Shown here: positions 1-38,850 of the stretch, piece after piece
Layout: every line of letters begins with the position of its first letter
Numbering within the stretch: the stretch's first letter is position 1
From: a virus
Reading direction: 5' to 3' (one strand)
IMG/VR virus record: IMGVR_UViG_3300002514_000081
Span: 1 to 38,850 of that record
Length of the DNA stretch: 38,850 nucleotides
The notes under the pieces: model-generated
Seen by the model: only the letters and a program-made list of their open reading frames with translations
The model's database searches: none
Told to the model about the DNA's origin: nothing
Position numbers and translations under genes: made by a program

Positions 1-1406
1 CCGAATGGCATTGCATCATCAGGAACATCGCCTGCAACAAGACCACCAGCCATTACAACACGTACTCTAGAAGATACATTTGGATATTGACCCTTGACAA
101 GCACCATCTTTTCTGAATCTTGTTCTGCATCAAAGTTATAGTATGCTTTAAAATCACCTATCTTTCTAGCAATGTAGTCGGATGAATTCTTATCAAGAGT
201 GCAACCGGGATATCTCTCAAGAACCTTTGCATTTGTATCAACATCATCGAAGTCTCTAACTTCAAGAGTAAATGTTGCGAAAGGCGATGATGGATCAACT
301 GATTTTCTTATATCTCTAATTGAAATCTTGAATTTCGAATTTGCATATGCACCATCTGAAATTGTCTCTACCTTGAAGAGATCGTATGCATTTGTACCGT
401 ATGGCTGTGAGATAAACCATGTTGTTGCAGGCGTTGTAAATCTTGAATCAAATCTTCCATATGCATTTGCAAAAGTTTCTGTTGAAATTCCTGATGCTGC
501 GGATGTTAAAGCAGAGCCAGAAGTAAGTGCAACAGAGGCTTTTGTCTTTGACCAATCAAGAGTTGCAACCTCTGACTCAACAGGAAAGTGAGCATAAAGT
601 AAATGCTGCTCTTTCTGAAAGAATTTTGGATCTGTATTTAGAATATTTGCAATGTATGCATCATCAGTCGGATCTAAAGATGCTGTATATATTCTAATTC
701 CTGAATTTCCTTCATCAGATGAGAATGTGGATCCTGCTGATGATGAAATTATAAGTTTAAACAGTCCGCCGTCGTCGGCTGTATATCCGACACCAGCCGT
801 ATCATTATTTGCTCCGATGCCAGTTGAATAAGATCCAGAATTTATATTCATTATTTCGAATCTAGTTCCAGATGCACACATAAGCATTCCTCTTACCATG
901 TATGCAAATGAACCGCCTGTTCTAAAAAATGAATCATTATCTGATAGCATTGGATAGCCTACTGCTTCATTTGATGCTGAAACGTAATGGCGTCCAACTA
1001 TGAACTGGACACATCCTGCACCTCTTCCATGTGCACTTACAGATCCTTCAGCGGCCATCTCACCCTTTATCTTAAACCCAGCACCCTTTGTTATACCAGC
1101 TGTAAGAGTATTGTCGAAATCTGTGGTGGAATCATTTGCACCAGCACCAAGCACTCTAACGTATGTCACTGCTGTTCTGTGCTTTAAAAATTCCTTTACT
1201 GCATATGGACCAAACTTATCAGGATCTAGTCCACCAAACCTATTTTCAAAGTCAGAAAACGATCCAACTGTAACGGGTACAAAAGCTGGACCCATATGTG
1301 AAGTTCCGGCAATTCCTGCTGGAATACCTGATATCGTCTTATCTCTTTGCGATAGGTCTATTTCTCTCTCAAAAAAACCTGGCGATTTGAATGTCTGTTC
1401 AGCCAT
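1..1406 (-). CDS. Tail sheath protein, T4 gp18-like (3' end beyond window)
   Basis: Contractile tail sheath subunit, which polymerises around the tail tube and contracts on infection. The reading frame is open from an ATG at 1404-1406 to the left edge (468 codons, no stop), so about a third of a T4-sized sheath (659 aa) is missing. The N-terminus MAEQTFKSPGFFEREID is the typical sheath opening, followed by GIPAGIAGTSHMGPAFVPV and a frame-guiding segment with FGGLDPDKFGPYAVKEFL; the visible end reads GDVPDDAMPFG. A GGGAGA Shine-Dalgarno lies just upstream of the ATG. It follows the gp15-, gp14- and gp13-like genes, which fits a neck-tail set. Assignment rests on remembered family motifs and position. 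Confidence 0.88.
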   Translation of the reverse strand, partial: MAEQTFKSPGFFEREIDLSQRDKTISGIPAGIAGTSHMGPAFVPVTVGSFSDFENRFGGLDPDKFGPYAVKEFLKHRTAVTYVRVLGAGANDSTTDFDNTLTAGITKGAGFKIKGEMAAEGSVSAHGRGAGCVQFIVGRHYVSASNEAVGYPMLSDNDSFFRTGGSFAYMVRGMLMCASGTRFEIMNINSGSYSTGIGANNDTAGVGYTADDGGLFKLIISSSAGSTFSSDEGNSGIRIYTASLDPTDDAYIANILNTDPKFFQKEQHLLYAHFPVESEVATLDWSKTKASVALTSGSALTSAASGISTETFANAYGRFDSRFTTPATTWFISQPYGTNAYDLFKVETISDGAYANSKFKISIRDIRKSVDPSSPFATFTLEVRDFDDVDTNAKVLERYPGCTLDKNSSDYIARKIGDFKAYYNFDAEQDSEKMVLVKGQYPNVSSRVRVVMAGGLVAGDVPDDAMPF

Positions 1407-1467
1407 TAAGAAATCTCCCGTAACAATTCTATACAGGTATAACTATCACGTAACAAGTCAAACGTCA

Positions 1468-2673
1468 CTATTCAGATGATGGTGAATCTAACGTTGTTTG
1501 TAAATCTACAGTAATTCTTGAACTGGCAACAGTTTCGCCTGCTCTTTCATTACGTATTAGGACCCTGGAGAACTTAACAGAGTCCTCTCCAGTGAATGGA
1601 TTTTCAACAATTTCAGTTAAAAACTCACGACCTTGTCCGCGTCGCGGCTCGTTCATTTTCTCTGTATCTATATCAGATAATATAAATTTATTTTGATTAA
1701 CTACCCCTTCAGGATTTTTATCAAAAGTTACAACCTGAGTATTTGTTTGAATATATCCAAACTCTATTATCGGAGCAGATTCATACTTTCTAAATGGATC
1801 TGGCAATCCATCATGCTGTGATGCAAAGAGATAGGAGGGTACATCTACTGTAAATGTATATCTTATTATTCTCTCATCAGACGAAAAATCAGAAAAGTTA
1901 TCTGCTGAATTTAACGGTGATTTTATGAATGCAACATACTCAAATCCTGATGGGCTTGTTATTTTGAATCCGTGCTCTTGCCCACTAAATCTTGTCATCA
2001 TAACCTCCATAATCTGATTCATATGCTGGACATATTGTGTCCAGAATGTAACTTCATATGATGCTAGGAAAAAAGTAGGATATGGTGCAGTTATTATTTC
2101 AAAAATATTATCAGATAAATTATTTTCCAAGAGGCCGTCTGTGCTCTGCGGAACATACGATAGATTTTTTCCATTTCTCCTAGTTGCAATAGTTCCTGGC
2201 TTTGCTGTTTTTCCAGGAAAGATCTCGCTTGATGCAAAATTTGCCCTACTTGATATATTTTTTTGATTTTTTAGACCTGGCCTGTTTATAATATTCTGAT
2301 ACTCTCTGTCTTTTTTTGAAAGTCTTTTTTTAACTACATATAATTCTTGGTCCCTAGGAGCTATTGCTGTTCCATACCCACCAAGATTTGCAGATATATC
2401 TATACTTTTTCTATGTATTGCTATAATTGGCAGAATTAATGCATTGTTTTTATCTCTTATTGGAGATTTTCTTCTAGTTAGCGCAAATCTCTCACCAGTT
2501 GAAAATACTACTGGAACCTTTTCTGACTGATTGTCTATTTTTACCTGAAAAGGAATTTCCTTATCAAATAAGTTAAAAAGTGCTCTATCTACAGACTCTA
2601 TGTCTGCAGACGGTAGATTAAAATCATCTGGGGATGGAAGATCATCCCTATCATCAAGTCCTCTCTTTACCAT
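1468..2673 (-). CDS. Tail sheath stabiliser and completion protein, T4 gp15-like
   Basis: Probably the terminator of the tail sheath and tube that docks the tail to the neck. Three blocks resemble T4 gp15 in order: VPVVFSTGERFALTRR (residues 53-68), then APYPTFFLASYEVTFWTQYV (196-215) followed by HMNQIMEVMMTRF, and IIRYTFTVDVPSYLF (about 269-283). It has 401 aa against about 272 in T4. The extra length is mainly a basic, low-hydrophobicity insert at about 95-195 plus a longer C-terminus. ATG start at 2671-2673; the previous stop (TGA) ends only 6 bases upstream. It sits between the gp14-like gene and the sheath, exactly where a tail completion protein is expected. The match is by remembered sequence, not by a search. 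Confidence 0.72.
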   Translation of the reverse strand: MVKRGLDDRDDLPSPDDFNLPSADIESVDRALFNLFDKEIPFQVKIDNQSEKVPVVFSTGERFALTRRKSPIRDKNNALILPIIAIHRKSIDISANLGGYGTAIAPRDQELYVVKKRLSKKDREYQNIINRPGLKNQKNISSRANFASSEIFPGKTAKPGTIATRRNGKNLSYVPQSTDGLLENNLSDNIFEIITAPYPTFFLASYEVTFWTQYVQHMNQIMEVMMTRFSGQEHGFKITSPSGFEYVAFIKSPLNSADNFSDFSSDERIIRYTFTVDVPSYLFASQHDGLPDPFRKYESAPIIEFGYIQTNTQVVTFDKNPEGVVNQNKFILSDIDTEKMNEPRRGQGREFLTEIVENPFTGEDSVKFSRVLIRNERAGETVASSRITVDLQTTLDSPSSE

Positions 2674-2679
2674 TTTCTA

Positions 2680-3336
2680 TCACTCGTCATAAAAAGACGA
2701 TCCTCCCTTTTGACCTCTTTCTGTAACTTCTTTTACACCAGATATTGGATCTGATAGTACGCCATTTCTCCTTAGGTCTCTTATATCTCCTGTTACTCCC
2801 TCTACATTCTCTTTGTATCCACGCTGCTGATAAAAATTCTTTTGAACAGCACCTGGATCTGAGTAGCCCTCGTCTGTTGGTCCGAGTACTTTTGATACAA
2901 ACTGTCCTTTTCTTGACTGTTTACCAGTTATTGTAACAAATCCCTTGTGCTCAACTTCTCCATATATTGTATTTGAATCAGGCACAGATATTACTTCAAA
3001 AAATACAGTTCCATAGCTAAAAAAATCACCTTCTAGTATTTCTATATTTTTCTCTATCAAGTCTCTTTCTTGTATATAGACTTCAATCGTATAGTATTCT
3101 TCGCTTCCAAACGTATTAGCTCTAATTTCCTGCGGTAAGTACTTTACAAGAGAGTTTATCTCTATAGGATTTTCAAATATTTTATCAACTGCCTCTTCAT
3201 AGACCTCGTGAACTCTAGATTTTGACTCAGATATCGAAAAATAGTATATTTTCTGACCGACAACGTCTTTTACTATTTCCTTTCCAAGGTCATTTATGAA
3301 ATTTATTTCTCTTTCTGTTATGAATAATCTTGACAT
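2680..3336 (-). CDS. Neck protein, T4 gp14-like
   Basis: Probable head-completion/neck protein joining the portal-bound head to the tail. N-terminal KEIVKDVVGQKIYYFSIS (residues 19-36) and the central GDFFSYGTVFFEV (103-115) followed by a V-T-I-x-G-K-Q strand at 134-140 parallel the T4 gp14 pattern of an early 'I-x-x-x-x-x-x-C-Y-Y' strand and a GDLIYFPMDNSLFEI block. Length 218 aa versus 256 in T4. The C-terminal 60 residues are Gly/Arg/Asp-rich and probably flexible. ATG start, with GGGATAAATT upstream as a plausible ribosome binding site inside the end of the gp13-like gene (stop at 3340). Similarity is moderate, so context carries part of the call. Confidence 0.65.
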   Translation of the reverse strand: MSRLFITEREINFINDLGKEIVKDVVGQKIYYFSISESKSRVHEVYEEAVDKIFENPIEINSLVKYLPQEIRANTFGSEEYYTIEVYIQERDLIEKNIEILEGDFFSYGTVFFEVISVPDSNTIYGEVEHKGFVTITGKQSRKGQFVSKVLGPTDEGYSDPGAVQKNFYQQRGYKENVEGVTGDIRDLRRNGVLSDPISGVKEVTERGQKGGSSFYDE

Positions 3337-3339
3337 AAT

Positions 3340-4527
3340 TTATCCCATTAGTATTGCTAGCCCATTTGGCATGGGAATGAATTTTAATTGCTTATTAATA
3401 AACTCTGCTCTTGTTGCTGCAAGCTCCATAAGCTTATCATATGTCATCGTGTCAAGCATTTCCTTGAGCGATGTTTTTAGTGCTGTCTGATCCTCTCTTC
3501 CTTGTGTTATAAGCTCTTTTCCATCTAGTGTTAGATCTGCTCCAGGTATCGGAATATTAGAGAACTTTGATCTTACATGACCCAATAGTTCCTTAGAGAG
3601 TGATAAAGAATATTGCCTGATCCACTGCCTGCCTATGCTATTAATATTTGTATATTGTAAATTTCCAAATGGAAGGTCTGATAGATTTGAAACTCCCTCT
3701 ATGGTATCATCTCCATAGCTAGCATTAAGAGGATCTGAATAAAACTTTACCCTTAGCCATAGCTTAAGAGGAGACTCTGAGTTTGAAGTTGGCATTGGGT
3801 ATATTCTTATTTTTGTACCAATTATCTTATAGGAATAATTTGATCTTCTAACTCTATTTGATAAATCTAGCTGACCAGCCCTTAGTATATCTTCAAATAC
3901 TGGTAATACATAGAATATTGTTTCTGGGGTAAATGACTCAAATGAGAACTCATTGTTAAGATAGTTAATTGCAGAAGTTGTATCAAAGAATCTATATGCT
4001 GCTTGCGGACTAAAATGGAATACTTCACTTACTTGCATTTTACTTTTTTTGCTATTTAAGCTAGATGAAAATATTAAATTTCCATCTGAATCTTTAAGCT
4101 GTGTATACATGTCATAATCTTGCTGACCATCTTTAAGTGATATCGATCCTGACATCATGTTATAAGATCCACCCGTGCCTGCCTCTTGTGCGTATGGCTC
4201 TGCAAATCTTGTCAAGTAGTCTAAATTTTCTCTAGGATATTTTCCCTCCGAGCCAGACATCTCACCCGTTGATCCTGTTATCGGGCCTCCTAAAAAATTA
4301 ACTATTTGTGACTTCGCCTGGTATGTATTTAATATTGCACTAAACTCTAGTGTTGCTTCTTCAAGTGTTGCCCATATTTGTTTTTTTGTAAGCTCTACAC
4401 TCAGAATATCGTCTCCAAGCTTTCTCTTTACAAACGTTATCATATTATCAGCCTCTGTTTTAAAAGCTGATTCTTCGTCAAAAAATCCAAAAGGAGTTGG
4501 ACTAGTTGTATTTGTAAATGTCGCCAC
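3340..4527 (-). CDS. Neck protein, T4 gp13-like
   Basis: Probable head-completion protein that assembles on the portal after packaging. The N-terminal block ITFVKRKLGDDILSVELTKK (30-49) followed by IWATLEEATLEF matches the T4 gp13 opening (LKDVILRRLGAPIINVELT..QIYDCIQRALELY). The C-terminal block WIRQYSLSLSKELLG (from residue 302) with a following ADLTLDGKELI matches the gp13 C-terminal helix and beta-turn. Length 395 aa versus 309 in T4; extra residues are central. The start is GTG at 4525-4527, preceded by AAAGGG seven bases upstream; no in-frame ATG fits better. It follows a ~100-base gap after the H1-like gene and leads the gp13-gp14-gp15-sheath group. Confidence 0.8.
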   Translation of the reverse strand: MATFTNTTSPTPFGFFDEESAFKTEADNMITFVKRKLGDDILSVELTKKQIWATLEEATLEFSAILNTYQAKSQIVNFLGGPITGSTGEMSGSEGKYPRENLDYLTRFAEPYAQEAGTGGSYNMMSGSISLKDGQQDYDMYTQLKDSDGNLIFSSSLNSKKSKMQVSEVFHFSPQAAYRFFDTTSAINYLNNEFSFESFTPETIFYVLPVFEDILRAGQLDLSNRVRRSNYSYKIIGTKIRIYPMPTSNSESPLKLWLRVKFYSDPLNASYGDDTIEGVSNLSDLPFGNLQYTNINSIGRQWIRQYSLSLSKELLGHVRSKFSNIPIPGADLTLDGKELITQGREDQTALKTSLKEMLDTMTYDKLMELAATRAEFINKQLKFIPMPNGLAILMG

Positions 4528-4629
4528 AGTAACACCCTTTCACTATAAATTTAAGTATTCGAGTGCTTAGTGCTTTTCATTCAATGTTTGATTGTTTTAA
4601 GAGTGAATCAAAAATTAAAATCAGTATAC
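4528..4629. other. Intergenic gap, 102 bases
   Basis: AT-rich gap between the H1-like gene and the gp13-like gene. On the minus strand it contains a short direct repeat (GCACTAAGCACT) and the gp13 ribosome binding site (AAAGGG). I see no convincing terminator and no good TATAAATA-like octamer; the nearest is a poor TTATAGTG. Read-through from the H1-like gene into the neck genes therefore seems possible. Confidence 0.4.
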
Positions 4630-5220
4630 CTACCTTGTAGTAGCACTACTTCTTCTTTTTCTGGGAGTTTTTTTTGTTCTATTTTCTTCTTTATTAGATC
4701 CAGAACACTCCATTAGCCAGTCTATTGTATCACCTATCTGATCACCTAGCTCAAGCTTTCCATTGTTTGCAACTCTTTTTCTTTTCTGTGTTGTGCTTTT
4801 TTGTGAGGATCGTTTTCCTGGTGATAATTTATCACCTGTATTAGATATTTTACTTCGTGATCTTGTCTTGGTGGACTTTTTCTGCACGCTGGCTTGTGTT
4901 TCTTTCTTTTTAGCTGTTCTTCTCTTTCTAGTTGTAGATTTTTTAGCTGTCTCAGATAATGTTATTTTTTTATTATCAGAATCATTCGACAAATCCTTCT
5001 TTGGTGATCTTCTTTTTCTAGTTAGAGATTTTTTAGCTGTAGTACTTTTGCTACTTTGTTTGTCTTCGCTTTGTACTGTTATTTTGGAATCTTCCTTTAA
5101 GACTGGGGGGATATCAACAATTTCTTCTAAATTGTTATCAAGAAATAGTTTATTTTTATTTCTTCTTTTAGCCTCTTCGCTACCCGCAAGTATTCTTAGG
5201 ATCTGTCTTCTTTTTGGCAT
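4630..5220 (-). CDS. Histone H1-like, Lys/Arg/Ser/Thr-rich basic protein
   Basis: A 196-aa, strongly basic protein of low complexity. The N-terminus (MPKRRQILRILAGSEEAKRR) may fold into a short helix; residues 22-60 are mixed with an acidic patch (NLEEIVDI). From 60 on it carries H1-tail-like units: TAKKSLTRKRRSPKK (61-75), TAKKSTTRKRRTAKK (91-105), KKSTKTRSRSK (114-124), KRSSQKSTTQKRKR (136-149) and a terminal TKKTPRKRR (182-190). Nucleic acid binding is likely from composition; packaging with the genome or a role in head morphogenesis is inference. I chose ATG 5218-5220, with AGGGG seven bases upstream, over an in-frame GTG at 5245-5247 that would overlap the candidate promoter. It lies alone between the capsid-gene terminator and the neck genes. 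I know no T4 counterpart. Confidence 0.75.
   Translation of the reverse strand: MPKRRQILRILAGSEEAKRRNKNKLFLDNNLEEIVDIPPVLKEDSKITVQSEDKQSSKSTTAKKSLTRKRRSPKKDLSNDSDNKKITLSETAKKSTTRKRRTAKKKETQASVQKKSTKTRSRSKISNTGDKLSPGKRSSQKSTTQKRKRVANNGKLELGDQIGDTIDWLMECSGSNKEENRTKKTPRKRRSSATTR
4921..5040 (-). repeat. Imperfect direct repeat, 90-base period, inside the H1-like gene
   Basis: Blocks 4921-4950 and 5011-5040 differ at 3 of 30 positions and encode the two TAKKS-x-TRKRR units of the H1-like protein. The exact 90-base spacing suggests internal duplication as the way the basic tail grew. Confidence 0.7.
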
Positions 5221-5236
5221 ATTTACCCCTAAGATA

Positions 5237-5244
5237 AATTTATA
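5237..5244 (-). promoter_or_regulatory. Candidate T4-type late promoter (TATAAATT) for the H1-like gene
   Basis: Minus-strand TATAAATT matches the T4 late -10 octamer TATAAATA at 7 of 8 positions. It sits just downstream of the capsid-gene terminator and 16 bases before the H1-like ATG, leaving room only for the AGGGG ribosome binding site. Because the terminator should stop most capsid transcription, a promoter here is expected. The DNA is AT-rich, so chance occurrence is possible. Confidence 0.4.
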
Positions 5245-5271
5245 CACAAAATATTATAAAAAGTTAATAAA

Positions 5272-5300
5272 AAAGAGGCACCTTTTTAAGGTGCCTCTTT
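5272..5300 (-). terminator. Rho-independent terminator after the major capsid gene
   Basis: A perfect 10-bp stem, GAGGCACCTT / AAGGTGCCTC, with a 3-base loop, extended by three A-T pairs to 13 bp. On the minus strand it is followed by a run of T (TTTTTTATTAAC). It begins about 20 bases after the capsid stop codon. This is a textbook intrinsic terminator isolating the head operon from downstream genes. Confidence 0.92.
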
Positions 5301-5321
5301 GAATTATATACTTCTTTGATA

Positions 5322-7274
5322 TTATATTACATTCATATCAAGAACTGTAACTGTTCCGTAGAAGTCAGCACGAACCATCTTCTTGCCGTAGCGAGTCATC
5401 ACTCCCTTGCGGGGTGTGAAATCCTCTGGCGCGAAGATTGTAGGTGTAACAATCAATGGAACGTAAGGTGCGTATACGTATCCGGTTTCAAGGTAGCTAC
5501 CTCCCTTATATCCAACAAGAACCTTGTTGCGCGGGAAATATGGATCCTTGTAAACCGTGAAACGGTTGCTAAGGCTACCAATCGGTGCAGCACCAAGCTG
5601 GAATGGAGATCCAACCTGACCTTGTCCATCAAGACTTAGGCTTGGCTTATAGAGAACAGAAGCCTCGAAGATTGTAGCAACTTCAGGTGAAACCACGATA
5701 AAGTTAGCAGATCCGCGAAGGGTCTTTCTATGAATCTCATTTGCGACATCAATGATTGTCTCAGTAAGAGTCTCATACCACTCTCTAACAGTTCCAGTGA
5801 ATGCAGGACCAGCTGATAGTGAGCTAGCTAGCTCTACCTCTGCTCCGCTTCTCTTGTTAACGAACTTACCAGGCATTCTTGACCAGTAGAAGTTTGCACC
5901 CTGCGCTTCAGTAAGCAGATCGTTTAGGATCTCTCTGTCAAGCTCAAGAGCAATCTGCTCTGATAGGATCTGAGTAAGCTCAACCTCAGCGTCAAGGCTG
6001 TGGTAGGCATTCAAGTCCTGTGCGAGTTCTGGTGACCAACGAGCACGAAGCTTACGAGTCTCTGCTGTTACAGCAATTGATTCGATCTTGATATCAATCT
6101 CTGGTATAACAACCTGAGGTGATGACTCAAAGTCTGACTCGAAAGTTGGGATAGTGAGTGCATCGCCGTCTGATCCAACATTGAGTGTTGGTGACTGAAC
6201 GTATGAACCTGTACATCCGTGACCCTGTGCTGAGAATTTAGGAAGATATGTACCAGATACAACAGTTAAAAGAGCTGCATTTGATGTAGATCTTGTAACT
6301 AGAGGATTAGGTGTAAAGACACCACCTGAGTAAGTTCCTAGCTGGTTAAGCCTTCTAACGTTAAGGGTTCGTCCGCCCTGAATCTCATCACCGGATGTAA
6401 TGTACTTAAGACCTGTCGAACTAACGATTGTGACGCCGTCTGAAGCACCCTGCGCACCAAGCGTAAACTGCTTAACAGCTGTAAGATCAGCCTTTGCAGG
6501 AAACTGAGTTACATCCCATATCATAAGCTGAAACTGTCCGACACCCTGTAGCTTTCCACCTGAGCTTGCATTTTCTTCAATGAGCTGTGTTACCTGTGGG
6601 TCAAACTGAAGAGCTTTTCCATCTGATCCTGTAGCTTGGCATTTTGTATTTCCACTTAGGGATGTACTATTACCATATGCACCAGAAGCTAGAAGTGTAA
6701 GTCTATCACCTGATGTATTGCTAAGAGAAGTATGAACTCTTGTATAAGCTGTTCCAGCAAGATCATAGGGTCCACCGACTGCATCAGATCCAGATCTTAC
6801 ACCCTTACCTGTCGGAAGGTTGTAGATTGATTGACCTTTTGAATATGCTTGTGTGTTTGTTGCACCAGCAGCGCCTGTTTGTCTATTTGAATCACCACCT
6901 ACAGCTGTGCCATATGTGTAGTCCAGATAGAAGAGAAGTCCCGAGGGAAGACTCATTGGCTGGATTGAAACGAGATCATTGGCAACTAAGCCTCCGAAAA
7001 CTCTACGAACGATTGGGAATGCGATATTTGTAAAACCTCTAATATCGCCAGATGATGATGCACTACCTGCACCGCCACCGAGAGAGTTAACCTCTCTAAG
7101 TACCTGAGCTGCCTGGTTCTCAAGAAGTCGTGACATTGTCTCTCGACCCTGCTCACCTAGACCCCTTAGAAGACCTGTACGCGCCCACTTGTTTGTTACC
7201 TTCTGACCTTCAGCACTCATGTCTCTGTCACGAATACCTTCAGTTAGTTGGTTTAATGTAAATGATTTGGCCAT
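5322..7274 (-). CDS. Major capsid protein, T4 gp23-like (HK97 fold)
   Basis: Forms the hexamers of the icosahedral head. N-terminal GLLRGLGEQGRETMSRLLEN (34-53), GDIRGFTNIAFPIVRRVFGG (76-95) and LVANDLVSIQPM (96-107) are gp23 hallmarks, as is the later VTAETRKLRARWSPELAQDL (402-421) with HSLDAEVELTQILSEQI after it. Length 650 aa versus 521 in T4. The spacing between QPM and ELAQDL is about 300 residues and looks enlarged by more than 100, probably in the insertion-domain region. QLTE-G at residues 9-13 fits the T4 protease consensus (L/I-x-E), but is much closer to the N-terminus than the T4 cleavage site. ATG start with a strong AAGGAG. Followed by a strong terminator; codon use looks less AT-biased than in most neighbours. 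Confidence 0.97.
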   Translation of the reverse strand: MAKSFTLNQLTEGIRDRDMSAEGQKVTNKWARTGLLRGLGEQGRETMSRLLENQAAQVLREVNSLGGGAGSASSSGDIRGFTNIAFPIVRRVFGGLVANDLVSIQPMSLPSGLLFYLDYTYGTAVGGDSNRQTGAAGATNTQAYSKGQSIYNLPTGKGVRSGSDAVGGPYDLAGTAYTRVHTSLSNTSGDRLTLLASGAYGNSTSLSGNTKCQATGSDGKALQFDPQVTQLIEENASSGGKLQGVGQFQLMIWDVTQFPAKADLTAVKQFTLGAQGASDGVTIVSSTGLKYITSGDEIQGGRTLNVRRLNQLGTYSGGVFTPNPLVTRSTSNAALLTVVSGTYLPKFSAQGHGCTGSYVQSPTLNVGSDGDALTIPTFESDFESSPQVVIPEIDIKIESIAVTAETRKLRARWSPELAQDLNAYHSLDAEVELTQILSEQIALELDREILNDLLTEAQGANFYWSRMPGKFVNKRSGAEVELASSLSAGPAFTGTVREWYETLTETIIDVANEIHRKTLRGSANFIVVSPEVATIFEASVLYKPSLSLDGQGQVGSPFQLGAAPIGSLSNRFTVYKDPYFPRNKVLVGYKGGSYLETGYVYAPYVPLIVTPTIFAPEDFTPRKGVMTRYGKKMVRADFYGTVTVLDMNVI

Positions 7275-7315
7275 GTTTTTTCTCCTTTATATATGTTGTT
7301 GAAACGACCTGTGAA

Positions 7316-8776
7316 TTACTTAAGTCCTGCCAATGTGGCCCACCGATCAACCTCGGTTGTTGCCCTATTAGCAGATGAACGACCGCTTACTCTAGAGGAA
7401 GAACCTACAGAGCGAACGACTGACTCTTTCAAATTTCCTTTTCTACTTCTAGTAGATCCAGATTCTGTTAGAGTCTTATAGATTAGCTTAACTTCTCTCA
7501 AACTTTTTGCTGAATCTATTGATTCAACCATAGAACGTCTTCTCGCTTGCGATATTGACTTATTCTGAAAAAGCTTATTAACATAAAGAAGCTTTGCGTT
7601 AAACAGATTTAAATCTGTAAGTTGCTCACGAAGTGTTTCAACTGCACTTCTGTATTCATCGAGCCTGCCATTGAGATTACGATTTTTGCGCATCTCTTTC
7701 TTCAATTGCTCAGCTAGAGCATTGAGTTTAACCTTGTAGACGTCGCCCTTTTCAGAGCCTCCGCCAAATGCATTTCCTTTTCCGCTGCCTTTTCCGCCAA
7801 ATTGATTCTTTTGGCCGGCATTTGCGTTTCCTTTTCCACCCCATGAGCTTGACTGGTCATTCTTAATGCCTTTTACCTTTGTCAAGTCTTTTGCTTCTCT
7901 GATTTTTCTTCTAACTCTTCGAAGCTCTTGTTTGAGCATTAGTGGATCAATTTCGTAAGTTTCCGCGAGAACTTCTTCCTCTTCGACATCAACGTCCAAG
8001 TCTAAGTCTTCGCCTTCGTCATCAATATCTAACTCAGCACCAAGCTCAACATCAACTTCTTCGTCCTCATCTCCAACAACTCTTACTGTTGGCTGAAAGT
8101 CATCTGGCAATTCCAGATCAGCTAAATCAATTTCAAGGACATCTTCATTTAAGAGGCCAAGGTCTCTCAAGACTTCCATCATCTCTCTATCATCTGATTT
8201 TTTAGAACCTTCCTTTTTAGATCTTGACCTGCGAGATCTCTTTGGCGGTGCCACTTCTTCTTCTTCTTCTTCGAACATATGTTCTGCTTGTTCTTTTAAA
8301 AGATTAAGGTCAACTTCATAAACCTTTTCCTTGCGTGATCTCATTGTGGAATTCTCCTGTATATTATTCACTGTATTATTTATTTCGTCACTTGATAAAT
8401 TATCAATCTTTTTAAACGCTGATTTGACTAAGTCAGCGTCTTCATTACTTAACTCGTTTATTGACTCAGAGAGTGCACCCAGTATTTCTTTGTGATTACT
8501 GCTTCCAAACATTTTAGCTAGAGATCCTATAGCACTAGAATCAAGAGCAATATTTTTATCTGGTTTTAAGCCAATAGATTCAGAAATTATATCTTCAGCA
8601 GACGAATATTCATCTGTATTTTTATTTTCTGAACCAGATCCCATTAGCTCCTGATCTATAAATTCTCTAATTTTAGGTGTTACTGCTTCTATTATTGCAT
8701 TTTTTGCATTTGTCTCAGCTACCTCTCTAAGGTGTTTAGCATCAGCAAGTGCTTCTTCGTAAATTTTTGTTGACAT
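7316..8776 (-). CDS. Prohead core scaffold protein, T4 gp22-like in role
   Basis: Likely internal scaffold, lost on head maturation. It lies immediately upstream of the capsid gene, as gene 22 does in T4. The protein has no globular signature: an Asp/Ser/Asn-rich N-terminal third, a basic cluster (PPKRSRRSRSKKEGSKK), a very acidic stretch (VDVELGAELDIDDEGEDLDL and following EEEE), a Gly/Asn-rich linker, then a C-terminal helix/coiled coil (LNALAEQLKKEMRKN...LREQLTDLN) and ARRRSMVESIDSAKSLREVK, a block I recall from T4-like scaffolds. Length 486 aa versus 269 in T4. Several I/L-x-E sites (for example IIE-A, LSE-S, LTE-S) could be protease targets. ATG start with GAGG upstream. Role is inferred from position and composition. 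Confidence 0.72.
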   Translation of the reverse strand: MSTKIYEEALADAKHLREVAETNAKNAIIEAVTPKIREFIDQELMGSGSENKNTDEYSSAEDIISESIGLKPDKNIALDSSAIGSLAKMFGSSNHKEILGALSESINELSNEDADLVKSAFKKIDNLSSDEINNTVNNIQENSTMRSRKEKVYEVDLNLLKEQAEHMFEEEEEEVAPPKRSRRSRSKKEGSKKSDDREMMEVLRDLGLLNEDVLEIDLADLELPDDFQPTVRVVGDEDEEVDVELGAELDIDDEGEDLDLDVDVEEEEVLAETYEIDPLMLKQELRRVRRKIREAKDLTKVKGIKNDQSSSWGGKGNANAGQKNQFGGKGSGKGNAFGGGSEKGDVYKVKLNALAEQLKKEMRKNRNLNGRLDEYRSAVETLREQLTDLNLFNAKLLYVNKLFQNKSISQARRRSMVESIDSAKSLREVKLIYKTLTESGSTRSRKGNLKESVVRSVGSSSRVSGRSSANRATTEVDRWATLAGLK

Positions 8777-8804
8777 TTATAAACCTCATAAGACTACATA
8801 TGGC

Positions 8805-8828
8805 AGAATAGTGAAACTATACTATTCT
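8805..8828 (-). promoter_or_regulatory. Weak hairpin between two head genes
   Basis: AGAATAGT (8805-8812) and ACTATTCT (8821-8828) form an 8-bp inverted repeat with an 8-base loop in the 64-base gap upstream of the scaffold gene. There is no U-tract on the minus strand, so it is not a terminator. It could be an mRNA processing or stability element. Function is unknown. Confidence 0.3.
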
Positions 8829-8840
8829 ATGTATTCATTA

Positions 8841-9485
8841 TTAAACTAAAGATTCTGTATATTGTAATGCTTTTTTAACTTTTTCGAGCTGTTTTAAAAA
8901 ATTTATATCATCATTTGAAAAATTAACCAAGTTTATAGCAGATAGAAATCGTAAATTATCTACATCACTATCTAATATTGGTGCCCTGGAAGTTCCATAC
9001 TGAGTACCAGTTCTTCTAAAATTTCCAGTTGTTCTAAATGCTTGATCTGCTCCGCCAGTACCAAGCGGCGGACCAGTAAATCCAGAAGGATATAATTGCT
9101 TTGATGAAAAGGGAGATATTCCACTACGTGCTGATGGCATGTCACTTTCAGACATTGTATTTCCCATTCCTACTGTTGAAAATCTATTATTTGAATTTCC
9201 AAGTGATGACATATCTGCTCTTGGCCTAACTGAATCTCCTGATACATAGTCTTTATTTATCATTCTTACAAACTTATAAAGATCATCTAGTTCATAAAAT
9301 CCGTAATCTTCATCTTCATCATACTCTTCAACAGGTTCTGAGTATATACCTGTTTCAGATGACCCCATAATATACTCAGAGCCCTGGCTAGTTCCTATTG
9401 AGGGTATTTTTGGCTGAGATTTTCCGTAACCCCTTCCCGTATTTGCATCAAACGATGATGCGTTATAGTAGAGACGAGATGCCAA
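8841..9485 (-). CDS. Unknown head-module protein, 214 aa
   Basis: I do not recognise this protein. It has a low-complexity N-terminal half rich in Gly, Ser, Tyr and Asn, including an acidic patch (EPVEEYDEDEDYGFYELDDL), a central Gly/Pro/Ser-rich part with SGFTGPPLGTGG, and a probable short helical C-terminus (DDINFLKQLEKVKKALQY). Nothing suggests membrane insertion or an enzyme. The start is TTG at 9483-9485, six bases after the previous stop with AGGAA about ten bases upstream; the next in-frame ATG would drop about 39 residues. Its place between protease and scaffold suggests a virion or prohead-core component. That is inference only. Confidence 0.65.
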   Translation of the reverse strand: MASRLYYNASSFDANTGRGYGKSQPKIPSIGTSQGSEYIMGSSETGIYSEPVEEYDEDEDYGFYELDDLYKFVRMINKDYVSGDSVRPRADMSSLGNSNNRFSTVGMGNTMSESDMPSARSGISPFSSKQLYPSGFTGPPLGTGGADQAFRTTGNFRRTGTQYGTSRAPILDSDVDNLRFLSAINLVNFSNDDINFLKQLEKVKKALQYTESLV

Positions 9486-9490
9486 TTTTC

Positions 9491-10090
9491 TTAATTTCCT
9501 GATCCGTTGTAAGATCTTCCTGAAATATATGAACCTAAAATATTTTGATCAGATATATTTTTCATAGATCTTGTTGGTGATCTTTCATCTGATGACTTTC
9601 CAGACCCAAACTCCACTCCGGCTTCTGGTGGAGCTGCACCAGAAGATGTATCAAACGCTGGTTGCTCTGCTGCATTCATACTTCCCTCTCCGGGTGAAGT
9701 CAAAGGTGGTATAAATGGCGTAGTTGGCGCGCCCTCACCTGCTCCGAATTTTTTTCCGTCTGCAGTCATTTCATTTTCTGATACTAGCCCTCCATCAAAA
9801 TGAACATCCCAGTTTGGCAAATAATCAGAGTTAAATTTATCTATACCTAATCCTTCGCCTCCGGGAATTGTTTGTCCTGTTGATGTTCCAAAACTAGGTC
9901 GTGTTGGATCACCATCTAATATAAGATTTTGGTATGTTGATTTTCTCTCATCAGTTGTTATTTGATCAGTGTACATAGGAGATCCAGGAAAAGATGATCT
10001 AAGATTTTGCTGATTTCTTGTTCCGACTTTTTTTGCTGGACTTCTCTCTTTTATTCCTTCATCTATTATAAATTGTGATTGGCTAGCCAT
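9491..10090 (-). CDS. Unknown head-module protein, 199 aa
   Basis: Not recognised. The protein is largely Gly/Pro/Ser/Thr-rich and probably disordered (GQTIPGGEGLGIDKFNSDY, a PFIPPLTSPGEG segment, SSGAAPPEAGVEFGSGKSSD), with a basic N-terminal segment (IKERSPAKKVGTRNQQNLRS). No catalytic motif or membrane segment is visible. ATG start at 10088-10090 overlaps the end of the upstream 85-aa gene by 8 bases, so the two are probably translationally coupled. It resembles its 214-aa downstream neighbour in composition. Location in the head operon suggests an internal or decoration protein, which is inference. Confidence 0.65.
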   Translation of the reverse strand: MASQSQFIIDEGIKERSPAKKVGTRNQQNLRSSFPGSPMYTDQITTDERKSTYQNLILDGDPTRPSFGTSTGQTIPGGEGLGIDKFNSDYLPNWDVHFDGGLVSENEMTADGKKFGAGEGAPTTPFIPPLTSPGEGSMNAAEQPAFDTSSGAAPPEAGVEFGSGKSSDERSPTRSMKNISDQNILGSYISGRSYNGSGN

Positions 10091-10340
10091 TCTTTATCTC
10101 CTTTTTAACCTGATCTTTAAGTGCTCTTCTTAGCTTTGCAAGTTTTTCAGCCTTTTTTCTATAGATTGACTCTTTTATTCCAAGTTTTTTTATAAAATCT
10201 ACTTGATTTACTAGATTTTTTCCGCCAGACCAGGCGTCTTCAACTGTATCTACAGATATTAAGCCTTGATCTTTTAGCTTCTTCTTTTCTTCAGAAATAA
10301 TTTTTTTTAACTTTTCAACAGTAAGATGTTTATCAGACAT
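10083..10340 (-). CDS. Unknown small Lys-rich helical protein, 85 aa
   Basis: Not recognised. Two Lys/Glu-rich helices (LTVEKLKKIISEEKKKLKDQ near the N-terminus and KAEKLAKLRRALKDQVKKEI at the C-terminus) flank a central VDTVEDAWSGGKNLVNQVDF. Composition and size recall small prohead-core proteins such as T4 gp67/gp68, but there is no sequence evidence for that. ATG start at 10338-10340 with CGAGGTC eight bases upstream, behind a candidate late promoter at 10361-10368. Its end overlaps the next gene by 8 bases. Confidence 0.62.
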   Translation of the reverse strand: MSDKHLTVEKLKKIISEEKKKLKDQGLISVDTVEDAWSGGKNLVNQVDFIKKLGIKESIYRKKAEKLAKLRRALKDQVKKEIKNG

Positions 10341-10360
10341 ATTAGACCTCGGGGTTTCTA

Positions 10361-10368
10361 TACTTATA
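10361..10368 (-). promoter_or_regulatory. Candidate T4-type late promoter (TATAAGTA)
   Basis: Minus-strand TATAAGTA matches TATAAATA at 7 of 8 positions and lies 20 bases upstream of the ATG of the 85-aa gene, in an 81-base AT-rich gap. It could start a transcript covering the small head genes, scaffold and major capsid protein. No terminator is seen between the upstream 148-aa gene and this site. Confidence 0.35.
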
Positions 10369-10421
10369 TATTATGTGAAAAAAATATTTGATCTTAATTT
10401 TAAAATCAATAAGATATATTT

Positions 10422-10868
10422 CTAGTCAGTACCATTAAATGCAAGATGAGCCCATTTTCCTGCAGCATCTCCAAACAAGTCAACAGGATTACTATTTGCA
10501 ACTGATCGCTGCGCATTATCACCTGTTATTGATGGATTTCTCATTCCATGCCCTGCTCCATTTTGCTTCATAAGTGTTTCATGTGATCCGGCTATCATTT
10601 CAGCAAGAAGTGGATCTTCTACAACGTTTTTAACAATATCTCTTTCTGATTCGCGTGCTGCTTCTTGGATAGGTTGCTTTGATCCCCACGTAATATTATC
10701 TAGAGAGCTTCTCATACTATTGGAATTATTAATATGTGAATTTTGATTTTTTAATCTAGATGTAGATTCTGATATTTTGCTAGGAGATGTACCCGCACCC
10801 TCAGTTAGTATTTCAACTAAACACTCTCTGACAATTTCTTTAAGTTCTGATCTTAGTAATTTACTCAT
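10422..10868 (-). CDS. Unknown head-module protein with capsid-targeting-like N-terminus, 148 aa
   Basis: No known function recognised. The first 23 residues form an amphipathic helix (SKLLRSELKEIVRECLVEIL) ending in LTE-G at 21-24. This resembles the T4 capsid-targeting sequences of internal proteins, which end at an L/I-x-E cleavage site of the prohead protease. The rest is polar, Asn/Ser-rich and probably flexible, with a short C-terminal GDAAGKWAHLAFNGTD. The ATG at 10866-10868 overlaps the protease stop (ATGAGTAA), so the two are probably co-translated. A packaged internal protein or prohead-core component is a reasonable guess; it could equally be a chaperone-like assembly factor. Confidence 0.62.
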   Translation of the reverse strand: MSKLLRSELKEIVRECLVEILTEGAGTSPSKISESTSRLKNQNSHINNSNSMRSSLDNITWGSKQPIQEAARESERDIVKNVVEDPLLAEMIAGSHETLMKQNGAGHGMRNPSITGDNAQRSVANSNPVDLFGDAAGKWAHLAFNGTD

Positions 10869-11478
10869 TTTTCCACATTAAGATATCATTAAATATTCTA
10901 TCAATCTTGTCTGAATCGTTAAAGTGTTTATCAAGATCTGACATATTAACATTAACTGACTCGTTCATCATAAATGCTCCGGGAGTTGATGGCTCACTAA
11001 CCATATCGAAACATATTAGCTGAAAATCTTCTTGAACAACTTGCGTATCTCCCTCAGATCTCGTTGATCCTACACCTCTAGAAGATATTCCAAGTGTAAC
11101 ACCGGATTCTACTAGACTTTGAAGTATTTTTCCTGCAGGTGTGTCTAATAGCTCAACAGTTCCAACAACATCGTTACCTTCCATTCTAGCATCTCTAACG
11201 ATATGTGAGACATTTTTAAGTTCAATTACAGAAGTATCTGGATGGTCACACTCTCCAAGGGCTCTATTTTCTTGTATAAACTTTTGATAATTTATTATCT
11301 CTCTTTCAAGTATTGATTTCGGATAGACTCTTCCATTTTGATTAAGTGTATCTGATTTTTGAAGTATCCCCCTGAGCATTATCCTTCCATCGTTTAAAGA
11401 TCTTGACTCATTTATTGTCTTGCTAGAGTATGTTAAGGGCATCCATTCAGTTAAAAGCTTCAAATTTTTATTTTCCAT
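10861..11478 (-). CDS. Prohead core protease, T4 gp21-like
   Basis: Serine protease that digests the scaffold and trims capsid proteins during maturation. RIMLRGILQKSDTLNQNGRV (32-51) followed by YPKSILERE is the conserved N-terminal block of gp21-type and herpes-assemblin-like proteases. GECDHP (75-80) carries the catalytic His79, and LGISSRGVG (129-137) the nucleophile Ser132 or Ser133. The following DFQLICFDMVSEPSTPGAFM is also typical. Length 205 aa versus 212 in T4. ATG at 11476-11478 overlaps the upstream gene by 11 bases with AAGGA upstream; the 3' end overlaps the next gene by 8 bases. It sits between portal and capsid genes, as in T4. Confidence 0.93.
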   Translation of the reverse strand: MENKNLKLLTEWMPLTYSSKTINESRSLNDGRIMLRGILQKSDTLNQNGRVYPKSILEREIINYQKFIQENRALGECDHPDTSVIELKNVSHIVRDARMEGNDVVGTVELLDTPAGKILQSLVESGVTLGISSRGVGSTRSEGDTQVVQEDFQLICFDMVSEPSTPGAFMMNESVNVNMSDLDKHFNDSDKIDRIFNDILMWKNE

Positions 11479-12337
11479 GAGTATAATTCCTTATCTGGTT
11501 TGACATATCTATAAGAGTTAAAAATCTTGTAACCTTCGTATCATCTATATCAACCAATACATCTGGAACAGATTCATTAACTATCTTCTCTCTAACATTT
11601 GATATTTTTTTTGAAATTGTTTCATTTTTCGCACTGCTTTCAAGAGCATCTAGATCTTCAATTGATTTTCTTTTTACATCTATAATTTTAGATCTTAGTG
11701 AAGTAGAATCTCCAGACTGTATTGAAAATGCGTATTCTTTTATAAGATCTCTCTGATTGCTATCAAACATTCTACTATACTTTTTATTAATTTTCTCTGT
11801 CATTATTTTAACAACAAGTGAATCTATGTCTTTATCCTGATGATCTTCTATGTCAATATCATTTTTTTCTTTTATCAAATGAGTTATTATTTGTGATTCA
11901 TATTTTGCCATTCTTTCAATATCTACTGACTCACCATCTCTCCAGTCATTTAGCAAAACTTGAATCGTAGCTAGATTTTTATAGTCTGGTATAAATCTTC
12001 TATATAGATTTGAGTCATCCAGGGTATGGTTCATTTCCCTTATGAGCATTGACTTTTCTTTATTAAGATCCCTGGTGTTTGTTTTTCTTGCAGCTGACTT
12101 TGCTTCTGTTATAATTGCTGCTGCTATTGCGGTATCACTAACAGATGATTTTGCAAGGGCTCTAAAGAGTCTAAACTCCTTATAAAGTTCTGTTCCCTTT
12201 TTAAATCTTTTGGAAATTATATTTAAAGTCTTTTGAGCCTCTTGATTGTTACCTTCGATAAGGCATTGAGAAATTCTTCTAAGCAAAAGCTCGTATACTA
12301 TCCCTACATTTCTTTTCTTATTGTGAGATTTTGGCAC
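11468..12337 (-). CDS. Conserved phage protein of unknown function, 289 aa
   Basis: I recognise the opening pattern (NVGIVYELLLRRISQCLIEG, then a segment with FKKGTELYKEFRLFRAL) as a type found in other T4-like phages beside the portal/protease genes, but know no function. The protein is Lys/Ile/Asp-rich and predicted mainly helical throughout, without Cys clusters, membrane segments or nucleotide-binding motifs. IITE-A (in AAIITEAKSAARK) fits the protease consensus. GTG start at 12335-12337 with AGAGGTG about eight bases upstream, right after the portal stop (4-base gap). In T4 this slot is held by prohead-core genes 67 and 68, so a core role is possible but unproven. Confidence 0.75.
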   Translation of the reverse strand: MPKSHNKKRNVGIVYELLLRRISQCLIEGNNQEAQKTLNIISKRFKKGTELYKEFRLFRALAKSSVSDTAIAAAIITEAKSAARKTNTRDLNKEKSMLIREMNHTLDDSNLYRRFIPDYKNLATIQVLLNDWRDGESVDIERMAKYESQIITHLIKEKNDIDIEDHQDKDIDSLVVKIMTEKINKKYSRMFDSNQRDLIKEYAFSIQSGDSTSLRSKIIDVKRKSIEDLDALESSAKNETISKKISNVREKIVNESVPDVLVDIDDTKVTRFLTLIDMSNQIRNYTHGK

Positions 12338-12341
12338 GATT

Positions 12342-14399
12342 TTACACCTCTTTGTCTTCAGACAATATTGTTCTTCTTCTATCTATATGTATATTTCTAT
12401 CGAGAGATTTTAACGTAGACTTTAGAGTATCTGTCATTCTAGCCTGATGTTGCATCTTTCCATCAATAAAAGTTGACATAAAATCATCATATTCTGACAG
12501 TGTTGGCATCTTGTGTGCAGTTCTCATACCGCCTGTTATATCATCTCTTAGCTGAGATGCTGCTTTGTATCTTTCAGCCTTGGCTATGTTTCCAGATACA
12601 GAATCTGAAGGATTTTTTGGATCATGTGTTGTTAGCCTGTAATGATCTACAAATGGGCTCTTTTTTGATCTCTTTCTATTGTCAGCTCTTACTTCTGAAG
12701 GAGTTCTTTCATCCTCATTAGTATCTTTGTCATCTGTTTCTTCGTCATCTACTTTAATTTCTGAATCCTCAGATATCGACCTTGTAATCATATCTACTTT
12801 CTTTTGTGCAACTATTGGTGCATTATCATCTGATAGTGAAAGATTTTTTAAATTAGGTTCTGATAGCATTGGTAATCCTGCTGAATTCATTGGATCTCCA
12901 GCAGTTAGATCTTCTGGACCATCATCTCCGCCAGGAGATGATGGCATTCCCATATCATCACCTGCATCCATTGCAGAGTCATCATCACCAGGAAGTGTTA
13001 TTGCCTCTACTTCGAGATCCTTTAGCTTGTCTTCCTCTCTTTCTCTTTGAATTGATAAAATATCATCATCCGTCATATTAAAGACAATTTTTCTAATCCA
13101 GTCCCTGCTTACAAGACCCTCTATTCCATTTGCAGATGTTGCTATGTCGAATCTAGTTCTATAAAGTTCAAGCTTTTGTTGCTGTGCTATAGTTGATGGA
13201 TTTGAAAGGTGTAATTTAAAATCTAAAAGATCCTCTCCTTCAAACCCATTACAATATAAGTGTATAATTGCTATTTTATTTAATTCAGCTATAATTGTTC
13301 TCTGAATTCTAGCTATTGTTCTACTAAATCTTATATCTTCTTGTGATAGTGTTGCTTTTGCACCAAGGCCTTCATCGTATCCAAGGTAAGCTTTTGGAAT
13401 CTTTAGAGCAGCAAATAATTTCTTTTGAATATATTCGACATCCTCAATTGCAGTTGCATTTGCGCCTCCAGCGAGGGTGTCTATTTTTGTTCCCGACTCT
13501 GATCCTCGAACAGGAAGGTAGTAGTCCTCATCTACAGACAAAGGATTGTATCTCAGATCAACTCTTCCAGTAGATTTATCAACAACTTGTGCTTTTTTCA
13601 AAGTTGTCTGAACTTGCTCCATATAATTTCCAATATCCTCGGGCGGTACATTTCCAACATCTATATAGAATACTCTTCTTTCAGGAGATCTTACTATTCT
13701 ATATACAAGCATTGCATCTTCTACAAGTATTAGCTGTCTCCATATTCTTCTTGCAGCCTCTAAAACTGATGATCCATATGGTAAAAATGCATCGTTACCT
13801 AAGACTCTCATATGAGATACTTGCCAGTTTTCAAGCACCTGATTTCCCTGCGTTACCCATCTAAATCTTACTGCAGATGGGTCATCTGGATCGAAACCCT
13901 CTTCTCGCTCTATTTCATTTACTGGTATTGGAAATGCACTTATTACTCCATGCTCAGGACTAACGTCATTGAAAAGAAAGAAGTCTCCATACTTGCATAA
14001 ATTTCTTGCCCAAGCAGTCAAGTTAAATTCTACATTCAGTGTATCATAAAAGAGATCATTTAAAAGATTATCAATTGTTGGATTTTCTGAATATATGTGT
14101 AGAACTCTACCGTGTTCATCTGAAGCAACTGTTTCTTCAGAGTATATATCTAGCGCTGAACTTATTTCAGGTGTGTACTCCATTTCTGAAAAATCAGAGT
14201 ATCTAGCCATTCTATCATATGTTCCGTATGCACTCATTGCTGAGCTATACACGCTACTTTGATTTTTTCTGAATGTTTCGAATGCAGAGGAAGTCTTTAC
14301 ACTCGAATCCAGTGATCTTACTTTTCTCTTTACTACTGGACCACTTCTAAAAAGAGTTGTTAGTCTTCTAAATAGTGCCGCACCTGATTCATTTGCCAT
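12342..14399 (-). CDS. Portal vertex protein, T4 gp20-like
   Basis: Forms the dodecameric portal through which DNA is packaged and to which the neck attaches. Typical segments are SDFSEMEYTPEISSALDIYS (68-87), NLTAWARNLCKYGDFFLFND (126-145), AFPIPVNEIEREEGFDPDDP (155-174), PYGSSVLEAARRIWRQLILV (207-226) and VRSPERRVFYIDVGNVPP (236-253), all like T4 gp20. Length 685 aa versus 524. The excess is a C-terminal extension with a long acidic, Gly/Ser/Asp-rich disordered part from about residue 455 and a helical end (DDFMSTFIDGKMQHQARMTD). ATG at 14397-14399 lies 17 bases after the terminase stop. Terminase-portal adjacency is conserved widely. Confidence 0.95.
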   Translation of the reverse strand: MANESGAALFRRLTTLFRSGPVVKRKVRSLDSSVKTSSAFETFRKNQSSVYSSAMSAYGTYDRMARYSDFSEMEYTPEISSALDIYSEETVASDEHGRVLHIYSENPTIDNLLNDLFYDTLNVEFNLTAWARNLCKYGDFFLFNDVSPEHGVISAFPIPVNEIEREEGFDPDDPSAVRFRWVTQGNQVLENWQVSHMRVLGNDAFLPYGSSVLEAARRIWRQLILVEDAMLVYRIVRSPERRVFYIDVGNVPPEDIGNYMEQVQTTLKKAQVVDKSTGRVDLRYNPLSVDEDYYLPVRGSESGTKIDTLAGGANATAIEDVEYIQKKLFAALKIPKAYLGYDEGLGAKATLSQEDIRFSRTIARIQRTIIAELNKIAIIHLYCNGFEGEDLLDFKLHLSNPSTIAQQQKLELYRTRFDIATSANGIEGLVSRDWIRKIVFNMTDDDILSIQREREEDKLKDLEVEAITLPGDDDSAMDAGDDMGMPSSPGGDDGPEDLTAGDPMNSAGLPMLSEPNLKNLSLSDDNAPIVAQKKVDMITRSISEDSEIKVDDEETDDKDTNEDERTPSEVRADNRKRSKKSPFVDHYRLTTHDPKNPSDSVSGNIAKAERYKAASQLRDDITGGMRTAHKMPTLSEYDDFMSTFIDGKMQHQARMTDTLKSTLKSLDRNIHIDRRRTILSEDKEV

Positions 14400-14416
14400 C
14401 TAGCTATCCCTGATAC

Positions 14417-16045
14417 TTATTTAAGTATCCAATCCCATTCACTAAGTATTTTTAACTTTTTATTAGTTTCCGTACCGTGTATATTTCTATCAATTTTTGA
14501 CTTTTTGTCAACATTCTTGTTTTCTTGTGATTTATTATTATGAGGCCTTCCGTCAAGTATAGCATCTGGAAGATCATCATAAGAATTTCTTGTAACTGAC
14601 ATTGCTTTTAACATGGCATCATTAATTAATCTTGAATTTTTACTATAGTCTTCAGATGCATCATAAAGCCAAGTACCTATTGCAAAACTCATAACAAGAT
14701 CATCATTGTGACCTTTCATACCTTGCGCCTTATTTCCAATCCATACAAAAGTCTTAAGCTCATCATAGAATCTAGAGCTATATATTTTTATCATTTTATT
14801 TCTCAAGACTTCTTCTAGTTTTGTTAAAATTAAAGATCTTGTCCTTCCGCTTGTTGTAAATCCAGCAAGATCTGTGTCATATTCGGGCGTATACCCACCA
14901 ATATACACTGCTTTTCTTTTCTTGTAATACATGTTGGGATAATCTATCTCTTTCATTTTTAATATAGTTGCATATCCATAGCTATTATTCTCAGGACAAA
15001 CAAGAGCTTTATTATACTTCATTCCAAACTCTGCTATGAGCTCTCCAAATCTATCTGGCGGAATTTTACCCTTATATTCTGCAACACACTCTCCGGAAGT
15101 TACATCTATAACATGAAATGTAGAGTAATCGCGAGAGTCTCCCCTAGAAACGTCTGCTGAAATTATGTAACTGTGCTCTGAAAGCGGGTATTCCCATATC
15201 CACACACCCATATCTGGTCCAGACCTATCTCTAGGTGGTCTTATTTGCGCTCTGATGTACTCCATATCTATGCTTGATAGAAACGTTTCTCCCGACGATG
15301 CGAAGTCACAGAGATACTCCTGGGCAATTTGTCTATCTGATAGGTTTTTCGTTGTTTCGCTAAACCACTCATCGTCTCTATCGGGATGCGCGTCCCACGG
15401 AAGCTTTATTGGATTAAATTCATTTAGATTTGTCTCTGCATCTTTATAGAGTTTGTAATACTGGCCACCTACACCATTCGGTGTAGATAAAATTATAACT
15501 CGGCCACCGGTAGATATCGTAGGATACAATCCCATCCAAAGTTCATCAAAGTTTTTAACAAAAGCAGCCTCATCTACTATAAGCAGTGATAGTGCTTCTG
15601 ATCTACCTGCGTCGTCTGATGTTGGAATTGCCTTTATTGATGAACCATTGCTTAATTCAATTAACTGTTTATTATTAGTTGTTATTGAAGGCATTACTAT
15701 CCAGCTGGGAAGACTTCTTATCATTATTTTAACTTTTGATATAAAGTTTTGAGCAACACTAAGCTTTGTAGCAATTACTAGTACATTTTTATCTCTCTGG
15801 AAAAGTGCCATCCAGACAGCATATGCTGCAACCAGTGTTGACATTCCTAGCTGTCTAGACTTTAATATTATATTAAATCTATTCTCTATAAAGTCTTCAA
15901 CACAGTCATCTTGAAACTTATATGTATCAAACCCAATTAATCCCTTTATTGGATGCTGTATCTTTAAGTAGCTATTAAAAAAGTATACAGGATTTTTTCC
16001 ACTTTTAACTATCTCTTTTATTTGCCTTGACTTGCTGGCAGACAT
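14417..16045 (-). CDS. Terminase large subunit, T4 gp17-like
   Basis: DNA-packaging ATPase and nuclease docking on the portal. ATPase domain: adenine-binding FDTYKFQDDCVE (39-50), P-loop LKSRQLGMST (61-70), Walker B LLIVDEA (154-160) with catalytic Glu159, and coupling motif ILSTPNG (185-191). The P-loop lacks the Lys before Ser/Thr that T4 has (SRQLGKTT), so Lys62 or Arg64 probably substitutes, as in other deviant terminase P-loops. RNase H-like nuclease domain: Asp298 in IISADVSRGDSRDYSTF, Glu352 in VCPENN, and Asp448/449 in GHNDDLVMSFAI. Length 542 aa versus 610. ATG at 16043-16045, one base after the upstream stop. I cannot identify a small terminase subunit in the window. Confidence 0.97.
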   Translation of the reverse strand: MSASKSRQIKEIVKSGKNPVYFFNSYLKIQHPIKGLIGFDTYKFQDDCVEDFIENRFNIILKSRQLGMSTLVAAYAVWMALFQRDKNVLVIATKLSVAQNFISKVKIMIRSLPSWIVMPSITTNNKQLIELSNGSSIKAIPTSDDAGRSEALSLLIVDEAAFVKNFDELWMGLYPTISTGGRVIILSTPNGVGGQYYKLYKDAETNLNEFNPIKLPWDAHPDRDDEWFSETTKNLSDRQIAQEYLCDFASSGETFLSSIDMEYIRAQIRPPRDRSGPDMGVWIWEYPLSEHSYIISADVSRGDSRDYSTFHVIDVTSGECVAEYKGKIPPDRFGELIAEFGMKYNKALVCPENNSYGYATILKMKEIDYPNMYYKKRKAVYIGGYTPEYDTDLAGFTTSGRTRSLILTKLEEVLRNKMIKIYSSRFYDELKTFVWIGNKAQGMKGHNDDLVMSFAIGTWLYDASEDYSKNSRLINDAMLKAMSVTRNSYDDLPDAILDGRPHNNKSQENKNVDKKSKIDRNIHGTETNKKLKILSEWDWILK

Positions 16046-16046
16046 A

Positions 16047-16433
16047 CTACTCTACTTCATAGTTTATAAATCTTCTATAGTAAGCAGTCTTTCTAGGAGT
16101 ATAGGGTGACGTTGTAATAAGCTCAATAGAATCTGTATTTGAGACTTCCTTTGCCTTTAGTGATCTACCAGCATTACTCTTGAACTCAGACTTTATATTG
16201 TCAAAATATTGCTTTAGCATACTAACTGACTCTGATTCAAAAACTTTTGATTGATCTCTAAGATTTCTTTCAGACGCTAGATTTACAACTGTTGTATATG
16301 TGCATGTCATAATATTTCCCTGAAGAGATGTTGTTATTGACATTGTAGGGACACGATTGTTTCCGTATGAACCTTTTCCCCATGTTCCATTGCAAATTTG
16401 ACCTAAAATATTGACTTCTTGTGAATTTAGCAT
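16047..16433 (-). CDS. Unknown conserved phage protein upstream of terminase, 128 aa
   Basis: No function recognised. The pattern MLNSQEVNILGQICNGTWGK, a TMSITTSLQGNIMTCTYTTV beta-rich middle, a polar helix (VSMLKQYFDNIKSEFK) and a C-terminal SPYTPRKTAYYRRFINYEVE seems familiar from T4-like phages as a small conserved protein of unknown role. ATG at 16431-16433 with a good AGAGGAAAT site. Being directly upstream of the large terminase it occupies the small-terminase position, but it lacks the central coiled coil of gp16, so I do not call it that. Confidence 0.72.
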   Translation of the reverse strand: MLNSQEVNILGQICNGTWGKGSYGNNRVPTMSITTSLQGNIMTCTYTTVVNLASERNLRDQSKVFESESVSMLKQYFDNIKSEFKSNAGRSLKAKEVSNTDSIELITTSPYTPRKTAYYRRFINYEVE

Positions 16434-16443
16434 TTTATTTCCT

Positions 16444-16692
16444 CTAAATGTAATTATCTATTTGCGAAAGAATTGAAAATACTCTTTTTGAATTTGTACT
16501 TTTAAATTCTTTAATTTCTTTTTCAGAAGGCCTCCAGCCCTCTTTCCATTTTTTCTTTCTAGGTTCTGCAAACATTATTGAACAATCTTTACAAACCCCG
16601 TATGTAAGAAAAAACTCTGTATCCTGACCTGTTCCCATCATTATATCACACATTGGACAAAAGATTGGAATTTTATTACTCACAATAGACAT
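16444..16692 (-). CDS. Small zinc-ribbon protein, 82 aa
   Basis: Two Cys pairs, FCPMC (Cys12, Cys15) and CKDC (Cys34, Cys37), make a classical four-Cys zinc ribbon, followed by a basic linker (EPRKKKWKEGWRPSEKEIKE) and a short helix. Such proteins often bind nucleic acid or act as adaptors; the target is unknown. I chose ATG 16690-16692, which has GGAAAGGA ending five bases upstream, rather than upstream in-frame starts that extend into the Mre11-Rad50 gene. It overlaps the end of that gene by 17 bases, implying translational coupling. No homologue in T4 comes to mind. Confidence 0.7.
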   Translation of the reverse strand: MSIVSNKIPIFCPMCDIMMGTGQDTEFFLTYGVCKDCSIMFAEPRKKKWKEGWRPSEKEIKEFKSTNSKRVFSILSQIDNYI

Positions 16693-19600
16693 ATGAATCC
16701 TTTCCATTTTTTGTAATCTCCAGCGATCCATCAACACAATCTTTTACAGCATCAACATGAGAAATAACTATTATATTTCTAAACCATCTCTTTAAAGATT
16801 CGAGAAGTCTTGCACAAGATTCAAGATTTGTTTCGTCAAGAGCACCAAATCCTTCATCTATTATTATCATATTTGTTTTTGTAAGTGATGAAGTATTTAT
16901 CAAGGCAACCCTAATGGCAAGAGATGCTATCATTTTTTCCATGCCAGACGCAAGCTCAATAACTCTCTTGCTATCTCCGTAATCTATATAGATATCCATT
17001 GAATTTGAATCACTATCTGCTTCAAGATTTATTGTAAAGTCTACGACCCCGAGAAGTATTTTTGATATCTCAGAATTAATAATCGGGAGTCTTGACATCA
17101 TTATTCTTAACGGAATACCCTTCTTTGATGATGCTTGCATAAATAAGTCGTAAATTTTTAACTGATCCTTTATCTCTTTGAATCTGTCCCTATCGTCAGA
17201 TAGTGAATTTTTTCTTATCTTTAGTGTAGCTATTTCTTCGATGATGCTATTTTTGTCTAGATCGAGATTTGAAATAAACTTAGATATATTGTCTATTTTA
17301 TCATGCACAATTGACTCATCATCACTTAATATCATAAGATTCATCTCATCTAGTCGAGCCTTTTCTTTAGACAACTTTTCTTTTAGTATTAATGACTTAT
17401 CTGTTAAATTTTCTATATTTGAATTACTCCTAATAATGGAGTGCTCTAGGTCTTTCTGTCTAGATATAAGGGCATTATATTTTCTAATTTTATCTTCCGG
17501 GTCTATTTCAGATAAAACTTTAATACAGTCAGATGCTCTCTCTATTTCATCCAGTGTTTCAGATAGCGATTCAAGATGATCTTTTATCATAGCTTTGTCT
17601 TCATGTGAAGATTTTATAAACATACATGAAGGATATTGATCGCCGCAAGGGACTATGCTTAGACTCTCTGCAGACTTCTCTATTCTTTCTAGCTCTTTTG
17701 CTATTCCATCTCTCTGGCCACAAAGAGATATAGAAGTTTTCTCAAGAGATATCTTTGCGTCTCTCTGGCTTTTAAGCTCTTCTATTGAAACTGAATCTAC
17801 TACAGATATTATCTTTTCTAACTTTTCATTGAGATCTAGGGCGCCTTCCTTTTCACTTAATATGCGGTCTAAGACTTTATTACTTTCTATGTCTATAGAT
17901 TTAACAACTTTTTTCTGCTCATTAACCTGTCCTATTGTAAAGCTACTGGAAGAATCGCTAGACGCTATCTTTACCCTAAGGTCACCTAGTATTTTTCTAT
18001 TTAAAGATATTTTATTAGATATTTCTGTAAGACTTAGCTTCTTCTTTTCTATCTCAATCTCTACTTCAGGTATTACTACATCCCAATCTTTATTTTCTAT
18101 AGACCTCATAATATCTCTTATTTGGGATGAATCTCGCTTACACATATCATTCATCTTATCAAACACTTCAAGATCTAGAAATTTTGTCAATATTGATTTT
18201 CTTGATGTAGCACCTTCATTTAAAAAGTTATTCATGCCGCCTTGAGATGCAAGAGATGTCATTAAAAAATCATCAGATATTCCTATCATTCTTCTTAAAG
18301 TTTTCTCTGTCTCCCTTCGCTGTTCCTCACTAAGGTTTTCAACAACAGATCCACTTTCATCAATTCTTTCTATTTGAAGTGATGTTGAAGCATATTCTTC
18401 TCCCTTTCTCGTTGTATGCTTTACTGTAGATCTTTTTATTCTAAATTTTTCTCCATTTAAATTTATCTCTATTGATGCATGACATGAATTTTTTCTTGTA
18501 TTGATAATGTGCAAGTTTTTTACAGATCCCCTATCAGTTGTATTAAATAAACAATACATCATTGATCCAATTATAGAAGATTTTCCTCTTGCATTTTTTC
18601 CAAATATTCCAGTTATTCCAGGATTAGATTTAAAATTTATATAATTGTTTTTTCCATAAGCAAATAAATTATCAAACTTTATATTTTCAATTTCCCATCT
18701 AGAGTTTCTTAGAATTTCGTCTTTCTCACTAATCTCTGATATATACTTTACTATTAGATTATTCATATCTTCTGATTCTTCATCTAGAAGATTTGAATTT
18801 TTAAAAAAATCTTTAAATAGAAATTTATGAAAAGAAGGATCTCTAAGATTTAATGTTTCAGAATTATTTCCTATTGATATGTGATATTTCTTTGGATCAA
18901 ACTGGTGATCATTTTTAAAAACAACTTCAGTTGCAAAATGTTGCTTTTTAAGTATTGATCCTATTTCTTGAGAATCTGCTTGTGTTATTATTGTATCTGA
19001 CTTTATTCTAAATCTTGATTTCTTTGGAAATCTTTTTGCTTCATTAATCGTATCTTCGACATTTCCTTTCCACTCAATTGTTACAAACGGTGTTGAATGA
19101 AGTATTGGATAAAACTTAACTGTGAAATCGTTTTTATCTTTAATATCCCAAAATAGAAATCCCTTTCCTTGACTTTCACCATAGTTTTGTTGTATTGATG
19201 ATCCACAGTATGCCATTGTTTTTTCTTTATTTAAAAATTGTGCCCTGTGTATATCACCTAGCATGGTAAAATCAAACATATCAAAGAAGTCATCTGTTAC
19301 GTCGCCATCTATCTCCCAATCTATATCTGTTTTTGAACCCCATACAGGACCATGAAATAGTGCAATATTTATTTCATTATCAACTGGGACAACTCTTGGC
19401 CATCCTTCTTCATCGAAACATGAGAATACACACCAGTTAAATCCGCTAATACCTGTAGGATATATTCCAGATTTTTTATACAAGTGTATATTTTTATTGC
19501 CAATTGCAGAGAGTATTGGTGTTATTGCATCCTGCCTATCCTTGTTCATGATTAATCCGTCATGATTTCCAAGTATAACATGGACTGGACATATCTTGCA

Positions 19601-19804
19601 TAGCTCTTCAAACCACCACGTAAGATTTTCAATAAGCTCTGGTGAGATACCTTGAGTTTTTGAATGTACAATATCTCCTCCAACGTATATTACGTCTGGT
19701 GAAAGAGATCTGCATGATTTAAAGAAATCTTTAAATGACTCTATGTATTCATCGTGGCGTGAAAGACCACGCCAGTGTATGTCTGCAATATGAACTATTT
19801 TCAT
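16676..19804 (-). CDS. Fused Mre11-Rad50 (SbcD-SbcC) nuclease-ATPase, T4 gp47-gp46 in one chain
   Basis: Recombination exonuclease for end resection and debranching of replicated DNA. Residues 1-340 are Mre11/SbcD-like: ADIHWRG (Asp8, His10), VGGDIVHS (Asp44), LGNHDG (Asn80, His81), LFHGPV (His151), LGDIHRAQ (Asp184, His186). Residues about 370-1042 are Rad50/SbcC-like: Walker A GKNARGKSS (402-410), a Q-loop region around SLASQGG (517-523), long coiled coils, a hook-like apex CGDQYPSC (720-727), ABC signature ELASGMEKMI (950-959), Walker B MIIIDEGFGALDE (979-991) and a His switch (ISHVD). T4 encodes these as two genes (339 and 560 aa). There is no stop or internal ribosome binding site at the junction. 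ATG at 19802-19804 has a poor upstream site. Confidence 0.95.
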   Translation of the reverse strand: MKIVHIADIHWRGLSRHDEYIESFKDFFKSCRSLSPDVIYVGGDIVHSKTQGISPELIENLTWWFEELCKICPVHVILGNHDGLIMNKDRQDAITPILSAIGNKNIHLYKKSGIYPTGISGFNWCVFSCFDEEGWPRVVPVDNEINIALFHGPVWGSKTDIDWEIDGDVTDDFFDMFDFTMLGDIHRAQFLNKEKTMAYCGSSIQQNYGESQGKGFLFWDIKDKNDFTVKFYPILHSTPFVTIEWKGNVEDTINEAKRFPKKSRFRIKSDTIITQADSQEIGSILKKQHFATEVVFKNDHQFDPKKYHISIGNNSETLNLRDPSFHKFLFKDFFKNSNLLDEESEDMNNLIVKYISEISEKDEILRNSRWEIENIKFDNLFAYGKNNYINFKSNPGITGIFGKNARGKSSIIGSMMYCLFNTTDRGSVKNLHIINTRKNSCHASIEINLNGEKFRIKRSTVKHTTRKGEEYASTSLQIERIDESGSVVENLSEEQRRETEKTLRRMIGISDDFLMTSLASQGGMNNFLNEGATSRKSILTKFLDLEVFDKMNDMCKRDSSQIRDIMRSIENKDWDVVIPEVEIEIEKKKLSLTEISNKISLNRKILGDLRVKIASSDSSSSFTIGQVNEQKKVVKSIDIESNKVLDRILSEKEGALDLNEKLEKIISVVDSVSIEELKSQRDAKISLEKTSISLCGQRDGIAKELERIEKSAESLSIVPCGDQYPSCMFIKSSHEDKAMIKDHLESLSETLDEIERASDCIKVLSEIDPEDKIRKYNALISRQKDLEHSIIRSNSNIENLTDKSLILKEKLSKEKARLDEMNLMILSDDESIVHDKIDNISKFISNLDLDKNSIIEEIATLKIRKNSLSDDRDRFKEIKDQLKIYDLFMQASSKKGIPLRIMMSRLPIINSEISKILLGVVDFTINLEADSDSNSMDIYIDYGDSKRVIELASGMEKMIASLAIRVALINTSSLTKTNMIIIDEGFGALDETNLESCARLLESLKRWFRNIIVISHVDAVKDCVDGSLEITKNGKDSYVYCE

Positions 19805-19889
19805 TATAATAAAGTTTTAGTACTATTCAATTATTACACATTGTAGGCACATGTACAAATAGTATTTCTTATATGATAGAAGATATTTT
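19805..19889. other. Intergenic gap, 85 bases
   Basis: AT-rich gap upstream of the Mre11-Rad50 gene. I find only weak elements: a 5-bp inverted repeat (TTGTA/TACAA), no clear Shine-Dalgarno and no convincing -35/-10 pair or late octamer. Any promoter here cannot be named from sequence alone. Confidence 0.35.
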
Positions 19890-20303
19890 TTAAAAATCTA
19901 TTTTAGTATAATCTTGAAGAGACTCAGTATCATGATTCTTTTGAAGATTTTCAGAATTATTATCTAATATTCCATCGAGTTTATGACCACTATTTTTATA
20001 ATCTAGCTTTCTAAATACAGACTCTATCATTTCAGAAGCTTGAGAAATATGGCTCTCCATCCAATCGTCTATTTCTTGACCATCTTCTAGCATATTAAAT
20101 ATTTTTGATGCATTTTTTACAATACTGTATAGCTGTGGCCTTGCCATATATGAATGTCGAGACCTGTGCTTCTTGTGAGAGTCTCCCGGAATATCAATCT
20201 TATCAAGAATTCCAGGATTATCTTCATGTCTAAACAAAGCGTCATCTTGAATTATTGTTTTCATTTCATCAATAATAAATTTTCTAAGTTCTAGCCTATT
20301 CAT
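19890..20303 (-). CDS. Small conserved phage protein of unknown function, 137 aa
   Basis: N-terminal helix (LELRKFIIDEMKTIIQDD), a His/Arg/Lys-rich linker (DSHKKHRSRHSYMARPQ), then a helical core ARPQLYSIVKNASKIFNMLE with DDWMESHISQASEMIESVF and LDY. This core resembles a short helical domain common in T4-like phages ('...I..I..N...WM..HI..A...I..V..YL...'), whose function I do not know. The C-terminal 30 residues are polar. ATG at 20301-20303; no strong ribosome binding site. It lies between primase and Mre11-Rad50, so a role in DNA metabolism or as a structural protein is equally open. Confidence 0.65.
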   Translation of the reverse strand: MNRLELRKFIIDEMKTIIQDDALFRHEDNPGILDKIDIPGDSHKKHRSRHSYMARPQLYSIVKNASKIFNMLEDGQEIDDWMESHISQASEMIESVFRKLDYKNSGHKLDGILDNNSENLQKNHDTESLQDYTKIDF

Positions 20304-20337
20304 TTTCTACTGTTTTCCCTGATGATAAATATAACTA

Positions 20338-21315
20338 TTAACTAAGTATAGAACCTGTCTTAATTGATTCAATTCTAAACTTTAAAAGATCGCCTCTTTT
20401 CCACTCTGTCGATGCATTTCTTAATATCATAAATTCTTGCTTTTTCATATCACCAACATCATGTGTAGTACTATTATTTAAAATTTTTACTCTGCATCCA
20501 AAACTATCAAGTGACGTTGCTATCATATGAGATTCTAATTTCATATCTGAATCAAGTGCTAAAAGAACTGGTGTTTTATTCTTTACAAGCTTTTTAAATA
20601 GTCTGCTTTCTTTTGAAAGCTTTGATCCTAAAATACAAGTTGAATTTTTATTTGCTTTTACAAGATCAAATGGTCCCTCTACTATAGTCACTTCTCTGTT
20701 CCAATCTATGTTAATTTCATTAAAAATTATTTCTGTCTTTTTATTTTTTGAATTTTTATATTTTATTTTTTGATCATCATCTATAGTTCTGGATACAAAG
20801 TAATTTATCTCTCCCTCGGTTGAAAATGATGGAAATATTACTTTACGTCTGTAATTACCGTCTATAGATGTTCCTATTTTAAAATACCATAAATCGCTTA
20901 CTGTTAAGCCTCTTTTAAAGAGATACGATATACATGCCCTTATATCTGGATCGCGAGTATTTCCAAGATATGCTTCTGATAAAAGTATAAAATTATCTGG
21001 AATTTTTGGAATTTCACTATCAACATTTTCAATATTTTTAGATAATTTTATAGAATTGTTTGTATCAAATTTCTCTTTAAACTTTACAGATAAAGAATTT
21101 GAAACTTTGTCTCTTAGTATAAAAAATAAATTATTTGATTTTACACCGCATATCCAGCAGTGACACTGCCATGTTTCAATATTTATTGAAAATTTTTCTT
21201 TTCTTTTATTTTCACATGAAGGACACATTACAGCAACATTAACTCCGTCTCTAGCGACTTTTATATCACCAAAAACAGATCTTAGGAAATCTAGCTTTTC
21301 AGTTACAGAGTTCAA
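20338..21315 (-). CDS. DNA primase, T4 gp61-like (zinc-binding plus TOPRIM)
   Basis: Makes RNA primers for lagging-strand synthesis with the replicative helicase. N-terminal zinc motif CPSC (Cys31, Cys34) and CHCWIC (Cys53, Cys56), then a DnaG-like middle with LFKRGLTVSDLWYFKIG (133-149). TOPRIM: TIVEGPFDLVKA (210-221; Glu213, Asp217) and LLALDSDMK (251-259; Asp255, Asp257). Length 325 aa, close to T4 gp61 (342). The start is TTG at 21313-21315 with AAAGG six bases upstream; no better upstream codon exists in frame. The helicase (gp41) is not in the window. Confidence 0.88.
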   Translation of the reverse strand: MNSVTEKLDFLRSVFGDIKVARDGVNVAVMCPSCENKRKEKFSINIETWQCHCWICGVKSNNLFFILRDKVSNSLSVKFKEKFDTNNSIKLSKNIENVDSEIPKIPDNFILLSEAYLGNTRDPDIRACISYLFKRGLTVSDLWYFKIGTSIDGNYRRKVIFPSFSTEGEINYFVSRTIDDDQKIKYKNSKNKKTEIIFNEINIDWNREVTIVEGPFDLVKANKNSTCILGSKLSKESRLFKKLVKNKTPVLLALDSDMKLESHMIATSLDSFGCRVKILNNSTTHDVGDMKKQEFMILRNASTEWKRGDLLKFRIESIKTGSILS

Positions 21316-21360
21316 TATACCTTTTCCAATACTTGTAGGTAATAATAAACTATTTTTGAA

Positions 21361-21906
21361 CTATTTACACTCTAGTATTCCAGCTCTTGCTATGACATAT
21401 GCATCTGCCATATCATAGCATGTATCCTTTGTGATCTTTAATCCCTTTCTAGGGCCAGATTTTAAGATTTTAGTCGGCCATAAGAAATCGATCTCACCTG
21501 ATACCCAATTTAAAATTTGTGCCTTTGTTGGCTGTCCGCCGTCTTTTTTTCTAATAATTTTTATATCCAGTGATCTTCTTGCATGATTGACGTTTATATG
21601 GATAGGATCTAAGTTAAATGTCTCATAGCATATAAGTGATACTATTCCATTAAATCTTGCTAGTGTTGATAATGTTCTCGCTGATGAAAATCCTGATCTG
21701 AATGATTGTAAATTTTCCTCTATATAAACGCTTTTTATATTATAATCAATTAAAAGAGAAGACATTTTATCTCTTACTAGTTTTGCTTTTTTGTATGTGT
21801 TCTTTATACTTGATAGCTCTATTGCACCCATAGAAACAAGTGATCCACTCATATCTAAGACACACCATCCAGTACATGCAGTTGAAACATCTAGGCCAAG
21901 TATCAT
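21361..21906 (-). CDS. RuvC-like Holliday junction resolvase
   Basis: RNase H-fold endonuclease for branched DNA. ILGLDVSTACTGWCVLD (2-18) gives the first Asp (Asp6); SVYIEENLQSF (59-69) gives Glu63/Glu64; YDMADAYVIARAG (164-176) gives the C-terminal acidic pair Asp165 and Asp168. Length 181 aa, typical of RuvC. T4 itself uses the unrelated endonuclease VII (gp49); a RuvC-type enzyme here would substitute for it in clearing branches before packaging. Its ATG overlaps the stop of the upstream structural gene by one base (TAATG), so it is translated with tail genes rather than with replication genes only. Confidence 0.9.
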   Translation of the reverse strand: MILGLDVSTACTGWCVLDMSGSLVSMGAIELSSIKNTYKKAKLVRDKMSSLLIDYNIKSVYIEENLQSFRSGFSSARTLSTLARFNGIVSLICYETFNLDPIHINVNHARRSLDIKIIRKKDGGQPTKAQILNWVSGEIDFLWPTKILKSGPRKGLKITKDTCYDMADAYVIARAGILECK

Positions 21907-24326
21907 TAAAAATCCATCTTAAATCTTATTACCATAGAATCATTCACTCTCTTTTTAATCGGTTGTGCGAAATTTGCCCTCATAATTATATTTAAATTTT
22001 CATCATGAAGATTAAGGCTGTCTATATATACAAACTTCTTTCCAATATCTGATGGACTTCCAGAAGCTGACAAGACTTTATATTGAGGGTTGCTAGATGA
22101 ATTAAATAATCCGCTGCCTAGTTCAATATTATACATTTTTATATGAATATTTTGGTGACCCTTAAATGTTATTTCAAACTGATCTTTTCCAAAAAATGTT
22201 AGCGCTGGGTGTTTAACAAGAACAATTCCCTCATCATATATACAGTTCCCTATATTTGACCATTTGGGATTTGGACCTTGTGCATCACACCTATATACAC
22301 CTCCCTTTCCGTTATCCCTTAGCGATATCTTTATCTTTCCACCTGATCCAGTTAGTGAGTTATCTACAATTGTCAAAGACTCCTCTTTTATTTGATCTCC
22401 ATAGAAAAGATTTGATATGTCGAAAAAGCATATCTCATTAGAAGATAAATCTCGCGTTCTTTGTGCAATTGTGAGTATTGGACCTGATATTCCACCCATG
22501 CTTTCAGGTGTAACGCCTGCTATTAGTGCTGTTATTGTATCGGGACCTGTTGCATCAGGAAGTGTTGTTGCATCATCATCTATTGCTGCAATTACATCTG
22601 AAACTGCTGTTGTTGGCAATCCAGGAAATATTGTTCCTGTGGATATCATTGAATCTATAGATACCAGACTTAAATTTTGACCGCCGTATATAGATTTAAA
22701 CTTTGAACTATCACTGCTACCGGTAGATAAAATAGTATAATCTGGCATAAATCTTCCATTGTCATTTGGAAGTATAGTTAAATTTCTTGCCCTTATTGAT
22801 GCAGATGCGTAGACAAATTGTGTTGCAGTTATATTTTCAACAGTTGTATTTAATGTTGAAGCAGTAAGATTATATAAACGCGGAGAGAATCTTTTAATAA
22901 ACTCCCTGGTGTGGTTTTCAAGATTCATAACAAACCCTCCGACACCAAATGAGAAATCTACATTAAATGGATCATCAGTTTTTTTACTTGTTGTCTGAAA
23001 TGGAGTCAAGAGAACGTCTCTTTCCCTTGATTCCCTTATAAACATTGGCGGAACGTAGAACATTAAATCTTTAAAATTTTGCGGTGAAGACTTGCTATAT
23101 TTTTCAATTTCTTTATTTGCAATATACCTGTTGAATATTTTTAGCTCATGAACTTCTGCATTCAGCTTGTGCCTGAAGAAGAAGTTAACTGGATCTTCAG
23201 TGAGACCTTCTAGCGTAGGATATACACCTTCATTTGAAACATTTTCATTAAAGAATTTTGCCTCATTATCATACCCCTCATAATAATTTCCTACAATAAG
23301 TGCAGAGCATCCAATATGAGGTGGGGGAAGTATATCTGACCCTGTAAATACAAATTGTGTAGACATACTATCAATTAAGATACTGCCTGTACCCATATTA
23401 AAATCTTTTCCGCCCCACCTTATTGTAACATGATGCCAATTATTTCTTTTTAAAGAGTTGTCAGGTGTAACAAATACAAGATCTTTAGGATGTGTATGTG
23501 ATGTGGCATTGAAATTTATAGTACTTGGAGGTACATCTGCACTGTGACTTAGCTGTAATGCTATTCTAAATCCATCGACCTTCTGATCTTGGTCACGACT
23601 ACTTCCAGAAACTAAAGATACAGCAAATGATGATGATAGATGAAAAATTGTCCCAGCTTTATAAGACTCTAGCCTCTCTGTAGTATATCTTGGATTTATA
23701 TAAAAGTCTATTGAAAATGATCCGGTGGGAGAGTACGGCCTCGGCTCATTTACTGTTCTACTTAAGTTTGGGTATATTATAGCAGAATTTTCAGGAAGCC
23801 CAGAAGCAGTTAAAAAATTTAAAGTACTATAGTTTGTATATGCAAATTCACTAACGTCATATCTTGCAGCATAGAATGGTAAAAGATTATCTTTTATTAT
23901 CAACTTTTCAATTGCAACATCGTTAAGAGAGAAAGGTGGATCAAATCTTGTTATATACAATCTTTTAGAGTTTCTAGTTGGACTATTTGCTGTATTAACC
24001 CCTGATAGATATGTTTCCATATACTCGGAAACATCTACAGACGTCCCAGCTAGCATTGCACCATTTACAATTAAAGATGCTGCATCTTTTGCTATTGTTG
24101 CTAGAAATGCAGATTCGTCAAATGAACTATCTGTCGATCCATCAGTTCCAAATGATAGCTCGCCTGTTTCTCCGGGAGCTATCAAATCTTTTAATGCCGG
24201 ACTGGGTCTTGGAGATAGTGCAGCAGATCCAGATGTTCCATTTGATGAACTAAGGTATCTAGTTTCAGGATGAAGAGTTAGTGAAAAGTTCTCCTGTCGC
24301 TCATTTAAGACTTTGACAATAGACAT
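21906..24326 (-). CDS. Tail/baseplate structural protein with LamG-like domain, 806 aa
   Basis: Probable virion surface protein. A concanavalin A/LamG-like beta-sandwich spans about 195-410: GSFSIDFYINPRY (202-214), NNWHHVTIRWGG (295-306), then AEVHELKIFNRYIANKEIEK (390-409), the classical LamG end. Such domains often bind glycans or other virion proteins. The last 100 residues share a motif with the upstream 416-aa gene: FNSSSNPQYKV ... KKFVYIDSLNLHDENLNII ... QPIKK...RFKMDF. The N-terminal 190 residues are unassigned. ATG at 24324-24326, nine bases after the previous stop. Which baseplate or fibre position it holds is unknown. Confidence 0.78.
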   Translation of the reverse strand: MSIVKVLNERQENFSLTLHPETRYLSSSNGTSGSAALSPRPSPALKDLIAPGETGELSFGTDGSTDSSFDESAFLATIAKDAASLIVNGAMLAGTSVDVSEYMETYLSGVNTANSPTRNSKRLYITRFDPPFSLNDVAIEKLIIKDNLLPFYAARYDVSEFAYTNYSTLNFLTASGLPENSAIIYPNLSRTVNEPRPYSPTGSFSIDFYINPRYTTERLESYKAGTIFHLSSSFAVSLVSGSSRDQDQKVDGFRIALQLSHSADVPPSTINFNATSHTHPKDLVFVTPDNSLKRNNWHHVTIRWGGKDFNMGTGSILIDSMSTQFVFTGSDILPPPHIGCSALIVGNYYEGYDNEAKFFNENVSNEGVYPTLEGLTEDPVNFFFRHKLNAEVHELKIFNRYIANKEIEKYSKSSPQNFKDLMFYVPPMFIRESRERDVLLTPFQTTSKKTDDPFNVDFSFGVGGFVMNLENHTREFIKRFSPRLYNLTASTLNTTVENITATQFVYASASIRARNLTILPNDNGRFMPDYTILSTGSSDSSKFKSIYGGQNLSLVSIDSMISTGTIFPGLPTTAVSDVIAAIDDDATTLPDATGPDTITALIAGVTPESMGGISGPILTIAQRTRDLSSNEICFFDISNLFYGDQIKEESLTIVDNSLTGSGGKIKISLRDNGKGGVYRCDAQGPNPKWSNIGNCIYDEGIVLVKHPALTFFGKDQFEITFKGHQNIHIKMYNIELGSGLFNSSSNPQYKVLSASGSPSDIGKKFVYIDSLNLHDENLNIIMRANFAQPIKKRVNDSMVIRFKMDF

Positions 24327-24335
24327 ACTAAGACC

Positions 24336-25586
24336 CTAGAAATCGAGCCTTACCCGTATTGTCAAATCCTTTTCATCATTTTTTTCAATTGGTCTTGATG
24401 TCTTTGCAACTGCTAATAAATTATCATTTGCATCATAAAGTCCTATTGTAGTAATATATGAGAAAGCCTTTTGTGAGCCTTCCTGTCCTGTTTCAATAAC
24501 CCTTATCTTGTTATTTGATGGATCGACATACGTTGGATTAGATGAATAGTTGAACTCATCAGCAGTCGCCCTGCAGAATATTAGAGTTGATTTGATCTGT
24601 GTTATATTTTGAAAAGTCATAAATGTTAGTGATCCAGAACTTACTCTTGCCTCTGCTATGTGATCTACTACTTGATCTATCGAAGCTGATACGAAGAAGT
24701 CGGGTATGAACTTTGCCTGCCTATTTCCTTTCTTACCAGATGTTGATAAGATCTCTCCTAGAACTGTACGACCAGCTGCACCGTCAACTGTCTGTGCAGA
24801 AACTGCCTGAATTGATCCCGTTGCATGTTCAGATCCTGACATTGTCTTTTCTGCATCTAGTAAAATTATCCCCTGATCGTAAAAAATTAATCCAAGATTC
24901 TCACTAGTGTTTGCTGAGTTTACAAGATTTCCCACAGCTCCACCAACTGAAGATGCCATTGCTGTGGATGATCCTAGATCTGTTATGACACATGATCCTG
25001 ATTCAGAAGTTACCCATAGATTCTGTCTCATGACTGGATTTACTGGAGAATTACTGCTATATGCTGCACTTCTATAAAATCTCATTGCAAAAGATTCTCT
25101 CTTTATGGCATCCCTGTGAAAAAGACGCTTAATGTTGAATGCAATTCCAACATTTATTCTATCTGAAAGTGTTGAACTTCCATATGGAGAGTAAAAAGGT
25201 GAACCTGCATTTCCAAGAAGAAGTTGTGCATATTGATTATAATTCTCTATTTTCTCCCTCATCATTATTGATGTTGATGGAAATAGCATCTTTCCTGTTG
25301 AATCTTCTCCAGTTTTTGAACCTGTAACAACACCACTTCCGGAAAATATCATACACGTTATATCAAAGCATGGATTTGATGTCTGTAGTGAAAAATCCTG
25401 ATCATATACTGTTTGAAAAAGAGATGACGTTACCCCTGGACCTATTCCACCAGTAACAAATACCTGATATGACTTTCTAGAATTTGACGAAGATACGTCT
25501 GTCTGAATAAAGTCTACTAACTGGTTTAGCTGACTATCAGATGTTTTTATATCCGTTGACGGATCTAATGTTTTTGATGTACTCAC
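24336..25586 (-). CDS. Virion structural protein, 416 aa, sharing a C-terminal domain with its neighbour
   Basis: Unassigned tail or baseplate protein. Ser/Thr/Gly-rich with beta-strand character; includes FPSTSIMMREKIENYNQYAQ, a NVGIAFNIKRLFHRDAIKRE segment, and a C-terminal module FNYSSNPTYVDPSNN ... FSYITTIGLYDANDNLLAVA, ending SRPIEKNDEKDLTIRVRLDF. The same module ends the adjacent 806-aa protein, so both may dock on one partner. I recall the 'YITTIGLYD...NLLA...P..K...VR.DF' ending from other large-phage structural proteins, with no known role. GTG start at 25584-25586, with AGAGGAATT upstream. Confidence 0.75.
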   Translation of the reverse strand: MSTSKTLDPSTDIKTSDSQLNQLVDFIQTDVSSSNSRKSYQVFVTGGIGPGVTSSLFQTVYDQDFSLQTSNPCFDITCMIFSGSGVVTGSKTGEDSTGKMLFPSTSIMMREKIENYNQYAQLLLGNAGSPFYSPYGSSTLSDRINVGIAFNIKRLFHRDAIKRESFAMRFYRSAAYSSNSPVNPVMRQNLWVTSESGSCVITDLGSSTAMASSVGGAVGNLVNSANTSENLGLIFYDQGIILLDAEKTMSGSEHATGSIQAVSAQTVDGAAGRTVLGEILSTSGKKGNRQAKFIPDFFVSASIDQVVDHIAEARVSSGSLTFMTFQNITQIKSTLIFCRATADEFNYSSNPTYVDPSNNKIRVIETGQEGSQKAFSYITTIGLYDANDNLLAVAKTSRPIEKNDEKDLTIRVRLDF

Positions 25587-25610
25587 TTATAATTCCTCTA
25601 ATAAAACATT

Positions 25611-26321
25611 CTACTGTGTTTGTACAGTAAAGTGAATATTTGCACCAGAATTAAGTCCGGTAACTTCGCAATTTTTTTGTACCACGTCTTGACCTGCAAG
25701 TCTATATGACGAAAATACATCTGGTCCAACTGGTTTTGCAAATATTGTAAACGTACACGATGTAGTATTCTGACTGCTGATTGAACTATTAGCAGGAATA
25801 GTATATACAGCTACATTTCTTGAGTCTATTGAATCAGGCACATGTCCAACTATTTGAAAGAATAAGCTGTCAAGAACAACTCTAAATGAGAAATCAGCTG
25901 CATCAGGATCATTTTGCCTTCCTGATGCTATTGATTGCTCTATTGTAACAGACTGACTTGTTGAGACGCCTGATACTGTTGAGTTTGATCTTGCAAGTGA
26001 AACTATGTCACTAGTAAGGCCAGATGTTACTTTTAGTATTGGAAGTGTTGATAGTGAATTGTTATTTAAACTTCTAAGTCTATATTTCAAACCTAGATAT
26101 CCTGTGGTATTTGCTTCTAGCACAGGTGTATTTTTTTCTATCTTTTCTTTACCTACTGTTCTTCCAAACTCTTTTACAATTCTATAGTCGACTTCATCGT
26201 CTGCTAAAGCAAACTTTGAAATTTGAAAATTTCCGCCTGCCTCTGCAAGCATCTTTCTACCCATATCTGTTAAAACTGCATCTAAAATTATATTATTTGT
26301 CGAATGATCTAAGAAACCCAA
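25611..26321 (-). CDS. Virion structural protein with conserved N-terminal 'GFLDxSTNNI' domain, 236 aa
   Basis: The N-terminus GFLDHSTNNIILDAVLTDMG (residues 2-21), then RKMLAEAGGNFQISKFALAD (22-41), is a module I recall from T4-like phage structural proteins; the 409-aa gene upstream starts with a diverged copy (ILNSKTRVIDAVITSEGKRQ). The remainder is beta-rich, with a Cys pair near the end and no enzyme motif. The start is TTG at 26319-26321, with AAGGAG nine bases upstream; the frame has a stop just before, so TTG is the first usable start and keeps the family's MGFL opening. Likely baseplate- or tail-associated. Confidence 0.75.
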   Translation of the reverse strand: MGFLDHSTNNIILDAVLTDMGRKMLAEAGGNFQISKFALADDEVDYRIVKEFGRTVGKEKIEKNTPVLEANTTGYLGLKYRLRSLNNNSLSTLPILKVTSGLTSDIVSLARSNSTVSGVSTSQSVTIEQSIASGRQNDPDAADFSFRVVLDSLFFQIVGHVPDSIDSRNVAVYTIPANSSISSQNTTSCTFTIFAKPVGPDVFSSYRLAGQDVVQKNCEVTGLNSGANIHFTVQTQ

Positions 26322-26392
26322 CTTTCACACTCCTTATTGATTATATATTCTCTTATTTTATTTCTGTAAATGATAATTGTTAATATTATTAC
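26322..26392 (-). promoter_or_regulatory. AT-rich gap with a possible sigma70-like promoter
   Basis: On the minus strand TTTACA and TATAAT occur 19 bases apart, ahead of a strong AAGGAG and the TTG start of the 236-aa gene. Spacing is longer than the ideal 17 and the region is AT-rich, so this is weak. Confidence 0.22.
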
Positions 26393-28429
26393 TCACAGAG
26401 ATGTAATATTAGCCTCTGTTACTGGAACTTCCATTGGAGGACCTGTTTCATCACCAATTTCTATGTCAAAAACCTGACTATCCTGGAGATCTAAATTAAT
26501 TATATGAAGCTTATACTTATCACCTATTAATCCCAAATCAATCTCTGATAAAGATGTCCCGTCACTTTCGGTTTGTAAAGCTTTATAATACTCTGGATCA
26601 AAAAATATTCTCATCCTTGTCTCTCCCGATGATCTCATTGTATCAACAAAAAAGTCTCCCTCTAGGTACATATTCGGATATGGCTTTGGAGCATTTGGCT
26701 TTGAAATACTTTTTGAATTTATTTTATTTTTAAACTTATCATAAGATACTAAAATTTGCTCAGAATATCCAGATGTTAAGCCTCTTGCATCTACGCAAGC
26801 TATTGCATAAATATAATTCTTGTCCCTATTATAGTTTACATCTACAAAAATCTTTCTTTGGCCTGCAACTCTAAAGCTTTTTTCGGGCGGGGCTTTTTCA
26901 AGTGGAACAACTCTTGATGTAGAGTTATCAAAGTCTAGCTCTCCTAGAAGCGTAAATGGAAGATCTGTACTTGCTCTTCTAAAAATTTGGTACCTTACAA
27001 CATCACGCTGCGGATTAGATGGTTCTTCCCATAGTATTGTAAGTGTATTATTTTGAAAATTATATTTAAATCTAATATTTTGAGGAGGTTTTGGTGCTAT
27101 TGTTTCAACACAGCTAACTTTTGTACTTACGCCTCTTGATGCAATTAAACTTACAGCAAAAACCTCTTCGTCTTGTGTTAGACCATCCGGATCTACTGCT
27201 GTTGCTTCGTATGCCGTTGCATGAATTATCTTAACTTTATAGACATACGATGCTCCATATTTTATATCAGAATCAAATATATTAAAGTTTCCATAATTGC
27301 TTATTATTATAGGTTCAAGCTCTTTTCTAGTCCAAGATTTACCATCATCTGACGACTGTATTTCAAACTTTTCTATATAAAGTCCAACTGCAATTGAACT
27401 TTCATTTATGGTAAAACCCTGATCAATTACTTCAGACTTTACAAAGACATCTGTCGCAGCTAGCTCTAGCTCAAACTCAGAAGTACTTAAGTTACTAGGA
27501 TTTGAATTCTGCACATAGTTTGTTTGAATTTGTTCTGCGTCATCAGCTATTCCAAGTAACTCATCCTGATATATATTGCCCCTATCCTCTAATGCAGCGA
27601 GAGTCATATTTGAAATTACTGCATTGTTAATTGTTGAGTTAAACTCTACAAATCTGACACTTCTCAATGCATCTGTAACTATTTCTTGCCTTGCATCAGT
27701 CGGTGCATATGCAACGCCCACTGGCTGAAGATTTCCAAGAGCTTTTCTTACAATATTTGTTGCCCCTGATATGCTTGCAAACGGAGATGATAAAAAAGCT
27801 GTTAGCTCTGAATTAGCATCTGTAACCATAGGTGAATTATGAAGTGTATCTTCAAATGCTACTGATGATGTTAGTGCATGATAAAATGCTGTATCAAGCT
27901 GGTTATCCATCAATATAACAGAAGAAAATCTACTATTTGCTACAGCACCTTCAAAAACTATCTTGTCTTTATTTTCAGATAGAAAATCTGATGAGTTCAT
28001 ATTACTATTAACATAGTCATATAAAAATGTTGATCCTGCATTTGTATACGGCATTGCTGACGGAACTCTTATCTTTATAATAACTGATCTTGCCGTCCGT
28101 GATCTTTTCTTTACAAACTCTATGTCAGCTTCACTAGATGATATATCAATTATTGACTCAACTCCTGTACTAACAGTTCTCTCATCTCTTGTATAGTAGT
28201 TATAGAAAAACTCAGAATCTATTGATATTACTTCTGGAAGATCTATAACCGTTGAAGGTGCTGCAGGATATGTTGCTGATTCCCATCCAGATATATTTTC
28301 TTCAAGGAATTCAGAAAAGCTTTCTGATGCAGATGACTCTGATCCTACCTGTGCTGCGTGGCTTATTTCAACTCCAGTTACCAGCTCTTCATCGCTTACC
28401 ATTTCTTGTATTAAGCTTTCTCCAGCCAT
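26393..28429 (-). CDS. Virion structural protein with fibronectin III-like domains, 678 aa
   Basis: Probable tail or baseplate protein. The clearest domain is FN3-like at about 445-560: PKPPQNIRFKYNF, LTILWEEPSNPQRDVVRYQI, then YIYAIACVDARGLTSGYSEQ. A second, weaker one lies at about 340-440 (YIEKFEIQSSDDGKSW ... YVYKVKIIHA). The N-terminal 330 residues, including ISIDSEFFYNYYTRDERTV, are unassigned and acidic at the start. The C-terminal FFVDTMRSSGETRMRIFFDP is probably a further beta domain. ATG start with AAGGAGATT upstream. FN3 modules are common on phage surfaces and may aid host-surface contact; here that is inference. Confidence 0.75.
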   Translation of the reverse strand: MAGESLIQEMVSDEELVTGVEISHAAQVGSESSASESFSEFLEENISGWESATYPAAPSTVIDLPEVISIDSEFFYNYYTRDERTVSTGVESIIDISSSEADIEFVKKRSRTARSVIIKIRVPSAMPYTNAGSTFLYDYVNSNMNSSDFLSENKDKIVFEGAVANSRFSSVILMDNQLDTAFYHALTSSVAFEDTLHNSPMVTDANSELTAFLSSPFASISGATNIVRKALGNLQPVGVAYAPTDARQEIVTDALRSVRFVEFNSTINNAVISNMTLAALEDRGNIYQDELLGIADDAEQIQTNYVQNSNPSNLSTSEFELELAATDVFVKSEVIDQGFTINESSIAVGLYIEKFEIQSSDDGKSWTRKELEPIIISNYGNFNIFDSDIKYGASYVYKVKIIHATAYEATAVDPDGLTQDEEVFAVSLIASRGVSTKVSCVETIAPKPPQNIRFKYNFQNNTLTILWEEPSNPQRDVVRYQIFRRASTDLPFTLLGELDFDNSTSRVVPLEKAPPEKSFRVAGQRKIFVDVNYNRDKNYIYAIACVDARGLTSGYSEQILVSYDKFKNKINSKSISKPNAPKPYPNMYLEGDFFVDTMRSSGETRMRIFFDPEYYKALQTESDGTSLSEIDLGLIGDKYKLHIINLDLQDSQVFDIEIGDETGPPMEVPVTEANITSL

Positions 28430-28482
28430 TCTATAAAATCTCCTTTTTTGTTTTAAAATATATTGATAGATAGTTCATAATT

Positions 28483-31400
28483 TTAACTTTCCCATGGAAG
28501 GAGAGCACTTGGTACATTACTATCTGTTCCTGTAAAAACTGCTGCGGTGAATTCAGGCGCAGTTATTGTATCATCACCTTCAAAGCTAAATGTTGTTGCT
28601 GGCGGAAGTATTGATACTGTTGCATAAAATTGTGCATATGTTCCACCTTCAGTATTGGCAGAATCTGACCACTCCTGATCAACAAGCATACAAAATACTC
28701 TTTCAAAAACTTTTGGATAAACTATTCTGTTTCTATATTTTTGAGAACTTAAAATTATTGATCTTTTTAATTCTCCTACAAGCCTGTCATAATTTAATGA
28801 TGCTTCTAAATCTCTATCTGCAAACATCTCAGCAGCATCGTTAGATAATGACTCAAGAAGATCCTCCTTGCCTGGATCAACACCATCGAAGAAAACATTT
28901 CCCTCTAGAAATGGAAATACATCTTCAGATACATCAAATCCAGTTGTCAATCTAAGATATGTTTTTAAAAGATTATCTATTGCGTGATTGTTGAAGACAT
29001 CTTGAGACGTAACATTATATCCAAAGTCTGAAGCGTCCCATGAATCTTTATATGCTTTTCCCGTATAGGTTCCTTTGTTTCCCTCAGTTCCATAGTGCCG
29101 TACAACAGTATCTGAAAGAACAGTATCTGCTGTTTGAGGATCTGGTGATGAAACATCTCCATCTATTTCTCCAGATCCCTCTTTTTCAGTATGCTCTGGT
29201 CTTCCCATAATTACAAATCTCGACGTATCAAATACAAACTCTCTCGGTGTTGCAAGCTCAGACTCTTTTAAAAGATTTCTTCTCCATATTTTTATAGATA
29301 CAAGTGTTGAATCTCTGTATGAAAGATCTCCGGTAGAATCCATTGCTCTGTTTCTTAAAGATTCCATCATTCCTGCCGTAATTGCAACTGGCATTATAAA
29401 TTTTCTACCAGTTCCTCCTGTATCTAGAAGTTCGGTTGTTTTGCAAAACCCAGCAAGATTTTTTGACTGATTTGTCATTATTGCTTTTGATGCAGGAAGA
29501 TATGGGTATTCCCTATTTGGAACTGCAAATGAATCATAGAGAGCTCTTGCTAATGATATTTGGTCTCTTGTTGTTGAAAAAAGTGTTGCCTGACCAAAAT
29601 CTTCGTCTGACATTATTTCTTCTAGTGGATTTTCAAATGTCTGTGATGTTAAATTTATTTCATCTATATGTGATATTACACCTGATGCAGCTGATTTTAA
29701 CGAATCTAGTATATTTCCTATATATAATGATGTTTGAATTGCATTTTTTTCGATATTTATGGCTGTATTATATATTTCGTCCATCATCTCTAGTGCTGAT
29801 TGTATATCCTTATAGTATCCATATCCCGTTGACCACGGCACAACATCATTATCATATTTTGTCTCAGTGAGGATGTCACCAATTTCACCCAAGAAGGGTG
29901 TACCTCCGTGCTGCCACTCTTCAAATGCATTAATATATGAATGTATAACTCTTTTATCGAACCATCCTGACGATCCTCCCCACTTATTTCCAACTGAAAC
30001 TCCTCCACCTGAGGAACGTCTTTCAGCAGAGTCTGTCCAGATTACAGCTCCGCCTGCAAATTGTTTCCAGACGCGCAAGCACAAAAGATATGCTGCAGAT
30101 ATCATGCTAGCCCTATTAATACCTCTTCCCGTATAATCATTTTCTAAAAGTATTTCTTCATTTCTGCTGCCAGGCATTGTTTGACATCCTGTCTCAAGTA
30201 TTTCTAAAAATTCATTTACAGCTTCTATAGGTGCATCAAAAACAGATCCCTTATCGCTATCTAGTTCAAATCCACCAACACCAAACATAATAGTAAAATA
30301 ATCATCGCCTATTTTTGATGAATTTGAAAAGATGCTTTCTTCGCTAGTATAGGCTTCTTTGCACATATAGGCATATGACCAGTCTTGTTCCCATGAAGTT
30401 CCCTTTTCCCCTCCGCCAAAGACTGGAGCTGACGTTTCATCCTTACCATTTGAGCCGTTAAATTCAGCAAATGTAATTCTGTCTCTCATATGATCTTTAA
30501 TATCTTCTGTTAAATCATCCCTTGCCTGTATGTAGATATCCCTTGCTTCTGCTTCTGAGGAAGCCTCTCTCCAGTTTTTATATTTATACTCATCTCTTGC
30601 AAGTATGTACTTCAATAGAGATCTAGTTATATTTCCATCATATGGGCCCATGTTTATATCACCAGTTGCTGTTGTACAAACTGCAAGAGGTACAATATGT
30701 CCTGGAAGCCATGAACCTGATCCGCCAAGGTTTGCCCAGGGTTTAAGTGTTTTTGCAAGTGCTTCAAATATTTTAACTATGAAAAGACTTGGTGTCAAAG
30801 AATAGTTTGAATCATATCCTGGTGTATAGGAAAAATGATTATTATTTTCGTTAAGCTTTTTTATTCCTGAAAGCCTGAGTAAGTTCTTCACAGAATTAGT
30901 CCCAAGAGAGTATAGGTTTGATATTAGTTTATTCAATCTTTCCTGAGACTCTGTAACTTCTCGCGTCGGTATTTCATCTACATAATATGATCTTCCAGAT
31001 CTACTCGAAGCTATTCCTTCTGCAAGATTAAAGTTTGATGTTGTAAATGACTCCACATACTGTTGATCTTGTGAACTAGCATCTTCATTTTCTGGAATAA
31101 GATGTGCAATGGCAGATGTATCTTTTGCTGACTCCCTACCATCAAGAATTGATTCTACTGTCTGTGAAGTATCAATACCAAGTATTGATGCTATTTCAGT
31201 AGGAATATCTCTTACCTCTCCCGTTCCATGTAGATCCATTTGAAAAGTTGCATTTTGAATAGCATCCATCCCGAATGCATGAATGAGTGCTCCGAGCGTC
31301 GAATGGGCCTCTGATCCTTCACCTCCATACACAGTTGCATCGCTCCAGCTATCGCCATCCTGATCATGATATTTTAAAACATCACTTAATGATATCATAT

Positions 31401-32418
31401 TGTTATCTTGTTCTGAATATAGATATAATTCTCCACCTGCTGTTACTAATTTTGGATATAGCAAGTTCCAATCAAGAAGTTTAGTTATAGTTGAATTTAT
31501 ACCGACACTGTATCCAACTATTCCATTTGTTGGATATTGTGAGTAGTCTGAGTCTGTGCCCGGTGTCATGACCCCATAGATACCGTTTGCAAATGCTCCC
31601 ATCCCGCCTAAATATGACAGTAGCTGTAAAACTATCGTCGTATTGGATGATCTTGCTACCCAATCACTTGTAAATCCTATTTTATATTCTATAAATTCTT
31701 CAACTGTAAAGTTTGTGTTGGCGTCATTCCATGCATTCTCGGCTGGCATTGGAATTATATCAGCTAGTGATGCTACAATTGACTCTCCGACCGTCGTCGT
31801 TCTTGACGACGGATGTGGTGTTACAACATCTATTGTATTAAAAGATTTAGCTTTTATATTTTGGCCATCAATAAACGAGCTAATTGACTCATATAGTGAT
31901 TCAAGATAGTCAATAGTAGATTTTGCAATATCCATATCTTCTTCGTATACATCTAAATACTCATCTGATTTTGAATCATTTTTAAAAATCTTTCCAGCAG
32001 ATGCATCTTCATATGAAAATTCAAGCATTTTTGTAAAAAATCCTAGCGCATCAGTATATCTTAGTTGCTTAAGTTGACATTGATAGTCAAATAGCTCCCC
32101 GTAAGATGTTGTCTGATAGTCATAGCCTTCTCCGTATGCAGACAAAGGAGGCAGGAACTCAAACATGCCTAGAATCTCAGGTCTTTGTGTTGAAAACCCT
32201 CTAGTATTTAGCATAGCTTCAAGATCGGGATTTAAATAAATATCATCATAGTTTTTTTCAACCAATACCATATCAAGATATGGCACGTTTGTAAGAGCCT
32301 GTGCTTCATCAAATGTTAGTGAGCTATCTTCTATTGATGACATTCCAGACGGAGTTGGCGACGAATTAATTTCAACCGGCTGTATTTGTACAATTATTCC
32401 GGGTGTTGGATTTCCCAT
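28483..32418 (-). CDS. Very large virion structural protein, 1311 aa, unassigned
   Basis: Largest gene in the window. I recognise no catalytic or named domain. It is acidic, Asp/Glu/Ser/Tyr-rich and soluble, without membrane segments or long coiled coils; a helical stretch (MMDEIYNTAINIEKNAIQTS and following SLYIGNILDSLKSAA) lies in the second half. Size, context between FN3-containing proteins, and tight coupling (its ATG overlaps the upstream stop, TAATG) suggest a major baseplate or tail-tip component. It is not a typical tape measure: there are no hydrophobic helices and little heptad repetition. The central portion has many Gly/Trp/Tyr residues (AGGAVIWTDSAERRSSGGG), suggestive of beta structure. 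Confidence 0.72.
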   Translation of the reverse strand: MGNPTPGIIVQIQPVEINSSPTPSGMSSIEDSSLTFDEAQALTNVPYLDMVLVEKNYDDIYLNPDLEAMLNTRGFSTQRPEILGMFEFLPPLSAYGEGYDYQTTSYGELFDYQCQLKQLRYTDALGFFTKMLEFSYEDASAGKIFKNDSKSDEYLDVYEEDMDIAKSTIDYLESLYESISSFIDGQNIKAKSFNTIDVVTPHPSSRTTTVGESIVASLADIIPMPAENAWNDANTNFTVEEFIEYKIGFTSDWVARSSNTTIVLQLLSYLGGMGAFANGIYGVMTPGTDSDYSQYPTNGIVGYSVGINSTITKLLDWNLLYPKLVTAGGELYLYSEQDNNMISLSDVLKYHDQDGDSWSDATVYGGEGSEAHSTLGALIHAFGMDAIQNATFQMDLHGTGEVRDIPTEIASILGIDTSQTVESILDGRESAKDTSAIAHLIPENEDASSQDQQYVESFTTSNFNLAEGIASSRSGRSYYVDEIPTREVTESQERLNKLISNLYSLGTNSVKNLLRLSGIKKLNENNNHFSYTPGYDSNYSLTPSLFIVKIFEALAKTLKPWANLGGSGSWLPGHIVPLAVCTTATGDINMGPYDGNITRSLLKYILARDEYKYKNWREASSEAEARDIYIQARDDLTEDIKDHMRDRITFAEFNGSNGKDETSAPVFGGGEKGTSWEQDWSYAYMCKEAYTSEESIFSNSSKIGDDYFTIMFGVGGFELDSDKGSVFDAPIEAVNEFLEILETGCQTMPGSRNEEILLENDYTGRGINRASMISAAYLLCLRVWKQFAGGAVIWTDSAERRSSGGGVSVGNKWGGSSGWFDKRVIHSYINAFEEWQHGGTPFLGEIGDILTETKYDNDVVPWSTGYGYYKDIQSALEMMDEIYNTAINIEKNAIQTSLYIGNILDSLKSAASGVISHIDEINLTSQTFENPLEEIMSDEDFGQATLFSTTRDQISLARALYDSFAVPNREYPYLPASKAIMTNQSKNLAGFCKTTELLDTGGTGRKFIMPVAITAGMMESLRNRAMDSTGDLSYRDSTLVSIKIWRRNLLKESELATPREFVFDTSRFVIMGRPEHTEKEGSGEIDGDVSSPDPQTADTVLSDTVVRHYGTEGNKGTYTGKAYKDSWDASDFGYNVTSQDVFNNHAIDNLLKTYLRLTTGFDVSEDVFPFLEGNVFFDGVDPGKEDLLESLSNDAAEMFADRDLEASLNYDRLVGELKRSIILSSQKYRNRIVYPKVFERVFCMLVDQEWSDSANTEGGTYAQFYATVSILPPATTFSFEGDDTITAPEFTAAVFTGTDSNVPSALLPWES

Positions 32419-35234
32419 TATTTTTTCCTAATTTTCTTCTTTTTTGGTGACCTGTCTACTAATACTGTAGATCCTACAATCTTATCATCAATAACTGTAC
32501 CGTCTATCTTTATTATTGTAGCATAATAATTTATTTGTCCTATATAATCTTTATTTGTATAGTCTACAAATACAATAGATTCTGAGGGATGTGCTGAACC
32601 GCATATTGATCTTCTTCCCTGCCTCTCACACGATATTACAATTGAATCAATCAGCTTTAACGTTGCGAAATCTGTTGCAGGTATTACAGAAAATCTTAAA
32701 ACTGGGAATCCCTTTGATGATGTTGTTACAGACTGTCCTCTTGTTGATGATATTGTGAAATCAAACTCTGCTAAATTTACTAAAATTTCTGTATTGTCAC
32801 CTATGTCAAATTTTTGAAGTACATCGTCGGGTGTTGTTTTTGTCTGGCTAGCCAGTGTACCCTTTGAAAGAGACATTTTGTCAAAATTCTTTGTAAGTTT
32901 TACTGATTGAAATATCGCCTCTGTATCCAATTCTTGTGATACACTTGTTATTGAACCAACTGCAGTGGTATTTACTTTTAAGTTTAAATTATTTACAACA
33001 GAACTTCTTATTGATGTGAATGTTGACGGTAAGAGAAGCATAGATGTATTCTTTACAACATTTAAGTCTGTTTGTAGTTTTGTAGTAATAGCTCTTGAAA
33101 ATTCTTCAGGAGTTGTTAGAAATGCTCTTACGCTATAGATATATTTCATTCCATGTGTTGGAAAGGGAGCAGATGATCCATCATCTTTAAATTCACCGCT
33201 TCCTGAATATCCAAGAAATATTTCTTCTGATAGAGTTATATTTTTTCTAAATATTCCAAATACAACTCTATCTGATAGTGAATTTTTTATCTGTTCTATT
33301 TCTCCTCCAAATAAATCTTCCATTCCTGCATCTTGTAATATTGAAAGAAGAATATCACTTTGTGTATCTAGTATATTGTAGTCTATATTGAAAGATATCA
33401 TCGCTGGATTGTATGGTATTGTATCTTTTCCATACAGCGAATTTCCTATGCTCGCATTACTAATCTTAAGATTGCTAGTAGATATTGATAAAAATTCTGC
33501 ATTTCTTTGACACTTTGCAGTTGCAAATACTTTAGAAAATTTGTCGCCACCTGACTTAAAAAATAATCTCGCCCTGTAGATATATGTCAAACCTTCTTTT
33601 ACATTTGAATCAATCATAATTCTTCCAGCTGTTGTGGTACGAGTAAAATTCTCAGATGATCTAAAATCTAATCTTTCTTGGCCCAGGGCTTTGCTAAATA
33701 ACTTAAAAGGCACTCTAGATCCTGCAATTTTTTTATAAATTGCAACTCCAGAAATATCGCTTGTAATATCTGAAACACTTATTAATATTCCCCCTCCGAT
33801 ATTTTTGGCAGTAATTGAGCAAGATGTATAATTAAATGATCTGCCGGAAACTGATGTACTTGAAAAATTTGATAATTTTAACCCTGTCTTTATAACTGGA
33901 CAAACTCTTATCATATTTAAATTTTTTGTTCCATTTTGAAATGAAGACCCATCAAATATATTTTCAGATGGTGGAGTACTAATATTTCCATTTTGTCCCC
34001 CTGGGCTTGGAATTTTACTTCTTCTTATAAACTCTTTAAATGGAAATAAAACTAAGGGAGAGTCATCTACTATCTTTCTGATATAAATTTTTTCGTCATT
34101 TATTGTATTATCTTTTTTTCCTATTGATGCTGCAATTCTTCTAGATCCATTTGATGACATAACAGAGCTAACAATGGGAATTTCACCTGGGATATAGTAA
34201 TTCTCAACATTTATTTTATGATTAACTCTTACGTTGAACTTTTCTGTAATCATCCCTGACTTCTTATCTCTTATTCTTAGTATAATAAAAAATGAAGACA
34301 TGGAATATAACAATCTTGAATTTATTTTAAATTTATGGGTTATATCTCTAACCCTGTCTGGAACTGATTTTTCAATTGTAATATAATCAGAGTTGCCAGA
34401 TCCATATTTTACTGTTGTTTGCGGGAATGAGTTTGAAAAACCCTTTTCAAATTTTGATCTCATTGAGTTTAGATTTTTGTTTAAGTTTCTATTTGATGAG
34501 TATATTTTATTTGTAACAAGTCCTGGCGAAATAGTTGGGTCAGGACTTGACATATTTATCATTGGCCTTAGTGAATCTACAGGATCTATCCCGTTTGATA
34601 GAAGTGAAGTATATATGTCACTAACTTCGAGACTATTTTCCACGCTATTGTTATCAACAGTTGAAGTTTGAACCTGAGGCATTCTCTTGTTTAACAGACC
34701 TTTTCTTTTTAGTGATCTCTTTTCTACTATTACTGATTTTATTGCGCTTCCAAACATATCGCTATCATTAGACTTTTTAGACTTTGAAGAACTTCTAGAC
34801 ATTCTAGTATCTCTTATTTCGTTAATCATGTCTATTTTTCCTTTCATGATAACCTTATCATTAAAGTCATTTGTCATTATTCTTGAGTTGTCTGATTTTT
34901 GCCCAAATATAACAGACGAAACTGAAATTGGAGATTTTTCTGATATATTTTTAAAAAACCCAGGAGAAATTTTTAAATCAGATTTTACAACTAAAAATTC
35001 TATTTCTGTGGCACCTATTGAAATTAAATTTCTCATATCGCATTTAAAATAAAACTCATAGTCTATTTCTTCACAATCTCTTTTTACAACTTTCTGAGAG
35101 ACGGATAAGCCTAGAGGATTTTGCCCCTCATTTATAAGAATATCTAATGTCTTATCTTTTATGCTTGTAATTTTTGACGAATTTCCGCCTATGCTTGAAA
35201 GTATTTTTGGGTGTTTCTTTTTTCTTATTATCAT
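32418..35234 (-). CDS. Virion structural protein with FN3-like repeats and basic ends, 938 aa
   Basis: Probable tail or baseplate protein. Repeated beta-strand endings (LTYIYRARLFFKSGGDKFSK, 549-568; GMKYIYSVRAFLTTPEEFSR, 696-715) and SGVAIYKKIAGSRVPFKLF (495-513) look like diverged fibronectin III domains related in style to those of the 678-aa protein. Both ends are notably basic (MIIRKKKHPK and RSPKKKKIRKK). The middle N-terminal part is Ser/Asn-rich and probably flexible (about 140-260). ATG at 35232-35234 is one base after the upstream stop. No enzyme motif seen. FN3 calls are by eye. Confidence 0.72.
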   Translation of the reverse strand: MIIRKKKHPKILSSIGGNSSKITSIKDKTLDILINEGQNPLGLSVSQKVVKRDCEEIDYEFYFKCDMRNLISIGATEIEFLVVKSDLKISPGFFKNISEKSPISVSSVIFGQKSDNSRIMTNDFNDKVIMKGKIDMINEIRDTRMSRSSSKSKKSNDSDMFGSAIKSVIVEKRSLKRKGLLNKRMPQVQTSTVDNNSVENSLEVSDIYTSLLSNGIDPVDSLRPMINMSSPDPTISPGLVTNKIYSSNRNLNKNLNSMRSKFEKGFSNSFPQTTVKYGSGNSDYITIEKSVPDRVRDITHKFKINSRLLYSMSSFFIILRIRDKKSGMITEKFNVRVNHKINVENYYIPGEIPIVSSVMSSNGSRRIAASIGKKDNTINDEKIYIRKIVDDSPLVLFPFKEFIRRSKIPSPGGQNGNISTPPSENIFDGSSFQNGTKNLNMIRVCPVIKTGLKLSNFSSTSVSGRSFNYTSCSITAKNIGGGILISVSDITSDISGVAIYKKIAGSRVPFKLFSKALGQERLDFRSSENFTRTTTAGRIMIDSNVKEGLTYIYRARLFFKSGGDKFSKVFATAKCQRNAEFLSISTSNLKISNASIGNSLYGKDTIPYNPAMISFNIDYNILDTQSDILLSILQDAGMEDLFGGEIEQIKNSLSDRVVFGIFRKNITLSEEIFLGYSGSGEFKDDGSSAPFPTHGMKYIYSVRAFLTTPEEFSRAITTKLQTDLNVVKNTSMLLLPSTFTSIRSSVVNNLNLKVNTTAVGSITSVSQELDTEAIFQSVKLTKNFDKMSLSKGTLASQTKTTPDDVLQKFDIGDNTEILVNLAEFDFTISSTRGQSVTTSSKGFPVLRFSVIPATDFATLKLIDSIVISCERQGRRSICGSAHPSESIVFVDYTNKDYIGQINYYATIIKIDGTVIDDKIVGSTVLVDRSPKKKKIRKK

Positions 35235-35235
35235 G

Positions 35236-36465
35236 TTAGTCTAAAATTATATCAAAAAGGTTAATAAAAACGGGTAGCCCGTAAGAATTTATAAATATTT
35301 TTCCTGCAAAAAATACATGTTTTATAGGTCTTGCAGAATCGTGAGAATCTGTATGATATCCAAAATCAATAATATCTAGCTTTAGCATTGTTGATTTTGA
35401 AGAATCAATCTCAAACATTTGCATCATAATATTATTAGTTGAAGATGTTCTTTCAAAAAATACAGAAACTCTTTCCCTTGCTAGCTCATCTGATGATAGG
35501 TTTATTCTTGATCCATCTGTTTCTGATTCATTTAATCCATAATTTGATGAATCTTCGCTTTTAACCCATGGGCCTTGCTGAGATAGAGATGTATTATCCT
35601 CATCATCATCAGGATCCCAGTTTATAACTGACGACTCCATATCCGATCTTGTTAATAATTCTCCAGGATCATCTGGGTGAATTTCTTGCGTAAACCAGCT
35701 ATCAGTCTTGTTTAAATGGTACATGAGATCTGATAATTGCAAATGCTCCGCCCTTGCTATTTGCACGTAATCTCCAAAGTATAGCGGAATACCCTGTGTC
35801 TCTTGTATGTTATCAGGATCAAAAAAGTCTTCCGGATCCATTACAATAGGAGGTAAGTATTTAAACTGGGGTGCATACTGAAGCCTTTCATCAAAAAATA
35901 ATGGATTTACAAAATCTACATTTATTGTGCTATCTCCTGGACCTTCTATAAATGGATAAGTATTACTAATAGTAAATTTATATGAATTTTTACTTAGCTT
36001 TGTTCTAAGCGATATTGACTCGCCTGCATCTCTAGTTCCTATTGTATATAGATTTTTAAAGCTATCTATTGATGATGAAAGTATTTTATCAGCTACAGAT
36101 GCAAATCCTTCAAACTGACCCGCTGGCGTATACTGAGGCTCTGACTGATCTGATCCTGTTACTAGTTTTTCTACTACACCATCACCCCTTAGCAAAATAT
36201 CAGGTGTTGTCTCATATCCCCAAAGCTTTCCAGAGTCATCTGACTCTAGTGTAATTGAATCATTAAATGATTTAATGGGGCATTCAAAGTATATTCTCTT
36301 TGTAGCATCTGATGATCCGCTTGCTATATCTTTCTCATAATATGTGTGCTTATCAGATACTGATGCATATGAAACTATTAGGTTTCCATCTGCTATTTGC
36401 CTTTTTCCTTCACTTGTGATGACTGCGTCTATCACTCTTGTTTTTGAATTAAGTATTCCTGCCAT
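35236..36465 (-). CDS. Virion structural protein with N-terminal module shared with the 236-aa gene, 409 aa
   Basis: N-terminal AGILNSKTRVIDAVITSEGK (2-21), then RQIADGNLIVSYASVSD (22-38), aligns with the opening of the 236-aa protein (GFLDHSTNNIILDAVLTDMG). The rest is acidic and beta-rich, with PLYFGDYVQIARAEHLQLSD and a long Asp/Ser-rich stretch (NWDPDDDEDNTSLSQQGP). Likely a baseplate or tail-attached protein; the shared module may be the docking part. ATG at 36463-36465 with GAGG some 14 bases upstream (rather far), behind a candidate late promoter at 36486-36493. It leads the seven-gene tail cluster. Confidence 0.75.
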   Translation of the reverse strand: MAGILNSKTRVIDAVITSEGKRQIADGNLIVSYASVSDKHTYYEKDIASGSSDATKRIYFECPIKSFNDSITLESDDSGKLWGYETTPDILLRGDGVVEKLVTGSDQSEPQYTPAGQFEGFASVADKILSSSIDSFKNLYTIGTRDAGESISLRTKLSKNSYKFTISNTYPFIEGPGDSTINVDFVNPLFFDERLQYAPQFKYLPPIVMDPEDFFDPDNIQETQGIPLYFGDYVQIARAEHLQLSDLMYHLNKTDSWFTQEIHPDDPGELLTRSDMESSVINWDPDDDEDNTSLSQQGPWVKSEDSSNYGLNESETDGSRINLSSDELARERVSVFFERTSSTNNIMMQMFEIDSSKSTMLKLDIIDFGYHTDSHDSARPIKHVFFAGKIFINSYGLPVFINLFDIILD

Positions 36466-36485
36466 GTCACAATAGCCTCAGATAC

Positions 36486-36493
36486 TAATTATA
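36486..36493 (-). promoter_or_regulatory. Candidate T4-type late promoter (TATAATTA) for the tail cluster
   Basis: Minus-strand TATAATTA matches TATAAATA at 7 of 8 positions, 20 bases before the ATG of the 409-aa gene, the same spacing as the candidate at 10361-10368. It also contains a sigma70 -10 (TATAAT), but no TTGACA-like hexamer sits 17 bases upstream. Confidence 0.35.
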
Positions 36494-36516
36494 CCGATAG
36501 TAAGTTTGATATAAAA

Positions 36517-37209
36517 TTACATTTTAGACTCTATATCTAAAATAATATCAATAATATCTCCATCATGTATATTTCCAGCTCCTGATGATTCAAGCTCATA
36601 CTTTGCAATCTTGAGCCTGATATCTATAATTCCAAAACTTTCTCCCCACATCCAGGCAGACGATTTTTCTATTAATGATATTTCACTTACTATAGAGTCT
36701 AATCTTTTTTCAAGCTTTAAAATAATTTCATTTATACTAAGATCTATTTCAACATTAAGGCTATCGCCTATTTCTACGAGTCTATCATAATCAGTATTAT
36801 CAAGAGCCTCCCTTGATTTATTAAATAAATCAGAGAATTTTTCTTTCTCTAACTCGCCAATTAGCTTATCAGGATGTGTCAGATATGCTATTTTTTTAAA
36901 TAGTTTTTTTACCCATCTAGGATGTTTTTTATCTGAGATGCTATTGTCTTCTTTGTTGCAATTTTGATCTTTTTCTTCGCTAGCGTTTTCAAAATTTTTA
37001 ATATCTACAGACGTTTTTGTGTCTATTTCTTTTTTATTATCATTTTGTTTGCAAGCCTTGCTTTTTATTCTCGTTATATCAGAAAGCCACTCCTTTTCGT
37101 AATCAAAGAGTGTACCTTTTATATCATCAAGAGCAGCTCTATAATATGAAAGCTTAGACTTTAACCTTCTAAGCTTTCTACTCTCATTTCTCTGTGTTGA
37201 GTTTTTCAA
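36517..37209 (-). CDS. J-domain (DnaJ-like) protein, 230 aa
   Basis: Residues about 98-150 (KKLFKKIAYLTHPDKLIGEL and following) contain the invariant HPD motif (112-114) between a basic helix and a second helix (EKFSDLFNKSREALDNTDYD), the core of a J-domain that stimulates Hsp70/DnaK. After it come a helical segment and SSAWMWGE (183-190), a Trp-x-Trp-like end I recall from viral J-domain proteins of this type. The N-terminal 60 residues are basic and helical; 50-95 is a polar linker with three Cys. The start is TTG at 37207-37209 with AGGAA seven bases upstream; the AGG lies in an inverted repeat (37218-37234). A role in recruiting host DnaK for virion assembly is inference. Confidence 0.78.
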   Translation of the reverse strand: MKNSTQRNESRKLRRLKSKLSYYRAALDDIKGTLFDYEKEWLSDITRIKSKACKQNDNKKEIDTKTSVDIKNFENASEEKDQNCNKEDNSISDKKHPRWVKKLFKKIAYLTHPDKLIGELEKEKFSDLFNKSREALDNTDYDRLVEIGDSLNVEIDLSINEIILKLEKRLDSIVSEISLIEKSSAWMWGESFGIIDIRLKIAKYELESSGAGNIHDGDIIDIILDIESKM

Positions 37210-37217
37210 TATAAATT

Positions 37218-37234
37218 CCTAGTATATTACTAGG
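37218..37234 (-). promoter_or_regulatory. Inverted repeat overlapping the ribosome binding site of the J-domain gene
   Basis: CCTAGTA (37218-37224), TAT, TACTAGG (37228-37234): a perfect 7-bp dyad with a 3-base centre. On the minus-strand mRNA its downstream arm includes the AGG of the AGGAA Shine-Dalgarno. A hairpin here, or a protein binding the dyad, could limit initiation at the TTG start. Function is inferred from position. Confidence 0.5.
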
Positions 37235-37280
37235 TATTTGAAAATATTTCCGAGTATTTAGTTTTTAAAACTATTATCTT

Positions 37281-37700
37281 TTATTTTGAAGGTCTGTCAG
37301 ATGTTTTTCTCTGCTTTGGTTTTTTTCTAGATGATTTTTTTTTGCTCTGGCCGTTTTCTACCAATGCGCTAGGCTCTTCTTCTTCTTCACCCTCCTCATC
37401 TGATTTCTGTATACCATCCCTTATTTTAACCATTGTTTGCTTTGATACTAAAAGGTCTCTATGCGATCTATTTATTAGATCAAATCCCTCTGATATAAAA
37501 TCTGGAACCATTGACAGAACTGACCCTAGAACCTTTACCGGATCCTCAGGGTTTTCTTTTGTCAGCGCTTCTATTCCTTTGTTTATTCTATCTGTCACAA
37601 AATTAACATGGTAATCTTTTTTTATTCTTGCAGTATCTAGTTTTAAAATCTCTTTATCTGCGCCTTTTATCATATTGTCTAATTCATCTAAAAACTTCAA
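37281..37700 (-). CDS. Unknown protein with acidic stretch and basic tail, 139 aa
   Basis: Not recognised. Helical N-terminal two thirds (FLDELDNMIKGADKEILKLD ... VDRINKGIEALTKE; VKVLGSVLSMVPDFISEGFD), then an acidic run (SDEEGEEEEEP) and a strongly basic tail (KKKSSRKKPKQRK). The charge layout suggests binding to nucleic acid or to a partner in assembly. TTG start at 37698-37700 with AGGTG five bases upstream. It follows the fibre-gene terminator, so it needs its own promoter; minus-strand TATAATTT (37725-37732) is a poor late-type candidate (6 of 8). Confidence 0.62.
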   Translation of the reverse strand: MKFLDELDNMIKGADKEILKLDTARIKKDYHVNFVTDRINKGIEALTKENPEDPVKVLGSVLSMVPDFISEGFDLINRSHRDLLVSKQTMVKIRDGIQKSDEEGEEEEEPSALVENGQSKKKSSRKKPKQRKTSDRPSK

Positions 37701-37738
37701 TTTTTCACCTGTTGATGCATAGAGAAATTATAAAAAAT

Positions 37739-37764
37739 GAGGACCGTGCGTAAACACGGTCCTC
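37739..37764 (-). terminator. Rho-independent terminator after the fibre-like gene
   Basis: GAGGACCGTG (37739-37748) and CACGGTCCTC (37755-37764) form a perfect 10-bp GC-rich stem with a 6-base loop. On the minus strand it is followed by ATTTTTTATAATT. It lies 31 bases after the fibre-like gene's stop codon and separates it from the J-domain/tail cluster. Confidence 0.93.
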
Positions 37765-37794
37765 AAAAATTACTCTACAAATATAATCTAAAGA

Positions 37795-38850
37795 TTAGCT
37801 TTGTTGTGCAGAGGTTTTTATAAGTACAACATCATCTTCCTCGAGATCAAAACTGAACTTGATCTGACCAGTAACACCTCTAACAATCTGATAGTCACCA
37901 GAAGTTGTTGGTGCAGCAGCATTTGATGAACTTGCAAGTAGTTGACCATTTACATACACCTGAGTGTTTGCTGGATTAACTTCGCCTGGAATGAATGCAG
38001 TGTGCTGCGTATATCCATTTCCATTTACGAATCCTGACGCTGCATTTAGCGAGAAAGGATCTGGTGAAGAAACTGATCCAGTTAGAACAGCATAGCCTAT
38101 CTGGCCACCACCGGCAGCTGAAGCTAGAACGTTTAGTGCTCCAATTATTGTTGTGCTTGCACCAAAGAGTGCATTTCCAACGAAGCTTGTCCAATCTCCA
38201 GTGTTTGCTAGTTTTATTCTATCGCCAGTCATATCTTTATGTGAAGCAAAGAATACACCATCTGATCCGGTTAGCTGAACCTGTGATCCTGAAGCTATAA
38301 CACCACCTGGTGATCTTAGAAGAACAGAGTCTAATGCAGTACCTGCACTATTCTCAACTAATATCTTCTCCTGAGCAGGTGTATCATGAGGTGAGATAAG
38401 AATCTCTGCACCGCCAGCCTTACCAAGAGACAAGCCCTTTTGATCTGGAACTGACAAGATCATTCCACCAGCTGAAGCTTCTATATTAATTGAATTAACA
38501 GCTGTTGATGTTGACTTGACTCCAACGTCTGAACCTGTTACGAATGTTCTATTCGCACCAACAAATGTTAGTGATCCAATTGATGTGCTGAAGTTTGAAG
38601 ATGCATCAGAGTCAAGTGAGATACCTGTACCATCTATTGCTATAGCACCAGCTGCATCAACATCTAAACCACCAGCAGTAGCATTAATGTCAATAGCATC
38701 AGTGCCTGTACCTGCTGAGTTCAACTGAAGAACTTGGGCTCCTCCGCCAGAAACTGTGAGTGCAAGATCTTTGGCAGCTGTACCGACAGCGATAACAGAG
38801 TCATCACCGGCTAGCATGTCAAGAACGCCAACAACGTCAACGTCCATACC
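37795..38850 (-). CDS. Tail-fibre-like structural protein (5' end beyond window)
   Basis: The frame is open to the right edge; the ATG at 38845-38847 is probably internal, because the preceding codon is open and the sequence begins in mid-repeat. At least 351 residues are present. The N-terminal visible half is built of short Gly/Ala/Asp/Ile-rich units (GTDAIDINATAGGLDVDAAG, AIAIDGTGISLDSDASS, SINIEASAGGMILSVPDQ), a pattern typical of beta-helical fibres. A C-terminal domain has QVYVNGQLLASSSN (about 300-313 of the visible part) and a QIKFSFDLEEDDVVLIKT end, often seen at the ends of phage tail proteins. Codon use seems less AT-rich than in neighbours. A fibre or adhesin role is inferred. A strong terminator follows. 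Confidence 0.8.
   Translation of the reverse strand, partial: GMDVDVVGVLDMLAGDDSVIAVGTAAKDLALTVSGGGAQVLQLNSAGTGTDAIDINATAGGLDVDAAGAIAIDGTGISLDSDASSNFSTSIGSLTFVGANRTFVTGSDVGVKSTSTAVNSINIEASAGGMILSVPDQKGLSLGKAGGAEILISPHDTPAQEKILVENSAGTALDSVLLRSPGGVIASGSQVQLTGSDGVFFASHKDMTGDRIKLANTGDWTSFVGNALFGASTTIIGALNVLASAAGGGQIGYAVLTGSVSSPDPFSLNAASGFVNGNGYTQHTAFIPGEVNPANTQVYVNGQLLASSSNAAAPTTSGDYQIVRGVTGQIKFSFDLEEDDVVLIKTSAQQS

Follow-up and report, generated by a model that had tools for sequence, protein, structure and literature searches.

In phage T4, the products of two genes, gp46 and gp47, process DNA ends for recombination-dependent replication (PMC3175470). Fusions of the Mre11 and Rad50 domains into one chain were described in 2011 from Mimivirus (R555), a Bacillus phage, plasmids and eukaryotes (Yoshida, Claverie and Ogata, PMC3175470). 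That paper names Bacillus phage 0305phi8-36 as the phage fusion, infers further fusions for aquatic phages, notes that some bacteria and some eukaryotes carry fused genes, and places primases next to such genes in ocean samples. The coiled coil of Rad50 proteins ends in a zinc hook, described as CXXC in a second source (PMC9569753).

We analysed a 38,850-base virus record, IMGVR_UViG_3300002514_000081, referred to here in its whole length as the window. A preliminary description, made from the sequence alone, had noted in it a gp47-gp46-type single chain in a T4-like phage and had set this against T4 and cellular systems, said to use two proteins. The statement stands for T4, which has two genes; for cells it is too strong, given the fused bacterial and eukaryotic copies listed in PMC3175470.

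A single frame encodes both domains

The fused Mre11-Rad50 gene occupies 16676..19804 on the minus strand and is one uninterrupted frame of 1042 aa, from an ATG start to a TAA stop, with zero internal stops. The one-frame chain announced in the preliminary description is thus borne out by the reading frame, by Pfam matches to both domains, and by an identical gene found elsewhere. Split gp47 and gp46 genes adjoin or sit close in several phages, and one indel could join them, which would make the single frame a sequencing or assembly error. We reject this reading as scarcely credible: contig L003, from another IMG/VR assembly, carries the complete fused gene, 100% identical to that of the window, and the gene is in one frame at 79 of 82 loci, the other three being cut by contig ends, with its length kept near 1050 aa. 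Contig L005, also from IMG/VR, carries the final 516 residues, again 100% identical. Because L003 and L005 have the same sequence as the window, an artefactual frameshift or stop near residues 340-370, which the preliminary description had named as a refutation of the fusion, is unlikely. Among named phages, no near DNA match was found.

Both halves retain the motifs and folds of their families

Conservation was read from an alignment of 78 rows (77 loci and the window). It omits L013 and L074, which are cut, L003 and L005, which match the window, and L004, a duplicate of L008. Folds were taken from an AlphaFold2 (AF2) model built from a 54-row alignment (pLDDT 84.4, pTM 0.52); the placement of the nuclease relative to the ATPase is unsure because of the pTM value.

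The Mre11/SbcD half, residues 1-361 (18722..19804, minus strand), consists in the model of a phosphoesterase and capping domain (1-298) followed by a helix-loop-helix (323-333 and 341-361), the nuclease, cap and C-terminal arrangement of Mre11/SbcD proteins. Residues 1-187 match Pfam Metallophos (E 4e-14), and residues 1-298 match SbcD/Mre11 folds with Z 24.5-25.8, among them S. aureus SbcD (7dog, Z 25.8) and E. coli SbcD (4m0v, Z 24.9). All motifs that supply metal ligands in phosphoesterases (DxH, GDxxx, GNHD, H and GHxH) were located, the last of them reading GDIH, not GHxH, in the window fusion; the aspartate of this GDxH motif is also present in 80/80 sequences of the sister clade introduced below. 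The positions given in the preliminary description for Asp8, His10, Asp44, His81 and Asp184/His186 hold, and all of D8, H10, D44, N80, H81, H151, D184 and H186 are invariant in 78/78 aligned sequences; N80 and H151, like H1016 of the second half, had been missing from the earlier list.

The Rad50/SbcC half, residues 369-1042 (16679..18700, minus strand), has two ATPase lobes separated by an antiparallel coiled coil. Pfam AAA_23 matches residues 375-599 (E 9e-11), SMC_N residues 372-1031 (E 1e-12) and SbcC_Walker_B residues 946-1002 (E 2e-5, slightly under the family cut-off), while PHROG 77, the phage SbcC family, spans residues 291-1039. In the model, residues 370-1042 match SbcC/Rad50 heads with Z up to 31.8, the best being E. 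coli SbcC (7yzo, Z 31.8). Pfam, PHROG 77 and fold agree on an ABC ATPase head in two parts, with the antiparallel coiled coil inserted between them. Walker A (402-409), the signature (S953-G954-M955-E956) and Walker B (to D983-E984) lie where the preliminary description had put them, and K408, S409, S953, G954, M955, E956, D983, E984 and H1016 are invariant in 78/78. The ABC signature, usually LSGG, is SGME in the window fusion.

A short linker joins the halves

By DSSP on the AF2 model, the last Mre11 helix ends at residue 361 and the first Rad50 strand starts at 369, leaving a linker of 7 residues (362-368; 18701..18721, minus strand). The 2011 paper (PMC3175470) argues that the C-terminal helix-loop-helix of Mre11 binds the root of the Rad50 coil, and that 9-12 residues would bridge Mre11 to the Rad50 N-terminus; the modelled helices 323-333 and 341-361 and the short linker fit this argument. 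The helix-loop-helix probably rests on the root of the coiled coil of its own chain, in which case 7 residues would suffice.

It is conceivable that the chain, though made fused, acts as two separate proteins because translation also begins at the junction or a protease cuts there; the junction region is variable, and the model has low-confidence stretches at 303-316. We consider this very unlikely. As to initiation, a start codon plus Shine-Dalgarno sequence is not enriched near the junction: one was present in 3/40 relatives vs 8.4% of control windows, and the window itself offers only ATG347, with no Shine-Dalgarno match. An internal start at the junction was accordingly set aside as unsupported by this comparison.

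The fused form prevails among close relatives

The preliminary description had hinted that such fusions might be rare and had proposed counting fused and split forms with each half. IMG/VR was searched with each half alone, to avoid favouring fused genes. Of the best 80 loci for the Mre11 half, 78 were fused and two were cut by contig ends; for the Rad50 half, 76 of the best 80 were fused and four were cut. A split gp47/gp46 pair was not seen among close relatives in the best-80 scans with either half. In the sister clade, around Microcystis phage Mel-JY01, the fusion was found in 80/80 (best 80 of 590 relatives, queried with the whole fusion). The scans gave the best 80 of 583, 579, 585 and 590 relatives, in overlapping sets (L004 and L008 being the same contig), and describe close relatives, not all phages. 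Fused genes were also found as one CDS of 1301-1326 aa in the cultured jumbo phages PAU, PTm1, pT24 and MA9V-1; T4, cyanophages, T5-like phages and Herelleviridae phages that we checked keep two genes. The preliminary description had held that the fusion would be known, not new, if nearly all relatives carried it, and this is what the counts for the best loci give (78/80, 76/80 and 80/80). Its hint of rarity is not borne out, fusions having been published in 2011: the fusion is of a known kind, neither rare nor new. Fusion is the norm across large clades of aquatic phages, where it mostly goes by different names.

Of 23 long contigs from the window clade, 22 contain no gp46-like match besides the fusion, and the remaining one has a marginal second match of 15 bits. 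Metallophos is matched by the fusion alone in 12 of 14 contigs, the other two having a second, smaller match; the fusion therefore stands in for the gp47/gp46 pair. The second, smaller metallophosphoesterases in G001 and G005 (contigs of L083 and L080) are frames of 242 and 287 aa. Genome contigs yielded 8 loci, all in metagenome-assembled genomes. In the plasmid collection no record held most of the query, and matches were partial only (9 and 17 records).

In the 484-kb phage LR756508 (L006:5600-6620), about 1 kb interrupts the fused gene just after the GDIH motif. Within this insertion lies an ORF of 305 aa that contains several CxxC pairs and looks like a homing endonuclease; an Rfam scan of the insertion gave no match.

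A probable common history of the phage fusions

We built trees of each half from 43 chosen rows: 16 from the window clade, 14 from the sister clade, five jumbo phages, seven split phages and E. coli. All 35 sampled fusions fall in one clade in the Mre11-half tree (99/96) and, with weaker support, in the Rad50-head tree (91/75), and both trees share the order (jumbo phages,(Mel-JY01 clade, window clade)), which shows co-descent of the two halves. Because both trees unite all 35, one old fusion in phages, followed by joint descent of the halves, is the simplest reading of these sequences. It is limited by long branches and by the small number of rows outside the fusions, the seven split phages and E. 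coli.

Phage fusions could instead have arisen several times independently, as the 2011 paper proposed for a wider set: it found its 13 fused sequences, which include plasmid and eukaryotic ones, not monophyletic (PMC3175470), and our trees cover phages and E. coli. For phages this seems improbable to us, given one clade for the 35 sampled fusions in both trees with the same inner order. A junction signature, RNxxW, was scored by script in 38/78 window-clade, 35/80 sister-clade and 1/6 jumbo sequences, some rows being misread; we dropped it as proof of a single fusion event because its occurrence is patchy and the script read the wrong place in some rows. Beyond the known fusion, the gain here lies in scale and in history, with a single ancient event apparently behind the phage fusions.

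Genomic neighbourhood

Synteny was counted over L008-L086 and L265-L344, using only loci with enough flank. Downstream, a small Cys-rich gene of about 82 aa with Cys pairs (16444..16692, minus strand) overlaps the 3' end of the fusion, within which it starts (ATG at 16692) with an AAAGGA site just upstream; a homologue follows the fusion in 62/70 lineage loci. The terminase large subunit gene (14417..16045, minus strand; PHROG 2, Terminase_6N) is downstream of the fusion in 70/70 lineage loci and in 0/40 sister-clade loci. Upstream, a DnaG-type primase gene (20338..21315, minus strand; PHROG 47) is conserved in 57/62 lineage loci and 61/61 sister-clade loci.

PHROG matches in the window include the terminase large subunit, portal, protease, major head protein and tail sheath. 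We take these genes as T4-type, which agrees with the T4-like phage of the preliminary description. Large minus-strand ORFs of 806, 678, 1311 and 938 aa in 21906-24326 and 26393-35234 had no PHROG match at E 1e-3.

Proposed function

Taken together, we think it very probable that the gene encodes a single-chain phage Mre11-Rad50 (SbcD-SbcC) enzyme that assembles as M2R2 and processes DNA ends; the oligomer, activity, role and tip metal are assigned by inference. Against this reading speak the GDIH form of the GHxH motif, the SGME form of the signature and a tip spacing other than CXXC. Two identical chains would probably form the usual M2R2 assembly, in which the nuclease halves would dimerise, ATP would bring the ATPase heads together around a DNA end, and its hydrolysis would gate the Mn-dependent nuclease. 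By analogy with its family, the most likely function is DNA-end processing for recombination-dependent phage replication; like T4 gp47/gp46, the enzyme would process double-strand ends for such replication and for repair, and perhaps it also aids degradation of host DNA. The fixed 1:1 stoichiometry pointed out in the preliminary description follows from the single chain, and the tie of nuclease to ATPase that it also named may hold; because the subunit ratio is fixed, a chain of about 1,040 residues should be handy for structural work.

The coiled-coil tip has a CX6C motif

The most unusual feature of the window fusion is the tip of its coiled coil, residues 720-727 (CGDQYPSC; 17624..17647, minus strand), where CX6C stands in place of CXXC. 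A cysteine pair is thus present at the expected place: C720 and C727 are invariant in 78/78 aligned sequences and sit, in the AF2 model, at the turn of the coil arms, between a helix ending at 717 and one starting at 731. The spacing is not that of the CXXC zinc hook. From 235 loci, 233 frames were read; comparison of the last 400 residues left 132 distinct ones, and 129 of these 132 members of the window lineage have CX6C; the exceptions are L065 (a long insert), L244 (CSC...C) and L169. The sister clade has CXXC in 80/80 (best 80 of 590 relatives), as do the jumbo, T4-like, T5-like and cyanophage proteins that we checked. The Pfam Rad50_zn_hook model was rejected as a tip test, not being diagnostic: it misses E. 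coli SbcC, C48C1, Mel-JY01 and LR756501, and thus CXXC proteins too. We class the tip as a variant of the Rad50 hook because the other Rad50 features are present.

L169 (IMGVR_UViG_3300009103_002250) is a window-lineage fusion with a CXXC tip of the sister-clade type. In a head tree with My1, JT007, F370 and E. coli left out and three test rows added, it places firmly inside the window lineage, as sister of L083 (100/99). Over 55 aa, its tip segment resembles the sister clade at 60% (59 vs 28 bits), its heads being lineage-type, and these mixed affinities point to exchange of the tip, as a module, by recombination. The swap also suggests that CX6C and CXXC tips do the same job.

The CX6C tip would probably still join partners through a metal. 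It may be, however, that it has lost both metal binding and the joining of partners and that the cysteines have another role, for instance in a CCH-type finger or a disulfide within the chain, as the unusual spacing and a common histidine (H734, 66/78) could indicate. We find this rather unlikely, in view of the invariance of both cysteines, their position at the turn between the coil arms, and the CXXC tip that L169 carries in their place within the lineage. A more far-reaching reading, which we find less likely than not, is that a large marine phage lineage replaced the CXXC hook with a conserved CX6C tip of different metal geometry or partner, as a module exchangeable by recombination. The conserved CX6C in place of CXXC looks new; among the papers listed by literature searches, scant in subscription journals, none reported a CX6C hook. 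If this reading is true, nature would have redesigned the joint of Rad50. The tip would show how far the hook can change yet work.

Comparison with known systems

Among the papers listed by literature searches, scant in subscription journals, none reported the window phage clade beyond the 2011 paper. Giant-virus proteins lead the BFVD fold matches of the AF2 model, the seven best including some of 969-1389 aa (e.g. Tupanvirus, Harvfovirus). Two unusually long BFVD matches come from phages whose relatives presumably keep split genes: A0A068CB47, of 1009 aa, from Listeria phage LMTA-57, and A0A0A7NQU9, of 997 aa, from Lactobacillus phage LfeInf. Each may be a separate fusion or an effect of annotation.

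T4 gp47/gp46 and other phage SbcD/SbcC pairs share with the window fusion their motifs, their order and, as we infer for the window, their two activities. They differ in having a CXXC tip and two genes, where the window has one frame. The jumbo-phage fusions of Sphingomonas PAU (gp288), Tenacibaculum PTm1, PTm5 and pT24, Chryseobacterium MA9V-1 and MA9V-2, and the 735-kb phage LR756501 are single frames of 1202-1326 aa in the five read and belong to the clade of the window fusion in both half-trees; their annotations read 'metallo-phosphoesterase', 'DNA repair' or gp288 and do not name a fusion, and, unlike the window fusion, they have a CXXC tip in the five read. The IMG/VR clade around Microcystis phage Mel-JY01 (WWT39521.1) is likewise fused, with GDxH and SGME in 80/80 (best 80 of 590 relatives). 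It shares the upstream primase (61/61) with the window lineage and differs in the CXXC tip (80/80) and in that no terminase was found downstream (0/40).

The R555-type fusions, judged by the description in PMC3175470, resemble that of the window in being one chain with Mre11 first, then Rad50, across a short linker. R555 likewise has, according to that paper, Asp for the second-last nuclease His (Pf His206), and the 2011 fusions are also abundant in aquatic viruses, with primase genes nearby. Unlike the R555-type proteins, the window fusion belongs to a phage with T4-type packaging genes and carries a CX6C tip.
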